This document shows, piece by piece, positions 1 to 64,000 of a stretch of 64,000 nucleotides of DNA. The stretch's first letter is position 1, and every line of letters starts with the position of its first letter. The notes under the pieces were generated by a model. It saw nothing but the letters and a program-made list of their open reading frames with translations. It was not told the origin of the DNA and did no database searches. The translations under genes and the position numbers were made by a program. The stretch comes from an uncultured Caulobacterales bacterium (lineage in GTDB: Bacteria > Pseudomonadota > Alphaproteobacteria > Caulobacterales > Maricaulaceae): NCBI GenBank assembly GCA_938009235.1, contig CALLIK010000010.1, positions 1 through 64,000 on the forward strand, in the 5' to 3' direction.

Positions 1-49
1 TGACGAAGCGGCCCATCTGTCCCTACAGTTTGGCCATTAGACCTAGTTC

Positions 50-77
50 GTGCAATTTTTGGAAACAAAAAATGCAC
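50..77. repeat. Palindrome GTGCA..TGCAC inside repeat copy 1
   Basis: GTGCA (50-54) pairs with TGCAC (73-77) and TTTTTG (56-61) with CAAAAA (66-71), leaving an A-A mismatch at the sixth stem position and a short GAAA-type loop. A near-identical palindrome with a mismatch at the same stem position lies at 56585-56611, close to repeat copy 2 but outside the aligned part. It could be a small mobile palindromic element or a structured site. Confidence 0.6.
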
Positions 78-178
78 CTGTCGGCTCTCACTTCAAAAGG
101 TCCGGCACAGTTCGATGTCTCACCACCAAATGCTCAACCCCACCGTCTTCCAAACCAGATAAAGAGCGCTACCCTGTC

Positions 179-212
179 CTGTGTCCGAAAGAACGCCCTT
201 AGAATGACACAG
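179..212 (+). other. Conserved hairpin with conserved 20-nt loop, repeat copy 1
   Basis: CTGTGTC (179-185) pairs perfectly with GACACAG (206-212). The 20-nt loop differs at only two positions from the loop in copy 2 (56384-56417), although flanking sequence has diverged more. A loop conserved more than its surroundings suggests a recognised RNA or DNA element. There is no strong U-run, so it is not a typical intrinsic terminator. Confidence 0.5.
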
Positions 213-406
213 CTTTTGAGAGCGGGGATCATGTTTTTGAAAACACAGTTTTATGGGCGTTATAGGCCGTTCAAAACAGGGATCATTATTAAACGCAGCA
301 CCTATTCGGTCTGTCATGACACGAAAGATACCACATCCTGACACGAAATGGCTTGAAGCTTAATCAGTGGGCGCGCACCTATCGCTCAACTTCGAAAGGC
401 CTCGTC

Positions 407-649
407 ATGAAACGTAGCGAAAAAGTAGAAATCCGAGTCTCCCTAGAGGAGAAGCAAGCCCTCACCGACCTCGCTAAATTAGAGGGCGAAAATGTCAGCG
501 GATTAGTTCGAGGCTTGGTCAAAAAATACATGGAATTAAACACCGCCAGCACAACACGAAAACTCCCAAAATGGAAACTCGCGGGGATGTTAATAGTGGC
601 CGTGTTGACGGGGCATTTATTGACGGCGTTGATGATCCATTTGCATTAG
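407..649 (+). CDS. Ribbon-helix-helix protein with C-terminal membrane segment
   Basis: An 80-residue protein when started at the ATG at 407; the frame stays open to 353 but only the part from 407 looks like a protein. Residues 1-45 have the pattern of a ribbon-helix-helix fold: a basic N-terminus, a short strand (EKVEIRVSLE), then two helices with LTDLAKLEG and VSGLVRGLVKKYME. Residues 60-78 form a hydrophobic helix that should cross the membrane. RHH proteins are usually soluble DNA-binding dimers such as antitoxins, so a tethered one is unusual. It lies next to repeat copy 1, with no toxin-like partner. The function is unknown; DNA binding is inferred. Confidence 0.6.
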   Translation: MKRSEKVEIRVSLEEKQALTDLAKLEGENVSGLVRGLVKKYMELNTASTTRKLPKWKLAGMLIVAVLTGHLLTALMIHLH

Positions 650-790
650 GGTGGATGGCATCAGAGATGAAGCGTTAGACGAACGGCTTTAAAATCGCTA
701 AAAATATGACGCCTGCAGACTGATTACGCCTGTGTTCATCTTCGTTCCATTACTCATATTGTATCAAGCGTTGAAACAAAAAGGTTCAAT

Positions 791-1117
791 ATGAGCTTTC
801 AAGAAGCCATAAAAGACAAGAAAACAACGCTTACAGTTCTAAAGGCTATTCATACATATCAAGATTTAAAGTTATTCTCAAAAGTGCTTGAAGCCTATTC
901 AACTGAATGGAAATCCATTTCTCCAGTGGCGCATAATTACGAACGCGCACAAGACGCCGCCAAGACAGTTATTGAAGATCCCTTAGTAAACTTTCGAACG
1001 CTAAGCGTCTTATCAATATGGGTTAATGAAGGGCCCGCCAATCGTCCCATGAAGGCAGTAGAGTCTGAATTTGGCAGTAAGGTTTCCGAGGTATTGGCAG
1101 AACATGACCTTGTTTAA
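791..1117 (+). CDS. Hypothetical protein, 108 residues
   Basis: I do not recognise this family. The protein is soluble, mostly helical by composition, and has no signal peptide, membrane segment or cysteine motif. A weak ribosome-binding site (AAAGG at 780-784) precedes the ATG. Codon use is more AT-rich than in the core genes further right, and its neighbours are also unrecognised, so this left edge may be acquired DNA. A 13-bp inverted repeat at 1204-1245 lies downstream. Confidence 0.55.
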   Translation: MSFQEAIKDKKTTLTVLKAIHTYQDLKLFSKVLEAYSTEWKSISPVAHNYERAQDAAKTVIEDPLVNFRTLSVLSIWVNEGPANRPMKAVESEFGSKVSEVLAEHDLV

Positions 1118-1203
1118 ATGCGTACCTTAGACCCGCTCTCAGAAAAGACTCTCAGTTATAGTCTGTGAACGAATTTTTAACAACTTTAGGTTTATTTTAC
1201 TCG

Positions 1204-1245
1204 GTATGGAATGCATTCTAGTGCGCCCCTGCATGCATTCCATAC
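1204..1245. repeat. Perfect 13-bp inverted repeat with 16-nt spacer
   Basis: GTATGGAATGCAT (1204-1216) is the exact reverse complement of 1233-1245. The spacer is GC-rich. No T-run follows on either strand, so it is not a classical intrinsic terminator. It sits in the gap between convergent genes and could be a factor-dependent terminator, a recombination site or the remnant of a mobile element. Confidence 0.65.
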
Positions 1246-1274
1246 TCACACCCTAACGTTCAGCCAAAATTCGC

Positions 1275-1303
1275 CAAAAAAAAGAGGCGCAATTTGCGCC
1301 TCT
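1275..1303 (-). terminator. Rho-independent terminator of the 1312-1644 gene
   Basis: On the minus strand a perfect 9-bp stem (AGAGGCGCA with TGCGCCTCT, loop of three bases) is followed by eight T residues. It starts 9 bases past the stop codon. Confidence 0.85.
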
Positions 1304-1311
1304 GAATTCAC

Positions 1312-1644
1312 TTACTTGCTACCGCGACGACGGCGTGGCGGCGGAGGTAGAGCTTCTTTCAACTCTTCGACGCTAATTTCCAATGCAGCCGCAGCTTTTT
1401 CGAGATTTGGCGGTGGGCCACCTGCGTTTTTAAGCGCTTCGTCTAATGCAGCCTCAGTCACACCCAATTTAGCCGCTGCCTCAGCCAGGTCAGGCTTGGC
1501 TGGACGATCACCACTTGGACGTTCTTCAGAAGATGAACCCCCGTCGCTCGGCGGTTGCTGATTAGCTTGCACGCAGGCTGACGTCATTAAGACGATTATA
1601 ACCGCACTCGTTAGTTTATTTAAGATCACAAATTTCATCCTCAT
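1312..1644 (-). CDS. Secreted protein with two LG-type helical repeats
   Basis: A 110-residue exported protein. Residues 1-27 form a signal peptide (basic start, then a hydrophobic stretch ending TSACVQA). The cysteine could be lipidated, but the residue at -3 is not typical of a lipobox, so secretion by signal peptidase I is equally possible. Two related units follow: LAEAAAKLGVTEAALDEAL near 53-71 and LEKAAAALEISVEELKEAL near 80-98, each followed by a proline-rich linker. The C-terminus is basic (RRRRGSK). The repeats resemble short helix-turn units found in periplasmic proteins of this group. The function is unknown. It has its own intrinsic terminator. Confidence 0.65.
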   Translation of the reverse strand: MRMKFVILNKLTSAVIIVLMTSACVQANQQPPSDGGSSSEERPSGDRPAKPDLAEAAAKLGVTEAALDEALKNAGGPPPNLEKAAAALEISVEELKEALPPPPRRRRGSK

Positions 1645-1793
1645 CGTAATTTTATATACCTCAAATGTATGTTTGAGTTACCCCTGAGGCTCAAGCCTCA
1701 CTTTGTCTCAAATTGTAACTTAAAGTCTCAAATAAAGTTAAACGGCAATAGGTGCCCCCAGACATCACGTTGCAAATCTGGACAAAACAAATG

Positions 1794-1816
1794 AAAAGAG
1801 ACGCAAATGCGCCTCT
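1794..1816 (-). terminator. Rho-independent terminator of the 40-residue gene
   Basis: Read on the minus strand, AGAGGCGCA, a TT loop and TGCGTCTCT form a 9-bp stem with one G-T pair, followed by TTTT. The left arm is identical to that of the neighbouring terminator at 1275-1303. Confidence 0.75.
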
Positions 1817-1824
1817 AAATAAGT

Positions 1825-1947
1825 TTAATTCATTGTTTTTCCGGCGATGACGGTTGCGCCTTTTGTTGACGCGGCTGCCGCATTTGTTTTTACTTTTTCT
1901 TTCTTCGGCTTTTTGACGTTTTTGCGTGAATTCTTACCTTTGGCCAT
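1825..1947 (-). CDS. Small, highly basic 40-residue protein
   Basis: A short gene running from the ATG at 1947 to TAA at 1825. The product begins MAKGKNSRKNVKKPKKEK and is lysine-rich over residues 3-20, followed by an alanine/threonine/glycine tail. Small proteins with this MAKG-KKPKK pattern are common in alphaproteobacteria and have no known function; nucleic acid binding is an inference from charge alone. It is followed directly by an intrinsic terminator, which supports it as a real monocistronic gene. Confidence 0.7.
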   Translation of the reverse strand: MAKGKNSRKNVKKPKKEKVKTNAAAASTKGATVIAGKTMN

Positions 1948-2101
1948 GATGTGCCTTTCTGACAGGCCGCCCCCTCATGCCGCGCAACATTGCGCGCTGT
2001 CGGTTCCAATTCCAAAAATTCAAGAATTCGAGCGGTAGAACTAAGATCACCTATTCCAGCTTTAAAGCAAGCGATGATTTACACGTAGCTTTTAATGACA
2101 C

Positions 2102-3085
2102 CTAAACCATCGCCGAAAGTATCTTGGCGAATGTGAACGCAAGGCCAAACGCAATAGGGAGCGTCAGGACCCAAGACAGGACAATCTCGACCATCTTTCT
2201 TTTATCGACATTGCCATTTTCCAAGCCAATCCCAAACAATGCCCCAACAGAAACATGCGTTGTCGAAACGGCGAGACCCATTTTTGAGGCAATGATCACA
2301 AGAAATGCCGTCACAAGATTGCCCGTGAGGCCTTCATTACTGCTCATTTTCGTGATTTTCTGACTCATGACTTCGGCAATTCGGCGCACAAAGAGAACAC
2401 CGCCCAAGGTCATGACGATACCGATCGAGGCATATACAGTGATGTGCGAGACACCCGCTGCGCCGCCAAGCAAGGCGATAGATGCAATTTTTGGCGTATC
2501 ATTCACGGCCCGCGAGAAACAGACAGCAGACCCCGACAAAATATGTAGAGGTTTGCTGAGGCGTTCCACGCGCGCTTTAATATCTGCTGATTTAAAGACC
2601 ACACAGCCAATTTTCCACAAAGCATATGTCAAACCCGCCGCCATCAAAGGCGACATCAGCAACGGAACCGCGCCTTTATTAATCAGGGGCTGTAAATTGA
2701 CCTCACCCATTGCCCCCCCTGCTGCAAGGGCAACGCCCGCACCAGCCAAACTACCAAGGATCGAATGTGTCGTTGAAATAGGGTAGCGCAGGATTGTCGC
2801 AAGAAACACAGTCCCAGCCGCGCCCGCAGCAAAGGCCATCGCAAAGGCATAAGACTCGAGGACATCTTGCCCAACAACACCTTTACCCGAAAATGTCTTG
2901 GCAACCTCGCCGCCCAAATAAACGGCAACAACAGCCCCGAATAGAGTGGCGACATTCGCAACAAACCAAGCTTGGAGATAGGATAGATCACCCCCGCCCC
3001 ATAAGGTCGCGACACCTTTGAAGTTATCATTCGCGCCATTCGCAAAGGCTAAACTCGCCACAACGGCAAAAAACAGAATTTCCAA
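2102..3085 (-). CDS. pit: PiT-family inorganic phosphate transporter
   Basis: A 327-residue inner-membrane protein with about ten membrane segments. PiT carriers move phosphate as a metal-phosphate complex, driven by protons or sodium. The two signature repeats of the family are present: GANDNFK at 17-23 and AVNDTPK at 193-199, together with paired STTH motifs near 104-107 and in the C-terminal half. The length matches the shorter bacterial PiT group. No PhoU-like DUF47 partner lies next to it, although one often does. The gene is transcribed alone, away from the CsoR gene upstream. Confidence 0.92.
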   Translation of the reverse strand: MEILFFAVVASLAFANGANDNFKGVATLWGGGDLSYLQAWFVANVATLFGAVVAVYLGGEVAKTFSGKGVVGQDVLESYAFAMAFAAGAAGTVFLATILRYPISTTHSILGSLAGAGVALAAGGAMGEVNLQPLINKGAVPLLMSPLMAAGLTYALWKIGCVVFKSADIKARVERLSKPLHILSGSAVCFSRAVNDTPKIASIALLGGAAGVSHITVYASIGIVMTLGGVLFVRRIAEVMSQKITKMSSNEGLTGNLVTAFLVIIASKMGLAVSTTHVSVGALFGIGLENGNVDKRKMVEIVLSWVLTLPIAFGLAFTFAKILSAMV

Positions 3086-3202
3086 CTTAGTCCCCGATCA
3101 TATTTATCAATCGGGGCCATCTCTTTATCAATGGACAATGTCCAATCATAGAGAGTTAACATTTTTGTGAACGCCAGAAATCAGGCATACATCATTTTGG
3201 GT

Positions 3203-3481
3203 TTAAGTTTTTTTCAACAGTAAAGAGACCAACTCGGCGACCTTACGTTCTCGCTCGTCTCGATCATCACTTGCCATAGCAGAGGCAAGACAATGATCTG
3301 CATGATCGGTGAGAAGTTCACCTTCGACTTTTTTCAAAGCCGCCTGCACAGCCTTCACTTGCGTGAGCACATCAATGCAATAACGATCTTCGTCGATCAT
3401 TTTAGACAGGCCTCGGACCTGCCCTTCAATACGCGCCAATCGTTTACTGACGCCTGTCCGCCGTGTTTGTCTGTCCGTCAT
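3203..3481 (-). CDS. CsoR/RcnR-family metal-sensing repressor
   Basis: A 92-residue all-helical repressor if started at the ATG at 3481, which gives the usual family length; a GTG at 3514 would add 11 residues with a poor ribosome-binding site. The core has the family pattern RLARIEGQVRGL. The metal ligands of copper-type CsoR are visible: Cys in RYC, then His and Cys spaced four apart in HADHC. This C-H-C set points to Cu(I), although related sensors for formaldehyde, nickel or sulfur share the fold. It is divergent from a metal operon and a CsoR-type operator lies between them (3519-3538). Confidence 0.88.
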   Translation of the reverse strand: MTDRQTRRTGVSKRLARIEGQVRGLSKMIDEDRYCIDVLTQVKAVQAALKKVEGELLTDHADHCLASAMASDDRDERERKVAELVSLLLKKT

Positions 3482-3518
3482 GTACTGACTCTTATGCTTG
3501 TCTTTACGATGCACTCCC

Positions 3519-3538
3519 TATACCCCCTAGGGGTATGA
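3519..3538. promoter_or_regulatory. CsoR-type operator
   Basis: TATACCCC-CTA-GGGGTATGA is an AT-flanked, GC-centred inverted repeat of the kind bound by CsoR-family tetramers. It lies 38 bp before the csoR-like start and overlaps the ATG at 3535 of the divergent gene, so one site could control both directions. Binding is inferred from the motif and the neighbouring regulator. Confidence 0.7.
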
Positions 3539-4176
3539 TAAGAACAGCCCTAATTACAGCCAGTCTACTGGCAGGCAGCACCGCTGCCTCTGCGCGGCCT
3601 GTATCCTATGCGGGCGGCTGGACTTTAATTGAAGATACGGACCGGCAATCGACGACGGCTTTGGTTCATTATTCTCCCTCGGCATTTTATTCGCTGGGCC
3701 TGCGCACACACTGGCATCGCAGCGAGGACATTTTATTCACGGGCCCTCAAGCCACATGGCTCGCTAAACGGTGGTTTGGTGAAGATCATCAAGCCAATTT
3801 ATATGTCTGGGGCGCGGCAGGACTTGTAAAGGATATCGGAAACAACCCCGAAGACGATCAACTCGGCGGACAATTCGGCGTTATGACGGATTGGGAAACG
3901 CGGCGCTTATTCTTATCCTACCGCGCGTCTGCCAGTGACTTCGGCTCATTCGGTCAATCTGCAATGCAGGCCGCAAGGGTCGGTTTCGCACCGTATAAAG
4001 GCGACACGGGCGAGCTACACACATGGCTTATGTTAGACGTCGACCATCGCCCTGAAAACGAAACCCCGATTGGCGTCACGCCGCTTATACGCTTGTTCTA
4101 TGGCTCAGCCTTATTCGAGGCGGGTTGGAACGTGACAGATGACGCCCCGCTTCTTAATTTCCAATATCGATTTTAA
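3535..4176 (+). CDS. Exported protein of the metal operon, likely outer-membrane barrel
   Basis: A 213-residue protein from the ATG at 3535. The frame stays open to 3463, but the signal peptide (MIRTALITASLLAG..ASA) begins at 3535. The mature part has alternating hydrophobic/polar stretches, several Trp and Tyr residues, and ends in the aromatic residue of FQYRF, as outer-membrane barrels do. It may have a role like the copper-resistance protein CopB, but I see no methionine-rich copper motif. The start codon lies inside the CsoR operator and lacks a clear ribosome-binding site, so translation may be leaderless. It is first in a set with an HMA protein and a MerT-like protein. Confidence 0.7.
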   Translation: MIRTALITASLLAGSTAASARPVSYAGGWTLIEDTDRQSTTALVHYSPSAFYSLGLRTHWHRSEDILFTGPQATWLAKRWFGEDHQANLYVWGAAGLVKDIGNNPEDDQLGGQFGVMTDWETRRLFLSYRASASDFGSFGQSAMQAARVGFAPYKGDTGELHTWLMLDVDHRPENETPIGVTPLIRLFYGSALFEAGWNVTDDAPLLNFQYRF

Positions 4177-4224
4177 CACCTCAGCCTAATTTACCACACC
4201 CGAATTCTTTTAATGGAGATTCTT

Positions 4225-4680
4225 ATGTTTAGATTCTTACTGCTGCCAGCCCTACTCGCGCTCTCAACACCCGTCTTTGCTCAGGACAATATGAACCACG
4301 GGTCTGCCTACATGCCAGATCATCATGCGGGACATGACCACAGCGTTGATAATCACGGTGAAGACCTTGCAGCCACACAGCAAACCACGCTGAGCTTAGC
4401 CAATCAACCAGAGCTCTTGGCCGCAGCGGCCGCAGGCGGCGAACCTATTGTCGCCAAGGTTTTAGGTGCAGTCTGTGATTTTTGCGCCAAAGCCATGAAC
4501 AAAACATTCGGAAAACGCAAAGACGTTGCGGCCGTTTATGTCGACCTAGACGCCAAGACATTGAACCTTGTTCTCGTGCCCGGCGCGACGATCACGGATA
4601 AAGAACTACTTAAGGCCATCAAAAAATCAGGCTACAAAGCCGAGGACATCACGCGTGGCCCGTCTGTGATTGCAAACTAG
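4225..4680 (+). CDS. Periplasmic heavy-metal-associated (HMA) domain protein
   Basis: A 151-residue protein. The start at 4225 is preceded by GGAG at 4215-4218 and opens a signal peptide (MFRFLLLPALLALSTPVFA). Residues 20-55 are rich in His, Met and Asp (MNHGSAYMPDHHAGHDH), a likely metal-binding stretch. The C-terminal half is an HMA-like fold with GAVCDFCAKAM in place of the usual GMTCxxC, keeping the two cysteines. It probably binds Cu(I) or Hg(II) in the periplasm and passes it to the membrane protein encoded next. It follows the exported barrel-like gene in the CsoR-controlled set. Confidence 0.82.
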   Translation: MFRFLLLPALLALSTPVFAQDNMNHGSAYMPDHHAGHDHSVDNHGEDLAATQQTTLSLANQPELLAAAAAGGEPIVAKVLGAVCDFCAKAMNKTFGKRKDVAAVYVDLDAKTLNLVLVPGATITDKELLKAIKKSGYKAEDITRGPSVIAN

Positions 4681-4685
4681 GCTCA

Positions 4686-5072
4686 ATGACCGCCCCAATC
4701 TCAAAACGCGCCCTCTTTGCGCCGACACTGTCATTATTCGCCAGCACATCGACACTACTCTGCTGCGCCTTACCCGCCCTGCTTGTAACGATTGGCGCGG
4801 GCGCAGTTATGGCGGGGATCAGCTCCCATGTGCCGGGCTATGTCTGGTTGACTGCACATAAGGGTCAGCTCTTTATCCTATCGGGAATTTTGCTCGCCCT
4901 CGCAGGCCTGTCCCGCTGGCACAGCCGTAATGCGCCCTGTCCCATCGACCCTGCTGCGGCGAAAGCTTGCACACGCCTGCGGAAAACCAGTGGATGGTTG
5001 CTTGCCGCCTCAGTGACAATATACTTGGTCGGCGGGTTCTTCGCCTTCTTCGCCGCTGATCTTCTTTTTTGA
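4686..5072 (+). CDS. MerT-like membrane protein
   Basis: A 128-residue protein with about three membrane helices. The first carries the paired cysteines typical of MerT-type transporters (STLLCCALPALLVTIGAG), and a second pair lies in the loop (CPIDPAAAKAC). MerT carries mercuric ions from the periplasmic MerP across the inner membrane. Here the partner is the HMA protein encoded 5 bp upstream, and the CsoR-type regulator suggests copper as the metal, so the substrate is open. It is last in the operon and convergent with the gene at 5090. Confidence 0.75.
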   Translation: MTAPISKRALFAPTLSLFASTSTLLCCALPALLVTIGAGAVMAGISSHVPGYVWLTAHKGQLFILSGILLALAGLSRWHSRNAPCPIDPAAAKACTRLRKTSGWLLAASVTIYLVGGFFAFFAADLLF

Positions 5073-5089
5073 TCACGCCCGTGAAATTG

Positions 5090-5569
5090 CTAATTTGCGA
5101 TTGCGACTGCGACACCCATGCCAACCGTACATATGAACAAAGCTCCCGGTATTAGGCACGCCTGAACCCAAGCTTCCTTACCCGTCATAATACCCGTATA
5201 TGTATCAAAGGGTTCCCGTAAGAATTTCCGTAGCGGTATATCACCATTTATGCCTTTGCCTGCGGCACGAGCAAAAATAACAGGCCCGCCTAAATACATC
5301 GCCAAATAGATGAAACAAATCGCAAGATTGAATATAACTGATGGGCTGTTGCGAAATGTAATCGCCCAAATCATTAAGATACCAAAAAACATAGCGCCCA
5401 ATGTTTTGTAAACTGCACCATGCATACGCTTATTTGGCGTTATGGTCGCCTGACTACGCAATTCAAAATCCAATGTCGGCAGTAAGACTGGCGTAAAGTC
5501 TGCCTCATCTGGGGAATCAAGCCACTCCATATCTTCATAATCAACTATCTCTCTATTCGTATACTCCAT
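5090..5569 (-). CDS. Membrane protein divergent from nsrR
   Basis: A 159-residue protein from the ATG at 5569, which has AGAGAAAG just upstream; a GTG one codon earlier is possible. Residues 1-50 are acidic and cytoplasmic. They are followed by hydrophobic helices near 57-72, 78-102 and 138-158. I do not recognise the family. It shares an intergenic region and an NsrR-type operator with the nsrR/hemoglobin operon, so a role in the nitrosative stress response is inferred from position only. Confidence 0.65.
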   Translation of the reverse strand: MEYTNREIVDYEDMEWLDSPDEADFTPVLLPTLDFELRSQATITPNKRMHGAVYKTLGAMFFGILMIWAITFRNSPSVIFNLAICFIYLAMYLGGPVIFARAAGKGINGDIPLRKFLREPFDTYTGIMTGKEAWVQACLIPGALFICTVGMGVAVAIAN

Positions 5570-5581
5570 CACTTTCTCTAT

Positions 5582-5602
5582 AGATGTATTTAATATACAT
5601 CT
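5582..5602. promoter_or_regulatory. NsrR operator
   Basis: The 21-bp element has arms AGATGTATTT and ATATACATCT around a central A, with one mismatch between arms. It matches the known NsrR consensus (AAGATG-YATTT symmetric about one base). It lies between the divergent membrane protein and nsrR genes, 60 bp before nsrR, and could repress both. A possible extra half-site (ATGCATATTT) lies at about 5640-5649. Confidence 0.8.
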
Positions 5603-5661
5603 ATACTATTACCAGAAAATAGTAAAAGCAATATATAAAATGCATATTTAAGGAGACTGCA

Positions 5662-6114
5662 ATGCGACTGACCCTAATGTCAGATTACACAATGCGTGTT
5701 CTAATGTTTCTCGCGCTCCACCCAGAGCGACTAACAACGATCGCGGAAATATCTGAAAGCTATAATATCTCGCGTAATCACCTAACCAAAATCGTTCATC
5801 AGTTAGGCAAAGCCAATTACATTGAAACCACACGTGGGCGATCAGGAGGCATACGTCTCTCAAAGCCTGCGGGGGACATCAGCGTGGGTAAAATAATTCG
5901 TTTGATGGAAACATCCTCAGTTCTCGTAGAGTGCTTTCCTGGCGGAAAAGGCCAGTGCGTCATTTCCAGTGCCTGTAAACTTAAACACGCCCTCGCCGAG
6001 GCCGAAAATGCTTTTTATAGCTATCTAGACACATTCACTTTGGCGGATATCACTCAGAACACCGATCCATTGAAGGCACTACTTTTTGCAGACACTAAAA
6101 GCCTAACGCCATGA
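5662..6114 (+). CDS. nsrR: Rrf2-family nitric-oxide-sensing repressor NsrR
   Basis: A 150-residue Rrf2 protein. The N-terminus is the winged helix (MRLTLMSDYTMRVLMFLALHP) and the recognition helix region reads ISRNHLTKIVHQLG. Three cysteines in the C-x7-C-x5-C arrangement (C near 93, 101 and 107: ECFPGGKGQCVISSAC) match the iron-sulfur ligands of NsrR, which loses DNA binding when nitric oxide damages the cluster. An AAGGAG ribosome-binding site precedes the start. The stop codon overlaps the start of a truncated hemoglobin gene, and an NsrR-type operator lies upstream, so the operon is probably self-regulated. Confidence 0.9.
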   Translation: MRLTLMSDYTMRVLMFLALHPERLTTIAEISESYNISRNHLTKIVHQLGKANYIETTRGRSGGIRLSKPAGDISVGKIIRLMETSSVLVECFPGGKGQCVISSACKLKHALAEAENAFYSYLDTFTLADITQNTDPLKALLFADTKSLTP

Positions 6115-6557
6115 CCAACTCTCGCGCAGATGAAGCCCGTAAAGCCATCATCGAAAACGCGGCGTCAATGGGAATAGACCAAGCCTATATATCTGTATTG
6201 GTAGACACATTCTATGACCGCATTCGCGAGCACTCTATATTGGGGCCTATTTTCGAATCCGCGATGAAAGATAATTGGCCCCCCCATTTAGCGCAGATGA
6301 AAGCGTTCTGGGCGTCCGTCGCGCTCAATGCAGGTCTATATTCAGGTAAGCCCGTTGAGGCGCATCGTAAACACAATGATGCAATCGAAAGTCAACACTT
6401 CGACATTTGGCTTGGGCTTTTCAAACAAACCTTAGAAGACACAGCCCCAACACCAGACTGTGTCGACTATTTTATGATTCGCGCTGAGCGTATCGCGAAC
6501 AGCTTGAAGCTCTCACTCTTCGGAACTTCGGGCCTTGGGCCGCCTAGTTACGGTTAA
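6111..6557 (+). CDS. Group III truncated hemoglobin
   Basis: A 148-residue globin of the short group III type. Visible features are the N-terminal VDTFYDRIREHSILGPIF, the KDNWPPHLAQMKAFWASVAL segment with its paired tryptophans, and AHRKHN, which carries the candidate proximal histidine. Such proteins bind oxygen and NO, and some are linked to NO removal. Translation is coupled to nsrR by a 4-bp overlap, so nitrosative stress is the likely signal. An intrinsic terminator at 6676-6698 ends the operon. Confidence 0.88.
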   Translation: MTNSRADEARKAIIENAASMGIDQAYISVLVDTFYDRIREHSILGPIFESAMKDNWPPHLAQMKAFWASVALNAGLYSGKPVEAHRKHNDAIESQHFDIWLGLFKQTLEDTAPTPDCVDYFMIRAERIANSLKLSLFGTSGLGPPSYG

Positions 6558-6675
6558 ATCGAAATAAAATACTAAACCTCAGTACATTCATTAATTTAAA
6601 AGCGGCTCAAGTTTTGAGGCCGCGTTAAGGTTACAGTATTCTTTGGGCGAAATTTCGCGTGTTTCGCCCCGCACC

Positions 6676-6698
6676 AGCCGCCTTGAGGTGGCTTTTTT
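6676..6698 (+). terminator. Rho-independent terminator of nsrR-hemoglobin operon
   Basis: AGCCGCCT pairs with AGGTGGCT across a two-base loop (one G-T pair) and is followed by six T residues. Confidence 0.8.
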
Positions 6699-6748
6699 CA
6701 TACCTTGGTAACACTCCCTAACAAAAGGGCTGTGGATATTAATGCCTC

Positions 6749-8030
<1,282 letters not shown>

Positions 8031-8109
8031 CGCCTGAATAAATATGAAACCTTGGTAGGTTATTCGCGTTCAGCTTGCGTTTAGGTTGGTTTGACCATAG
8101 TTAATACAT

Positions 8110-8135
8110 AGCCTGGGCAACGGCTCAGGCTTTTT
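8110..8135 (+). terminator. Rho-independent terminator of ccrM
   Basis: AGCCTG (8110-8115) pairs with CAGGCT (8126-8131), followed by TTTTT. It lies between ccrM and the DUF2853 gene. Confidence 0.75.
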
Positions 8136-8154
8136 AGTTTTTGGGGAAACCATT

Positions 8155-8499
8155 ATGAGTAAACGTGACGACTTGATCGCAAAATACGCTGAAGATATCA
8201 AAACCAAGCTTGGCGAGACGCCGAACATGGATCTATTGACTAAAGTCACAATCGGCTGTGGTCCTTCCATTTACAATAAAGATTCTTCAACAGTTGCTGG
8301 CTCTGACCAATCAGAACTCGACACAGTTAGAAATAACTTCCTCATCAAAAAGCTTGGCCTGTCTGCTAGCCAAGACCTTGACGGTGCAATCGCGACTGTG
8401 ATGGCAAAATATGGTAAGTCCAACCCGAGCAAACATCGCGCGGTTGTATATTACATGCTCGCAAAGCACTTTGGTAAAGAAAGCCATTACGACAAATAA
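8155..8499 (+). CDS. DUF2853-family small protein
   Basis: A 114-residue soluble, helical protein matching the DUF2853 family (starts MSKRDDLIAKYAEDIKTKLG and ends YYMLAKHFGKE). The biochemical role is unknown. GGGGAAA precedes the start. It is flanked by terminators on both sides, so it is transcribed alone. Confidence 0.8.
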   Translation: MSKRDDLIAKYAEDIKTKLGETPNMDLLTKVTIGCGPSIYNKDSSTVAGSDQSELDTVRNNFLIKKLGLSASQDLDGAIATVMAKYGKSNPSKHRAVVYYMLAKHFGKESHYDK

Positions 8500-8520
8500 G
8501 ATCTTCGGATCATCGAATGA

Positions 8521-8549
8521 AAACCGGGTCTTAAGATCCGGTTTTTTTA
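8521..8549. terminator. Bidirectional terminator between DUF2853 and mutY
   Basis: AAAACCGG at 8521-8528 and CCGGTTTT at 8539-8546 bound a near-perfect 26-bp palindrome with one G-T pair. T residues follow on the plus strand and the A-run serves the minus strand, fitting two convergent genes. Confidence 0.8.
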
Positions 8550-8567
8550 TGTCTACGATTTAGGGTC

Positions 8568-9605
8568 TTAGCGGCTCAACTCAGCCACTTTTCGGAACAC
8601 CGTCGGCAGTCCAGAAAAATCAGAGCCCCACACCCTGTGTGGTTTTTCATCTACCTGCATTACATCAGCCTCCGCCATGAACACATCCAATCGCAATTCA
8701 AAATGCGTGAAGACGTGTTTAACGTCCCCAATAAGTTCCCAATTTCGGTTTTCAGGCGCGGCCGCATGATCGATGGGAGTCTCGCCCCACGCACTCGTGG
8801 GCAGCCCTAACATCCCGCCGAGCAAGCCTTTGTCGGGGCGCTGCTCCATCAAAATTTCATCTCCGCATCTCAATATATAAACATAGCCACGGCGAATGGG
8901 TGTCGGCTTCTTCTTCACTTTAATCGGGTACGTAGTTTGATCACCCTGTTCATGCGCCACACACCATTTCCGCCAAGGGCACAGATCGCAACTCGGGTTT
9001 TTCGGAGAGCAAAGCGATGCACCGAGGTCCATAAGCGCTTGGCCATAGTCACCAGGACGATCTGCTCGGACTAATGTACCCGCTAAATCCCGCAAACCTT
9101 TGCGACCTTTGGGCAGTGCTAGCTTATAGGCAAACATTCGAGAGATCACGCGTTCAACATTCCCATCTACGATATTAGTCGCTTCATCTGCACAAATCGC
9201 GGCGATGGTTGCTGCGGTATAAGGTCCAATCCCCGGCAAGCTGAGGAGTGTTTTCTCGTCCGTGGGAAAAATGCCCGCATGAGTATCACGCACAACACCT
9301 GCGCATTTATGCAAATTTCGCGCTCGCGCATAATAGCCTAGCCCGGCCCACATCGATAAGACGAGATCTCTATCCGCATTGGCCAAATCAGAGACTGTCG
9401 GAAAGGCGCTCAAGAATGCCGCCCAATATGGTGTGGCATGCGCGAGCGTCGTTTGCTGACTCATGACTTCGGACAACCAAACCGCATATGGGTCTGGTAC
9501 AACTCCGCGCGCGCGGTCTTCAGGACGCACACGCCAAGGCAGGGTCCGACCCTGTTCGTCATACCAGCGCAAAAGCGCTGTGCGCATGTCTGAAATGTGA
9601 TGCAT
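8568..9605 (-). CDS. mutY: A/G-specific adenine DNA glycosylase MutY
   Basis: A 345-residue base-excision repair enzyme that removes adenine mispaired with 8-oxoguanine. Visible features are the conserved Glu-46 in SEVMSQQT, the helix-hairpin-helix LPGIGPYTA near 124-132, catalytic Asp-147 in VDGNV, and the iron-sulfur cysteines C199, C206, C209 and C215 in the C-x6-C-x2-C-x5-C pattern. The C-terminal part is the NUDIX-like domain that recognises 8-oxoguanine. It is divergent from the DUF721 gene, a common alphaproteobacterial order. Confidence 0.95.
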   Translation of the reverse strand: MHHISDMRTALLRWYDEQGRTLPWRVRPEDRARGVVPDPYAVWLSEVMSQQTTLAHATPYWAAFLSAFPTVSDLANADRDLVLSMWAGLGYYARARNLHKCAGVVRDTHAGIFPTDEKTLLSLPGIGPYTAATIAAICADEATNIVDGNVERVISRMFAYKLALPKGRKGLRDLAGTLVRADRPGDYGQALMDLGASLCSPKNPSCDLCPWRKWCVAHEQGDQTTYPIKVKKKPTPIRRGYVYILRCGDEILMEQRPDKGLLGGMLGLPTSAWGETPIDHAAAPENRNWELIGDVKHVFTHFELRLDVFMAEADVMQVDEKPHRVWGSDFSGLPTVFRKVAELSR

Positions 9606-9658
9606 AAAATAGCTCTGTCCGCTTTACCAACACGCTTCAATAGGCGAGAGTGAAATCA

Positions 9659-10186
9659 ATGTCAGATAATGAGCGACATAACCGCCAAATTTTAGGTGAA
9701 TGGATCAAAGGTCAACGGGCCCGTCCGCAATTTCGTGCGCCCCCGAGTGCAGGCCTGTCTGTGTCCAAAATCATGCGGCCCTTAGCCAAAAAGCATGGCG
9801 GCGGAAAGTCTGCCATGTCCCTTGAACGTATTTGGCCTGAAATCATGGGCCCCCGTTGGTCAAAAATTTCTACGCCCGTACGATTTTTAGGTGGACGGAA
9901 TGGCCGAACTCTCATTATTTCTGCACCAGGTCCTGCTGCAGCGTTAATTTTAGCGCAATCTGGACCTATTATAGCTCGCCTAAACGCCCATTTAGGTTCC
10001 AGTCATGTTACTCGGATTAAGGTTGTCCAATCGCGTATGACGGCTCCCGCAACATCTCAACCAAAACGAGGCTTAGCGCCTCGGCAAGAGATGGCATTGC
10101 AGGACGGTCTATCGAAGGTAAAAAATGCGCGACTGAAGCAAGCTTTGGAAGACATGGGGCGTAATGTGATCTCGAAAGGGTCCTGA
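9659..10186 (+). CDS. DUF721 (DciA-like) protein
   Basis: A 175-residue protein from the ATG at 9659, with GAGAG upstream; a GTG at 9650 is possible. The central region (LERIWPEIMGPRWSKISTPVRF, then LIISAPGPAAALILAQSGPIIARLN) is the DUF721 fold shared with DciA, a loader of the replicative helicase in bacteria lacking DnaC. The role in alphaproteobacteria is inferred from the family. The C-terminus is basic. It begins the set DUF721-DsbA-DsbA-smc. Confidence 0.8.
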   Translation: MSDNERHNRQILGEWIKGQRARPQFRAPPSAGLSVSKIMRPLAKKHGGGKSAMSLERIWPEIMGPRWSKISTPVRFLGGRNGRTLIISAPGPAAALILAQSGPIIARLNAHLGSSHVTRIKVVQSRMTAPATSQPKRGLAPRQEMALQDGLSKVKNARLKQALEDMGRNVISKGS

Positions 10187-10190
10187 CGAA

Positions 10191-10955
10191 ATGAAACGAT
10201 TTATCCTAGCTGGCACCGCAACCTTAGCCGTCGCGCTAACGGCCCTGACAGTCACAACGCTGACATCTCAAAATGTATTGGCACAATCCGCTGATGAGCT
10301 TCCGAGTAAAGTGGCAGACTACGCACTCATTGAGGCGCAGGATGACCACACAATCGGCAGCGAAGACGCCGCTCAAACACTGATTGTTTGGGCCTCTGTA
10401 ACTTGCCCACATTGTAGCGATTGGTTTACAAATGAATGGCCAGACATAAAAACTGAACTTGTCGACACAGGTATATTGCGCGTTGTATTTCGCGAATTTC
10501 CAACTGCGCCCGCACAAATGGCTCTGACAGGCTTTCTGCTCGCCGAATGTGCGCCTTCCGCTGACTATATGTCAGTCATCGAATATCAGATGGAAAACCA
10601 AAAAGAAATTTTCAAAGAGGCCAAAGAAGGCAATGGCCGAGACGCCTATGACAAAATCGCTAAATTGGCGGGCATGGATGATGAGGCAGCTGTAACAGCC
10701 TGTTTGCGCAATCCAGACATGCTAAACCATATTCAAGACAATGCCGACAGAGCCACCGCTGCAAAGATTAAAGGCGTTCCTGCTTTTCTCATCAACGGCG
10801 AGACCTATGAAGGCGACCCAGATGCAAAAAGCCTTGTCGATCTGATTACGGATATGGATGAGAAAGGTATTACAGCTCTTCCCAAAGGCCTCAAAAAATC
10901 TGCCCCTCACTCGGATACTGATTCAGAAGACCATTCCGGCCACGAACACGACTAA
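10191..10955 (+). CDS. DsbA-like thiol oxidoreductase (CPHC)
   Basis: A 254-residue exported protein. A signal peptide covers residues 1-32 (..QNVLAQSA). The thioredoxin-type domain contains the active site VTCPHC near 76-81, a helical insertion, and a cis-proline loop in KGVPAFLING, as in DsbA and DsbG. It should oxidise or isomerise disulfides in the periplasm. The C-terminus is His/Asp-rich (HSDTDSEDHSGHEHD), an unusual tail that may bind metal. It starts 4 bp after the DUF721 gene. Confidence 0.88.
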   Translation: MKRFILAGTATLAVALTALTVTTLTSQNVLAQSADELPSKVADYALIEAQDDHTIGSEDAAQTLIVWASVTCPHCSDWFTNEWPDIKTELVDTGILRVVFREFPTAPAQMALTGFLLAECAPSADYMSVIEYQMENQKEIFKEAKEGNGRDAYDKIAKLAGMDDEAAVTACLRNPDMLNHIQDNADRATAAKIKGVPAFLINGETYEGDPDAKSLVDLITDMDEKGITALPKGLKKSAPHSDTDSEDHSGHEHD

Positions 10956-11069
10956 CACCCAAATTGCCGTTTTGCCCCCGCATCACATGCGTATCAGGCA
11001 TTTATCCCCCTATCTGCCCACAACCTATTAAGAGCCTGCGCCGCCAGTGCTCTTGATAAGTTCGGCTAA

Positions 11070-11768
11070 ATGCCAAAAACTATGAATATGACCCATTTTG
11101 ATTCGCTTTCGAGACGTTTTGTATTACTCCTTGCAGGAGCCGCGTTAACCTTGTCCGCCTGTGGCGGCGCTGAAACGCCGACGGCAACAGATGATGCAGA
11201 CGGTAAATATACAGTCGCAGATGACTACATTTTAGGCGACGCCAATGCCCCTATCACACTAGTCGAATATGCATCCGTTGCTTGTCCAGGCTGTGCCTAT
11301 TGGCATCAGAACGTATACCCAGAAATCAAAAGCAAATATGTGGATACAGGCAAAGTCAAATATGTCTTCCGCCCATTCCCAGCATCTAACCCAGAAATCG
11401 CAACAGCCGGCCACAAGTTAGCTCTTTGCGCGGACAGGGATAAGTTCTTTAAGAATATCAAGATTCAATTTGACCGACAGTCACAAATTTTCGAAATGGG
11501 CCAACGCGGTCAATTACGTCAAGCCTATGTTGGTCTGGCTAAGGCCTCTGGACTCTCTGAAGAAAAATTCTTCGCATGTATGAGTGATACAGAAATCACC
11601 GCTCGCTATGACGCCTTTGCTCAACTTGGGCAGGATCAAGGCGTGACAGGCACACCGAGTGTGTTCATCAATGGCGTCAAGACGTCGAAGAATGATTTAG
11701 AAACGCTCGAAGCTATGATTTTGCCGTTGTTGGGTGAACCTGTTCCTGCGAAGGTCGAAGAAGACTAA
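11070..11768 (+). CDS. DsbA-like lipoprotein thiol oxidoreductase (CPGC)
   Basis: A 232-residue paralogue of the preceding gene. The signal peptide ends in a lipobox (TLSAC, near 27-31), so it should be membrane-anchored. The active site is VACPGC (near 74-79) and the cis-proline loop is GTPSVFING. Two further cysteines occur (LCADRD and FFACMS). DsbA-like pairs upstream of smc are conserved in alphaproteobacteria. The start may be at 11070 or at the ATG codons at 11082 or 11088. The gap from the preceding gene is 114 bp, so it may have its own promoter. Confidence 0.88.
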   Translation: MPKTMNMTHFDSLSRRFVLLLAGAALTLSACGGAETPTATDDADGKYTVADDYILGDANAPITLVEYASVACPGCAYWHQNVYPEIKSKYVDTGKVKYVFRPFPASNPEIATAGHKLALCADRDKFFKNIKIQFDRQSQIFEMGQRGQLRQAYVGLAKASGLSEEKFFACMSDTEITARYDAFAQLGQDQGVTGTPSVFINGVKTSKNDLETLEAMILPLLGEPVPAKVEED

Positions 11769-11771
11769 ATC

Positions 11772-14700
11772 ATGGGATCGCTCGTCTTCAATTCTATTAA
11801 GCTGACGGGCTTTAAATCCTTCGTAGAGCCGACGGAGTTCCTGATCGAGCCTGGCTTAACGGGCATTGTTGGGCCTAATGGCTGCGGCAAATCTAATCTT
11901 CTCGAAGCAATCCGTTGGGTGATGGGTGCAAATTCAGCCAAAGCCATGCGCGGCGCGGCAATGGAAGATGTGATCTTCAACGGTACAAAAACCCGCCCAG
12001 GCCGCAATCAGGCACATGTAACAATCACAGTTGATAATTCTGCCCGCATAGCGCCGCCTGCCTTTAATGATGAAGACACGCTAGAAATCATGCGCGTGAT
12101 TGAGAAGTCCAAAGGCTCGAAATATAAAATCAACGGCAAAACGGTTCGGGCCAAAGATGTTCAGTTGCTCTTCGCGGATGCGTCAACGGGTGCCAATTCG
12201 CCCGCCCTTGTGCGCCAAGGTCAAATTTCAGAACTCATCGCGGCGAAGCCGTCCAACCGCCGCCGCATTCTAGAAGAAGCCGCTGGCATTTCGGGTCTAC
12301 ATTCGCGTCGTCACGAAGCCGAACTTCGTTTGCGCGCAGCCGAAACAAACCTTGATCGACTACAAGACATTGTTGGCCAAATCGAAAGCCAGCTCCTCTC
12401 ACTCCGCAGACAGTCTCGGCAAGCGTCCCGTTACAAACGTCTCGCGGGAGAAATCCATGAGTATAAAGCTTTGCTTTGGCTGAAACGTTGGCAGGCTGCC
12501 CTAGACACATTGGAAGCTGCGCAAACTGATCTACGCGAGCGCGAAAAATCTGTTGCGGATACACAGAAAAACGCCTCTGAATCTATGCGCCGTGCCGACG
12601 AGCTTTCAGGTTTATTAGAACCCAAACGCGAAGAACAACTCATCGCTGCCGCATTATTAGCCCGCCTCAATGCGGCTAGGGATGCACTGGAACAAGACGA
12701 AGAAACTGCGCGTTCCGAAGTCCGTAAATTAGAAGCGCAATTAACTGACATCTCATCCGATCTATCGCATGAGCAAGATGTTGTGGACGACGCTGCAAAG
12801 GCGGAAGAGCGCCTCGCCGCAGAACATGCTGAACTGACGGCCTTGAAAGACATTTCAGCGGCACTTGACGCTGCGGCGGATGCGGCGGCGGAAGCTTTAA
12901 AAGCCCGCAATACGCTGGATGCTGACTTCAATGAACTGACCCGAAAAACAGCCGACCAAGCGGCGCGCCGTGAATCCGCTGAACGCGAGTTAACTCAAGT
13001 TCAACAAAGACGTTCACGCATCAAAATTGAATTAGATCAAACACAAGACAAGCTGCTTGGGCTAGATACTGATAGCTTTGGAAACTCCAACCTATTTGGC
13101 GCGGCGTCACAAGAAGCCTTGGAAAAACTAGAAGCCGCAAGAGCGACGGAACAGCGCCTGACATCGGAACGCACCAAGACCGAAGAAACAGACCGCACCA
13201 CGCGAGAGCAACTCTCGACTGTACGTCAGGTCACGCAAAAACTTACGGCTGAAAAGTCTGCTTTAGAAAATGTATTGCGGCGCTCAAGCTCTGCCGATTG
13301 GACGCCTGCGCTAGATAGTGTCCAAGCGAAAGCAGGGTATGAGCAAGCACTAGCGGCTGTGTTGGGCGAAGATCTGGAAGCTGCCGTTGGCGGGTCCGCG
13401 GGTCTTCGTTGGGACGGCGCAGACATTCCAACTCAAAGCCTGCCTGCGGGCGTCGACCCTATCACGGCGCACATCACGGCACCGAAAGAATTAAAAGCCC
13501 GCCTCTCGCAAATTGGCGTTGCGTCGATTGACGAAATTGCGGCCAAAGCTAAAGACCTGAAACCCGGCCAAAGACTCGTCTCCCCTCGCGGTGATGTTGT
13601 GCGTTGGGATGGATTTACTATCGCGGCTGGAGTCGAAACCTCCGCTGCAATCAAGTTAAAACAGCAAAACCGAATTGGTGAATTGGCATCTGAAATCGCG
13701 GCGGCTGAATCGAAAGTCACGCAAGCCACGACAGCATTTGAAGCTGCACGCGAAGCCAGACAATCGGCTGAAACCGCTGCACGTGAAGCCCGTAAAATCC
13801 TACCCGACCTAGAACGCGCAGACCGCGCAGCACAGGCTGCGATGGCACAATATGAAACCGATATTGCCCGCGCCTCTGCACAGAAAACAAGCCTAGAAGA
13901 TCGCATTCAACGCCTGACGGCTGAACTCGACGAACTCAACAAGCAAGTCGTTACAGCTGAAGACAACCTAGAGGGTCATTCTGGCGGCGAAGACCTAAGT
14001 GCGCAAAGCGAAGACCTAGCTGAACGCCTGCGCGATGCACGCGACATGGCCGATGATTCCAGCGCGCAATATCGTAGCCTCAAAAACGAATCCGAGGCCC
14101 GCGCGACACGTCTCAAATCAGTCGAGACAGAACGCACCAATTGGGCGCGCCGTTCAGAGAGCGCGACCAAACGAGTCAACACATTGGAGAACCGCAAGTC
14201 TGCAGTTGAGATGTCATTGACCGCTTCAAATGATGGCCCAGATCAATTCGTTGAACGCCGCACAACACTCTTCGCAGAACTCGCCAGCGCAGAAGCGCGC
14301 CGTACGGCTGCTGCAGATGCACTCAATGTATCAGAAAAAGAAACTCAAGACGCTGTTCAAAGCTCTCGCGAAGCCGAAACAGCAGCGGGCGCAGCCCGTG
14401 AATCTCGTGCGGCATCAGCAGCGCGTTTAACCGCAGCTCAAGAACGCATTGGCGAAACAAAAGCCCGCGTGAATGAAACCCTGAACTGTGAACCTTCAGA
14501 ATTAAGCACGCATCTGGGCGAACTCACACCAGAAACAAAACTGTCTGAAAATGACATTGAGCGGAAACTGGAACGGCTCAATGCTGAGCGTGAAAAAATG
14601 GGTGGCGTAAACTTGCGCGCGGATGAAGAAGCCGTTGAACAAGAAGAACGTCTCACCGCTATGGTCTCGGAACGCGAAGACTTGATTGCTGCTATTGCTC

Positions 14701-15224
14701 GCCTACGCGAAGGTATTGACGAATTGAACACAGAAGGTCGCCAACGTCTTCTCGCTGCATTCGATACTGTAAACTCGCATTTCGGACGTTTATTCCAGAC
14801 CTTATTTGGCGGCGGCGAAGCGGCACTCGCACTCACAGAGTCTGATGATCCGTTGCAAGCAGGCCTCGAAGTTATGGCACGCCCTCCTGGGAAATCTCTC
14901 AAAGCGATGTCTCTATTGTCTGGCGGCGAACAGGCTATGACAGCGACAGCTCTGATCTTTGCCGTTTTCCTCTCAAATCCTGCGCCAGTCTGCGTCTTGG
15001 ACGAAGTCGATGCACCGCTCGATGATGCCAATGTTGCGCGCTATTGCGATCTGTTGGACGAGATGAAGAAACACACAAATACAAAGTTCATCGCGATTAC
15101 GCATAATCCCGTTACGATGAGTCGCATGGATCGCCTATTCGGCGTGACCATGGCGGAACAGGGCGTGTCTCAACTTCTATCTATCGAGCTTTCTAAAGCC
15201 GAAGCTCTTGTGGCGGCCGAATAG
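11772..15224 (+). CDS. smc: Chromosome segregation ATPase SMC
   Basis: A 1150-residue condensin subunit that organises and separates sister chromosomes with ScpA and ScpB. Walker A is GPNGCGKSN at 34-42. Long coiled coils flank a hinge near residues 510-630 (around the AVLGEDLEAAVGG segment). The ABC signature LLSGGEQAM lies near 1050 and Walker B VCVLDEVDAPLDD near 1073. The gene starts 3 bp after the lipoprotein stop, so translation is probably coupled. scpA/scpB are not in this window. Confidence 0.96.
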   Translation: MGSLVFNSIKLTGFKSFVEPTEFLIEPGLTGIVGPNGCGKSNLLEAIRWVMGANSAKAMRGAAMEDVIFNGTKTRPGRNQAHVTITVDNSARIAPPAFNDEDTLEIMRVIEKSKGSKYKINGKTVRAKDVQLLFADASTGANSPALVRQGQISELIAAKPSNRRRILEEAAGISGLHSRRHEAELRLRAAETNLDRLQDIVGQIESQLLSLRRQSRQASRYKRLAGEIHEYKALLWLKRWQAALDTLEAAQTDLREREKSVADTQKNASESMRRADELSGLLEPKREEQLIAAALLARLNAARDALEQDEETARSEVRKLEAQLTDISSDLSHEQDVVDDAAKAEERLAAEHAELTALKDISAALDAAADAAAEALKARNTLDADFNELTRKTADQAARRESAERELTQVQQRRSRIKIELDQTQDKLLGLDTDSFGNSNLFGAASQEALEKLEAARATEQRLTSERTKTEETDRTTREQLSTVRQVTQKLTAEKSALENVLRRSSSADWTPALDSVQAKAGYEQALAAVLGEDLEAAVGGSAGLRWDGADIPTQSLPAGVDPITAHITAPKELKARLSQIGVASIDEIAAKAKDLKPGQRLVSPRGDVVRWDGFTIAAGVETSAAIKLKQQNRIGELASEIAAAESKVTQATTAFEAAREARQSAETAAREARKILPDLERADRAAQAAMAQYETDIARASAQKTSLEDRIQRLTAELDELNKQVVTAEDNLEGHSGGEDLSAQSEDLAERLRDARDMADDSSAQYRSLKNESEARATRLKSVETERTNWARRSESATKRVNTLENRKSAVEMSLTASNDGPDQFVERRTTLFAELASAEARRTAAADALNVSEKETQDAVQSSREAETAAGAARESRAASAARLTAAQERIGETKARVNETLNCEPSELSTHLGELTPETKLSENDIERKLERLNAEREKMGGVNLRADEEAVEQEERLTAMVSEREDLIAAIARLREGIDELNTEGRQRLLAAFDTVNSHFGRLFQTLFGGGEAALALTESDDPLQAGLEVMARPPGKSLKAMSLLSGGEQAMTATALIFAVFLSNPAPVCVLDEVDAPLDDANVARYCDLLDEMKKHTNTKFIAITHNPVTMSRMDRLFGVTMAEQGVSQLLSIELSKAEALVAAE

Positions 15225-15350
15225 CTTTCTCCTTTCTCCTTTGTCGGGACACGAAAACCTACTGTCCCGACATACGCGCCCCTCGAGCGCACCCTTCATT
15301 TCAAGTTTCTGACTTGCAAACTATAGATGTGTCTCGAATGAAGGGTCAAA

Positions 15351-15443
15351 ATGGTCACGAAGCCTACTAAAACGTCTCTTTTAGATTTGCTTATCGAGAA
15401 TAAACGCAATTTCAGTGTCTCCGTCGCCCCAAAAAGGCTTTGA
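15351..15443 (+). CDS. Possible 30-residue peptide
   Basis: ATG at 15351 is preceded by AAGGG at 15341-15345 with five-base spacing, a good ribosome-binding site. The peptide starts MVTKPTKTSLLDLLIENK and is basic with a short amphipathic helix. There is no family match that I know. A good ribosome-binding site and an otherwise empty region support it, but so short a frame can occur by chance. Confidence 0.25.
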   Translation: MVTKPTKTSLLDLLIENKRNFSVSVAPKRL

Positions 15444-15591
15444 TCCACCACTTCAAGAGTGAGTCTCGCACGAGAGTAAACAAACCCCTAAAAAAACATC
15501 TTGGGTAAAGTGATTTAGGTTTAAGTTTCAGTGACTTATTGCCCCACCTCATTCAGTTGACTTCCCCAACCCCCTTCGTTAGGTAGGGGCC

Positions 15592-15618
15592 GCTTTCGAA
15601 GGGGGTTCTTTCGAAAGC
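15592..15618 (+). promoter_or_regulatory. Hairpin in the atpI leader
   Basis: GCTTTCGAA (15592-15600) pairs perfectly with TTCGAAAGC (15610-15618) around a G-rich loop, ending 14 bases before the atpI ATG. It may expose or hide the ribosome-binding region, or stabilise the mRNA 5' end. The role is inferred. Confidence 0.45.
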
Positions 15619-15632
15619 ATTGAGCCAATGTT

Positions 15633-15995
15633 ATGACCGATTCCGAAGGACGCGAAACGCCATCAACGGACACGCCTGACCTCGACGCTTTGGGTAAAAA
15701 ACTCGACGCATTGAAAGCCAAGCATGACCCTAGTGTGGACCTTACGCAGACCTCGGGTTCAAATATGGCAGAAGGTTTAAAATACGCCAGCGAATTTTCG
15801 GCGGCAGTTTTAGTAGGTGCGGCCTTCGGTTGGGGTGTCGATAAACTTGCTGGGACGTCACCATTTGGGTTACTGGTAGGTTTATTTCTGGGGTTGTGTG
15901 CTGGCATTATGAATGTCGTGCGGGCAGCTCATGAAGGTATGGACGGCTCGGGCGAGGATCTCCCTCCAGAGCTTGACGAGGACGAAGACGCATGA
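15633..15995 (+). CDS. atpI: ATP synthase protein I (AtpI)
   Basis: A 120-residue protein with an acidic, hydrophilic N-terminus (about 45 residues), two membrane helices near 55-75 and 80-100 (AAVLVGAAFGWGVDKLAG, LLVGLFLGLCAGIMNVVRAA), and an acidic C-terminus. AtpI helps assemble the c-ring. It is the first gene of the F0 operon and overlaps atpB by 4 bp. Confidence 0.88.
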   Translation: MTDSEGRETPSTDTPDLDALGKKLDALKAKHDPSVDLTQTSGSNMAEGLKYASEFSAAVLVGAAFGWGVDKLAGTSPFGLLVGLFLGLCAGIMNVVRAAHEGMDGSGEDLPPELDEDEDA

Positions 15996-16762
15996 ACATT
16001 GGGCTCCCCATTGTCGCAAAAGATCCAACGGCACAGTTCGAGCTGCACACGCTTGCTGAACTCAAGATCGGTAATTTCGACCTCTCCTTTACAAACTCAT
16101 CTCTCATGATGGTTGTCTCAATTTTATGTGTCTGCCTCTGGTTCCTCCTGTCTTCCAAACGACAACTCATACCTGGACGCGCACAATCTGTTCTTGAGAT
16201 GTCTTATGAATTCATCGCGGATATGTTGAAATCATCAACGGGCAAGGAAGGCATGCGCTTCTTCCCACTCGTCTTCACAATTTTCATCTTCATCCTCTTC
16301 GCCAACATGCTCGGCATGATCCCGTTTTTCTTTACGATCACAAGCCACATCATCGTCACCTTCGCATTAGCGATGGTAGTCATGTTGACAGTTATCGGCT
16401 ACGGTATTTGGAAGAATGGCTTCACATTCCTAAAGGTTTTCTGGCCAGACGGAATTCCAATGGCAATCAAACCATTCGTTTCCCTTCTTGAAATCATTTC
16501 TTTCTTCTCTCGTCCAATTTCTCTCTCTGTTCGGCTTTGGGCCAACATGTTTGCGGGTCACATCCTACTGAAACTCTTCGCAGGGTTTGCAATTTCTATG
16601 TTTGCCGCAGGCGGATTACTCGCCGCGGGTTCAATTGTACCCTTCACACTCACACTTGCACTTATGCCTCTCGAATTCTTGGTGTCATTTGTTCAAGCCT
16701 ATGTATTTGCCCTCTTAACATGCGTCTATTTATCGGACGCTGTGTCGCCGGGTCATCACTAA
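15992..16762 (+). CDS. atpB: ATP synthase F0 subunit a
   Basis: A 256-residue inner-membrane subunit that forms the proton half-channels beside the c-ring. The essential arginine is in SLSVRLWANMFAGH (near 184). The membrane helices and the conserved C-terminal LEFLVSFVQAYVFALLTCVYL are intact. The start is coupled to atpI through ATGA. Confidence 0.96.
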   Translation: MNIGLPIVAKDPTAQFELHTLAELKIGNFDLSFTNSSLMMVVSILCVCLWFLLSSKRQLIPGRAQSVLEMSYEFIADMLKSSTGKEGMRFFPLVFTIFIFILFANMLGMIPFFFTITSHIIVTFALAMVVMLTVIGYGIWKNGFTFLKVFWPDGIPMAIKPFVSLLEIISFFSRPISLSVRLWANMFAGHILLKLFAGFAISMFAAGGLLAAGSIVPFTLTLALMPLEFLVSFVQAYVFALLTCVYLSDAVSPGHH

Positions 16763-16798
16763 TACCGCCTATCAAACCGCTTTCTTAAGGAGATCATC

Positions 16799-17023
16799 AT
16801 GGAAGCAGAAGCAGCAAAATATATCGGTGCAGGCATTGCATGTCTTGGCATGGCTGGCGCCAGTATCGGTCTTGGTAATATCTTTAGTAGCTACCTAGAA
16901 GGCGCATTACGTAATCCTTCTGCGGCTCAAGGTCAGTTCTCTAACCTCATCTTCGGCTTCGCCGTAACAGAGGCCCTCGGCATCTTCTCGTTTGCTGTCG
17001 CCCTCATCATGATGTTCACATAG
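16799..17023 (+). CDS. atpE: ATP synthase F0 subunit c
   Basis: A 74-residue two-helix hairpin protein of the proton-driven rotor ring. The first helix is glycine/alanine-rich, followed by the polar loop (ALRNPSAA). The second has the ion-binding glutamate in FAVTEALGIF (near 58). A strong ribosome-binding site (AAGGAG at 16787-16792) precedes it, fitting the high copy number needed. Confidence 0.96.
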   Translation: MEAEAAKYIGAGIACLGMAGASIGLGNIFSSYLEGALRNPSAAQGQFSNLIFGFAVTEALGIFSFAVALIMMFT

Positions 17024-17056
17024 ATCTTTTAGATCAAAGTTGAGAAAGACGTCACG

Positions 17057-17620
17057 ATGTCGAGCATAATTAACGATATCCATTACAGCCTACTGGCTGC
17101 TGCTGAAACAAGCAGCGTCCATGGAGCGGACCATGACGTGGAAAAGGTGTTCGCACCTTTTGACATGACAACATTCCCTTCGCAGCTGTTCTGGTTCTTC
17201 CTAACGTTTTTCGCGCTCTATTTCCTTCTCTCTCAAGTCTTCCTACCCCGCGTAGGCGAGATAATTGAAGAGCGTGGGTCCCGCATCGCTGACGACCTTG
17301 ACCAAGCTTCGCGCATGCAGCGCGAAGCGGAAGAAGCCGAAAAAGCTTACACACGCTCACTTGCTGATGCTCGCGCAAAAGCGATGAACGTTGCAGAGAC
17401 AACAAAACAGTCTGTCGACGCAGAAATTCAAACCGAGTTAGCCGCAGCAGACGCAGAAGCCGATAAAGCCACTGCCGTTGCAGACGCCCGCATCCGTAAA
17501 GTTCGGACATCGGCGATGGCCAACATCGAAACCGTAGCTGCCGAAGCTGCACAAGCCGCAGTCGCTGCATTGACGGGTAAGACTGTCACGCTCGCGGCTG
17601 TCAAATCAGCGCTTAATTAG
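17057..17620 (+). CDS. atpF': ATP synthase F0 subunit b'
   Basis: A 187-residue peripheral-stalk subunit. A hydrophilic N-terminal segment of about 40 residues precedes one membrane helix (FWFFLTFFALYFLLSQVFL, near 45-63), followed by a long charged coiled coil rich in alanine. The longer N-terminus and position before the second b gene mark it as the b' form, common in alphaproteobacteria. It pairs with the b subunit encoded 14 bp downstream. Confidence 0.92.
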   Translation: MSSIINDIHYSLLAAAETSSVHGADHDVEKVFAPFDMTTFPSQLFWFFLTFFALYFLLSQVFLPRVGEIIEERGSRIADDLDQASRMQREAEEAEKAYTRSLADARAKAMNVAETTKQSVDAEIQTELAAADAEADKATAVADARIRKVRTSAMANIETVAAEAAQAAVAALTGKTVTLAAVKSALN

Positions 17621-17633
17621 GGACGCAAAGACC

Positions 17634-18134
17634 ATGCATTTTACAGCTGATCTAAACGATCCTACCACATTGGTCTTTATTGCCGTCGTTCTGTTTTTCT
17701 TGATGCTTGCCTATTTTGGTGTTCACAAGAAAATTGGTGGAGCTTTGGATGCGCGCTCTGACGCTATTCGCGCTGAGCTTGAAGAAGCTCGCCGTCTTCG
17801 TGAAGAAGCACAAACATTGCTCGCCTCTTATCAGCGCAAACAAAAAGAAGCGGAAGCACAAGCCGAGAGCATCGTAAAGCAAGCACGTTCAGACGCCGAG
17901 CATATGGCCGTGCAAGCCCGCGAAGATCTGGGTGAGCGCCTAGAGCGCCGCGCGGCTCAAGCTGAAGCGAAAATCGCGAACGCTGAAGCTCAGGCCATGA
18001 GCGAAGTGAAGAACAAAGCGGCAGATCTTGCCATGGACACAGCAGAAACATTGCTACGGACAAAATTGACGGCGGGCGATAAGTCAAAGCTAGTTCAAGA
18101 AGGAATAAAGCAAATGGGCGCAGCCCTCAGCTAG
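17634..18134 (+). CDS. atpF: ATP synthase F0 subunit b
   Basis: A 166-residue peripheral-stalk subunit with an N-terminal membrane helix (LVFIAVVLFFLMLAYFGV, near 13-30) and a long coiled coil ending in the delta-binding region. It is the last gene of the F0 operon. The F1 genes are not in this window, as is usual in alphaproteobacteria. Confidence 0.94.
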   Translation: MHFTADLNDPTTLVFIAVVLFFLMLAYFGVHKKIGGALDARSDAIRAELEEARRLREEAQTLLASYQRKQKEAEAQAESIVKQARSDAEHMAVQAREDLGERLERRAAQAEAKIANAEAQAMSEVKNKAADLAMDTAETLLRTKLTAGDKSKLVQEGIKQMGAALS

Positions 18135-18159
18135 GTCTTTCAAAGCTACGTTAGAATTC

Positions 18160-18188
18160 AAAAAGCTGCCCTACTGGGCGGCTTTTTT
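18160..18188 (+). terminator. Rho-independent terminator of the F0 ATPase operon
   Basis: AAAAGC-T-GCCC and GGGC-G-GCTTTT form a stem with one T-G pair and a TACT loop, followed by a T-run, 25 bp after atpF. Confidence 0.85.
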
Positions 18189-18314
18189 ATTGTATGAAGC
18201 ACTTATACGCTGAAACTGAGGAATTAAGGCCATCTGACCTTGATGAAGGTCACTCTTCCACAGTTTATTTGTTCCATCTCTGTTCTTTTTCTTTCTGACG
18301 TGTAAAAGCAAGGT

Positions 18315-18911
18315 ATGATACCTAGCATACACTTTGCGACTTTTTTAAAATTGATCGCGCAAAACACTCAAGATCGTATCAAGTCGATAAGTAAATATGA
18401 CGAACCTGGAGGCTTTGATTTCTGGGGGCCAATGCGTTCAGCCGTAAGTCGGTACGCAGTTGAAGGCATAAGCCAAGAAACGGCTCTAAATGAAATTGAA
18501 CGAAACTCTGGGGCTGGAAACCAGCAGTATTGCTCAACTGCATTTGAAACTGTTGCGACATGGGTCAACAATCAAGGCGGCTCAAAACATTCTGTATCAC
18601 ACGGAATTTGGACATCCCCATTGGAAACCTTCAGAGTCAAGATCGAGCCAGAATTTCAAGTTATCAGCTCAAGGGCAAACAAGACAGTCGCCGTCTACCC
18701 CAACAAAGCCCCCTTAATGACCCGCGACGTTGCAGGAGCGGGAATCATATTTATGCGCGAGCATTATGGCATTGGATATAACGGTGACTTTTCAGTCTAT
18801 GACGTCCAAAATCGCCGCTGTCATAGCGCAATGGGTAATGTGTCAGAGCAGCTGCTTAGAGCATCTATAACGGATATAGATAGCCACTTTGAACGTCTCG
18901 TAAGTCGTTAA
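18315..18911 (+). CDS. Hypothetical protein, 198 residues
   Basis: I do not recognise this family. The protein is soluble with no signal peptide or membrane segment and only two cysteines. It is preceded by an AGGT-containing leader that is not a strong ribosome-binding site. It stands alone between the ATPase terminator and the convergent glycine cleavage operon. Its base composition (AT-richer) and isolation suggest an accessory gene inserted between core operons. Confidence 0.6.
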   Translation: MIPSIHFATFLKLIAQNTQDRIKSISKYDEPGGFDFWGPMRSAVSRYAVEGISQETALNEIERNSGAGNQQYCSTAFETVATWVNNQGGSKHSVSHGIWTSPLETFRVKIEPEFQVISSRANKTVAVYPNKAPLMTRDVAGAGIIFMREHYGIGYNGDFSVYDVQNRRCHSAMGNVSEQLLRASITDIDSHFERLVSR

Positions 18912-18971
18912 ATCCATGTAAAGCTCTAAAGTAGTCCTAAGCCACTACATCTCTCAATTCAGCGCTACTCT

Positions 18972-19001
18972 CGCGGCATGGCCGCGCGAGCAAAGCTCGC
19001 G
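18972..19001 (-). terminator. Possible terminator of the glycine cleavage operon
   Basis: Two adjacent GC-rich hairpins (CGCGGC-ATG-GCCGCG and CGCGAG with CTCGCG) lie 11-40 bp past the gcvPB stop. No T-run follows, so termination may need Rho or rely on the hairpins alone. Confidence 0.4.
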
Positions 19002-19011
19002 TCAGCGCCCC

Positions 19012-20562
19012 CTATTCACTAGGCGGTGTCCAACGCAAGACGGGTTTCCGCGCAGCTAATGTTTCGTCCAAGCGGCGCATAGGCGCGTAGATTGGCGCTT
19101 GCTTAAAGCTCTCAATATCACCCGACTTCGCGCGTATCGCGAGGCTACGCATAGAGCGGATAAACCGATCAAGTTCGCCTTTGGACTCGGACTCTGTCGG
19201 CTCGATCAACATCGCGCCATGCACGACCAATGGGAAATACATCGTCATTGGGTGATAACCTTCATCGATCATTGCCTTAGCAAAATCGAGCGTTTCGACG
19301 CCCGTATCTTTCAAGAAACGGTCATCGAACAAAGCTTCATGCATACATGTTCCTTCGAACGCCGTGGTCATCACATCAGAGAGTGACGCTTGGACATAGT
19401 TCGCATTCAAAACCGCGTCTTCTGTCGCTTGCTTTAGCCCGTCAGAGCCATGGCTCATCATGTAGGACAATGCCCGCGTATACATGCCCATGTTGCCGTG
19501 GAAGGCGCACATACGTCCGAAGCTTTTCTCGTCTGGCGTTTCAACCAAATCAAAGCCACCGTCTGCCGTTTTCACAACATAAGGCACAGGCGCGTGTGCT
19601 TTCAGCGCATCGGAGAGCACTGTTGGGCCAGAGCCCGGTCCGCCGCCGCCATGCGGCGTGGAGAATGTTTTGTGCAAGTTAATGTGCATCGCATCGACGC
19701 CCAAATCACCCGGACGGACACGTCCAACCAACGCGTTAAAATTCGCGCCGTCGCAATAGAAATAACCGCCTGCTTTATGGATCAGCTCGGCAATCTCAAT
19801 GATGTCCGTTTCGAACAATCCGCACGTATTCGGATTGGTCAGCATGATGCCCGCAATGTCAGAGTCTTTGCCTTGCCCGTCGAGCTTGGCGCGCAGCGCG
19901 TCCATATCGACACGGCCGCCTGCATTAGCTGGAATTTCATCTACGGTGAAACCGCATTGAACAGCCGTCGCAGGGTTCGTGCCATGCGCACTTTCAGGGA
20001 CCAACACGCGACGTTTGTGTGAGGCACCGTCATGATCAAGACGTGCGCGAATAGCCATCATCCCGCAAAGCTCGCCATGTGCGCCTGCTTTGGGTGTCAG
20101 TGCGACGGCTGGCATGTTGCAGAGCGTCATGAGCCAATGCGAGAGCACAGACATAACTTCGAGAGCGCCTTGCGCCGTCGAGATCGGCTGTAATGGATGC
20201 ACATCAGCAAAGCCGGGCATACGCGCGATTTTCTCATTGAGGCGCGGGTTATGCTTCATCGTGCAAGAGCCTAGCGGATAAACGCCAAGATCAATCGCGT
20301 AGTTCTTTTGCGAGAGGCGCACATAATGGCGCATCGTTTCTGGCTCGGACAGACCCGGCAGACCAATCTCGCCCTGACGGTCATGGCCACCAAGACGGGA
20401 TTTCGTGCCTTTAGGCTCTGGAAAATCAATCCCCGTACGGCGCGGTGTACCCGTTTCAAAAATAAGCGAAGTGGCTTGGTTCAAAGCTTGTGAACCCGAG
20501 ACCGTTTTCACGGCAGTCATCGTCGCGGCAACTGGTGCCGTTGTGCGTCCTTCGGTTTTCAT
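19012..20562 (-). CDS. gcvPB: Glycine decarboxylase (P protein) subunit 2
   Basis: A 516-residue C-terminal half of the P protein, which uses pyridoxal phosphate to decarboxylate glycine and pass the aminomethyl group to GcvH. The cofactor lysine lies in [16 protein letters not shown] (near 295), a glycine-rich signature of the enzyme. It acts as a heterotetramer with GcvPA, encoded immediately upstream with a 4-bp overlap. It is last in the glycine cleavage operon. Confidence 0.95.
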
Positions 20563-21905
20563 GACAACACCTCCTTCAGAGCCGTCTCAAAGGCGGCGAT
20601 GTCTTCTTTGGATGAGGTTTCTGTTGCGCAAACGAGCAACAGATTTGCATCTCCGTCTGGCGTTAAGCGAGACAGCGGAACACCGCCGATAATGCCTTGA
20701 TCCGCGAGAGCTTGGATAACGTCAGCTGCAGGTTTATTTAACCGCACTGTAAACTCATTAAAGAACGTCTCGTTCTCAACACTCACGCCGTCGATCGAGT
20801 CTAGCACGTCAGCCAAGTGACACGCATTTTCATGGTTCAATGTCGCGAGGCGTTGAATACCCGCATCACCCAAAAGGCTCATGTGGATTGTAAAGGCGAG
20901 GCAGCAGAGGCCACTATTCGTACAAATATTTGACGTCGCTTTTTCGCGGCGGATATGTTGCTCGCGCGTGGAGAGCGTTAGCACATAGCCACGGTCGCCA
21001 TTCGCATCGACAGTTTCACCGCACACACGGCCCGGCATTTGACGGACAAGTTTCTGGCGACACGCAAAGAGACCCACATGCGGTCCACCGAAAGCCAAAC
21101 CGACACCGAGACCTTGGCCTTCGCCAACCACTATATCCGCGCCCTGCTCACCCGGAGGCGTAATCGCGGCGAGCGCGACGGGTTCTGTGAAGACTGCAAT
21201 CAAGAGCGCTTTATGCGCATGGGCTTTTTCAGCAATCGGGCGAAGGTCAACAATTTCACCAAAGACATTTGGTGACTGCACAACAACACAAGCTGTGTCG
21301 TCGTCGATACGGTCAATGACATTCGCGTCTGTGCCAATGTTGCAGGCGAGCTTGTCTATATTGATGCTAAGGGTCGAGGCCAAAGTCTCTGTCGCCGCGG
21401 CGTAATGCGGATGTAGGCCCGATGCGAGGATCGCTTTGGATTTCTTTCCACGTCCAACACGATGCGCCATAACAACGGCTTCGGCACAAGCTGTTGAGCC
21501 GTCATACATAGAGGCGTTAGCGACTTCCATGCCCGTCAAAAGCGCGACTTGTGTTTGAAACTCAAACAAAGTCTGCAAGGTGCCTTGGCTGATTTCTGGC
21601 TGATACGGCGTGTAAGCCGTAAGGAACTCAGAGCGTTGGATGAGATGGTCAACCGTTGCTGGAATGTGATGCTTATAGGCCCCTGCCCCGCAGAAAAACG
21701 GCACGCTGCCCGCAGGTGTCGATTTGTTCGACAAGCGTTGGAAGAACTGCTCCACCGCTTGCTCTGTTTGGTGCGTTGGCAGATCAATGATACCGTCAAG
21801 GCGCGCGGCCTTTGGGACGGTTTCAAATAAATCATCAATAGAATCCACACCAATAACGTCGAGCATTTTCTCTCGGTCATTTGTATTTAGGGGTAAGTAA
21901 CGCAT
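20559..21905 (-). CDS. gcvPA: Glycine decarboxylase (P protein) subunit 1
   Basis: A 448-residue N-terminal half of the split P protein. Family features include the N-terminal MRYLPL and the [20 protein letters not shown] segment of the PLP-fold domain. Two-gene P proteins are common in alphaproteobacteria and Gram-positive bacteria. Its stop overlaps gcvPB, so the two subunits are made in equal amounts. One base separates it from a small membrane protein gene upstream. Confidence 0.95.
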
Positions 21906-22106
21906 TTATTTATCTTTCCGTTTTTTGGAAACAATCAAATTCAATGTGACAACGAACATGCCCACAAGCAGGCAAAAAATGCCAACTGCGAGTGAGAAGC
22001 CGTCTTTATCGGGACCAGAGTTTTGAACCCAAGAGAGAATATACCAGAGGCCAAGGGCGCTAATCGCGACGCCCCAGATAATTAGAAAAAGTGGATTGCG
22101 GAACAT
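21906..22106 (-). CDS. Small two-helix membrane protein in the gcv operon
   Basis: A 66-residue protein with two hydrophobic helices (FLIIWGVAISALGLWYILSW near 7-26, and a second near 37-57) and a basic C-terminus (KKRKDK), placing both ends in the cytoplasm. I do not recognise the family. It is directly adjacent to gcvPA (no gap) and lies 6 bp after another small membrane protein, so all are probably co-transcribed. Confidence 0.65.
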   Translation of the reverse strand: MFRNPLFLIIWGVAISALGLWYILSWVQNSGPDKDGFSLAVGIFCLLVGMFVVTLNLIVSKKRKDK

Positions 22107-22112
22107 TCGTTA

Positions 22113-22286
22113 CTATCCGATTTTATTAAAGGCTAGAAACGCAGGATATGCTGAAATCAGAAGACCCAAGATAACACTCGCTTCATCACCGATAAAACTA
22201 CGAAACAAAAAGTAGCTAAGAACAGCACCTGCCAAGAGAATAGCCAATACAATCAGTGCGCCAAGATTTAGCAAAATGTCCCACAC
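22113..22286 (-). CDS. Small membrane protein (57 residues), GTG start, in the gcv operon
   Basis: This short gene starts at the GTG at 22286, 3 bp after the gcvH stop, and ends with TAG at 22113. The product begins MWDILLNLGALIVLAILLAG and has two predicted membrane helices (near 5-26 and 37-52) joined by a short charged turn (RSFIGDEAS). The downstream gene also encodes a small two-helix protein. The tight packing and continuous hydrophobic frame make it likely real. The function is unknown. Confidence 0.6.
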   Translation of the reverse strand: MWDILLNLGALIVLAILLAGAVLSYFLFRSFIGDEASVILGLLISAYPAFLAFNKIG

Positions 22287-22289
22287 AGA

Positions 22290-22676
22290 TTAAAGACCTT
22301 CGCAATAGACCTTATATTTCGCTTCATCCATCAAGCTCTCAAGCTCATCGGCGTCTGCAATTTTCATCTTTAGGAACCAACCATCTGCATCCGCAGAGGC
22401 GTTCACTGTTTCTGGCGCAGCTTCGAGTTTTTCGTTCACTTCGGTAACTTCGCCGCCGACGGGCGCGTAGACTTCTGAGGCGGCTTTGACGGATTCAACA
22501 ACGGCGGCTTCGTCGCCCTTGTCCATTTCTAGGCCAACATCTGGCAGCTCAACAAAGACAACATCGCCTAGAGCTTTCGCCGCATAGGCAGAAATGCCGA
22601 CGGTTCCTATGCTCCCATTTTGTATTGGGGCGTCAACTTTGATCCATTCGTGATCTTCAGTGTAATAAATGCTCAT
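22290..22676 (-). CDS. gcvH: Glycine cleavage system H protein
   Basis: A 128-residue lipoyl carrier protein that shuttles the aminomethyl group between P, T and L proteins. The lipoylated lysine lies in VVESVKAASEVYAPVGGEV (near 64). It starts 3 bp after gcvT and fits the normal family length. Confidence 0.96.
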   Translation of the reverse strand: MSIYYTEDHEWIKVDAPIQNGSIGTVGISAYAAKALGDVVFVELPDVGLEMDKGDEAAVVESVKAASEVYAPVGGEVTEVNEKLEAAPETVNASADADGWFLKMKIADADELESLMDEAKYKVYCEGL

Positions 22677-22679
22677 GAG

Positions 22680-23861
22680 TTAGGCTCCGCGGTAGTAAGT
22701 ATGTGGGGTGAAAGGCAGTTTGACGACCTTGGCTGGGCGGGCTTTGCCGCGCACAATCAATTGAACATCTGTTCCTGCTTTTGTAAATTTTCGAGCGACA
22801 TAGCCCATCGCAACGGGGCCGCCGGCTCCCTCTCTGGAGGAAGGACCAAAGCCGCCAGATGTAATTTCGCCGATGGTGTTGCCGTCCATGTCTTGGACTT
22901 CGGTATGTTCGCGGGCTGGTGCGCGGCCATCAGGAAGAATACCGACAAGGCGCTTGGTGGACTTATCCGCAATATCCGCTGCGACACGTTTTGCCCCTAA
23001 ATAACCGGCATCTGCACTGCGGCGATGTTTTTGGATGGACCAGAACAAGCCCGCTTCGATTGGAGACACTGTTGTGTCGATATCGTGACCATAGAGGCAA
23101 AGCCCCGCTTCAAGGCGCAAGCTATCACGCGCGCCAAGACCAACAGGTTCAACGTCATCATAGGAGAGAAGCTCATCAACCAAACGCACCATATCTTCGT
23201 GCTTGGCGGAAATTTCATATCCATCTTCGCCTGTGTAACCAGACCGCGAAACATGCGCCCAAACGGGTGTGTCCATGTCGCCCAGCAATTCCAAATCCGT
23301 ATGCGTCATAAACACAAGGTCTCTTACGGCGGGCGCGAGGACGCCTAACACTTCTGTAGCGCGCGGCCCCTGTAGCGCGATCAGGGACAATGTGTCGTCC
23401 TTGACGGACACGGTCACGCCCTTCGGCATATGCTTATTCAGATGTGCGTAGTCCGCATCTTTACAGCCCGCATTCACGACCAAATATAAAACATGCTCAT
23501 AGCCTGGCATCGCCAAGCGGGAAATCATAAGGTCATCTAGGATGCCGCCATCGGCGTTCAAGAATTGCGAGTAGCGTTGCTGACCTGGTTCTAAGGATTG
23601 AATATCAGCAGGGACGATTTTTTCGAGCGCTTTAGCCGCTGTCTCAAATTTCTTATTCGTTGGCGTGAGGAAGACTTGTCCCATGTGCGAGACGTCAAAT
23701 AGACCGGCTTTTTCGCGTGTGTGCAGATGCTCTTTGAGGACGCCCATCGGATATTGAACGGGCATATCGTACCCCGCGAAGGGTACCATTTTCGCGCCAA
23801 GTTCAACATGTTTCGCGTGAAGCGACGTCTGCTTAGTTTCAGTTTGTTTTTGATCAGACAT
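22680..23861 (-). CDS. gcvT: Glycine cleavage system T protein (aminomethyltransferase)
   Basis: A 393-residue enzyme that transfers the methylene group from GcvH to tetrahydrofolate. The start is set at the ATG at 23861 (MSDQKQTETKQTSL); the open frame to 23927 runs into the riboswitch and is not protein. Family features include the N-terminal GAKMVPFAGYDMPVQYP, the folate-site segment FDVSHMGQ and the C-terminal GYVARKF. It is the first gene of the operon gcvT-gcvH-two small membrane proteins-gcvPA-gcvPB and is controlled by the tandem glycine riboswitch just upstream. Confidence 0.95.
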   Translation of the reverse strand: MSDQKQTETKQTSLHAKHVELGAKMVPFAGYDMPVQYPMGVLKEHLHTREKAGLFDVSHMGQVFLTPTNKKFETAAKALEKIVPADIQSLEPGQQRYSQFLNADGGILDDLMISRLAMPGYEHVLYLVVNAGCKDADYAHLNKHMPKGVTVSVKDDTLSLIALQGPRATEVLGVLAPAVRDLVFMTHTDLELLGDMDTPVWAHVSRSGYTGEDGYEISAKHEDMVRLVDELLSYDDVEPVGLGARDSLRLEAGLCLYGHDIDTTVSPIEAGLFWSIQKHRRSADAGYLGAKRVAADIADKSTKRLVGILPDGRAPAREHTEVQDMDGNTIGEITSGGFGPSSREGAGGPVAMGYVARKFTKAGTDVQLIVRGKARPAKVVKLPFTPHTYYRGA

Positions 23862-23894
23862 AGGCACGCTTAGGCTCTCGCCAAATCCAGTGCC

Positions 23895-24116
23895 GCCTGC
23901 TGTCCTTTGGGCCTGAGAGATTGACAATGCACATCACCTATGGCGCGCAAAGCTTACTCCGTCGGCGGGACCTTTCACCTCCCTCAAGATGAGGGCTGGT
24001 CCACTTTCCAGCATTTTAACCACCAAGCGGTCCGTTGACCTGAGCGTTTCCGGGGCGGTTGCGCCTTCGGTGGCGACCTGCCTTCTATGCTGAAGGTTCG
24101 TCGCTCTCTCCCACTT
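23895..24116 (-). promoter_or_regulatory. Tandem glycine riboswitch
   Basis: On the minus strand two aptamers lie in series before gcvT. The first contains GTGGGAGAGAGCG, GCGCAACCGCCCCGGAAACG and CTCAGG; the second contains CTGGAAAGTGG, GGGAGGTGAAAGG, AATCTCTCAGGC and AAAGGACAGCAGG. The paired GAGAG/CTCTCAGG and GGAA segments are the known signature of the glycine riboswitch. Glycine binding should switch the operon on. The second aptamer ends about 35 bp before the ATG, so control could act on translation or on a terminator. Confidence 0.93.
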
Positions 24117-24236
24117 GGTAGGGATGACACGTAAATGCTTGTATTCAATCAGAGAGTCAATCGCGACAAGACAGCAAAGCCTTAAGACCTGTGTGTTACT
24201 TGTAGACCAACAAAAGTTATAAACACAGGTGGTATC

Positions 24237-24635
24237 ATGTCGGGTAAGTCAAAAGAAGAAATCGCATTTGAAATCCTCGCCAAGCTTAAAGGTGTCGGTA
24301 TCTGGGGTGAGAACAACCAAGAAGCTATCTTGGATATGTATGCGAACTGCCTCGAAGCGACATCAGGTATGCGTGAAGTAGACGGCCGTACACCTATCGC
24401 TGTTCGCATCGCTGAGCAAACATCAGCAGCAAAGCCTGCCGTCGCGCCAGCCCCCAAGCCAGCCGCGGCTCCAATCGCTGCAGCTCCGCAAGCTGTACGT
24501 CAACCGCAAGTGGTTCAACAACAACCTGCCGCACAACCTGCACCAGCCGCTACTCCTGCTGTCGGAACACCTGCGCAACAACAGCAGCGCGTGCAGCAAG
24601 CATATCAACAACAGCAAGCACAGCAGCCGCGTTAA
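24237..24635 (+). CDS. Hypothetical protein with Ala/Pro/Gln-rich tail
   Basis: A 132-residue protein. Residues 1-62 look folded and helical (KEEIAFEILAKLKGVGIWGENN, a compact acidic/hydrophobic module). Residues 63-132 are low complexity, rich in Ala, Pro and Gln, and end in several QQQ runs; such linkers are often disordered. I do not recognise the family. GGTGGTATC precedes the ATG. It is divergent from the glycine riboswitch leader. Confidence 0.6.
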   Translation: MSGKSKEEIAFEILAKLKGVGIWGENNQEAILDMYANCLEATSGMREVDGRTPIAVRIAEQTSAAKPAVAPAPKPAAAPIAAAPQAVRQPQVVQQQPAAQPAPAATPAVGTPAQQQQRVQQAYQQQQAQQPR

Positions 24636-24691
24636 TTTTAACGCGCAACTAATTTCAAGATAAAGCTAAGTTTAAGCTAGTTAAGTACAAA

Positions 24692-24720
24692 TAAGGGCGT
24701 TCAATACGCCCTTAAAATAT
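24692..24720. terminator. Terminator between the 24237 gene and argS
   Basis: TAAGGGCG (24692-24699) pairs perfectly with CGCCCTTA (24707-24714). AT-rich sequence flanks it on both sides, fitting a shared terminator for two convergent genes. The U-run is weak. Confidence 0.6.
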
Positions 24721-24721
24721 T

Positions 24722-26506
24722 TTACATACGTTCTGGGGCAGAAATCCCGAGCAAATTCAAGCCATGCTCTAATTGAGACAATGTGGCTTGCGCCAGAGCA
24801 AGGCGCGACGCTTTGACGTCATCTGCGACACCATCTGCCAAAATCGGACAGCCTGCATAGAAGCGAGAAAAGCTCTGCGCGACACGGTAAATATGCTCAC
24901 ATAAAACATGCGGCACATATTTATCAGCCGCAAGTTCAATTGCGCGGCCATAGGCATCCAAAGAAATTACGAGCTGCTTTTCCGCATCGTCTTGAACATT
25001 GATCGCCCCAGCGGCAACGCCTATCTCAGCAGCTTTGCGCAAGATCGATTTAATCCGCACGACCGCATATAAAAGATAAGGCCCAGTCTTACCCTCGAAA
25101 GCCGTAAAGCGTTCAGGGTCAAATATGTAATTCGTCATACGCTGGTTTTGCAAATCTGCAAATTTTAACGCGGCTAGACCAATTTTACGTGCGATTTCTG
25201 AGCGTTCCTCAGCGTCAAAATCGGCCCCAATACCTGACGATTCCAAACGATCACTCGCAGCGTCATACATAATACCCATGAGGTCTTCGAGACGCAGAAC
25301 TCCGCCTTCGCGTGTCTTAAACGGCTTGCCGTCTTTCCCATTCATCGTGCCGAAGCCCGCATGAAAAAGTTGATCGCGCTCATACCAGCCAGCTTTGACT
25401 GCGCCGCGGAAGACTTGCTCAAAATGCAGAGCCTGTCGTTGATCCACGACATAAACGATAAGGTCTGGGTCAATTTCAGCTTTGCGGTCAACCAAGGTGG
25501 CTAAATCTGTTGTGTGATAGAGAACCGCTCCAGAACTCGCGAGGAGCATAACCGGCGGCGTGCCTTTACGCGTTTCTGGGTCCCACTTATCATCGACATT
25601 AATGATGAGTGCGCCTTCATCTTCTTCCGTAATCCCAGCGGCCTTAAGGCCCTCGATCATATCAGGGATCAACGGATCTACGCAGGCTTCACCTTTCCAT
25701 AGATCAAATTCAACGCCAAGATTGCCGTAGCCAACTTTAAGGGCAGCAACTGACACGTCGATAAAATGCTCCAGTAATGCACGATACCCACGGCGGCCAG
25801 ATTGCAGCTGTGCTGTCGCGACCCGTGAAAGTTCCATGCGGTCAGTATCGGACTTCGCCTTGTTTGAGGCCGCAGGATAAAGTCTCGCGAGATCATCCAT
25901 AGAGACAGGTGACTCGGACGGGTAATCACCTTGATAATCCGCATCGAAATAAGGAAGATCAGGTTGCTCTTCTGTCAATTCAGAAATCAAATGACCCATC
26001 TGTAGGCCCCAATCGCCCATGTGGACGTCACCAATAACGTCATGGCCTTGGGCGCGCAGAATACGTTTAATCGCTTCGCCCAAAACTGCCGAACGCAAAT
26101 GGCCGACATGCATAGGTTTAGCTACATTCGCGCCGCCATAATCGACAACGATTGTTTTCGGCGCCTCAACGGCCAAGCCTGATGTTGGATCAGACAGAAG
26201 CTCATTTGCCCGTGATGTCAGCAAAGAGTCAGCAGGCGTAATATTGATAAAGCCGGGGCCCGCAATTTCTAGAGCGCCCATCGCTGGGTTGGCTTGCATT
26301 TTTTCAACAGCTTGAGCTGCAATTTCGCGCGGGTTGACTTTCTCTCCACGTTTCTTCGCAATCCCAGCAGCCGCCATCGCGCCATTACATTGATATGGCG
26401 CATCGCCGCGATCTGATTCGCGAACGGCTGCGATCTCTGGTGGATAACCAAGCGCTTCAAATGCAGCGCGGGCAATGGCGTCCAATTCAGATAAAATGCT
26501 CGACAT
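24722..26506 (-). CDS. argS: Arginyl-tRNA synthetase
   Basis: A 594-residue class I synthetase if started at the ATG at 26506 (MSSILSELDAIARAAFEALG); the frame stays open 40 codons further upstream, into the next gene, but that part has no family character. The N-terminal Add-1-like domain is followed by the HIGH-type motif KPMHVGHLRSAV near 129. The KMSKS site is degenerate (near GKDGKPFKTREGG), which is common in ArgS. The C-terminal anticodon-binding domain ends LGISAPERM. Confidence 0.95.
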   Translation of the reverse strand: MSSILSELDAIARAAFEALGYPPEIAAVRESDRGDAPYQCNGAMAAAGIAKKRGEKVNPREIAAQAVEKMQANPAMGALEIAGPGFINITPADSLLTSRANELLSDPTSGLAVEAPKTIVVDYGGANVAKPMHVGHLRSAVLGEAIKRILRAQGHDVIGDVHMGDWGLQMGHLISELTEEQPDLPYFDADYQGDYPSESPVSMDDLARLYPAASNKAKSDTDRMELSRVATAQLQSGRRGYRALLEHFIDVSVAALKVGYGNLGVEFDLWKGEACVDPLIPDMIEGLKAAGITEEDEGALIINVDDKWDPETRKGTPPVMLLASSGAVLYHTTDLATLVDRKAEIDPDLIVYVVDQRQALHFEQVFRGAVKAGWYERDQLFHAGFGTMNGKDGKPFKTREGGVLRLEDLMGIMYDAASDRLESSGIGADFDAEERSEIARKIGLAALKFADLQNQRMTNYIFDPERFTAFEGKTGPYLLYAVVRIKSILRKAAEIGVAAGAINVQDDAEKQLVISLDAYGRAIELAADKYVPHVLCEHIYRVAQSFSRFYAGCPILADGVADDVKASRLALAQATLSQLEHGLNLLGISAPERM

Positions 26507-26510
26507 AAGA

Positions 26511-27098
26511 CTAACGCTGTCCAGCTGAAACGCGGAATCGTTTGCCGTCAGCATTGAAATTGCGTTGCTCGGGCGTGACTTCAAAGCCAACAATGATTTC
26601 GAAGTTTTCTCCCGATGTTGTGTCATTGGCTCGAGGAATCAAAATTTCGTCTATTGTCTCAGTGACCCGAACTCTGTCTTGGCCTGGTTCAAAGGTAACC
26701 GTGAGTGGAAAAGATTGCTTTTCAATAATGTCGATGTTCTTACGCGTGACCGCAACAAAGTAGCCATAAGTCATAGTATCACCAGTTGCCGATGGACCAC
26801 GCCCAAGTGAAAAATCGATTGTCATATCAGCCACGATTGGGCGATCTCCGTAATAGCGGCACAATGAGCGTATATTATCAATCTCGCCCGTAAATCCAAC
26901 ATTTCCGAATTTTTCAGCCCCGTCTCCGCCGATCTCCACAATCCGTGAAGCATCATACAGGGAAAATGCACGAGGGCATGGACCTGGGTTGGCATCGCCG
27001 GCTTGACCCAGCTCTAAAACTTCTACCGTAGAACGGCACCCCGCGAGTGCGAGGATTGAAAGAGCCGCAGCTCCTATAAGCGTGGTTTTCATCGACAT
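26511..27098 (-). CDS. Lipoprotein, unknown family
   Basis: A 195-residue lipoprotein: signal peptide with lipobox LALAGC at 16-21. The mature part is mostly beta-strand by composition and includes paired cysteines (GPCPRAF and SLCRYY). I do not recognise the function. The stop lies 4 bp before the argS start, so the two genes are probably co-transcribed. Confidence 0.7.
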   Translation of the reverse strand: MSMKTTLIGAAALSILALAGCRSTVEVLELGQAGDANPGPCPRAFSLYDASRIVEIGGDGAEKFGNVGFTGEIDNIRSLCRYYGDRPIVADMTIDFSLGRGPSATGDTMTYGYFVAVTRKNIDIIEKQSFPLTVTFEPGQDRVRVTETIDEILIPRANDTTSGENFEIIVGFEVTPEQRNFNADGKRFRVSAGQR

Positions 27099-27225
27099 GG
27101 AAAAGTCCCGATCTGGCCCTGTTTTGACACGTCACCGCCCTATCGCGGTGCGCATCCCAATGCTATAGCTCGGCTGTAATCAAATCCACCCGTCGCTGCA
27201 ATGCGTGGATTATGAAGGAGTCCTC

Positions 27226-28209
27226 ATGTCTGCAACACTTGCGTCCCCTAAAAACACCTCAACAGCCCGAAAAAGCAAGACAGTTTTGCTTGCTGCGCCG
27301 CGTGGTTTCTGCGCAGGCGTGGATCGGGCCATCCAAATTGTAGAGCGGTCTATCGAAAAATTTGGTGCGCCCGTCTATGTTCGGCATGAAATTGTCCACA
27401 ATCGACATGTGGTGAGTCGTTTATCAGAGCTTGGGGCGATCTTCGTTGATGAATTGGATGAGTGCCCAGATGATAGACCCGTTATCTTTTCCGCCCACGG
27501 CGTGCCTAAGTCTGTCCCAAAAGCGGCTCAAGCTAGAGACCTCACCTTTCTGGACGCGACTTGCCCTTTAGTCTCAAAAGTTCATGTCGAAGCTGAACGC
27601 CATGCGGCAGAAGGCTTACATATATTATTAATCGGCCACGCAGGGCATCCAGAGGTCATTGGGACCATGGGGCAATTGAATGAAGGTCAAATGACTCTGA
27701 TAGAAACGAATGAAGACGCCCAAACCTATACACCGCAATCGGGACAAAAACTCGCACTTGTGACTCAGACAACATTATCAGTCGATGACACATCGGAGAT
27801 AATCGCGACCCTACAGTCACGGTTCCCAGATATTGCGCTCCCATATAAAGAAGACATTTGTTACGCGACCACAAACCGACAAGCCGCCATCAAGGCCATT
27901 GCTGAGAGGTGTGATATGCTGCTTGTGATCGGATCACAAACCTCGTCAAATTCGAAGCGCCTTGTCGAAGTCGGCGCAAATGCGGGTGTCAAAAATGCCG
28001 CGTTAATTTCCTCCGCCGATTCCATTGATTGGGACGCCATAGATCAGGCTGACACCATTGGCCTATCCGCAGGGGCGTCTGCACCAGAATATCTGACGGA
28101 TGGTGTCATTGCGGCTCTGCGGTCTCGTTATGACGTGTCTTGCCAAGAGGTCGAAGTGACCAAAGAAAAAGTAATCTTTCGCCTGCCACGCCTTCTTCTC
28201 GATAAATAA
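27226..28209 (+). CDS. ispH: 4-hydroxy-3-methylbut-2-enyl diphosphate reductase
   Basis: A 327-residue iron-sulfur enzyme for the last step of the MEP isoprenoid pathway. The start at 27226 is set by AAGGAG (27213-27218). Cluster cysteines are in [12 protein letters not shown] (near 24), [10 protein letters not shown] and [10 protein letters not shown]. The first ~12 residues are an extra N-terminal extension. Its stop overlaps the rnhA start by one base. Confidence 0.95.
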
Positions 28210-28685
28210 TGCCGCGTAAAAACAAACCTCTAGAACCGGGCGCGCTCGACGGAGCCTTGGTAATTTACACAGATGGCGCCTGCTCAGGTAATCCTGGCCC
28301 CGGCGGTTGGGGCGCGGTCATGTATCATGGTAAGCGCAAGAAAGAGATATTTGGCGGCGAGACTGAGACAACCAATAACCGCATGGAAATGACGGCCGCA
28401 ATCAAAGCCATAGAAGCTATCAAACCAAATTTTTCAGGCCCGATCGTTCTCTTCACAGACTCAACCTATGTGCTGAAAGGCATAACCGAGTGGATTCATG
28501 GATGGAAAAAACGAGGATGGAAAAAGTCGGATAAAAAACCCGTCATCAACAAAGATCTCTGGCAACAACTCGATGCGTTAAATTCAGCACGAGACATTCG
28601 ATGGGAGTGGGTCAAAGGTCATTCGGGTGATATTGGAAATGAGCGCGCCGATGAATTGGCCGGGCAAGGTATTCCAAATAAATAA
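28209..28685 (+). CDS. rnhA: Ribonuclease HI
   Basis: A 158-residue nuclease that removes RNA from RNA-DNA hybrids. The acidic catalytic set is visible: Asp in [14 protein letters not shown], Glu in NNRMEMTAA, Asp in FTDSTYV and Asp in GNERADELA, with the histidine loop VKGHSG. The start overlaps the ispH stop (TAATG), a pairing also seen in other alphaproteobacteria. Confidence 0.95.
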
Positions 28686-28755
28686 TTAAAACTCGATAAG
28701 TAAGAATGCGAATCCCTAAGTAACAATACTCTGAGAATTAAAGCTTCAAACGAGC

Positions 28756-29295
28756 CTAACGCCCGCGCGAACTATTCGCCATTTTCGCCATATATACATT
28801 CGCGGCAAAGCCGAGATAGATGCACAACTCATCCATGATGCGGGGCGGCATTCGGCGAGATCTAGGGCGCACATCGAAGTTATACGCCTCTTTGCTATAT
28901 TTTGTCGTGGGGCGCAGCTCAACGATTGGATAGCCATCGCGTTCAACCAAAAACCACCAGCTATTGACGCCTCTAGGTTTAATCTTGAACGTGTCTTCTC
29001 CACCTTCAATACGGCGAAGTTTTAGGGTGCCTTTCCCCTTCCAATCAAATTTCAGATGCCCCACCCGTTTACCCTGCTTGATGACATCATATTCCATCGC
29101 GCCGCCCGCCGAGTTGGATTGCTCAGCTTTGATTTCGACATCTATACCGTGGATATGGGCCGTTGCCGTCGCAAAGGCTGCATTGCCTTTGGGACTGCGC
29201 ATATCGGAGGCATAAGCTAGGCCTCCGATAACAACTTCATCTCGAACCATCTCGAAGGAATGGCGTGAGCCAAAGCTCTGGATGGTCAGAGACAC
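28756..29295 (-). CDS. Hypothetical protein near SPFH/NfeD genes
   Basis: A 179-residue protein with no signal peptide or clear membrane segment, predicted mostly beta-strand, with a basic C-terminal third (RPRSRRMPPRIMDEL). I do not recognise the family. It lies 5 bp after the NfeD-like gene and probably belongs to the same operon. Confidence 0.6.
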   Translation of the reverse strand: MSLTIQSFGSRHSFEMVRDEVVIGGLAYASDMRSPKGNAAFATATAHIHGIDVEIKAEQSNSAGGAMEYDVIKQGKRVGHLKFDWKGKGTLKLRRIEGGEDTFKIKPRGVNSWWFLVERDGYPIVELRPTTKYSKEAYNFDVRPRSRRMPPRIMDELCIYLGFAANVYMAKMANSSRGR

Positions 29296-29300
29296 AAGAC

Positions 29301-29780
29301 TTACGCTTTGACAGCAGGTTCAACGATCAACGTTGTCCCAACCATAGATGTAATCACAAGCGTTTCACCGACTTTCGGATCTGCCGCTTCTGTGCTGGCT
29401 TTCCATTGCGTGTCGCCCACAGTGACGCGGCCATGTCCATTTTCGAAATTCGAAAAAGCTACAACGCGGCGTCCCTGCATTGCGCGGGAGGGATCATTCA
29501 AATCAGACGGCTCACCCGATTTCATCATTGGACGTAAAAACATATGCCCGAGGATAAGTAAGCCCGTCGAAAGAATGAAGAACAGAACAAACTGTACCTC
29601 CCAAGACAACGGTAGCAGAAAAACCAACACCGATAGAAACAAGGCGGCGACCGCTGGCCACAGGATATATGTTGTTCCTGTGATCAGCTCTAATCCGACC
29701 AAGCCGATACCGATGAGGCCCCAGCGTGTTGCGTTCATGGATTCCAAGAACGCCAGTATAATATTGGTTTCAGGTTCCAT
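29301..29780 (-). CDS. NfeD-like membrane protein
   Basis: A 159-residue protein with membrane helices near 20-60 (GLIGIGLVGLELITGTTYI and following) and a C-terminal OB-like domain (MQGRRVVAFSNFENGHGRVTVGDTQWKAS). NfeD proteins pair with SPFH proteins at membranes, and the SPFH gene is directly upstream here. This is the short form without a protease domain. Confidence 0.85.
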   Translation of the reverse strand: MEPETNIILAFLESMNATRWGLIGIGLVGLELITGTTYILWPAVAALFLSVLVFLLPLSWEVQFVLFFILSTGLLILGHMFLRPMMKSGEPSDLNDPSRAMQGRRVVAFSNFENGHGRVTVGDTQWKASTEAADPKVGETLVITSMVGTTLIVEPAVKA

Positions 29781-29791
29781 AATCGCTCTCC

Positions 29792-30709
29792 TTACTTCTT
29801 CTTATTTCCGCCGTTAAGCAGGGCTGTGACTCCGCCAACCGTCGCGGCTAAGCCGGACAATTCTGCAGGGACAATAATCGTCTTCTGGTTCGGGCTTTTC
29901 GCCAACTCACCAAAGGCTTTCACATATTCTTGTGCCACGAAGTAATTGATCGCGTTCACATCACCTTTAGCAATCGCAGTCGACACCATTTCCGTCGCTT
30001 TTGCTTCGGCTTGGGCTTCACGTTCACGGCCTTCAGCGTCAAGATAGGCGGCTGCCTTACGGCCTTCGGCCTCACGAATAGCGGCTTCTTTTTCGCCTTC
30101 AGCTTTAAGGATAGACGATTGTTTATGGCCTTCCGCGATGAGGATGTCAGACCGCTTTTCTCGCTCGGCTTTCATCTGCTTGTTCATGGCTTGCGTGATG
30201 TCATGCGGCGGCGAGAGATCTTTAATCTCGATCCGTGTGACTTTGGCTCCCCAAGAATCTGTGGCTTGGTCGATAACGGTCAGCAGCTGCGCGTTGATTT
30301 GCCCACGCTTGGACAAGACTTCATCGAGGTCCATTGAACCAACAACCGTTCGAACGTTGGTGAGACACAAGTTCTGGATTGCGTTTCCAAGATTAGAGAC
30401 TTCATAGGTCGCCATTTTGGCATCAATCACTTGGATAAAGACAACTGCATCAGCCGTGACCATCACGTTATCTTTCGTAATCACGTCCTGTGACGGGATG
30501 TCGATGACGCGCTCACGCATATCCATCTTCGCAGAAATGCGTTGATAGAATGGAATAACAAACACCAAGCCGGGTTTAAGCGTTTTTGAATAACGTCCAA
30601 AGTTCTCGAGCGTCCACTCTGAACCCTGCGGAACAATACGAACCGTTTTCATCATAACAAAGACAATCAGCACCACCAGTGCGATCGGTATAATACCAGT
30701 AAATTCCAT
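29792..30709 (-). CDS. SPFH/stomatin-family membrane protein (QmcA-like)
   Basis: A 305-residue protein from the ATG at 30709; the longer open frame upstream overlaps the peroxiredoxin gene and is not part of it. One N-terminal membrane helix (IIPIALVVLIVFVMM) precedes the SPFH/band-7 domain (VPQGSEWTLENFGRYSKTLKPGL) and a coiled coil rich in Ala/Glu (AEGEKEAAIREAEGRKAAAYL). Such proteins form ring assemblies at the membrane and affect protein turnover. It pairs with the NfeD gene. Confidence 0.9.
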   Translation of the reverse strand: MEFTGIIPIALVVLIVFVMMKTVRIVPQGSEWTLENFGRYSKTLKPGLVFVIPFYQRISAKMDMRERVIDIPSQDVITKDNVMVTADAVVFIQVIDAKMATYEVSNLGNAIQNLCLTNVRTVVGSMDLDEVLSKRGQINAQLLTVIDQATDSWGAKVTRIEIKDLSPPHDITQAMNKQMKAEREKRSDILIAEGHKQSSILKAEGEKEAAIREAEGRKAAAYLDAEGREREAQAEAKATEMVSTAIAKGDVNAINYFVAQEYVKAFGELAKSPNQKTIIVPAELSGLAATVGGVTALLNGGNKKK

Positions 30710-30761
30710 AATCTTTCCCCTTATGTATTTTAAGTTTTTAAATGCGCCCCTTTTGTCTGAG

Positions 30762-31241
30762 TTACAGTTCAGACAACATATGATCAGCAGAGCTGACTTT
30801 AAATTCACCTGGGCCTTCAACGAACAAACGTTCCACAGTGCCGTCATCAACAACCATCGAATAACGTTGCGAGCGTTGACCCATGCCGAAACCTGAACCA
30901 TCCAGTTCAAGACCAATGGCTTTTGCAAAATCGCCATTACCGTCCGCGAGCATATCAACGTCTGCGCTGCCTGCGGATTTACCCCAAGCGCCCATAACGA
31001 ACACGTCGTTTACAGACACACAGGCAATTTCATCAATGCCGCGCGCTTTTAACATGGCCGCTTTTTCAACGAACCCAGGCAAATGCTTAGCAGAACAGGT
31101 TGGTGTAAATGCACCAGGCACAGCGAAGAGCGCAACGCGCTTACCGCCGAAAACATCGTCTGTATTCACAGGTTGAGGTCCATCAGGTCCCACCTTCATG
31201 AATGTTGCAGTTGGGACTTTGTCCCCTTCTTTGATAGACAT
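30762..31241 (-). CDS. Peroxiredoxin (Prx5 type)
   Basis: A 159-residue thiol peroxidase. The peroxidatic cysteine is in PGAFTPTCSAKHLPGF (near 49), the Prx5 signature. A second cysteine occurs in EIACVSVND (near 74). Enzymes of this group reduce hydrogen and alkyl peroxides, often with glutathione/glutaredoxin. Two strong palindromes lie upstream and may control it. Confidence 0.92.
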   Translation of the reverse strand: MSIKEGDKVPTATFMKVGPDGPQPVNTDDVFGGKRVALFAVPGAFTPTCSAKHLPGFVEKAAMLKARGIDEIACVSVNDVFVMGAWGKSAGSADVDMLADGNGDFAKAIGLELDGSGFGMGQRSQRYSMVVDDGTVERLFVEGPGEFKVSSADHMLSEL

Positions 31242-31264
31242 TTTAAAATATCTCCCTGATTTAC

Positions 31265-31285
31265 ATTTATCGTATTTCGATAAAT
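31265..31285. promoter_or_regulatory. Inverted repeat upstream of peroxiredoxin gene
   Basis: ATTTATCG (31265-31272), five-base spacer, then its exact complement CGATAAAT (31278-31285). It lies 23 bp before the peroxiredoxin start, a likely operator position. The regulator is not identified. Confidence 0.5.
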
Positions 31286-31321
31286 ATAGGTAAGGTTGTA
31301 GAGTTCCGCAAGATGCTGAAA

Positions 31322-31343
31322 TTCGATTTTTATAAAAATCGAA
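31322..31343. promoter_or_regulatory. Perfect 22-bp palindrome between prx and yqgE
   Basis: Left half TTCGATTTTTA is the exact complement of the right half, with no spacer. It is AT-rich with CG at both ends and lies between divergent genes, about 60 bp before yqgE. It could be an operator for one or both. Confidence 0.5.
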
Positions 31344-31404
31344 GGTTTACGTCCAGCGAAGAGAGTTGAATTAACGCCTCAGAGCCGCGAAAGACTAGCT
31401 ACTC

Positions 31405-31983
31405 ATGTCAGATCAAGAATCAGTCCCGCAGAGTTTTCGCGCAAAGCTCCTCATCGCAACGCCCAATATGGGTGATCCGCGATTTAGCTTCTCCGTCATA
31501 TATATGATTGGACATGACAGTTCAGGTGCAATGGGCATCATCATCAACAAAGCTAAATCAGACATCCTTATTTCAGATTTGCTTGAAGACATTGGAATTG
31601 AAGGAGATGTGCGCGTTGCGGACACCCCTGTTCTAGATGGCGGCCCCGTCGACATTGACCGAGGCTTTGTTATTCATAGCTCAGATTATTTTGAACCAAA
31701 ATCATCCCTCATGGTATCTGACACATTAGCCATGACCCCAACTAAAGGCGTGTTAGAATCCTTTGTGAAAGATACACGTCCCGACAAAGCTGTGATGGCG
31801 ATTGGGTATGCGGGATGGGGTGCAGGTCAGTTAGAATCCGAAATTGCGGATAATGCTTGGTTAGTCACCGAGGCCGATGAAGCTCTCATTTTTTCTGAGG
31901 ACTTGGACGGAAAGTGGGCCAAGGCTTTATCGGATATGGGCATTGATCCGAGCAGTCTAAGTCAATCAGGTGGTCGAGCTTAA
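31405..31983 (+). CDS. yqgE: YqgE/AlgH family protein (UPF0301)
   Basis: A 192-residue soluble protein of the AlgH/YqgE family, with KLLIATPNMGDPRFSFSVIYMIGHD at 14-38 and the conserved GPV and GYAGWGAGQLESEI segments. The biochemical function is unknown. Confidence 0.9.
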   Translation: MSDQESVPQSFRAKLLIATPNMGDPRFSFSVIYMIGHDSSGAMGIIINKAKSDILISDLLEDIGIEGDVRVADTPVLDGGPVDIDRGFVIHSSDYFEPKSSLMVSDTLAMTPTKGVLESFVKDTRPDKAVMAIGYAGWGAGQLESEIADNAWLVTEADEALIFSEDLDGKWAKALSDMGIDPSSLSQSGGRA

Positions 31984-31995
31984 AGCTCGCCGGCC

Positions 31996-32562
31996 TCAAT
32001 CTGAACTTAGCTTGGCGTAAACATCATGATCGCGCCACGCCCCATTGATTTTCAACATCCCGCGCGCGGTTCCCTCAAATAGAAACCCACTCGCTTTGAG
32101 AACTTTTATCGAGGCTACGTTGTCGCATTGAACAGAGGCTTCGACGCGGTGAAGTCCAAGACCGTTAAAACAAAATGTCGTCGCTGCCTCTACGGCGGCG
32201 CGGGCAAAGCCTCGACCTGTGAATTGTTCCCCAATCCAATAGCCTAATTTTGCAGATTGGGCGGCGCCACGTTCAATATGGGTGATATTGCAGGCTCCCA
32301 CCAATGCCTCGCCATAAAATATATGAAACGGGTAGGCGCGGTCTTGCTTAACAAGTGTCTTAAGTCGCCCCAAACGTCCGCGATAGGCGGGTCGGTTCAA
32401 TCCAGTGGTCGACACATTAGGTTCCCAAGGCCGTAAGTATTCGATGTTGCTACGCCTTAACTCGGCCCAAGCTTCAAAATCTGCCCACCTCGGATGCGCC
32501 AACCGAATAACGCCACCTGCAGATTTTGCCGTTAAAATTGTATGCGTGCCCCGACTATTCAT
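31996..32562 (-). CDS. GNAT acetyltransferase, RimJ/RimL-like
   Basis: A 188-residue GNAT protein from the ATG at 32562, which avoids overlap with the SURF1 gene; a start at 32595 would overlap it by 23 bp. The acetyl-CoA site lies in GEQFTGRGFARAAVEA (the Q/RxxGxA loop) and the C-terminal block in NVASIKVLKASGFLFEG. RimJ acetylates ribosomal protein S5, but the true substrate here is unproven. It follows SURF1 closely. Confidence 0.85.
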   Translation of the reverse strand: MNSRGTHTILTAKSAGGVIRLAHPRWADFEAWAELRRSNIEYLRPWEPNVSTTGLNRPAYRGRLGRLKTLVKQDRAYPFHIFYGEALVGACNITHIERGAAQSAKLGYWIGEQFTGRGFARAAVEAATTFCFNGLGLHRVEASVQCDNVASIKVLKASGFLFEGTARGMLKINGAWRDHDVYAKLSSD

Positions 32563-32572
32563 TATCCAATAC

Positions 32573-33352
32573 TCACCAAGTAAGGCGTCCTGCACGGCGA
32601 TGGATCATCAGGTAAAATATGATCAACAAGAGCGCGAAGAAAAACCACGTCAGCATATAATCGCGGTGGTTATTGCGTATGGTTGGACGGCGGACAGGGA
32701 GTGCAGCGGCGGCGCTTACGCCTTGATCAGCGGTATTGAATGGCAAGGTCGTTTCAATGTCGATGTAATGGGAAGTACGAACATTGTTTTCTAACCCCGA
32801 CTGCATAAGGCCAGGAAGTCCAGTCGTCTCAGTTCCCCAATCTTTAGTTTGGTTAAACTTAAACCAGCGATTGGTCGTGCGATTAGGCTTAGATTTCAAC
32901 CAACCCTCCACGCGGCCCATAGGGTGGTCTTCACGAACATAGCCTATGTAATAACTTCTGATATTACGATGGGGGCTTAGAACCGTACCATCGGGCTTAT
33001 CAGCGTTTTCAACAGTGTCATATTTCCCAAATATTGAATCATACTGTCTAAATAAATCCCAAAATATCCCACCTTGTTGAGTCTTATAAACAGCATAAAT
33101 AGGTCGGTCCGGGGCAGGGTTAGACGCAAACACAATCCGACGGAAATCAACAGGTTCACCTGCTGCGATGGCGCGCTCAAGATCATCCAATGACGTGAGC
33201 GGCGGGGACGTAACAGAGGCTTCGACTTCGGCCAATAAGTCCGTCTTCCACTGCAAACGTTGGAGTTGCCACACCCCGAGCGAGATGAGGATAGCCAACA
33301 TGACTGCAACGATACCCGTCAACCACGGCATGGGACGAAGACTTAGCTTCAT
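32573..33352 (-). CDS. SURF1-family cytochrome oxidase assembly protein
   Basis: A 259-residue protein with the two membrane helices of SURF1, one near 9-29 (WLTGIVAVMLAILISLGVWQL) and one near the C-terminus (YMLTWFFFALLLIIFYLMI). The conserved QLQRL follows the first helix. It helps insert heme a into subunit I. It follows the DUF983 gene with a 4-bp overlap. Confidence 0.93.
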   Translation of the reverse strand: MKLSLRPMPWLTGIVAVMLAILISLGVWQLQRLQWKTDLLAEVEASVTSPPLTSLDDLERAIAAGEPVDFRRIVFASNPAPDRPIYAVYKTQQGGIFWDLFRQYDSIFGKYDTVENADKPDGTVLSPHRNIRSYYIGYVREDHPMGRVEGWLKSKPNRTTNRWFKFNQTKDWGTETTGLPGLMQSGLENNVRTSHYIDIETTLPFNTADQGVSAAAALPVRRPTIRNNHRDYMLTWFFFALLLIIFYLMIHRRAGRLTW

Positions 33353-33807
33353 GTGTCTGCGTCCTTATCTTGGGCAGTAGGATTTTGAGTAGCAGGCGTT
33401 TTAACTTCAGACGCTTTGAAATCTTGCAGGCGAACTTCTCGTGCATTTCTCTGCCACGCGATATTGAACATAACGCCGCGCATGAGCCGTAAAAGCCAAA
33501 GGCTGGCCGCAATGATGATGAGGCTCCAAATTATGAATGTGACGGCTAGAGGCGGATCAAGCAGCATGTGAAAGGCGAGCGCCAACGGGATAATGAAAAT
33601 ACCCACGGCGAAAATGACAAAGATCGCTGGGCCATCACCCGCATCATCATCACGAAAGTCTGCGCCGCATGCGGCACAGCCATCGTTAAAACTCAGCATG
33701 TTTTTGAAGAGTTGGCCTTCCCCGCATTCGGGGCAACGGCCAGAGAGGCCCGTCTGGACCGGCGGTAATCTCCGCCGGCCACGCCTAGGGCTAGGCTTGT
33801 GTGTCAT
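33349..33807 (-). CDS. DUF983 membrane protein with zinc-finger-like N-terminus
   Basis: A 152-residue protein from the ATG at 33807, which overlaps the ctaE stop by one base. The N-terminus has two CxxC pairs (CPECGEG and CAACGAD, near 24-47), which may bind zinc. Two membrane helices follow. DUF983 genes usually lie between ctaE and SURF1 in alphaproteobacteria, as here. Its role in oxidase assembly is inferred from position. Confidence 0.9.
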   Translation of the reverse strand: MTHKPSPRRGRRRLPPVQTGLSGRCPECGEGQLFKNMLSFNDGCAACGADFRDDDAGDGPAIFVIFAVGIFIIPLALAFHMLLDPPLAVTFIIWSLIIIAASLWLLRLMRGVMFNIAWQRNAREVRLQDFKASEVKTPATQNPTAQDKDADT

Positions 33808-34772
33808 TAATGCGGAGCAAATCCGAAGATGATGTAGACGAAGGCAAACAAGAAGAGCCAAACAACGTCAACAAAATGCCAGTACCAAGCCGCAGCTTCG
33901 AGACCGAAATGCTTCTCTGGACGTAATCCACCTTTGGAAAGACGAAGGAACATAACAGCCAAGAATATCGCACCGATCAGAACATGCAGACCATGGAAGC
34001 CTGTCGCCATGAAGAAAGCTGAGCCATAAGCATCCGTGGACAACCAAGGCTCGCCTTCAGCGCGTCCGTGGAATGCTTCCAAATACTCGATGCCTTGAAG
34101 GAAGGTAAAGAACCCGCCCAAAAGAACCGTCAGGCCAAGACCCCATTTCGCGCCTTTACGATCATTATGGATCAAAGCGTGATGCGCCCAAGTGACAGTC
34201 GTACCAGACAGAAGCAGCACAACCGTGTTCATCAATGGCAATCCCCAAGGACTAATCGAATGGATACCAGGTGCCATTGTGTTCGCATATTCAGGCGCAT
34301 TCTCTAGAATAGCTGTATCCCAGCCAGCGCGCATTTTATGGAAAAGACCAAGTTCAAAGAACATCCAGAACCAACCCACAAAGAACATGGCTTCCTGCAT
34401 GATGAACATGATCATGCCATAACGAAGGCCAATATCGACAACAGGTGTATGGTCGCCAGCTTTACTTTCTGCCGCAACATCTTTCCACCAACTGATCATC
34501 ACATAGATCGCGAATAGAGATCCGAGAAGAAGAAGGATCCAACCGCCGTCTGCGCCAATTTTGTCAGCCGCAGGACGATAGCTATCTTGCAGGCTATCGA
34601 GGCCTTTTGAAAAGAAGAACTCCAACATAGGAGATTCACCTGTACGCGGGACTAAACCTGCAAAGAAACTAACCATGCCAACGCCCCAAACAAGGCAAGC
34701 CATACCTGATAGGAATGGCCACGGAGATGGCGGAATAAGGTGATAGTCGTGTTCGACGGCGTGTCCGGACAT
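33807..34772 (-). CDS. ctaE: Cytochrome c oxidase subunit III
   Basis: A 321-residue inner-membrane subunit with seven helices. Visible landmarks are HDYHLIPPSPWPF at the N-terminus, FFVGWFWMFFELGLFH with the conserved Glu, and FYMATGFHGLHVLIG-like sequence (FFMATGFHGLHVLIG). An internal stretch near 55-75 is longer than in Paracoccus. It sits downstream of ctaG across a 100-bp gap. Confidence 0.95.
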   Translation of the reverse strand: MSGHAVEHDYHLIPPSPWPFLSGMACLVWGVGMVSFFAGLVPRTGESPMLEFFFSKGLDSLQDSYRPAADKIGADGGWILLLLGSLFAIYVMISWWKDVAAESKAGDHTPVVDIGLRYGMIMFIMQEAMFFVGWFWMFFELGLFHKMRAGWDTAILENAPEYANTMAPGIHSISPWGLPLMNTVVLLLSGTTVTWAHHALIHNDRKGAKWGLGLTVLLGGFFTFLQGIEYLEAFHGRAEGEPWLSTDAYGSAFFMATGFHGLHVLIGAIFLAVMFLRLSKGGLRPEKHFGLEAAAWYWHFVDVVWLFLFAFVYIIFGFAPH

Positions 34773-34872
34773 GGAAGAACTCTTGTCGCTAGGTTAACGC
34801 ACGAATGCGCAATGTTAAAATTCGTGTCTGCTATAGCCGCGCCCTGCGTTCGCCGCAATATGGCATCGTGGA

Positions 34873-35457
34873 TTAGTTGGTCGCAGCAGCAGTCGTTTTT
34901 CCTGAGGTTTTCGCAGGCTTTTGCGCGGGCATTGTGCCCTCTTCAGTCGGGAAAAACGTATAGCTCAATGTTATGGTCTTCACATCGTCTAGACGCTTAT
35001 CTTCATCCATCTGTGGATCGACGAAAAAGATGACAGGCAAACTGAGTTCTGCCCCAGGTTGAATGGTCTGCTCTTCAAAGCAAAAACAATCTGTCTTGAT
35101 AAAGAAAGGGGCGGCTTTGATGGGCATGACGTTGAAATTGGCGACGCCCGTTAGCGGCTCATCACCTACGTTTTTTACGGTATAATATGCCAATCCAGAT
35201 TGACCAAGGTTCACTTGGAGACGTCGTTGATCAGGCTTAAAATCCCACGGTAAATCCTGCGCAACATTCGAGTCGAACTCAACACTCACGGTACGATCAA
35301 TGATTTCGGATAAATTATCATCTGCAATCTTTGGCGTTCCGCCATAGCCCGTAACCTTGCAGAACGTGTCATAGAGTGGGTCAGATGCGAAACCGAGGCC
35401 AAGCATGGTGACGCCAATGGCGGACAAAACAACGAGGGTTTTACGGTTAGACGGCAT
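34873..35457 (-). CDS. ctaG: Cytochrome c oxidase assembly protein CtaG (Cox11)
   Basis: A 194-residue periplasmic copper-delivery protein that serves the CuB site in subunit I. It has one N-terminal membrane helix (LSAIGVTMLGLGFA) and the copper-binding KTDCFCFEEQ (C-F-C near 116-118), plus the family end LPVIFFVDPQM. Its start overlaps the small upstream gene by 11 bp. Confidence 0.95.
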   Translation of the reverse strand: MPSNRKTLVVLSAIGVTMLGLGFASDPLYDTFCKVTGYGGTPKIADDNLSEIIDRTVSVEFDSNVAQDLPWDFKPDQRRLQVNLGQSGLAYYTVKNVGDEPLTGVANFNVMPIKAAPFFIKTDCFCFEEQTIQPGAELSLPVIFFVDPQMDEDKRLDDVKTITLSYTFFPTEEGTMPAQKPAKTSGKTTAAATN

Positions 35458-35611
35458 TCGGCAACTGCCCTCGGCTGACCATAGTCACAAAAACAAGTAC
35501 AACAAAAATTAGCAAACCTGCGGCCAAAGCTAAATTGCGCTTGGTGCGCGCTTTAATTTCTGCTGGCGTCGGCGCAGAAAACTGAGTCGGTTTATCACGA
35601 TATTCCGTCAT
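35447..35611 (-). CDS. Small single-helix protein of the cox cluster
   Basis: A 54-residue protein from the ATG at 35611 (MTEYRDKPTQFSAPTPAEIK), with one membrane helix near 30-48 and a basic junction. Short proteins at this position between ctaB and ctaG are common in alphaproteobacterial oxidase operons and are thought to help assembly. It begins 1 bp past the ctaB stop. Confidence 0.8.
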   Translation of the reverse strand: MTEYRDKPTQFSAPTPAEIKARTKRNLALAAGLLIFVVLVFVTMVSRGQLPNAV

Positions 35612-35612
35612 G

Positions 35613-36593
35613 TCAGAGACTTCCGCGTAAAAGATGGTCGACCCCAATTAGGGCGAACATAGCAAAGAGATAAATGATCGAAAAGGCAAAGAGATTCCGC
35701 GCGTCACGGTCGCCTTTTTGAACCTCGTAAAGGCTCTCGGGTTGAACTTCGTCCTTTTCGCCTGCGCGCGAACGCCAAACTTTGAAGGTCAATGCCACGA
35801 AAGCCACGTTCAACAAAAACGCACCAAAAGCATATATAGACCCGCTCAGACCTGTCACGACGGGCGCAGCAGCGACAAAGGCCAAGGCAATCGAATAAGC
35901 AAACATTTGATTTTTTGTAGACTTTGGTCCTGCGATATTCGGCATCATTGGAATACCGACGCGACCATAATCACTTAATTTATAGAGTGCGAGCGCCCAG
36001 AAATGTGGAGGCGTCCAGATAAAGATTATCAAAAATAGAATTGTGCTGTCGAGCGTGACAGTTCCCGTAACGGCTGCATATCCGATCATCGGCGGGAGAG
36101 CGCCAGGCGCGCCGCCAATAACGATGTTCTGCGGCGTGCGGCGCTTGAGCCACATCGTGTAAATCACGACATAGAAGAAGATGGTGAAAGCCAGTAATCC
36201 TGCGGCCACGTAATTCGTTGCCAAGCCGAGCATCCAGACGGAAACAGCGGACAGTAAAAACCCAAATGTTAGGGCCGTACTCGGAGCCATAACCCCGCGA
36301 GGCAGTGGCCGTTTTTTCGTCCGTGTCATCTGCGCATCAATATCGGCGTCATACCACATGTTCAGTGCGCCTGACGCGCCTGCGCCGACCGCAATACAGA
36401 AAATAGCCATGACGGAATTATAAAGCGGCAAAGACCCCGGTGCGACCAAGAGGCCAATCACAGCCGTAAAAATCACGAGACTCATGACCCGTGGCTTCAT
36501 CAGCTGAAAGAAATCACGCGGGCCCGCCAAGGACAAACCTGCCCCGATTTGTGCTGCAGGTTTATCCGCAGGGATATGTGTGTCTGTGCTCAT
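35613..36593 (-). CDS. ctaB: Protoheme IX farnesyltransferase (heme O synthase)
   Basis: A 326-residue UbiA-family prenyltransferase with about nine helices. It attaches farnesyl to heme b to form heme O, the precursor of heme a. The allylic diphosphate-binding motif is NMWYDADIDAQMTRTKKRPLP-like (here near 85-105) and a second acidic/basic loop reads YGRVGIPMMPNIAG. It lies upstream of ctaG. Confidence 0.95.
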   Translation of the reverse strand: MSTDTHIPADKPAAQIGAGLSLAGPRDFFQLMKPRVMSLVIFTAVIGLLVAPGSLPLYNSVMAIFCIAVGAGASGALNMWYDADIDAQMTRTKKRPLPRGVMAPSTALTFGFLLSAVSVWMLGLATNYVAAGLLAFTIFFYVVIYTMWLKRRTPQNIVIGGAPGALPPMIGYAAVTGTVTLDSTILFLIIFIWTPPHFWALALYKLSDYGRVGIPMMPNIAGPKSTKNQMFAYSIALAFVAAAPVVTGLSGSIYAFGAFLLNVAFVALTFKVWRSRAGEKDEVQPESLYEVQKGDRDARNLFAFSIIYLFAMFALIGVDHLLRGSL

Positions 36594-36654
36594 CAGAGTG
36601 CATATCGTCCAAAACGACGAGACTCACAAGAGCCTATGAAAATTTGCCGCAGTT

Positions 36655-37038
36655 TCACGGTACATAAACAAAACCGACATCGAAACTGAACGATGAATCC
36701 GCAGGTTTCACCTTAGCACCTAACACTAAGTCAGAAACCACCACTTCTGCATCGACATACAGATCAATAAGTACGCTCCACCCCTCGTCTTCATATCTAC
36801 AAATTGAAGTCGTCCATGTGTCTGGCCCAAGCGAAACCTTTGAAGCAGGATAACCTTGAATTTGGTAAAGGCTTGTTTCGATAGCTTTGTCGTCGAAAGT
36901 AACATTACCCATTACATCTATTTCTCGGCGCTGGTTTGAAGACATCAACGCATTAATGATAAGTCTGAAAGTGTCTCGCCAAACTGTCGGGACAGCGCGC
37001 TCATCATCAAAATTATAACTTACAGGGACCTGCTTCAT
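36655..37038 (-). CDS. Hypothetical protein inserted between ctaB and ctaD
   Basis: A 127-residue soluble protein with no signal peptide, mostly beta by composition and acidic. I do not recognise the family. It sits between the ctaD terminator (37052-37082) and ctaB and has no counterpart at this place in most alphaproteobacterial cox clusters. It may be an acquired gene. Confidence 0.55.
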   Translation of the reverse strand: MKQVPVSYNFDDERAVPTVWRDTFRLIINALMSSNQRREIDVMGNVTFDDKAIETSLYQIQGYPASKVSLGPDTWTTSICRYEDEGWSVLIDLYVDAEVVVSDLVLGAKVKPADSSFSFDVGFVYVP

Positions 37039-37051
37039 AATTCCTCATAAC

Positions 37052-37082
37052 AAAAAAGCCGCTCCAGATGGAACGGCTTTTT
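37052..37082 (-). terminator. Rho-independent terminator of ctaC-ctaD
   Basis: AAAAAGCCG and CGGCTTTTT form the stem, extended by TCC/GGA, with a four-base loop and T-runs on both sides. It separates ctaC-ctaD from the downstream hypothetical gene and ctaB. Confidence 0.85.
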
Positions 37083-37103
37083 CTATTTCAAGTTCTGCGG
37101 AGC

Positions 37104-38765
37104 TTAGTGCTCGGCATTGTCCTCGATGCGAGGTAATGTATTGAACTGATGATATGGCGGCGGAGAGGACAATGTCCATTCCAGCGTCGTTGCGCCTTCA
37201 CCCCAATAATTGTCGCCAACCTTTTTGCGCTGAACGACCAAAGATACAAATAGCATAGCAAAGAAGAAGCCAACACCTACGAGCGTGATTTGTGCGCCGA
37301 AGGAAGACACTTGGTTCCAGATCGCAAACTCTTCAGGATAATCGATATAACGACGCGGCATACCGTTCAAACCCAAGAAATGTTGTGGGAAGAAGATCAC
37401 GTTCACGCCAATAAAGAAGAACCAGAAATGGGCGCCCGCTAACCACTTGTTATACTGCACACCGAACATTTTACCGAACCAATAGTAGAAGCCAGCAAAG
37501 ATACCGAAGACCGCGCCCATCGACAGAACGTAATGGAAATGGGCTACAACATAATATGTATCATGAAGATAAGCATCCACGCCTGCGTTCGCGAGCATAA
37601 CACCCGTCACGCCGCCAACGACGAACAAGAAGATAAAGGCCAAAGCCCACTGCATCGGAATAGAGAAGCGAATAGAGCCGCCCCACATTGTTGCAAGCCA
37701 TGAGAAAATTTTAACACCCGTTGGCACCGCAATCACGAGGGTCGCCGCGAGGAAGTAAGCTTTCAAGTTCACATCCATACCAACAGTATACATGTGATGC
37801 GCCCATACAACGAAGCCAACGACGCCAATCGCGACCATCGCATAGGCCATTCCAAGATAACCAAAAATTGGCTTCTTAGAAAATGTCGAGATGATGTGAG
37901 AGACAATACCAAAGGCAGGCAAGATCATGATGTAAACTTCAGGATGACCGAAGAACCAGAACAAATGTTGGAACATCTGTGGATCACCGCCGCGTGCAGG
38001 ATCAAAGAAGCCTGTACCGCCAGCAATTCTGTCTGTGAATAACATAAAGAGGGCCGCTGCGAGAACAGGAAGAGCTAAAAGAAGCAAGAACGCTGTCACA
38101 AGAACAGACCATGCAAACAAAGGCATCTTATGAATTGTCATGCCAGGGGCACGCATATTCAAGATTGTCGTGATGAAGTTAATCGCACCAAAGATGGATG
38201 AGAAACCAGCCGCAAGAAGACCAATAATAATGAAGTCAAATGCAGGACCAGGATGACCTGTGGTCGAGAGCGGTGGGTACATGACCCAACTCCCCCCGAA
38301 TCCATTGGTCGCCACATCATACCCTTCCGTGGCGGTGCCGGGCATCACAAAACTTATGAGCAGACAGATCAATGCTGTAGGTAAGAGCCAGAACGACAAG
38401 TTGTTCATACGCGGGAACGCCATATCTGGCGCGCCGATCATAATCGGAACGAACCAGTTACCAAATCCACCAATCAATGCGGGCATCACCATAAAGAAGA
38501 TCATGATTAGACCATGCATAGAGACATAGACGAGATACTGATGCTCACTGTCGAACACATCAATACCAGGCGCGGCCAATTCCATCCGCATCATATAAGA
38601 CAGGAAGCCCCCGATCAGACCAGAAATGATACCAAAAATCAGATAAAGCGTACCGATGTCTTTATGGTTGGTTGAATAGAACCAACGCTGAAAGAATTTA
38701 GGCTTGTCATCATCCGCATAGCCTGATGGCTCTACAGAAATATTTTCTCCAGGGAGTGCAACCAT
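37104..38765 (-). CDS. ctaD: Cytochrome c oxidase subunit I
   Basis: A 553-residue catalytic subunit with twelve helices, holding heme a and the heme a3-CuB centre where oxygen is reduced. Copper and heme histidines are visible in [15 protein letters not shown] (Tyr-His crosslink region), [12 protein letters not shown] and [12 protein letters not shown]. The N-terminal [20 protein letters not shown] is the family start. It follows ctaC by 11 bp. Confidence 0.97.
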
Positions 38766-38776
38766 TGTTCTATCTC

Positions 38777-39703
38777 CTACTTCTGAGCCGCGGATTGACC
38801 GCTGCCCATTGAAGTGGTGTTGAGTGCGAGTGAACCTTTGACGGTCTTCTCAGTTATATATTGCTTATATTGAGCAGGAAAAACGCCGTCATTCGCGACC
38901 CAAGCCGCATAAGCCTCTTTGGAAACAACCTGAACTTCGATCGGCATGAAGTAATGTTTAATGCCGCAAATCTCTGAACACTGTCCATAGAACGTGCCTT
39001 CACGCGTTACGCGGAACCAAGTTTCGTTGATGATACCCGGTACAGCATCCATTTTGATACCGAAGCTTGGAACAGTCCAGCTGTGCATATTATTCAGGGA
39101 TGTCACTAATACTTTTACATTCGTATCAACAGGCACAACCAAAGCGGCATCCGTGACGAATAAATATGGTAAGTCCAGTGTATCTGCAGTGGCTTTATCC
39201 AATGGGTTAGAAATAATCTCTTCGACATTTTCAGCGTCTGGATAGCTGTATGACCAGTTCCATGTATTGCCGACAGCTTTGACCGTCATTTCAGTCTCAG
39301 GCAGTTTATCTTGGAAATAGAGAAGCTGCATGGAAGGTACCGCGATGAATAGCAGGACCAAAACCGGTGCAATGGTCCAAACCACTTCGAGGAGCACATT
39401 GTGAGATGTCTTGGATGGAACTGGGTTCGCTTTCTCGCGGAAGCGGATCATGATGAAGACCATAAGCGCCATCACAAGAGCGGTAATCCCTGAAATCCAA
39501 TAGAACACCATGTTGTGAACCGTGGTCAGATTTTCCATAACAGGCGTCGCCGCCGCTTGGAGGAAGTAACCGCCATCTGTGGGCATTCCCATTCCACGTT
39601 CGCCGCCAAGGCCAACCGTGACGAGACCAATAAAGGTCACTAGAGCCACAATAACCGCTAAAACTGCGGCAATGATTGTCGTGTTATTACGTGGAGACTT
39701 CAT
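38777..39703 (-). CDS. ctaC: Cytochrome c oxidase subunit II
   Basis: A 308-residue subunit with a signal sequence, two membrane helices and a periplasmic cupredoxin domain. The CuA ligands lie in [19 protein letters not shown] (C-x3-C-x3-H-x2-M), with WxWSY ([11 protein letters not shown]) as the electron entry patch. No heme c motif follows, so this is the aa3 type without a fused cytochrome. Confidence 0.96.
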
Positions 39704-39914
39704 CCGGTCCTCTTTAACATCATCGGGAGGTAGTAAAGTCCACTCGCCCGCTAAGAAATTCTATAGACAACAGAGTTTGAATTGTCTGTAAAGCAATCCA
39801 GCGCCTTTTGTCGCATTTGGGCGGTTGTCTATAGCGAGATAGACCTTAGATAAAGTCCTATAACAGTGAAACTCGCAATGTTTTGTCGCGGATTTACGGG
39901 CTTTGAAAGTTTGC

Positions 39915-41330
39915 ATGACCGATTTTGTATTTGATGACAGTGCCTTGGAAGCCGATAAGGCACAAGAACAGCTGAATGAAACCCTACGCGGAGCGGATGA
40001 TGGAGAGCTATTTGTAGAGCGCTCTGCCTCCGAATCGCTCACATTTGATGATGGGCGACTGAAAACTGCTAATTTCGATACGTCTCGCGGTTTTGGCCTG
40101 CGGTGCGTTGCAGGGGAAACCTCTGGCTTTGCACAATCAACTGAGCTTTCATCTGGCGCACTCGCGCGAGCCGCCAGTGCCGTCAGTCTCGCCAAGCAAG
40201 GCTATGATGGAACAGCTGCCGCAGCGCCTCGCCGCACAAATACATCACTTTATCCCGACATTGACCCCGTCGCCTCCCCTGGGTTTGGCGTGAAGGTCGA
40301 GCTTTTGCAGGAAATTGATGCCTTTTGCCGCGCCCTTGATCCACAGGTCGTTCAGGTCACGGCCTCCATGAGCGCGAACCGCCGTGCGGTTTCTATCCTT
40401 CGGGCGGGCGGCGAACGCTACGATGACATTCGCCCTCTCGTGCGGCTAAACATTATGATCACAGCCGAAAAAGGCGGCCGCCGCGAAACTGGCTTTGCCG
40501 GTGCAGGCGGACGCGAAGCCTATGATGGATATATCCAACCTGACTTCTGGAAGCCCTTAGCCATCGAAGCTCTGCGGCAAGCGAAAGTAAATTTGGAAGC
40601 CGTCCCTGCGCCCGCAGGACAAATGGATGTCCTGCTCGGACCAGGCTGGCCAGGCATTTTGCTTCACGAGGCGATGGGCCACGGCCTTGAAGGTGACTTT
40701 ATTCGTAAAGGCACATCGGCTTTTGCAGGTATGTTAGGGGAACGCGTCGCATCCCCAGGTGTTACCGTAGTAGATGATGGCTCAATCGCAGGACGGCGCG
40801 GCAGCCTGACCATTGATGACGAAGGCACGCCGACAGGCCGCACTACTCTGATTGAAGACGGCATTCTTGTCGGCTTTATGCAGGACCGCCAGAACGCGCG
40901 CCTTATGGACGTCGAGCCGACGGGAAATGGTCGCCGCGAGAGCTTCGCCCATTCGATCATGCCCCGAATGACAAATACATTTATGTTAGGCGGGCAGCGC
41001 GACCCCGCCGAAATGCTCGCCGAACTAGACGACGGCATTTACGCCACGAATTTTGGCGGCGGGCAAGTCGATATCACGAGCGGGAAATTCGTCTTTCAAT
41101 GTACCGAAGCCTACCGCGTTAGGAACGGCAAAGTCGGCGAACCGCTCAAAGGCGTCACGCTTATTGGCGACGGCCCAACGGTCCTCACACAAATTCGTCA
41201 CGTCGGAAATGATATGGCGCTCGACCCTGGCATCGGAGTTTGCGGCAAAGCAGGCCAAGGCGTGCCCGTCGGCGTTGGACAACCTAGCCTCTATGTCGAG
41301 AACCTAACCGTTGGCGGAAGTGCGGTTTAA
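39915..41330 (+). CDS. tldD: TldD metalloprotease
   Basis: A 471-residue zinc protease that works with TldE/PmbA on small peptides and modified peptides. The start is the ATG at 39915; a TTG at 39903 is also in frame. The metal motif LLHEAMGHGLEGD (HExxxH) lies near 250-262, in the normal place. No tldE partner is nearby, as is usual. Confidence 0.95.
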   Translation: MTDFVFDDSALEADKAQEQLNETLRGADDGELFVERSASESLTFDDGRLKTANFDTSRGFGLRCVAGETSGFAQSTELSSGALARAASAVSLAKQGYDGTAAAAPRRTNTSLYPDIDPVASPGFGVKVELLQEIDAFCRALDPQVVQVTASMSANRRAVSILRAGGERYDDIRPLVRLNIMITAEKGGRRETGFAGAGGREAYDGYIQPDFWKPLAIEALRQAKVNLEAVPAPAGQMDVLLGPGWPGILLHEAMGHGLEGDFIRKGTSAFAGMLGERVASPGVTVVDDGSIAGRRGSLTIDDEGTPTGRTTLIEDGILVGFMQDRQNARLMDVEPTGNGRRESFAHSIMPRMTNTFMLGGQRDPAEMLAELDDGIYATNFGGGQVDITSGKFVFQCTEAYRVRNGKVGEPLKGVTLIGDGPTVLTQIRHVGNDMALDPGIGVCGKAGQGVPVGVGQPSLYVENLTVGGSAV

Positions 41331-41703
41331 GACACCAACATATCTGAGGTGGTGGCAAATCCGCCCAATTGATTTCGGACTCCTTCTCTTTCCGATCATC
41401 GTGGACCGCATTCTCGTGCGAATTCTTTGGATTGTTGCTACGATAATGACAGATGGCAATGACGTTCCAATGTCATTTGCTTTGGATGAAACTTATTCTG
41501 GAATACACGCCCCTAGCACACTGAAGCATATTATCGTTCTGGGCTGGGTTTTGCTCGGCGTTGCTGCGCTATCCGCAGGTTTGGAGCGTTGCTATAAATG
41601 GCCCAAAGCCGCCTTCATATTTTTGACACTCGTAGCTCTTATGTGGCTTATGACGACAAATGCGCTTTGGCTGTATGAGCCTTATTTAGCGGCTCGCCGC
41701 TAA
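41320..41703 (+). CDS. Small membrane protein downstream of tldD
   Basis: A 127-residue protein with three hydrophobic helices (FGLLLFPIIVDRILVRILWIV, then near 68-86 and 97-117). The GTG at 41320 overlaps the end of tldD; a TTG at 41311 is also possible. I do not recognise the family. Translation is probably coupled to tldD. Confidence 0.55.
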   Translation: MRFKTPTYLRWWQIRPIDFGLLLFPIIVDRILVRILWIVATIMTDGNDVPMSFALDETYSGIHAPSTLKHIIVLGWVLLGVAALSAGLERCYKWPKAAFIFLTLVALMWLMTTNALWLYEPYLAARR

Positions 41704-41826
41704 CCCAGCTGCGTTCAAACACGAACACAATCTAAACCCTTTTCACAGCTTTCTAAAATCTTGCTCGCACGCGGCTCATCTTTCCTACATATAGTCGTAA
41801 AGCACGAAACCTATTGGAGTACGAAT

Positions 41827-42519
41827 ATGGCTATGAATATGATGGACATGATCTTGAGCGCGGCAGGCGGTCAGGCTCCGCAACAAATTGGCAATCAATT
41901 CGGCCTCAATCCACAACAGAGCCAAAGCGCAATTGCGGCCCTCCTGCCAGCGATTTCGTCAGGTTTGAAAAACAATGCGGGATCACCACAAGGTCTTGCT
42001 GGTCTTCTTGGCGCGCTACAAAATGGCGGCCACGATCAATATCTTGAAAACCCAACGAACCTCGGACAACCCGCAGCGGTAGCTGAAGGCAACGGCATTC
42101 TGGGTCACTTATTTGGATCAAAAGATGTTAGCCGCGCCGTCGCAGGACGCGCAGCCGAACAATCTGGCGTATCAGCTGACATCTTAAAGAAGATGCTGCC
42201 GATGGTCGCGATGATGGCGATGGGTTCACTTGGCAAACAAACGAATGGCGCAGGTATGTTCAACGCGGGCGGCGGCATGAAAGGCATGTTGGCGCAAATG
42301 GCGGTTCAACAAGTCATGGGCGGCGGCGCGTCTAAAGGCGGCCTCGGCGGCCTACTCGGTGGATTGCTCGGCGGCGGCGCACAGCGTCAACAACGCCAGC
42401 AAGTTCAACAAGCCAACCAAGCGCATCAGCAAGGTCTCGGCATGTTAGGCTCCATGCTCGACGCAGATGGCGACGGAAGTTCTATGGATGACATCCTTGG
42501 CATGTTGATGAAGCGCTAA
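41827..42519 (+). CDS. DUF937-family protein
   Basis: A 230-residue protein from the ATG at 41827, preceded by GGAG at 41816-41819. The N-terminal region (MDMILSAAGGQAPQQIGNQFGLNPQQSQSAI) and the ALLPAISSGLKNN repeats match DUF937. The C-terminal half is very glycine-rich (GGLGGLLGGLLGGG) with a Gln-rich stretch, then a DADGDGSSMDDILGML end that resembles a calcium-binding loop. The function is unknown. Confidence 0.8.
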   Translation: MAMNMMDMILSAAGGQAPQQIGNQFGLNPQQSQSAIAALLPAISSGLKNNAGSPQGLAGLLGALQNGGHDQYLENPTNLGQPAAVAEGNGILGHLFGSKDVSRAVAGRAAEQSGVSADILKKMLPMVAMMAMGSLGKQTNGAGMFNAGGGMKGMLAQMAVQQVMGGGASKGGLGGLLGGLLGGGAQRQQRQQVQQANQAHQQGLGMLGSMLDADGDGSSMDDILGMLMKR

Positions 42520-42565
42520 GGCGCACAACACATGTCCGCCCCGTAAGGCGCAGACAACACCTAAT

Positions 42566-42597
42566 AAAAAAGCCCGCTCAAATGAGCGGGCTTTTTT
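42566..42597. terminator. Bidirectional terminator between DUF937 and POT genes
   Basis: A perfect 15-bp stem (AAAAAAGCCCGCTCA with its complement) around an AA loop gives a T-run on both strands, fitting the convergent genes. Confidence 0.9.
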
Positions 42598-42644
42598 ACT
42601 TATTTAGAGGCATTCAAACTAATGCCATTTGATAGCAGCCGTGT

Positions 42645-44237
42645 TTACGACTTGCCTTCAACTTCTACAGCACTGGAGGCTTCACGAGCATAGTAATCTT
42701 CCATGTCACGTTCCAACGTATCAAGATGCATCAGTTTCTTCACTAGAGGGGAGACAACGATCAAGCCAACACCTGCGACGACTGCCATCCAACCAACTTT
42801 AGAATAAACATCTAGGACTTGGCCTTCGCCTCCGCCGATTGTCATTTTCGCGATCTGAGCGGCAACGAAGTTACCTGCAGCTGACGATATGAACCAAGCG
42901 CCCATAACCAAACCTGCCATCTTTGGAACAGAAAGGCGTGTCATGGCGGATAGACCAACAGGTGACAAACAAAGCTCACCCATCGTGTGCAAGAGATAGA
43001 TCAAGAAGATGAACATCACTGGCGTCAGATTCGACCCCGCCGAAGTTGCACCCCAAACGAGTACCAAGAAACCGAGACCCAATTGGATGATACCCATACC
43101 AAATTTAGCAGGCGCACTTGGCTCCAAACCGCGTTTTGCAAGCCATATCCAAAGCGCCGCAAATAATGGCCCTAAGACAATAATATACATCGCATTCAGT
43201 GATTGGAACACAGACGCGACAACTTCTTGTCCCATGAATGTACGATCAACTTCACGATCCGTATAAAGGTTAAGTGATGAACCGGCTTGCTCAAACAAGG
43301 CCCAAAACAGAACCTGAATAGAAATCAAGAACAGCGCCGCAAAGATACGGTTTCGCGGATGCGGCGGTAACGTAACAACTGAGCGAATAATGATGTAAAG
43401 GAATGTCGCGATAAAAGCTGGCCACAGAATATAACCCACAATTTTATAATCACCAATTGCCATCCAGATGACAAATACAGCTGCAAGCGTACCTAAGTAA
43501 ATCAACCACTCTGTCGACAGTCCAGCAAACCGCTTCTTAGCCAGTAGCGTAGGATTAGGAGGTTCGCCCGCACCGTTGAGCAAAGGTTTACCCCAGACAA
43601 AGACAACGAGACCTGCCAGCATACCAATGCCTGCGAGACCAAAACCATATTTCCAACCGAATGTTTCGCCAAGATAACCTGAGATCAACGCACCCGCAAA
43701 GGCGCCTAAGTTGATACCCACGTAGAACAAAGTGAAAGCACCGTCTCGGCGTTCATCCGTTTTTTCGTAAAGCTCACCCACAATAGCTGAAATATTAGCT
43801 TTCAAGAAGCCTACACCCGCAATGATAAAGGCAAGGGACATATAGAAAATGCTCATGATCGTTCCGTCACGATCAGCCGCATTCACGACAGGTTCGCCTT
43901 CGATAGCCATGCCAAGATGACCGATCACAAGTAACACAGCGCCCCAAAGAACCGCCTTGCGTTGTCCTAAGAATTGGTCAGCTAACATGCCGCCAATAAC
44001 GGGCGTTACATAGACCAATGTCGTGTAAGCCCCATAAATTCCGTAGGCTTGTCCGTCTGTAAACAAGAAATGCTTCGTTAGATACAAGATCAACAATGCG
44101 CGCATGCCGTAATATGAGAACCGTTCCCACATTTCAGCGAAAAATAGAACGTATAGTCCTTTTGGATGATTGCGCATCTGATAGAGCGCAATCGCAACGC
44201 CAACCAATGCGATGGCCGACAGGATCAAATATAACAT
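42645..44237 (-). CDS. POT-family proton-coupled peptide transporter
   Basis: A 530-residue major-facilitator protein with 12-14 helices. The signature E-x-x-E-R-F is in FFAEMWERFSYYGMRALLILYL near 33-54, and the second signature is FTLFYVGINLGAF. POT carriers import di- and tripeptides. It is transcribed alone, with a terminator downstream. Confidence 0.93.
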   Translation of the reverse strand: MLYLILSAIALVGVAIALYQMRNHPKGLYVLFFAEMWERFSYYGMRALLILYLTKHFLFTDGQAYGIYGAYTTLVYVTPVIGGMLADQFLGQRKAVLWGAVLLVIGHLGMAIEGEPVVNAADRDGTIMSIFYMSLAFIIAGVGFLKANISAIVGELYEKTDERRDGAFTLFYVGINLGAFAGALISGYLGETFGWKYGFGLAGIGMLAGLVVFVWGKPLLNGAGEPPNPTLLAKKRFAGLSTEWLIYLGTLAAVFVIWMAIGDYKIVGYILWPAFIATFLYIIIRSVVTLPPHPRNRIFAALFLISIQVLFWALFEQAGSSLNLYTDREVDRTFMGQEVVASVFQSLNAMYIIVLGPLFAALWIWLAKRGLEPSAPAKFGMGIIQLGLGFLVLVWGATSAGSNLTPVMFIFLIYLLHTMGELCLSPVGLSAMTRLSVPKMAGLVMGAWFISSAAGNFVAAQIAKMTIGGGEGQVLDVYSKVGWMAVVAGVGLIVVSPLVKKLMHLDTLERDMEDYYAREASSAVEVEGKS

Positions 44238-44500
44238 AGAACCCCCTTTAGTTTTGTTTTTATGTCGAGGCTGTCTGGCTTTTGCCTATGCAGTCCCTCA
44301 ATCTTGACACCCGCTTTGGCATAGGCTCCATCACGACGCAACTTAGAGCCTGATATCTTGTATCAAAAAATTCAATTACAATACTGTACAATAATGTGAA
44401 CGATTGCGATGAACGTTAGGGTAGACTAGACCTTATATTTAAGTCATTTCTCGAAACTTGGATTGACTGAGTCGTGGGTGACTCGAATGAGGGTTGGGCG
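44238..44500. other. Gap between the divergent POT and receptor genes
   Basis: About 260 bp with no gene. It is AT-rich around 44355-44395, where ACAATA occurs twice in ACAATACTGTACAATA. Promoters for both neighbours must lie here; no -35/-10 pair is clear. Confidence 0.5.
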
Positions 44501-46579
44501 TTGAAACGCATTTTTTTGACATCATGCCTGCTATCTGCGGCTTACAGCTTCATAGCTACGCCAGCCTTAGCGCAAACAGCGCTATCGCCGACTTCCGTAC
44601 AGCTTGAAACAACCGATAAAACATACACACCTGATTACTTCACGCAATTTGCTCCGCAAACGGCAGCCGATATGGTTGCACGCTTACCGGGGTTCGAAAT
44701 TCGCGGTGACGAAGGCGAAGAACGCGGATTCGGGCAAGCCTCGCTTAACATTCTTATCAATGGTCGGCGACCTTCGTCCAAATCCTCTGGTGCAAATGAG
44801 ATTTTGGGCCGTATTCCAGCCGGCAATGTGACGCGCATCGAAATCCTCGATGGCGCAACCCTCGATATCCCAGGACTATCAGGTCAGGTTGCGAATATCG
44901 TGGCACAGACCGGTGAGCTATCTGGTAGTTGGGATTATGCAGTTCGATTTGAAAAAGGCTCCCAACCACAACTCGGCGATGCCAATCTGAATTTCTCAGC
45001 CAAGTCTGGACAGATAGAAGCTGTTGGCAGTGTAAATTTAGGGCAGTTCATTTTCACAGAAGATGGCGACGAAAAATTCTTCGACGTGGATGGGAATATT
45101 ACGCAAAATCGTGAAGAGAAAATCGGCTTCAACTTACAGCTTCCAAGCGCCAACCTAAACCTTACATGGCTTCCTGATAATGGGCACATCGCAAATTTGA
45201 ACGTGTCGGCAGGAAGAGAAAATAGAAATACCGATTTAAGCGAAACGTTCCTTGATCTGACAGACAGCGCACAGTCGGGTTCATCCTTTGCAACAAATGG
45301 GGAAGACCGAACGACGTATGAAGTCAGTGGTGATTATAGTTTTGATGCGCGCCTTTTGGGACAAAACGGGCAATTAAAACTCATCGCCTTGCACAGTGGC
45401 GAGGACTTTGACTTTGTTAGTCGTTTTCTTTTTGACGATGGTGCGCCGGGACAAACGGCTTCATTATTTATCCGCAATGACAAAGAACGCGAATATATTG
45501 GACGCGCAGAATATAGCTGGAAGACAGGACAAACATCAGATTGGACCGCGTCATTCGAAGCGGCCCTCAACTCTTTGAAGTCCAATACGGCGTTCTCAGT
45601 GGATGAGTTCGCATATGATCCAGAGTTTGCAGAGGTCGAAGAAAGCCGCCTTCAAGGCAACCTCTCTCGCGGGTGGGCCCTGAATGATCGCACAAACCTG
45701 CAGGCATCGATCGGATCCGAGTATTCCGTCATTGATGTGAAATCCGATGATTTGGAATCTCAAAAACTCTTCCGCACCAAAGGCCTTCTTAGCGCATCTT
45801 ACAAAATAGACGACACATGGACGCTTCGTGGGCAAATTGAACATAGTGTTGGACAGCTTGATTTTGACACCTTTGTTTCGACGGTTAGCCTAGCAGAAGG
45901 CACCGCCAGCCAAGGGAATAATGAAATTTTTCCAGAGCAAAGCTGGGAAACAGAACTTGAAATACAGAAACAAAACCCAACGGGATTGTCTGGCAGAGTC
46001 ACGTTGTTTTATGACATCATTGAAGATCCGATTGAGACATTGCTGTTCATCGATGACGAGGGAAACATCACGCAAGGCGATGGGAATTTGGATACAAATG
46101 CGCAAGTATACGGTATTGAAGGTAATCTAACTTGGGTTTTGGATGATATCTTGAAGGGCTTACGTCTCTCTGCTGAAGGAACACTTGCAGACAGCTCCGT
46201 AAAAGACGTCATCACAGCCCAAAACCGCGCCAGAAATAGACAGCCCCTCTGGGAGTATGATTTAGAGGCTCGGTGGGATATTGATGGGACTCAATTTGCA
46301 ATTGAAGCAGAAGTTGAACAAAGCAAACTTTCGGATCTTTTTCGTATCGATGAAATCGTGCGGAATGACTTAATCAGGCCTGAAATTGAACTCGCAGCCA
46401 TTCACAAAGACTTACTTGGAATGCAATGGACTATCAAAGTCCAAAACATCATAGACTTTGAATTCAAGCGTCAACGCAGTGTGTTTGATGAAACCAGAAA
46501 CGGCGAACTAATACGCCATGAACTGACTCGCCGCCAACGCGGTCAGCGTATATCCCTAGAGGTCACAGATACATTTTAG
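44501..46579 (+). CDS. TonB-dependent-receptor-like outer-membrane protein
   Basis: A 692-residue protein. The TTG at 44501 is preferred: GAGGG lies at 44489-44493 and a signal peptide follows (MKRIFLTSCLLSAAYSFIATPALAQ). A plug domain follows (ADMVARLPGFEIRGDEGEERGFGQASLNILINGRRPS, then IPAGNVTRIEILDGA), after which a long beta-barrel ends in the aromatic VTDTF. No clear TonB box is visible. The substrate is unknown. It is convergent with gshA, with a 4-bp overlap at the stops. Confidence 0.85.
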   Translation: MKRIFLTSCLLSAAYSFIATPALAQTALSPTSVQLETTDKTYTPDYFTQFAPQTAADMVARLPGFEIRGDEGEERGFGQASLNILINGRRPSSKSSGANEILGRIPAGNVTRIEILDGATLDIPGLSGQVANIVAQTGELSGSWDYAVRFEKGSQPQLGDANLNFSAKSGQIEAVGSVNLGQFIFTEDGDEKFFDVDGNITQNREEKIGFNLQLPSANLNLTWLPDNGHIANLNVSAGRENRNTDLSETFLDLTDSAQSGSSFATNGEDRTTYEVSGDYSFDARLLGQNGQLKLIALHSGEDFDFVSRFLFDDGAPGQTASLFIRNDKEREYIGRAEYSWKTGQTSDWTASFEAALNSLKSNTAFSVDEFAYDPEFAEVEESRLQGNLSRGWALNDRTNLQASIGSEYSVIDVKSDDLESQKLFRTKGLLSASYKIDDTWTLRGQIEHSVGQLDFDTFVSTVSLAEGTASQGNNEIFPEQSWETELEIQKQNPTGLSGRVTLFYDIIEDPIETLLFIDDEGNITQGDGNLDTNAQVYGIEGNLTWVLDDILKGLRLSAEGTLADSSVKDVITAQNRARNRQPLWEYDLEARWDIDGTQFAIEAEVEQSKLSDLFRIDEIVRNDLIRPEIELAAIHKDLLGMQWTIKVQNIIDFEFKRQRSVFDETRNGELIRHELTRRQRGQRISLEVTDTF

Positions 46580-47937
46580 TAGATGCACTCTTTGTAGGCG
46601 CGGGAAATATCCCCTGCCCATTCGCGGTTAAATTTCGTAATCAAACGATCCGCACCTGATTGCTTTGACGCAACTTTTGCATCGAGGTCTTGTAGGAACA
46701 CAGTTTCGTTATCGCCATGCGCGTTTAACTTAGCGCGTGCATTCAAACCTACGCGTGAAATGTCTAAAGCTTGCTTGGCAAGGTCATTGATTGTCCCGCC
46801 TCTGAATGGTGTCTGTAAGCCCTGCATTGGAACCGTATCGCGAAGCATCTGGCGCTCTTCTGTCGTCCAATCCTTGACCATGTCCCACGCCGCATCCAAA
46901 GCTGATTGATCATAGAACAAGCCCGTCCAAAATGCTGGCATGGCGCATAACTCGTCCCAATGCCCTGTATCGCATCCACGCATTTCCAAGAACTGCTTAA
47001 GGCGGACTTCTGGAAAAATCGTAGATAAATGATCTTCGAAATCTTGCATCGTCGCGACTTGCCCAGGGACAACATCTAGTTTTCCATCAAGGAAGTGACG
47101 GAAACTTTTACCCGCCGCATTTAAATACTCACCATCGCGGTAGACAAAATACATCGGCACATCGAGCGCATAGTCGACATATTGCTCAAACCCAAAGCCC
47201 TCTTCAAAAACAAAAGGCAGCATGCCTGTACGGTCTGCATCCGTATCCATCCAAATGCGAGAGCGGAAAGATTTATAGCCGTTCAGCTTTCCATCGGTGA
47301 AAGGTGAATTAGCGAACAGCGCGGTTGCGATAGGCTGCAACGCCAAACTGACACGGAATTTTTTGACCATGTCGGCTTCTGAGCCAAAGTCTAAATTCGC
47401 TTGAACCGTACAGGTACGGAACATCATTTCCCGCCCCATCGTGCCGACCTTTTGCATATAGTCGCGCATGATTTTATATCGCCCTTTGGGCATTATCGGC
47501 ACGTCTTCTAGTTTTGTGTCAGGGCGGAAGCCCAATGAGAGGAAGCCCGCGCCAATTTCATCCGCGACTTCACGCACTTCGCGGAGGTGACGGCTAACTT
47601 CGGCGCATGTCTGGTGGATGGTTTCAACAGGCGCGCCTGATAGCTCTAGCTGACCACCAGGCTCTAATGACACAGACGCCCCATCGCGTTTCAGCGCGAT
47701 CAAATGGCCGCTTTCTAGGACAGGTTCCCAGTCAAAGCGTTGCAAGCCTTCAAGCATAGCCCGAATCGAGCACGCGCCTTCGTAAGGCAAAGGTAAATTA
47801 TCTTTCGTCGAAAAGCCGATTTTCTCGTGCTCTGTCCCCACGCGCCAATCTGATTTCGGCTTAGAGCCTTCCTCCAGATGTGTGATCATTTGAGCTTTCG
47901 ACGTGATGAGCTCGGATTTTGGTATAGGTGAAGACAT
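46576..47937 (-). CDS. gshA: Glutamate-cysteine ligase, plant type
   Basis: A 453-residue enzyme for the first step of glutathione synthesis, if started at the ATG at 47937 (MSSPIPKSELI). It is of the plant/alphaproteobacterial GCS2 type: VGTEHEKIGF near 32, SLEPGGQLELSGAP near 95, and the MLPFVFEEGFGFEQYVDYAL segment. gshB is not in this window. It is divergent from purD. Confidence 0.94.
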   Translation of the reverse strand: MSSPIPKSELITSKAQMITHLEEGSKPKSDWRVGTEHEKIGFSTKDNLPLPYEGACSIRAMLEGLQRFDWEPVLESGHLIALKRDGASVSLEPGGQLELSGAPVETIHQTCAEVSRHLREVREVADEIGAGFLSLGFRPDTKLEDVPIMPKGRYKIMRDYMQKVGTMGREMMFRTCTVQANLDFGSEADMVKKFRVSLALQPIATALFANSPFTDGKLNGYKSFRSRIWMDTDADRTGMLPFVFEEGFGFEQYVDYALDVPMYFVYRDGEYLNAAGKSFRHFLDGKLDVVPGQVATMQDFEDHLSTIFPEVRLKQFLEMRGCDTGHWDELCAMPAFWTGLFYDQSALDAAWDMVKDWTTEERQMLRDTVPMQGLQTPFRGGTINDLAKQALDISRVGLNARAKLNAHGDNETVFLQDLDAKVASKQSGADRLITKFNREWAGDISRAYKECIY

Positions 47938-48025
47938 GGGAGCGTGTTTAAGCGCGGCGCTCGCTTTCGACAAGTCGGAAATCAGCACAAAAATGTGAAG
48001 TGTGGATAGTGCGCTTCGGCCGATT

Positions 48026-48044
48026 GCCGTGAGCCCTTCACGGC
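48026..48044. other. Hairpin between gshA and purD
   Basis: GCCGTGA (48026-48032) pairs with TCACGGC (48038-48044) in the intergenic region before purD. It may be part of a leader or operator. No role is known. Confidence 0.35.
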
Positions 48045-48091
48045 GCTAGGAAGCCTTCACATTCTTCCCTTCCCGTTTGACGAGACATATC

Positions 48092-49372
48092 ATGAAACTT
48101 CTTCTTATCGGATCCGGTGGCCGCGAACATGCGCTGGCTTGGAAATTAGCCCAATCGCCTAAAGTCGAGACGTTGCATTGCGCCCCTGGGAATGCAGGCA
48201 TCGCAGACGTCGCAGATATTATTGACGTCGCCGCAGATGACATGATTGGCCTTCTCGCCCTCATTCAACGCGAGGCCTATGATTTTGTTATTGTCGGTCC
48301 AGAACAGCCTCTCGCGATGGGTCTCGTGGACGCGCTAGAAGACTTGGGCGTTCCCGTCTTTGGCCCAACAGAAGCCGCCGCCCAATTGGAAAGTTCCAAA
48401 GCCTTCACCAAAGCCTTTTGTGATCGCTACGAAATTCCAACAGCGGGGTATGGCGTATTTACAGACCTCAAATCAGCCAAAGCTCATCTCAAAACGATGA
48501 AAGCGCCTTATGTGCTGAAAGCAGATGGACTAGCCGCGGGCAAAGGCGTTGTCATTCCAGAAACATTGAAAGACGCCGAAGCAGAGCTAGAGGAATTTTT
48601 CTCGGGCAAATTTGGCACAGCGTCTGAAACCGTCGTCATTGAAGATTTCATGCGCGGACAAGAAGCGAGCTTCTTTGCTATTTCGGACGGCAAAAACGCT
48701 CTGCCCCTCATCGCCGCGCAAGATCACAAGCGTGCCTTTGATGGCGATAAAGGGCCGAACACTGGCGGCATGGGTGCCTACTCCCCTGCGCCTGTTTTCA
48801 CAGATGAAATCCTTGCCACGGTCATGGAGAAAATCATCCAACCAACGGTCTACGGCATGGCAAAAGATGGCCACCCGTTCAAAGGCGTTTTATTCGCAGG
48901 CCTTATGATCACGGACGAAGGTCCAAAACTCATCGAATATAATGCACGCTTTGGCGACCCTGAATGCCAAGTTATCATGCGACGCCTTCAATCTGATCTG
49001 TTGCCGATACTCTTGGCGGCAGAAGCAGGCACTTTGGATAAATTAGAGGCACCCGCTTGGTTCAACGAGCCCGTTGCCAATGTCGTCCTCGCGGCCAAAG
49101 GCTATCCGGGAGAATATAAGAAAGGCACAGTTATCTCTGGCCTTGATACGGCCAATGAGCGCGACGGCGTTGTTGTCTTTCACGCGGGGACACGTCGCGG
49201 CAAAAATTGTGGCAAGTTGAAAGCTAATGGCGGACGTGTCTTAAACGTCACAGCCTCTGGCGAGACGTTGAAGCAGGCGGTCGACACAGCCTATGCCGCT
49301 GTGGAGGATGTGAAATGGTCAGCGAAGCAATTCCGAACCGACATCGCGCATCACGCTCTACCCAAGACCTAG
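48092..49372 (+). CDS. purD: Phosphoribosylamine-glycine ligase
   Basis: A 426-residue ATP-grasp enzyme of purine synthesis that joins glycine to phosphoribosylamine. The start is the ATG at 48092 (MKLLLIGSGGREHALAWKLA). ATP-grasp motifs include ALPLIAAQDHKRAFDGDKGPNTGGMGAY and LIEYNARFGDPE. The N-terminal domain is the Rossmann-like glycine-rich start. Confidence 0.96.
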   Translation: MKLLLIGSGGREHALAWKLAQSPKVETLHCAPGNAGIADVADIIDVAADDMIGLLALIQREAYDFVIVGPEQPLAMGLVDALEDLGVPVFGPTEAAAQLESSKAFTKAFCDRYEIPTAGYGVFTDLKSAKAHLKTMKAPYVLKADGLAAGKGVVIPETLKDAEAELEEFFSGKFGTASETVVIEDFMRGQEASFFAISDGKNALPLIAAQDHKRAFDGDKGPNTGGMGAYSPAPVFTDEILATVMEKIIQPTVYGMAKDGHPFKGVLFAGLMITDEGPKLIEYNARFGDPECQVIMRRLQSDLLPILLAAEAGTLDKLEAPAWFNEPVANVVLAAKGYPGEYKKGTVISGLDTANERDGVVVFHAGTRRGKNCGKLKANGGRVLNVTASGETLKQAVDTAYAAVEDVKWSAKQFRTDIAHHALPKT

Positions 49373-49444
49373 ACGACATCTAAACAGTCGAAATTACCTT
49401 GTGAATTTAGCTTTCCCTTTTTAGGTGAGTCCCCTTCCAAGGTC

Positions 49445-49459
49445 TTAACAATGTGTTAA
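49445..49459 (+). promoter_or_regulatory. CtrA box (TTAAC-N6-TTAAC)
   Basis: TTAACAATGTGTTAAC contains both half-sites with exact spacing (TTAA at 49445-49448 and 49456-49459). It lies 8 bp before the amidohydrolase start, so if CtrA binds, it would more likely block than activate, unless the transcript starts further downstream. This is by motif only. Confidence 0.55.
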
Positions 49460-49467
49460 CAAGAGTG

Positions 49468-50796
49468 ATGACCTATCGCACTCTTGTTACCTCTGCTCTT
49501 TATACATCGCTCGCAATCGGCGCTTTTGCTGTCGCCTTTAATGCTTTTGCCCATGACGAAACCCATGACGGCCATCAAGACTTTACGTTGATTCATGCGG
49601 GTCAAGTTATGGCTGTGCCGGGCAAAGCTGTTTTAACAGATCATACGATCATCATTCATGAAGGAGAAATCGTCGGCGTTGAACCGGGATTTCTAGAAGA
49701 TGAAGACGCCGTCATTGTCGACGGCAAAGACATGTTCTTCCTGCCTGGCCTGATCGACAGCCATGTGCATTTACGCGGTGATCGCGATAGCGGGAAGCCT
49801 GACGACGCTGTTCGTCTCGAATCTGGCGACGTTGCCCTTCAAGCAGCAGCTCACGCCCGCACGACTTTAATGGCAGGATTTACAGCCGTTCAAGATGTTG
49901 GTGGCCCAAAGGAAATTTTTGCACTTCGCCGCGCCATCAACAAAGGCCTTGTCCCTGGGCCACATATTCGCGCCTCTGGCCCAGCGATTGCCGCTACGGG
50001 CGGTCATGGTGATTTCCATGGTTTCAAAGACGACATACTAGAGATGATGCAATCGGACACGATCTGTAACGGCGTTGCCGATTGCCGACGCGCCGTTCGC
50101 CAAGCCGTCAAAGACGGAGCCGATGTTATTAAAATCACGGCCACGGGCGGTGTCTTATCCGATACGAATGCAGGCACAGGCCAGCAATTAATGGATGATG
50201 AATTGAAAGCCATCGTCGACGCAGCAACATCTATGGGCCGCAAAGTTACAGCTCACGCCCATGACAAAGGCGGCATTGAAGCGGCCTTGCGTGCGGGCGT
50301 AAGCTCAATCGAGCATGGGTCCTTCTTGGACGAAGAAACAACGCGACTTTTCAAAAAATACGATGCTGTTTTGGTTCCCACCGTCCTCGCGGGGAAAACA
50401 GTCGAAGAATGGGCCTCTGACCCCGACACATTCTTACCTCCGAACAGCATTAAAAAAGCCCTCGAAGTTGGGCCCAAAATGCAAGAGATGGCGAAAGTCG
50501 CCTATGAGAACGGCGTCACCATCGCCTTCGGGACAGACACGGGCGTCTCCAAACATGGCGGTAATGCGAAAGAGTTTGAATACCTCGTCGCAGCGGGCAT
50601 GAGCGAAATGGAAGCCATTCGTTCGGCCACGGTCACTGCGGCTAAACATATTCAATTAGATCATGTCATCGGCACATTAGAGGCGGGTAAATTCGCGGAC
50701 CTTATCGGCGTAGACGGTGATCCTCTTAAAGACATTTCGGAACTCATGGATGTTGATTTCGTTATGAAAGGCGGCGTGATTTATAAGGGAGAGTAA
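49468..50796 (+). CDS. Secreted amidohydrolase
   Basis: A 442-residue exported metal hydrolase from the ATG at 49468, with a signal peptide (MTYRTLVTSALYTSLAIGAFAVAFNAFA). The metal site of the family is complete: LIDSHVHLRGD, VIKITATGG (bridging Lys), AHAHDKGG, SIEHGS and FGTDTG. The substrate is not evident; related proteins cleave peptides such as Xaa-Pro. A perfect CtrA box lies just upstream. Confidence 0.88.
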   Translation: MTYRTLVTSALYTSLAIGAFAVAFNAFAHDETHDGHQDFTLIHAGQVMAVPGKAVLTDHTIIIHEGEIVGVEPGFLEDEDAVIVDGKDMFFLPGLIDSHVHLRGDRDSGKPDDAVRLESGDVALQAAAHARTTLMAGFTAVQDVGGPKEIFALRRAINKGLVPGPHIRASGPAIAATGGHGDFHGFKDDILEMMQSDTICNGVADCRRAVRQAVKDGADVIKITATGGVLSDTNAGTGQQLMDDELKAIVDAATSMGRKVTAHAHDKGGIEAALRAGVSSIEHGSFLDEETTRLFKKYDAVLVPTVLAGKTVEEWASDPDTFLPPNSIKKALEVGPKMQEMAKVAYENGVTIAFGTDTGVSKHGGNAKEFEYLVAAGMSEMEAIRSATVTAAKHIQLDHVIGTLEAGKFADLIGVDGDPLKDISELMDVDFVMKGGVIYKGE

Positions 50797-50818
50797 CACC
50801 CACACGTCTCTTAAGTCT

Positions 50819-51214
50819 TTAATGCACACCCCAATGTTGTTTCACAAAGTCTATCAACTTCGTCTCATTCTGATGAAGGCTACCATCCGCGAGTGAAATC
50901 ATATGAATTATATGAACTAGCGCACCAGGTTTCGCGTGAATGGCAATACGGTCAAGCAAATCAGAGAGCTTGGTATCGAAGTCTATTTTTGACCCAGACA
51001 TTACAGTACGGGTATTTTCAAAATGCTGATTGAACCACGCGTGTGCTTGCGTCTCAGATAATTTTGGAACATCAAATTTCGATAACTTTATCCGCGAGAC
51101 CGTCTTTTTAAAGACTTCCAGCTCGCTGTTAGCCACATTTCCATCAATAAAAATACTGATGGCTAACAAAGTTAGTAAATCATCAAACTGAGACTTTGAT
51201 ACAGACTTAGCCAC
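50819..51214 (-). CDS. TerB-like protein, copy B
   Basis: A 131-residue, mostly helical protein from a GTG. The final third (VHIIHMISLADGSLHQNETKLIDFVKQHWG) matches the TerB/DjlA fold, where an acidic pair (D and E around DGxxxxxE) may bind metal. It resembles the next upstream gene along its whole length, so the two arose by tandem duplication. Confidence 0.65.
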   Translation of the reverse strand: MAKSVSKSQFDDLLTLLAISIFIDGNVANSELEVFKKTVSRIKLSKFDVPKLSETQAHAWFNQHFENTRTVMSGSKIDFDTKLSDLLDRIAIHAKPGALVHIIHMISLADGSLHQNETKLIDFVKQHWGVH

Positions 51215-51246
51215 AACGCATTACCCTAGACAGATAGACAATTTTG

Positions 51247-51663
51247 TCAGAAAATTTCGAGCATCTCTGGCGACACTCTCATTTGGTTTTTTAATGCAGT
51301 ATCTACGAGAACACTCAGCGCACGCTCGCTGACATGCAATTCACCATCAGCCAACGAAATATAGTTAAGGATCTCAACGACAAATTCTGCATCTTTGAAA
51401 CCCTTAAGATCGGACAGAACTGTCTCGAACCAGTGCTTAAATCCAACAGGCTTTAAGCTGACTTTATCATGGAGATGCACGCGGTTGAGTTCAAACCACA
51501 TAAGGAGTTTGGCTTCTGTTACGACAATATCAGACTCTACTTTTGTATTAATTTTTGCAGCTGATTGCACAAAGGCTGTAATTTCACTCGCAAAGACGCG
51601 CTTGTCCGCAAATATGGACAGAGCACAGATCGTCAATAAAGCTTCAACTTGCCTGTTAAACAT
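51247..51663 (-). CDS. TerB-like protein, copy A
   Basis: A 138-residue helical protein with the same layout as the gene at 50819: LLTICALSIFADKRV at the start and NYISLADGELHVSERALSVLVD near the end. It is the first of the tandem pair, 32 bp upstream. TerB proteins occur in stress and membrane-associated complexes, but no other ter genes are present. The function is unknown. Confidence 0.65.
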   Translation of the reverse strand: MFNRQVEALLTICALSIFADKRVFASEITAFVQSAAKINTKVESDIVVTEAKLLMWFELNRVHLHDKVSLKPVGFKHWFETVLSDLKGFKDAEFVVEILNYISLADGELHVSERALSVLVDTALKNQMRVSPEMLEIF

Positions 51664-51763
51664 AAAATTTTCCCAACGGTGGCAATGCCACTCGAGGGAG
51701 CCTTAAAGGACGAAGTTAAACAAAGGCTGAAAACTGAGTCAATTTTATGATTTATCAATCGTG

Positions 51764-52699
51764 TTACGCACCTAAAATTGCACGTGCACTTTCTGCATCT
51801 CTTGAAATTTGATTTTTCAATGCATCGAAACTTTCAAACTTCATTTCTGCGCGGATAAAACTGCGAAAACGGACGTCAATCAGCTGACCATAGAGATCAC
51901 GCTCAAAGTCCAGAAGATGCACCTCTAAGCGCGCCTCTTCGCCTCCCACCGTTGGGCGACTGCCCGTATTTGCCACGGCAGGACGCCAAACATCTTCATC
52001 AGACAATTTGACTTCAACAACATACACACCGAATTTAGGGCGAACGAGGTCGCCAAATTCTAAATTCGCGGTTGGGAAGTTGATTGTGCGTCCGCGCTGT
52101 TGTCCGTGCTGTACAATGCCATCTACTTGCCACGGGCGCGACAACATGTGTTGCGCATGAAAAACATCGCCCTCTTGCAAAGCCTTGCGGATTTCTGTCG
52201 ACCCATATTTACCATATAACTTATGCAGCCCAACTGGAGATATGGCGGTGACCCCAATCCCGCGTTCAGCGCAAAGGCGTGTCAGGCTTGCTACATTACC
52301 GCAGCGGTTTTTTCCAAACCCATAATCCTCGCCGACGACAACATGCCGTATCCCGAGGCCTTGATGTAGAACACGTTCAACAAATTGCGTGTCGTCCATG
52401 TCCCGCAAGGTTTCGTCAAAGGGGATTTCATACAGAAAATTCACGCCTAATTCGGCCATAACATTTTCGCGAATGCGGGAGCTCATGAGACGGAACGGGG
52501 CCGCGTCAGGCTTGAAGTAGCGGTAAGGATGCGGCCTAAATAAGCCTATGCCCAATGGCGCGCCAAGGTCATCCGCTATGGTTTGAGCTTGCGCGATGAC
52601 GGCTTGATGCCCACGGTGAAGGCCATCGAAATTACCCAGCGCAATGACTGCGCCTTGATCCTTAGCGGAAAGGCCTGAATAGGTTTGGAGCGTTTTCAC
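51764..52699 (-). CDS. ribF: Bifunctional riboflavin kinase/FAD synthetase
   Basis: A 311-residue enzyme that makes FMN and FAD. The N-terminal adenylyltransferase has ALGNFDGLHRGHQAVI (residues 20-35, HxGH type) and the loop GSTEIRKALQEG. The C-terminal kinase domain has GRTINFPTANLEF. It is near the MaoC gene, 2 bp away. Confidence 0.95.
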   Translation of the reverse strand: MKTLQTYSGLSAKDQGAVIALGNFDGLHRGHQAVIAQAQTIADDLGAPLGIGLFRPHPYRYFKPDAAPFRLMSSRIRENVMAELGVNFLYEIPFDETLRDMDDTQFVERVLHQGLGIRHVVVGEDYGFGKNRCGNVASLTRLCAERGIGVTAISPVGLHKLYGKYGSTEIRKALQEGDVFHAQHMLSRPWQVDGIVQHGQQRGRTINFPTANLEFGDLVRPKFGVYVVEVKLSDEDVWRPAVANTGSRPTVGGEEARLEVHLLDFERDLYGQLIDVRFRSFIRAEMKFESFDALKNQISRDAESARAILGA

Positions 52700-52701
52700 G
52701 C

Positions 52702-53145
52702 CTAGGCTTCAGCAGCGGCCTCAACGGGACGCTTTTGCACAAAGACGCCTGCATCGCCGCGGCAGATTTTCTTACCGTCTACTTCGCAGTGACATTTCAT
52801 CTTCACGCGGCCTGTCCGCATATTAATCTCAGCGACTTCAGCCACAGCCAACACATTGTCGCCAATGAAGGCAGGCTTACGGAAGCGCAAATTCAATTCA
52901 ACAAAGACAGCGCCTGGTCCTGGAAGATCATTACCCAAAATCGCAGAGATAAAACTCGCAGACAATGCGCCATGCGCAATGCGTTGACCAAAATCCGTCG
53001 TCGCTGCAAATTCTGCGTCAACGTGGATCGGGTTATGGTCGCCTGTAATATCAGCGAAGGTGTTGATCATCTCCTCTGTGATCACAGCGGTAGTCTCGGA
53101 ACGCATTCCGATTTCAAGATCTTCAAGGTAGTATTTTACGGTCAT
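52702..53145 (-). CDS. MaoC-like (R)-specific dehydratase
   Basis: A 147-residue hot-dog-fold protein. The hydratase catalytic block ITGDHNPIHVDAEFA near 34-48 and AHGALSASFISAILG are present. It resembles PhaJ and other (R)-enoyl-CoA hydratases, but the substrate is unknown. It lies 2 bp upstream of ribF and should be co-transcribed. Confidence 0.88.
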   Translation of the reverse strand: MTVKYYLEDLEIGMRSETTAVITEEMINTFADITGDHNPIHVDAEFAATTDFGQRIAHGALSASFISAILGNDLPGPGAVFVELNLRFRKPAFIGDNVLAVAEVAEINMRTGRVKMKCHCEVDGKKICRGDAGVFVQKRPVEAAAEA

Positions 53146-53235
53146 GACGGGCCTCCTAGCAAAGGCAAACGGCGCTTACCATGAAAAACCGTGATCCGAA
53201 TGAACTCTGAGCATGTAGACTAGATAACGTTGACG

Positions 53236-54072
53236 TTACCAGTTGAGGCTCGGCGCGACATAGCGGGCGCTTATATTGTGCTGCCCCAAGAGCGTTTTGA
53301 ACTTATGCTCCATGTCTCCATGCAATCCGTCCTGAATGAACAAGCAATCCATACCTTGATTTTTCGCGCCAATCAGATCGGTAAAGATGTTGTCGCCAAT
53401 ACAGAGTATGCGCTCAGGCGGCGGAACATATCCTGTGACTTCATCCAACCACGCACGGCACAGACGGTAGATCGGCTCGTGGGGTTTACCTGCATAGATA
53501 ACTTCCCCGCCCATATCTTCATAGACTTTGCCCAATGCGCCGCCGCACCAGATAACATTATCGCCCACTTTGACTTTCATATCTGGGTTTGCGCAGACCA
53601 TCGGAATACCGCGCTCGCGGGCCGCGGCCAAAATTTCAGTGTAATCATCAGGGTGTTCGTCATCCTCATACATGCCCGTACAGCTGATGAAACTCGCGTC
53701 TTCAAGGTCAGAGAAGTTCATCTCTAATCCCGCATAAAGCCTGTCGTCCCGCTCAGGGCCAATCTTAAACGCGGGACCCGGCGCACGGCGCGCCAATGCG
53801 TCAATCGTCGCATCGCCAGCGGTCACAACCGCATCGTAAAACTCTCCCGGCACGCCAATATCGCGAAAGCTCTCAGGGATTGTGAGGCTCGGGTTAGGCG
53901 CATTTGTGATCAGGACAACAGGCCCACGCTCGCGGAACCGCTCCAGCGCGTCGCAGGCTTTATGAAAGGGTACTTTGCCATTATGGATAACGCCCCAAAT
54001 GTCGCAAAACACAGCATCATAGTCATCAGCGATTTGGCCGAGGCCAGCGAGGGTTTGGAAGGGTTCGGTCAT
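53236..54072 (-). CDS. HAD-superfamily class IIA hydrolase
   Basis: A 278-residue phosphatase-like protein of the TIGR01459 type. Motif I is FCDIWGVIHNG (20-30), motif II ITNAP near 56, motif III KPHEPIY near 183 and motif IV CIGDNIFTDLIGAKNQG near 211-227. Class IIA enzymes act on small phosphorylated metabolites; the substrate is unknown. It is in the same direction as ribF and maoC. Confidence 0.88.
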   Translation of the reverse strand: MTEPFQTLAGLGQIADDYDAVFCDIWGVIHNGKVPFHKACDALERFRERGPVVLITNAPNPSLTIPESFRDIGVPGEFYDAVVTAGDATIDALARRAPGPAFKIGPERDDRLYAGLEMNFSDLEDASFISCTGMYEDDEHPDDYTEILAAARERGIPMVCANPDMKVKVGDNVIWCGGALGKVYEDMGGEVIYAGKPHEPIYRLCRAWLDEVTGYVPPPERILCIGDNIFTDLIGAKNQGMDCLFIQDGLHGDMEHKFKTLLGQHNISARYVAPSLNW

Positions 54073-54123
54073 GTGCGCGGATTAGGGCTGAATGAGGCAA
54101 TGAGCAACTTTATTTCTCCGCGC

Positions 54124-54522
54124 TCACGTCTTCTCTTTCAGCGCGGCGATATTGCCTTCCCAATCTTGGCCATCAAACGCGATGCGCGTTTCGGCTTTCA
54201 ATGTGTTGCCTTGGACGCAGCGCAAATTCACGCTCCATGCATCGGGGTGACTACGCGGTTGATAGAGCGGTTTAATCCCGCAGCTCTGGCAGAACATATG
54301 CACGGCCTGCCCTGTGTTGAACCGATATTCGGTCATATGATCTTCGCCAGACAGAAAGCGCAAATCAGTCTTCGGCACAAAGACATGCTCATATCCCGTC
54401 ATATCGCACATCGAGCAATTACAATCCGTCACATCCACACTCGCAGGCGCGTCAAATTCAAACGCAACAGCCCCGCAGTGGCATTGGCCTGTGTGAGTTT
54501 TAAGAGGCAAGGTTCTGTCCAA
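54124..54522 (-). CDS. GFA/CENP-V-family zinc protein
   Basis: A 132-residue protein with the zinc motifs of the glutathione-dependent formaldehyde-activating enzyme family: GQCHCGAV near 13-20, DCNCSMC near 33-39 and FCQSCGIKPLY near 77-87. Many members have other, unknown roles, so a role in formaldehyde metabolism is not certain. Confidence 0.88.
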   Translation of the reverse strand: MDRTLPLKTHTGQCHCGAVAFEFDAPASVDVTDCNCSMCDMTGYEHVFVPKTDLRFLSGEDHMTEYRFNTGQAVHMFCQSCGIKPLYQPRSHPDAWSVNLRCVQGNTLKAETRIAFDGQDWEGNIAALKEKT

Positions 54523-54663
54523 TCGAGCAATGAGAGCCTCACTCTAAACAGGAACTACCGTTAGGTGAAAGAGAGAAGAGGGTAATTGTGAGACATTTGC
54601 TCAAATCCAATTATCTAAACTGTGAAAATGAGAGATAATTGCATTGACCACAAAGCGCTTGAC

Positions 54664-54687
54664 TCATTCCATTGATTCATGGAATGA
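54664..54687. promoter_or_regulatory. Operator of the ArsR/ATP-grasp operon
   Basis: TCATTCCAT (54664-54672) and its exact complement ATGGAATGA (54679-54687) are separated by six bases. The element ends 6 bp before the ArsR start, in the usual place of an autoregulatory ArsR operator. The arms are not related to known arsenic or zinc sites. Confidence 0.65.
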
Positions 54688-54693
54688 TAAATT

Positions 54694-54990
54694 ATGGATC
54701 AATCATCAGCTATACAATGCTTAACCGCAATTTCTCACAACGGCAGACTATCGCTGATGCGACGCCTCATAAAAGCGGGGTCTTCAGGTATGTCTTCAGG
54801 CGACTTGGCAGCGGCTGAAAATATAAATGCCAGTACAGCTTCGGCCCAACTTTTAGTCCTCTCAAACAGTGGACTCGTGAGCGCGACCCGAAACGGCAAA
54901 CAAATGATATATCACGCTCACTTTAATCGCTTTCAGAAACTCATATCTTTCTTGATGGAAGACTGCTGCGCGGGAGAACGTGATGTTTGA
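54694..54990 (+). CDS. ArsR-family transcriptional regulator
   Basis: A 98-residue winged-helix protein. The recognition region is NINASTASAQLLVLSNSGLVSATRNGKQMIYHAH (near 45-78). A cysteine pair near the C-terminus (MEDCCAGERDV) could sense metal or thiol oxidation, but the alpha3 CxC of classical ArsR is absent. It overlaps the ATP-grasp gene by 8 bp and has a strong operator, so the pair is likely self-regulated. Confidence 0.85.
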   Translation: MDQSSAIQCLTAISHNGRLSLMRRLIKAGSSGMSSGDLAAAENINASTASAQLLVLSNSGLVSATRNGKQMIYHAHFNRFQKLISFLMEDCCAGERDV

Positions 54991-56236
54991 TTCTGCGGCC
55001 TTAAACTTGAATAGTGATTGCTATTGCTGGCCTGTAAAACGTGAAGCCATCATTCAAAAAATTGTAGATCAAAACGCCGCAAACAATATGGCGTCCATGC
55101 TCTCAGAGCGGTCACATTATTTTGCCAGCACGACAATTTTTCTAGCACCTGATATTTTGACTAAAATGAAAGTGCAAATCCACGCCATAGAGAGCGTGAT
55201 TAAACGCCCCAAATATATTGAAACCATTCAACAACGTGGGTCAGTTTTTAACGACCCAATTCATCAGCATAAAACGCAGGGTGTTTTTATGGGCTATGAC
55301 TTTCATGTCACGGAAGATGGCCCTCGCCTTATTGAGATAAATTCAAATGCGGGCGGGGCCTTCATTGTCGATATGGTTGAGCAAACTGTTCGGGATACAA
55401 ACAATGGGTTTTCTGCAGGCATCGTAAAAATGTTTCTGCAGGAGTGGCAATTGGCTGGGCGCACAAAGCCCCTAACTACAATTGCCATTGTAGATACAGC
55501 GCCGAGCGAACAGTATCATTATCCAGATATGTGCCTAGCTAAGACACTCTTAGAAGGGCACGGATTTAAGGTCGTAATTACAGACCCCGCAAAATTAAAA
55601 CTTACGGATGGAAACCTGTACCATGAGGAGCTTTTAATTGATCTTGTCTATAATCGTCTTACGGATTTTGACTTGTCAGAACCCGAACATTCGGACCTTC
55701 GCCGCGCATATATAGACAACATAGCCGTCATAACACCTGCGCCTCACCATCATGCGCTATATGCAGATAAGCGCAATCTAACTCTGCTAAGTGACGAGAC
55801 AACCTTAGTTAGATTTGGCGCATCTCAAAATCAGATAGACGCACTTAAATTAATCCCAAAGACGGTTCCCGTTACACCTGCCTCCGCAGCAATGATGTGG
55901 AAAGAACGACGTAAATTATTTTTCAAACCTACAGCGGGATTTGGAAGTCGCGGCGCGTTTAGAGGCGCGAAACTTACGAAAAAGGTGTGGAGTCAAATAT
56001 TGGACAGCGATTACATTGCCCAAGACCTTATCGCGCCACCCGTTCGAGCCGTGACAGTAGACGGCAAGCAGCTCACTTTAAAATTTGACGTTCGAGTTTA
56101 CACCTATGACGGCGTACCACTTTTATATGCAGCCCGAATATATCAGGGGCAGACAACCAATTTACGTACAGCTGGCGGTGGCCTTGCGGCCGTAATACCC
56201 GTTGAAACACCCGCGCAATGCAGCCCTAATTGTTAA
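54983..56236 (+). CDS. ATP-grasp-like ligase with permuted motif order
   Basis: A 417-residue protein (ATG at 54983). The catalytic E-x-N block GPRLIEINSNAGGAF, which closes a normal ATP-grasp domain, is at about 114-127, while the ATP-binding segment KLFFKPTAGFGSRG is at 312-324 and KFDVRVYTYDG through NLRTAGGGLAAV at 367-403. That order suggests circular permutation. Cysteines lie near the start (DCYCW) and at the very end (CSPNC). It may ligate a peptide or thiol substrate. No family name is known to me. The overlap with arsR and shared operator link it to the regulator. Confidence 0.6.
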   Translation: MFDSAALNLNSDCYCWPVKREAIIQKIVDQNAANNMASMLSERSHYFASTTIFLAPDILTKMKVQIHAIESVIKRPKYIETIQQRGSVFNDPIHQHKTQGVFMGYDFHVTEDGPRLIEINSNAGGAFIVDMVEQTVRDTNNGFSAGIVKMFLQEWQLAGRTKPLTTIAIVDTAPSEQYHYPDMCLAKTLLEGHGFKVVITDPAKLKLTDGNLYHEELLIDLVYNRLTDFDLSEPEHSDLRRAYIDNIAVITPAPHHHALYADKRNLTLLSDETTLVRFGASQNQIDALKLIPKTVPVTPASAAMMWKERRKLFFKPTAGFGSRGAFRGAKLTKKVWSQILDSDYIAQDLIAPPVRAVTVDGKQLTLKFDVRVYTYDGVPLLYAARIYQGQTTNLRTAGGGLAAVIPVETPAQCSPNC

Positions 56237-56370
56237 AATCAAAGCGCCTCACTACCACCACCCTCAAACATAACCGAGAGATATAGAGTCAAAAAATAAT
56301 GATCCGCGTTTTACTCAAAATTTCTCCATTCAATTTCAAACCCTTACAACAAATTCACAGAGATGCGTCC

Positions 56371-56562
56371 ACGGTATCAAAAGCTGTGTCATTCTAAGCG
56401 GGTTCTTTCGGACACGGGACAGGTAGGAGCTCATCTGCCGTATCGAGAGACGATGGGGTTGATCATATTTGGGTGAGATCAAATATGTGGGACTTTTTGG
56501 AGTGAGAGCCGATCGCCGTGTCTAATGGCATGACTTGCGAGGACAAACTGGCCGCTGCATCA
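56371..56562 (-). repeat. Diverged dispersed repeat, copy 2
   Basis: The reverse complement of this stretch aligns with 1-232 as described there, lacking copy 1's 34-base palindrome insertion. The most conserved part is 56380-56417. The two copies are in opposite orientations, about 56 kb apart, and both lie next to accessory or unrecognised genes. Confidence 0.75.
56384..56417 (-). other. Conserved hairpin, repeat copy 2
   Basis: On the minus strand CCGTGTC and GACACAG form a stem with one mismatch; the 20-nt loop matches copy 1 at 18 positions. Confidence 0.5.
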
Positions 56563-56584
56563 AAAACCGTCGCCGCGTGGCTTT

Positions 56585-56611
56585 GTGCATTTGTTTTTCA
56601 AACAATTGCAC
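56585..56611. repeat. Palindrome GTGCA..TGCAC near repeat copy 2
   Basis: A 27-nt palindrome with GTGCA and TGCAC ends and TTGTTT/AAACAA arms, with a mismatch at stem position six, the same position as in the palindrome at 50-77. It lies 22 bp past the aligned part of copy 2. Confidence 0.5.
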
Positions 56612-56845
56612 GGGGGGTGGAATGAGCTTATGGCTCAATCCACTTTGGTCTTTGCGTAAAACAAACTTTTCTATTCGGTACTCCATCGCGAGTATCACCA
56701 CGCGGGCTGTCCTGCTTAAACATACACCCCCTTGCCGCGCCCCAGATGGGCGGCTGCACCAAATGCATGGCTCACTGAGACTGAAATACATATCAGTTGC
56801 ATCATATGTCTCGCTTATCTGCGTTTTCCTCGTTAAGCCGCGCAC

Positions 56846-57499
56846 ATGACTGATCCTTGCAAAATTTACCTCATCACGCCCCCTCAAATTGAGGATGTGC
56901 TCGCGTTCTGTGCGCTCTTGAAAACGACGCTCGAAGCAGCGCCTGTGACCTGTGTGCAGATCAGATTGAAGGACCTCGAAGATTCAGCGTTGGTTCAGGC
57001 GGGTAAGGCTATCACTGAGGTCTGCCATGCAGTCGGCGTCGAAGTTATATTGAACGATCGTCCTGACCTCGTCGCGGACATCGGCGCGGATGGTGCCCAT
57101 ATCGGACAAGAAGATATGGACTATTTGTCATCCCGTGAGGTGTTGGAAGAGGATGCCATTCTTGGCATCACCTGCCATAATTCGAAAGAACTAGCCTTTG
57201 CAGCCGCAAAAGCTGGAGCGGACTATGTTGCCTTTGGCGCGTTTTTTGAAACACCGACAAAGATCACAACAGCCCGCGCAGAGTTGGAGATTTTAACGTG
57301 GTGGCACGAAGCAGTCGAAATACCGAGCGTCGCAATCGGCGGAATAACAGTGGACAACGCACAAGCTGTGATCGCAGCGGGCGCGGACTTCATCGCCGTA
57401 TGCTCGGGCGTTTGGTCGCATCCAGACGGGCCCGCCGCAGCCATCTTGCAGTTCTCGCAGCTGTGCTTGGAGCATTCGCTACAACCGTTCCAGCAATAA
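56846..57499 (+). CDS. thiE: Thiamine-phosphate synthase
   Basis: A 217-residue TIM-barrel enzyme that joins the thiazole and pyrimidine parts of thiamine. Motifs include VQIRLKD near 33, LNDRPDL near 72, GAHIGQEDM near 89, GITCHNSKE near 108, and AFGAFFETPTK, with the phosphate site AIGGI near 164-168. The protein is normal in length and fold. Its 3' end overlaps the Sel1 gene by 100 bp in another frame. Confidence 0.93.
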   Translation: MTDPCKIYLITPPQIEDVLAFCALLKTTLEAAPVTCVQIRLKDLEDSALVQAGKAITEVCHAVGVEVILNDRPDLVADIGADGAHIGQEDMDYLSSREVLEEDAILGITCHNSKELAFAAAKAGADYVAFGAFFETPTKITTARAELEILTWWHEAVEIPSVAIGGITVDNAQAVIAAGADFIAVCSGVWSHPDGPAAAILQFSQLCLEHSLQPFQQ

Positions 57500-58464
57500 G
57501 CGCGCACGCCGCCCCGACCCTCAGTAACCCCGCCGAACCCGAAGCGAATTTCGAAGTCGCCCTCAACGCTTTTAATGGCGGGCGATTCTCTGAGGCCTTA
57601 CCTCTCGCAGAAACAGCCGCCAATCTCGGCAGCACCGATGCTGCTGTCATGGCAGGGTATATTTGGCGCTATGGCAAAGCCGGTCAAACCGACATGATGG
57701 CCGCGCGAAAATGGTACACTAAAGCCGCAAATAAAGGCCACCCTGACGCCCTCGTCGCGCTTGGCGAAATGGGTATTCGCGGACAAGGCGGCCTGAGCAA
57801 AGCAGACGCCGTGTCCTATTTAACGCGGGCCTCTGACGCGGGACGTACAGATGCCATGCGCGCATTGTCCGATTTGTACCGCACAGGCCAAGGCGTAAAC
57901 TCGAGTAGTGATGAGTCGCAACGCTTGTTGAAGCAAGCGTCCCAGAGTTTCGATTCTGACGCGACAAAGCGTTTGGGCGATAGTCTATTCGAGTCAGACC
58001 CTCAGGCTGCATTGAAGCATTACGAAACAGCCGCACAAGCGGGCAACATTGAAGCCGCCTATATCGCGGGCGTCATGTATGCAGAGAATTTCGAAATCCG
58101 TCCAAATAATGAGCGATCCGCCGCGTTTCTACGCCAAGCTGCGCAAGCCTCTCATCCCGCAGCTATGGCTGATTATGGATTGCTTGTGTATCAAGGTTAC
58201 GGCGCGGATAAGTCCGATACAGAGGCCGCAGACTGGTTCCGTAAATCCGCCAAAGCAGGCGATGCAGAAGGGCAATTCTTATATGCCTTCACACTCGCGA
58301 AAGGCGAAGGCGTGACACGTGATCTGGAGGAGGCTTATTACTGGGTTCTAAAATCCACTGAAACTGGCGTTGATGATTACGACCAAGACAAGCGCACGCT
58401 ACGTGAGCGCCTCGAAAAGAATATGGAAGCTGGCGCATTAGCACGTGCCAGAGCGCGGCCTTAA
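57400..58464 (+). CDS. Sel1-repeat (TPR-like) exported protein
   Basis: A 354-residue protein. The ATG at 57400 opens a signal peptide (SHLAVLAAVLGAFATTVPAISAHAA); a GTG at 57298 is in frame but would place the signal far inside, and a TTG at 57412 is possible. At least six Sel1-like repeats follow (e.g. DMMAARKWYTKAANKGHPDALVALG). Such repeats make protein contacts, often in the cell envelope. The start lies inside thiE, so the two are translationally linked. Confidence 0.85.
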   Translation: MLGRLVASRRARRSHLAVLAAVLGAFATTVPAISAHAAPTLSNPAEPEANFEVALNAFNGGRFSEALPLAETAANLGSTDAAVMAGYIWRYGKAGQTDMMAARKWYTKAANKGHPDALVALGEMGIRGQGGLSKADAVSYLTRASDAGRTDAMRALSDLYRTGQGVNSSSDESQRLLKQASQSFDSDATKRLGDSLFESDPQAALKHYETAAQAGNIEAAYIAGVMYAENFEIRPNNERSAAFLRQAAQASHPAAMADYGLLVYQGYGADKSDTEAADWFRKSAKAGDAEGQFLYAFTLAKGEGVTRDLEEAYYWVLKSTETGVDDYDQDKRTLRERLEKNMEAGALARARARP

Positions 58465-58524
58465 TTTCAGAAAAAATAAGTTGATAAGATAAAACCAAAT
58501 ATTGGTGAATTACGTATAGGGATT

Positions 58525-59241
58525 ATGACCCATTTGTTTACACGAATTCTTGGCTTTGTTCTCTTTAGCCTTTCCTTATCGCCCCTCGCGGCTTTTGCTC
58601 AAAATACGGGCGGCGTTTTCCCGCCTGGATTTGGCGACGACCACCAATCCGTACAATTTCGCGCCAGTTACAATGCCGATAATGAAAGCTTTGCGAGCCG
58701 CGTGCATTATCAGGAATCTATTGATGATAGGCTTCTATGGCGCATCGTTGGGCAAACACGCGAAACTGATGACTCGAACGTAGATTTCGACTTCGTTCAA
58801 GCCGAACTATTTTGGAAACTCTCCAAGACGGATAAACCCTATCAAACAGGTCTACGGTTCGACGCTCGCCTACGCGATAATGATCGCCCTGGGCAAGTGG
58901 GTGTAAACTGGATGCATCAGTGGAAATTGAACGACGGTTGGCAAGCCCGCGTTGTGGGGCTCTCCTCGCTACAAATCGGTGAGAACAAAAATGATGGTGT
59001 CAGCTTGGCGTTCCGCACGCAGCTTTCGCGGAAACTAAATGATGGCCCAACGATTGGCGTGCAGACATATAATAGTGTGGGCGGGACGGAAGATTTTAGC
59101 CTCACAAAATTTGGTCACACAGCAGGGCCATTTGTGGCCACAAAAATCGGACCTGTCGATGTCGTAGGTCGCGTCCTTTTAGGTCTATCAGACTCTGCCC
59201 CCGATACAGATATTGGGGTTTGGATCGGGAAGTCGTTCTAG
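58525..59241 (+). CDS. Exported beta-rich protein, probably outer membrane
   Basis: A 238-residue protein with a signal peptide (MTHLFTRILGFVLFSLSLSPLAAFAQ). The mature part has alternating hydrophobic/polar strands and ends in the aromatic VWIGKSF, as outer-membrane barrels do. I do not recognise the family. It follows the Sel1 gene by 60 bp and overlaps the convergent oxidoreductase stop by 4 bp. Confidence 0.7.
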   Translation: MTHLFTRILGFVLFSLSLSPLAAFAQNTGGVFPPGFGDDHQSVQFRASYNADNESFASRVHYQESIDDRLLWRIVGQTRETDDSNVDFDFVQAELFWKLSKTDKPYQTGLRFDARLRDNDRPGQVGVNWMHQWKLNDGWQARVVGLSSLQIGENKNDGVSLAFRTQLSRKLNDGPTIGVQTYNSVGGTEDFSLTKFGHTAGPFVATKIGPVDVVGRVLLGLSDSAPDTDIGVWIGKSF

Positions 59242-60626
59242 CTCAAGAAACTTTGGAGTTTTCCCATCGCAGGCATAGCGGCGGCTCTCAGGCGTTTTAG
59301 AATTGCGACTTTATCCGTTTCATCCTCACTCACCCCGCTCACCATTTTCGAGAATCCATCCAGCCGTGTCTCTCGCATCCACTTACCGAGCGGTTTATTT
59401 TGCCCCCAAAGCGCTTGGTTCATCATATTTGCCGCCGTCATACGCACAAATGTATCAAGATCATCTGGCAGTGGCACAACGCCCGTCAGGCCATTCTTAG
59501 ACGCCTCGCCTTCAACATGGGCCTCGACCCAGGCCACCATTGCCGCTGAAAAGACAGGTTGATAAGCCCGAACAGTTTGCGGCGTGATGACGTTGTCTTT
59601 GAATACAGGCTTGATCACATTATCCTTGATCGCACTGGCCGAGCAATCAACCATTATATGACCTAACGTCGCCTCTGTGCGGCCATTCATAAAGGTGATG
59701 TTGTCTTCATCAATAGACGCAACGCGGCCTTTTCGGACCACATCTTTGACTGTCCGAAGTTCAACCAACTCAGCTTGGCTAACCGTCGCACCATGAAACA
59801 TTGTTGGGCGAACGGTTGGGTCAAGACGCAGAAAATATCCGCAAGCTTCTAATCGATCAAACATATCCGCTTTAGAACTAGCTTCTGCAATCGCCTCAAA
59901 CATATTCGCTTGATTGCCAATTGTATCTACGAAAAATTCAGGGAAAGGCTGGGTGTTTTTTCGATCAATTAGCCAGGCATCTCGAGATTTAATCCAACGG
60001 ATATTCTTAGGCTCAATATTATTTTCCAAGAGCCAAAGAATAGCATCGATACCCGTCTTGCCACCGCCAATAACTGTGAAACCAGACGGTGCATCAGTCA
60101 CAAGAGGCAAATCATTTAGCGCCATGAAACGTACGTCGTCCGCGATAGAAAAATTAGGAGTGTGCGTTGAGGGTACACTCGTATTCAAATGCGTACAGTC
60201 AACGATTTTCTTCGCTTCAACCCGCGTTCGCTTGCCGTTCAAACTATGGCTGAATACGCTATCGCCTTCGTAATTTGAGAGGGGGTAAAACCGAACACGT
60301 CCAGAGGTTAAAAACTTCTGGCGCATCACAGAGTCGAAATAAGCGAGTATTTCTGGGCCTGTTGCTAGATCACCAAGACCTTTATTAAGGCCTGTTTGAT
60401 CACGTAAACCTTGGCTCAATTCACGCGAGTTAACGCCGTAAAAAGCACTCGGTTGATGCAACGTCACAAAGGGGTAAGCCGAGTTCCAATGACCGCCAGC
60501 CTTGGCAAAACGGTCAATCATAACAATATCTGCGTCAGGCATTTCATCAAGCAAAGTATCGACGAAAGCCATGCCGACAGCTCCACTGCCAACAACGAGA
60601 TAATCTGTTTTAATTTGGTCTGTCAT
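59238..60626 (-). CDS. FAD/NAD(P)-dependent oxidoreductase, monooxygenase-like
   Basis: A 462-residue flavoprotein. The first Rossmann motif is VVGSGAVGM near 11-19 and a second in VIGGGKTGID near 186-195. AGGHWNSAYPFVTLHQPSAFYGV resembles flavin-containing monooxygenases. The substrate is unknown. It is convergent with the preceding barrel gene. Confidence 0.82.
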   Translation of the reverse strand: MTDQIKTDYLVVGSGAVGMAFVDTLLDEMPDADIVMIDRFAKAGGHWNSAYPFVTLHQPSAFYGVNSRELSQGLRDQTGLNKGLGDLATGPEILAYFDSVMRQKFLTSGRVRFYPLSNYEGDSVFSHSLNGKRTRVEAKKIVDCTHLNTSVPSTHTPNFSIADDVRFMALNDLPLVTDAPSGFTVIGGGKTGIDAILWLLENNIEPKNIRWIKSRDAWLIDRKNTQPFPEFFVDTIGNQANMFEAIAEASSKADMFDRLEACGYFLRLDPTVRPTMFHGATVSQAELVELRTVKDVVRKGRVASIDEDNITFMNGRTEATLGHIMVDCSASAIKDNVIKPVFKDNVITPQTVRAYQPVFSAAMVAWVEAHVEGEASKNGLTGVVPLPDDLDTFVRMTAANMMNQALWGQNKPLGKWMRETRLDGFSKMVSGVSEDETDKVAILKRLRAAAMPAMGKLQSFLS

Positions 60627-60690
60627 AAAACTGAGCTATCACAGACGCACAGCCATGTCGCACGACAATTGAGCACACGACGCAATCAAG

Positions 60691-61536
60691 TTAATAGTCA
60701 TGCCCTGGATTTGTACGTGCGAGCTTTCGCATTAAACCAGGCCAGATCAAGTTATCGCCCATTCCGGGGACAAAGGCTGCGGCGCCTTGCATGTAAACCT
60801 TGTCAGCCATGTCCTGCGGCTCTTCGATCAATAAGTCTTCGTGGCCAACACTCTGTGCAAAAATCTGAGCTTTGCAGGCATTCTCTAGAAAATACATACG
60901 TAGAAAGGCTGTCCCGCAACTCGCGCCGAGCGTCAAGGTCCCGTGATTGCGAAGCATCAGTAAAGACTTAGCGCCTAAATTTGCGACGATGCGATCACGT
61001 TCTTCTAGCTCAAGCGCGATACCTTCGTAATCATGATACGCGAGATCATTTATAACCTGCATCGACATTTGCGTGTAGCGGCGCAGTCCTTTTTTCTGTG
61101 CACTCACGGCCATACCGTAAGGGGTATGCACATGAATAACACAGGCCGCATCCGCACGCGCATTATGGACAGCAGAGTGAATAGTGAAACCAGCGGGATT
61201 GATAAAGTAAGGCGTCTCCTGACAGACCTTGCCTGTCCCATCAATTTTAACGAGAGCTGAAGCTGTCATCTCGTCGAACATAACGCCATAAGGGTTAATC
61301 AAGAAACGGTGTTCCCCGTCTTCATCAGGGAGCCGGGCGGAGATGTGAGTGAACACAAGGTCGGTCCATCCGTGCATAGCACATAGTCGATAGGTCGCGG
61401 CTAGGTTTTTACGAATTTGCCATTCCGCAGCAGAGACCTTTCCCTCTAATCGGTCAACTTTTGTTGGGTCTGAAATATTAAATCCAGACATACCATCTAG
61501 AGCTGACAGTGTCTCATTTTCAGTTTGCGCGTTCAT
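60691..61536 (-). CDS. Class II aldolase/adducin-family protein
   Basis: A 281-residue zinc protein. The metal histidines are in IHVHTPYGM near 136-144 and RNHGTLTLGA near 196-205, with a Glu/Asp elsewhere. The family includes fuculose-phosphate aldolase and proteins of unknown use. It lies upstream of the FAD oxidoreductase and is divergent from galM. Confidence 0.88.
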   Translation of the reverse strand: MNAQTENETLSALDGMSGFNISDPTKVDRLEGKVSAAEWQIRKNLAATYRLCAMHGWTDLVFTHISARLPDEDGEHRFLINPYGVMFDEMTASALVKIDGTGKVCQETPYFINPAGFTIHSAVHNARADAACVIHVHTPYGMAVSAQKKGLRRYTQMSMQVINDLAYHDYEGIALELEERDRIVANLGAKSLLMLRNHGTLTLGASCGTAFLRMYFLENACKAQIFAQSVGHEDLLIEEPQDMADKVYMQGAAAFVPGMGDNLIWPGLMRKLARTNPGHDY

Positions 61537-61600
61537 CGTTGTCTCCAGAATTTTTCCATTGATAGCTTGCGTACCGCATTTGGCAAGTTATGGCCGAGTC

Positions 61601-62506
61601 ATGATAGATGAATGGCCTTTCGGGAAAACCCCAGACGACAGGACTATTCAGGCCTATAAGATTGGATCAACGGAGGGTTTAACCGCCGTCGTTCTGAATT
61701 ATGGCGCCACCTTGCAGGCTCTCTATTTACCAGACGGACGTAATATCATTTTAGGGTCAGAGACGGTGGATGCGCTCTTATTAGACGACGCCTATATGGG
61801 CCGCATCATTGGCCGTAATGCAAATAGAATTATGGATGCCAGATTGAATATTGGCGACGAGGCCTTTGATTTAACGCCTACGGATGGACCTCATAATTTG
61901 CACAGCGGGCCCAATGGGTTCGATACAAAAATATGGGAAACATCACGGCAAGGTGATGCGCTTGTCTTGAAACATACATCTATTGATGGTGCCCAAGGCT
62001 TCCCCGGTAAAGTCGACGCCACCTTACGTATATCTGTCAACAATATGACTTTAAGGCTAGAGATTGAAGCGACGACAACGCGCGCCACGCCCATGAATAT
62101 AACATGGCATCCCTACTGGAATCTCTTAGGAAAAGGTCGAATTGACGGACACGATCTTCAAGTTTCAGCCGAACACAGAACCACTCTGAAATCATGCAGC
62201 AACATCGATGTTGCGGATACGCGCTACGACTTCCAAACTCCATTGGCGCTTGGAAGCGTTAGAATAGACGATAATTACGTCAATGTGTCTAAAGCCGTGC
62301 TCAGCACACTCGACACAACTTTAACAGTGACGAGCTCCCTGCCCGACTTGCAAGTCTACACAGGAGACCATCTCCCGCGCCCAAGGTCAGGGGTAGCCTT
62401 GGAACCACAATTTCGACCCAATGACATCAACGTAAATCAAGACTGCCTGTTGCAGGCTGGAGATGTCTACCGCCATTGGATCGAATATAAGTTAGATCAA
62501 ATTTAA
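61601..62506 (+). CDS. Aldose 1-epimerase-like protein
   Basis: A 301-residue beta-sandwich enzyme from the ATG at 61601; an earlier ATG at 61559 gives a non-conserved N-terminus. Motifs of the family include GATLQALYLPDG, GRIIGRNANRI, HNLHSGPNGFDTKIWE, TWHPYWNLLG with the catalytic His, and GVALEPQ with the Glu base. Sugar specificity is unknown. The stop overlaps ald by 4 bp in convergent orientation. Confidence 0.9.
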   Translation: MIDEWPFGKTPDDRTIQAYKIGSTEGLTAVVLNYGATLQALYLPDGRNIILGSETVDALLLDDAYMGRIIGRNANRIMDARLNIGDEAFDLTPTDGPHNLHSGPNGFDTKIWETSRQGDALVLKHTSIDGAQGFPGKVDATLRISVNNMTLRLEIEATTTRATPMNITWHPYWNLLGKGRIDGHDLQVSAEHRTTLKSCSNIDVADTRYDFQTPLALGSVRIDDNYVNVSKAVLSTLDTTLTVTSSLPDLQVYTGDHLPRPRSGVALEPQFRPNDINVNQDCLLQAGDVYRHWIEYKLDQI

Positions 62507-63615
62507 AGAACGGATTTAGCGTCTACCCAGTCTAAACCTTGTGCGTCGGCAACAGCTTTATATGTGACTTTACCTTCACATACGTTCAAACCATTCAACA
62601 AATGCGGATCTTGTCGCATGGCCTCTTTCCAGCCCATCCGCGCGATGCGTTTGCAATAATTAAGTGTCGCAGCGTTCAATGCATAGGCCGACGTTCTCGC
62701 AACTGCGCCTGGCATGTTTGCAACACAGTAATGAACAACGCCGTCAATGACATATGTAGGGTCTGCATGCGTTGTCGCTTTAGAGGTTTCAAAACACCCG
62801 CCTTGGTCAATCGCAACATCAACAAGAACAGCGCCCTCTTTCATGGTTGGCAACATTTCGCGAGTCACCAACTTTGGTGCCGCCGCGCCAGGAATAAGAA
62901 CCGCGCCGATCACCAAATCTGCCTCAGTCAACAACTTAGCCAGAGTATCAGGTGTAGAGCGTCGAACTTGTGCCCGATTTCCAAACTCATAAGATAGCTT
63001 TTCCATAACTTTGTTGGATCGTTCCAAAATCGTTACGTCAGCTTGCATGCCAATCGCCATCAAGGCCGCATTATAGCCAACATCACCGCCGCCGATCACA
63101 ACGACTTTACCTGACGAGACACCCGGAACACCGCCCAGTAAAACGCCGCGACCGCCGCCTAGTTTTTGTAATGCTGTCGCGCCGACTTGCGTGGCAAGAC
63201 GCCCCGCAACCTGACTCATAGGTTTAAGCAACGGTAACTCACCACTGTCATCCGTGACAGTTTCATAGGCCACACAGACAGCACCAGATTTGATCAAATC
63301 GGCTGTTTGCTCAGGGTCAGGCGCAAGATGAAGATACGTATAGAGAATTTGCCCTGGACGTAGCATGGCCCTTTCGACGGCTTGCGGTTCTTTGACTTTC
63401 ACTATCATTTCGCACGCTTCGAAAATCTCAGTGGCTGTAGATTTAACTACAGCGCCCGCTGAAATATAATCTGCATCCAGAGCGCCAATGCCCTCACCCG
63501 CGAGCGTTTCAACCCAGACCTCATGACCATCAGCAATCAACTCAGAGACAGACTCTGGCGTTAAGCCAACACGATATTCTTGTGATTTAATTTCCTTCGG
63601 GACACCGATGCGCAT
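62503..63615 (-). CDS. ald: Alanine dehydrogenase
   Basis: A 370-residue NAD-dependent enzyme that interconverts alanine and pyruvate. It begins MRIGVPKEIKSQEYRVGLTP and has VKVKEPQ, the Rossmann motif VIGGGDVGYNAALMA near 173-187 and VDVAIDQGGCFETS. Its regulator is probably the divergent Lrp-family gene at 63746. Confidence 0.95.
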   Translation of the reverse strand: MRIGVPKEIKSQEYRVGLTPESVSELIADGHEVWVETLAGEGIGALDADYISAGAVVKSTATEIFEACEMIVKVKEPQAVERAMLRPGQILYTYLHLAPDPEQTADLIKSGAVCVAYETVTDDSGELPLLKPMSQVAGRLATQVGATALQKLGGGRGVLLGGVPGVSSGKVVVIGGGDVGYNAALMAIGMQADVTILERSNKVMEKLSYEFGNRAQVRRSTPDTLAKLLTEADLVIGAVLIPGAAAPKLVTREMLPTMKEGAVLVDVAIDQGGCFETSKATTHADPTYVIDGVVHYCVANMPGAVARTSAYALNAATLNYCKRIARMGWKEAMRQDPHLLNGLNVCEGKVTYKAVADAQGLDWVDAKSVL

Positions 63616-63745
63616 GATATTCTCCTCAAAACAGCAACTCTGACAGAATACATTATTCGAGATAAGATATTATTCATTTCAGGCTTGGTTTTTAGGTTTT
63701 TTTCAGGATAATATCCGAACATATGCAATTATACAGACAAAATTT
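63616..63745. promoter_or_regulatory. ald/Lrp-family divergent promoter region
   Basis: The 130-bp gap is AT-rich and holds ATTATTC twice (near 63652 and 63669) and an 11-bp palindrome GGATAATATCC (63706-63716). Lrp-type regulators bind such repeated AT-rich sites. The exact promoter is not resolved. Confidence 0.4.
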
Positions 63746-64000
63746 ATGAAAATCTCAGACATTGATCGTAAAATTCTACATGAACTCCAAACCAATTGCC
63801 GACAAAGCTCTGCAGCCATAGGAGAGAAAGTAGGCTTGTCACCCTCAGCCTGCCACAGGCGCATCGGCCTGCTGGAAGAGCGTGGCTTGATCGAAAGATA
63901 TGCCGCACGATTGAATGGGTCAAAGCTGGGGTTTGCCATGACCTTTTACGTAGAGGTCACGTTGGAAGGCCAAAGCGAGGCTATATTATCCGCATTTGAA
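63746..64000 (+). CDS. Lrp/AsnC-family regulator, cut by window end
   Basis: The first 85 residues of an Lrp/AsnC protein. They begin MKISDIDRKILHELQTNCRQ and the helix-turn-helix reads IGEKVGLSPSACHRRIGLLEERGLI, followed by the start of the ligand-binding RAM domain (MTFYVEVTLEG). Position and direction suggest it controls ald, as AldR does elsewhere. The 3' end lies outside the window. Confidence 0.9.
   Translation, partial: MKISDIDRKILHELQTNCRQSSAAIGEKVGLSPSACHRRIGLLEERGLIERYAARLNGSKLGFAMTFYVEVTLEGQSEAILSAFE

Follow-up and report, generated by a model that had tools for sequence, protein, structure and literature searches.

The window (the whole 64,000-nt stretch of DNA that was analysed) contains two inverted copies of a non-coding element. 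A blastn comparison inside the window aligned positions 81–228 (+) of copy 1 with 56512–56368 (−) of copy 2, with 118 of 151 positions identical (78%, E ~3e-26), bearing out the inverted pair proposed by an earlier sequence-only reading of this DNA. The edges given there (1–232 and 56371–56562) were wrong, both copies being parts of an intergenic element far longer than that repeat, about 480–550 nt in this genome as judged from alignment with flanks and about 385–550 nt in the family, its edges approximate and set by eye from such alignments. In the orientation of the folding strand copy 1 occupies 1–288 (−), with a 5' edge near 288 and a 3' part cut by the contig end at base 1; since base 1 of the window is the end of contig C10, copy 1 has been cut off by the assembly. 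Copy 2 is present as a whole element at 56299–56757 (+), again with approximate edges.

Each copy has a structured core, located at 95–226 (−) in copy 1 and 56370–56498 (+) in copy 2, and scoring 134.8 bits and 112.8 bits (E 2e-30), respectively, with R1, a structural model derived from 54 copies of the core. The best conserved sequence of copy 2, GTTCTTTCGGAC (56402–56413, +), covers the CTTTCGG (56405–56411, +) that starts the first core helix and has its partner near 56444–56450. A CUC loop at 56430–56432 (+) pairs with GAG at 56475–56477 to form a loop–loop helix, the GAG loop being borne by a hypervariable covarying hairpin that together with its enclosing stem spans 56455–56493 (+). In copy 1 the loop of the hairpin at 156–176 (−) carries the 5' half of this contact, and the GTGAGA loop of the hypervariable covarying hairpin (99–141 with its enclosing stem, −) is the other half. 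Further along copy 2, the arms of a distal closing stem, CCGCGUGG (5' arm, 56573–56580, +) and CCACGCGG (3' arm, 56698–56705, +), flank two variable hairpins, GTGCA...TGCAC at 56585–56611 (+) and GTGGA...TCCAC at 56617–56643 (+). The insertion formerly ascribed to copy 1 is indeed extra sequence, and takes the form of a GTGCA...TGCAC hairpin at 50–77 (−), a similar hairpin standing elsewhere in copy 2 (56585–56611). Short hairpins of this sort occupy different positions in different copies, are much scarcer outside elements and may be a nested smaller repeat; palindromes of the GTGCA...TGCAC/GTGGA...TCCAC kind numbered 12 inside foreign elements (62 kb) versus 2 outside them (690 kb).

The gene next after copy 2, a neighbour lying outside the element, encodes a member of the thiamine monophosphate synthase family (TMP-TENI; 56846–57499, +). 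The 418-aa protein encoded before copy 2 (54980–56236, +) has no Pfam family, and at E<=1e-20 only 2 of the 18 genomes of the genus have it. The element itself has no reading frame kept across 107 distinct copies, and a protein-coding element was therefore rejected: all six frames are interrupted on average (means of 2.6–4.3 stops per frame), single frames being more than 80% open in 1 to 21 of these copies, in line with the earlier remark that open frames are not kept between the copies.

A conserved core fold with a loop–loop contact

A mutual-information screen to which no structure was supplied, run on 74 copies (81 for the 3' domain as read), retrieved three features: the hypervariable hairpin, loop-to-loop contacts joining two hairpins, and the distal stem, the last with column pairs such as TA46/GC20/AT6 and GC44/AT30. 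RNAalifold applied to the 54-copy core alignment gave 28 pairs, 16 of them with double changes, and in these copies the core together with the loop–loop helix comprises 32 pairs, 19 with compensatory double changes. The loop–loop helix contributes four pairs, three with double changes (CG48/GC4, UA54 and CG46/UA6) and a weak fourth that is unpaired in 16 of the 54 copies. Of all pair cells in these core copies 97.0% are paired, a figure that covers search-found copies only and would miss degraded ones, versus 82.6% in 500 shuffles, none of which reaches 97.0%; sliding the partners left 42–51% paired (34% at slide −3). By this measure covariation speaks for structure, compensatory changes exceeding both shuffled and slid controls. 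A distant set of 20 matches (19 distinct) from four genera (the window's own, g11, g12 and g18), in an alignment fitted to R1, was 92.9% paired versus 72.0%, with double changes at 21 of 28 pairs, and most of its members display the distal stem and a GTAAAAC-like motif by eye. The core fold is accordingly well supported and kept in four genera.

Folding energies of single copies were unremarkable (z 0.34, −0.32, −1.54 and −1.12), as expected where the signal lies in compensation and not in stability. The full-length alignment is poor, its consensus incurring a net covariation-term penalty on both strands, and the structural conclusions rest therefore on the core and on column statistics.

The folding strand is revealed by wobble pairs. 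On the plus strand of copy 1, the hypervariable hairpin has 139 A-C cells (equivalent to G-U on the other strand) versus 7 G-T, and similar excesses are seen in other covarying helices (34 vs 0, 68 vs 1, 39 vs 5 and 51 vs 8); one helix is undecided by this measure (11 A-C vs 13 G-T) and the distal stem has few wobbles (5 vs 0). Given this excess of A-C over G-T, copy 1 must fold on the minus strand and copy 2 on the plus strand. The pattern shows single-strand folding, in which RNA and single-stranded DNA are indistinguishable from wobbles. A small-RNA family, one of the original suggestions, fits such strand-specific wobbles, but a single DNA strand could also fold in this manner.

Copy number, site conservation and mosaic copies

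In DNA searches of the window's genome (G000; 2.79 Mb, 16 contigs, Litorimonas/Hellea group) at E<=1, copy 1 had 43 matches and copy 2 had 46, from which 45 distinct sequences were taken. The search for further copies proposed with the earlier reading thus turned up many beyond the pair. R1 finds 51 matches in G000 at E<=0.001 (two of these being contig ends with the same score, probably one copy) and 44 in G013, a relative of the same genus. Like copy 1, several of the other own copies lie at contig ends (C6, C7, C8, C11–C14 and C16). A chance duplication remnant, to be entertained had no third copy existed, would account for the pair itself and nothing more; with some 50 own copies, and others in further genera, it was rejected and is vanishingly improbable. 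The suggestion of a family of structured repeats has held, given some 50 copies here, 44 in G013 and a fold kept by compensatory changes.

At the DNA level, matches were confined to 10 of 60 genomes, all of one genus, but this limited distribution was rejected as an effect of sensitivity once R1, applied to 137 genomes of the taxonomic family, detected the element in 35, which represent 8 of the 19 genera (g6, g9 and g15 by a single weak match each). Of 299 genomes sampled across the order, 13 were R1-positive, and all 13 belong to the same taxonomic family. The element is dispensable, since 6 of the 18 genomes of the genus have no R1 match. Scanning named genomes with a pattern gave at least 97 stretches, 96 of which, among the matches listed, are Caulobacterales-type records; carriers among the matches listed include Litorimonas cladophorae KCTC 23968 (Maricaulales, Robiginitomaculaceae in the NCBI taxonomy), Hellea sp. 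and uncultured Caulobacterales. One Bacteroidales and two viral-contig pattern matches had no significant R1 match (best E 0.55). A phage or plasmid origin was rejected, blastn of copy 2 against phage and plasmid collections returning nothing.

Sites and orientation are conserved between species. Flanks were compared, with elements masked, against about 120 foreign loci, and a place was scored as shared when an element lay no more than 900 nt from the common flank on both sides. By this standard 25 of the 45 own copies have a counterpart at the corresponding place in one or more foreign loci, a lower bound since the foreign loci are a sample. All 56 flank alignments agreed in orientation, and amount to 42 own-copy/genome pairs, some places having been fetched twice. 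Conserved sites of this kind are unlike a freely moving element, and argue against a mobile reading. Turnover also occurs, the presence or absence of the element differing between species at two loci: an R1 element lies upstream of nrdB in 5 of 17 genomes, and upstream of pyrB in 4 of 14, to which G003 adds a weak match and G016 a partial element recognised by eye.

The copies are mosaics that evolve in concert. All 33 own copies compared (33/33) carry distinct combinations of five blocks, and in the four-gamete test 58–81% of their biallelic site pairs show all four combinations, more so with distance. In 16 of 17 comparisons an own copy is nearer to most of its paralogs than to its same-place counterpart in another species (the exception being L035–L172), the pairs having been listed by hand and those missing from the alignment dropped. 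A subfamily common to several species has another central block (GATAACGAG...CACACACAGCC on the copy-1 strand), with members at G000:C4:295766 (L070), C4:555520 (L068), L105, L126 and L258.

Whole elements get copied, as is evident from two copies in genome G034 that are identical over 370 nt (28+342) in unrelated flanks, and are the outcome of recent copying, or conversion, of the whole element. Being dispersed, intergenic, non-coding and copied as a unit, with smaller palindromes inside and with G.T pairs that a single DNA strand also tolerates, the element could be construed as non-autonomous at the DNA level (a MITE, REP-like or other), its fold mattering as hairpin DNA in transposition. 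This is very unlikely, since by eye no terminal inverted repeats were recognised and no clear target-site duplication was seen at the recent G034 pair, a multi-helix fold of about 400 nt with a covarying loop–loop contact far exceeds terminal hairpins, and Y1 transposase was found in none of the 18 genus genomes, in a search that was positive for 5 of 14 control genomes. About 18 of 106 5' flanks contain a distinct REP-like palindrome (GAGCGGCTT...AAGCCGCTC type) no more than ~250 nt from the element's 5' edge. It occurs on either strand, for which reason it was kept apart from the element; the search of these flanks gave 19 matches at E<1, for example at L067, L068, L087, L009 and L061.

Neighbouring genes and the nature of the element

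Genes on the 3' side of the element are preferentially oriented away from it, as is the case for 31 of the 43 own copies (p 0.005) and for 32 of the 38 foreign ones (p 2e-5; 49 elements less 11 dropped for short flanks or missing gene calls, orthologs not collapsed), with p-values that are optimistic owing to simple-ORF gene calls and to orthologs among the foreign loci. The orientation of the upstream gene is unbiased (21/38 in the own set and 21/38 in the foreign set). Such an arrangement, along with conserved position and orientation and element-to-gene gaps that are often short, would suit a cis-acting leader, in which each copy, a regulatory RNA of very large size, would form the beginning of the next gene's mRNA and control that gene. 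Against this, no pathway is common to the next genes among those scanned: 30 neighbours scanned with Pfam are diverse, six having no family and others including a DEAD helicase, ribonucleotide reductase small chain, an S1 protein, malate/lactate dehydrogenase, a carbamoyltransferase, an MscS channel and an Xer-like integrase, and only one pair of related flanking proteins, two DegP-like proteases, was found out of 81. Moreover, the gene ahead is an opposing one for 12 of the 43 own copies, whose R1 scores (90–134 bits for eleven, 74 for one) are like those of copies in leader position.

The placement of putative promoters further weakens the leader reading. Promoter-like sites occur between element and gene in 15 of 48 cases versus 7.4 expected, about twice, so that the element is often found a short way upstream of the promoter of the following gene. 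For pyrB and nrdB this gap contains a promoter-like motif that is similar between species by eye, placing the element upstream of the promoter there. Considering these observations jointly, control in cis as a leader seems quite unlikely. An alternative form of RNA function is a large trans-acting ncRNA, structural or protein-binding, needed in quantity and expressed from many gene copies that gene conversion homogenises. Its concerted evolution and stable sites do resemble multicopy RNA genes, and almost every core copy found has an intact fold, irrespective of the gene next to it; but the element is dispensable within the genus, promoter-like sites upstream of the 5' edge are not enriched (30/95 vs 30.2 expected), and no promoter- or terminator-like site was found at copy 2. 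A trans-acting RNA is thus also unlikely.

At the Rfam 15 gathering score the sole match in the window is a glycine riboswitch aptamer elsewhere (24018–24123, −; RF00504, 60.9 bits), and 11 loci compared with Rfam at E<=5 or E<=1 gave no match overlapping the R1 core, so that a known RNA family was rejected at gathering and loose thresholds alike. No description of the family was found in the open-licence full-text literature, and it is apparently undescribed. Group II introns are large folded RNAs copied to new sites without target duplication, and those lacking an ORF come close to the element in these respects, yet the element has no Rfam match, is intergenic, and abounds in G013, from which reverse transcriptase is absent; neither a domain V nor a GUGYG start was noticed in it by eye. 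HEARO/omega RNAs of IscB-/IsrB-type elements, of which protein-free copies occur, likewise tie a structured RNA to mobile DNA. They differ in that the element has no Rfam match, and the RRXRR domain was found in 0 of 18 genus genomes, in a search where no positive control matched. RNAs of the OLE, ROOL and GOLLD type are, as far as is known, few per genome, whereas the element has ~50 mosaic copies per genome and, again, no Rfam match. These large 'ornate' bacterial RNAs extend over hundreds of nucleotides, with many helices, covarying loop–loop contacts and little protein-coding content (PMC12286853), and to that extent the element, also hundreds of nucleotides long, multi-helix, little coding and with a covarying loop–loop contact, resembles them. 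The mobile/repeat candidate MRSC-65-2 shares dozens of copies per genome and a covariation-supported structure, but is described as a single long stem (PMC11109978), in contrast to the multi-helix fold with loop–loop contact described here. REP/BIME, ERIC, RU and other intergenic repeats are similarly dispersed, non-coding and foldable; RU units measure 103–168 bp, as opposed to 385–550 nt with tertiary pairing and with site and orientation kept between species.

A link to reverse transcriptase was rejected, the enzyme being present in 6 of 18 genus genomes only and missing from copy-rich G013 despite its 44 copies, hence not required in carriers, as was a link to Y1 transposases (IS200/IS605 or RAYT), with their count of 0/18. 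Two reverse-transcriptase-like frames stand side by side in the window's own genome (G000:C3:33305–35210), and at locus L203 (G016:C1) an element at 3452–3578 follows a 548-aa reverse-transcriptase frame at a distance of about 0.5 kb.

Neither decay from a mobile element nor an ordinary regulatory leader agrees with the data. The earlier idea of a mobile-element remnant has partial support as to mobility, given the 370-nt identical pair and presence or absence at two loci, but the copies found by the searches are not degraded, with 97.0% of pair cells forming. On balance, and with some reservation, the element is probably a long-lived structured-RNA mobile element, or an RNA gene family of mobile origin, evolving in concert. 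We infer that it is transcribed and that the folded RNA, once made, would act as its working part. An element without its own protein must be copied by machinery supplied in trans, and could then be tolerated, or be useful, in gaps just upstream of genes pointing away, after which homologous recombination between copies would keep the set alike, somewhat as in the concerted evolution of rRNA operons. More tentatively, it may represent a new class of protein-free element, in which a large RNA fold with a loop–loop contact is copied whole to intergenic sites, remains stable in site and orientation across species, and is kept uniform by block shuffling among ~50 copies while its paired loops still match.

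The element shares traits with large structured RNAs as well as with dispersed repeats. Large structured RNAs of unknown role are rare, and tens of copies per genome confer unusual statistical power, so that a single genome is enough to read structure, partner contacts and recombination. Provided that it is transcribed, the family would rank with the more abundant structured RNAs in these bacteria. It raises the question of how a protein-free element gets copied and persists so long, a question that the cultured carrier L. cladophorae KCTC 23968 makes testable.
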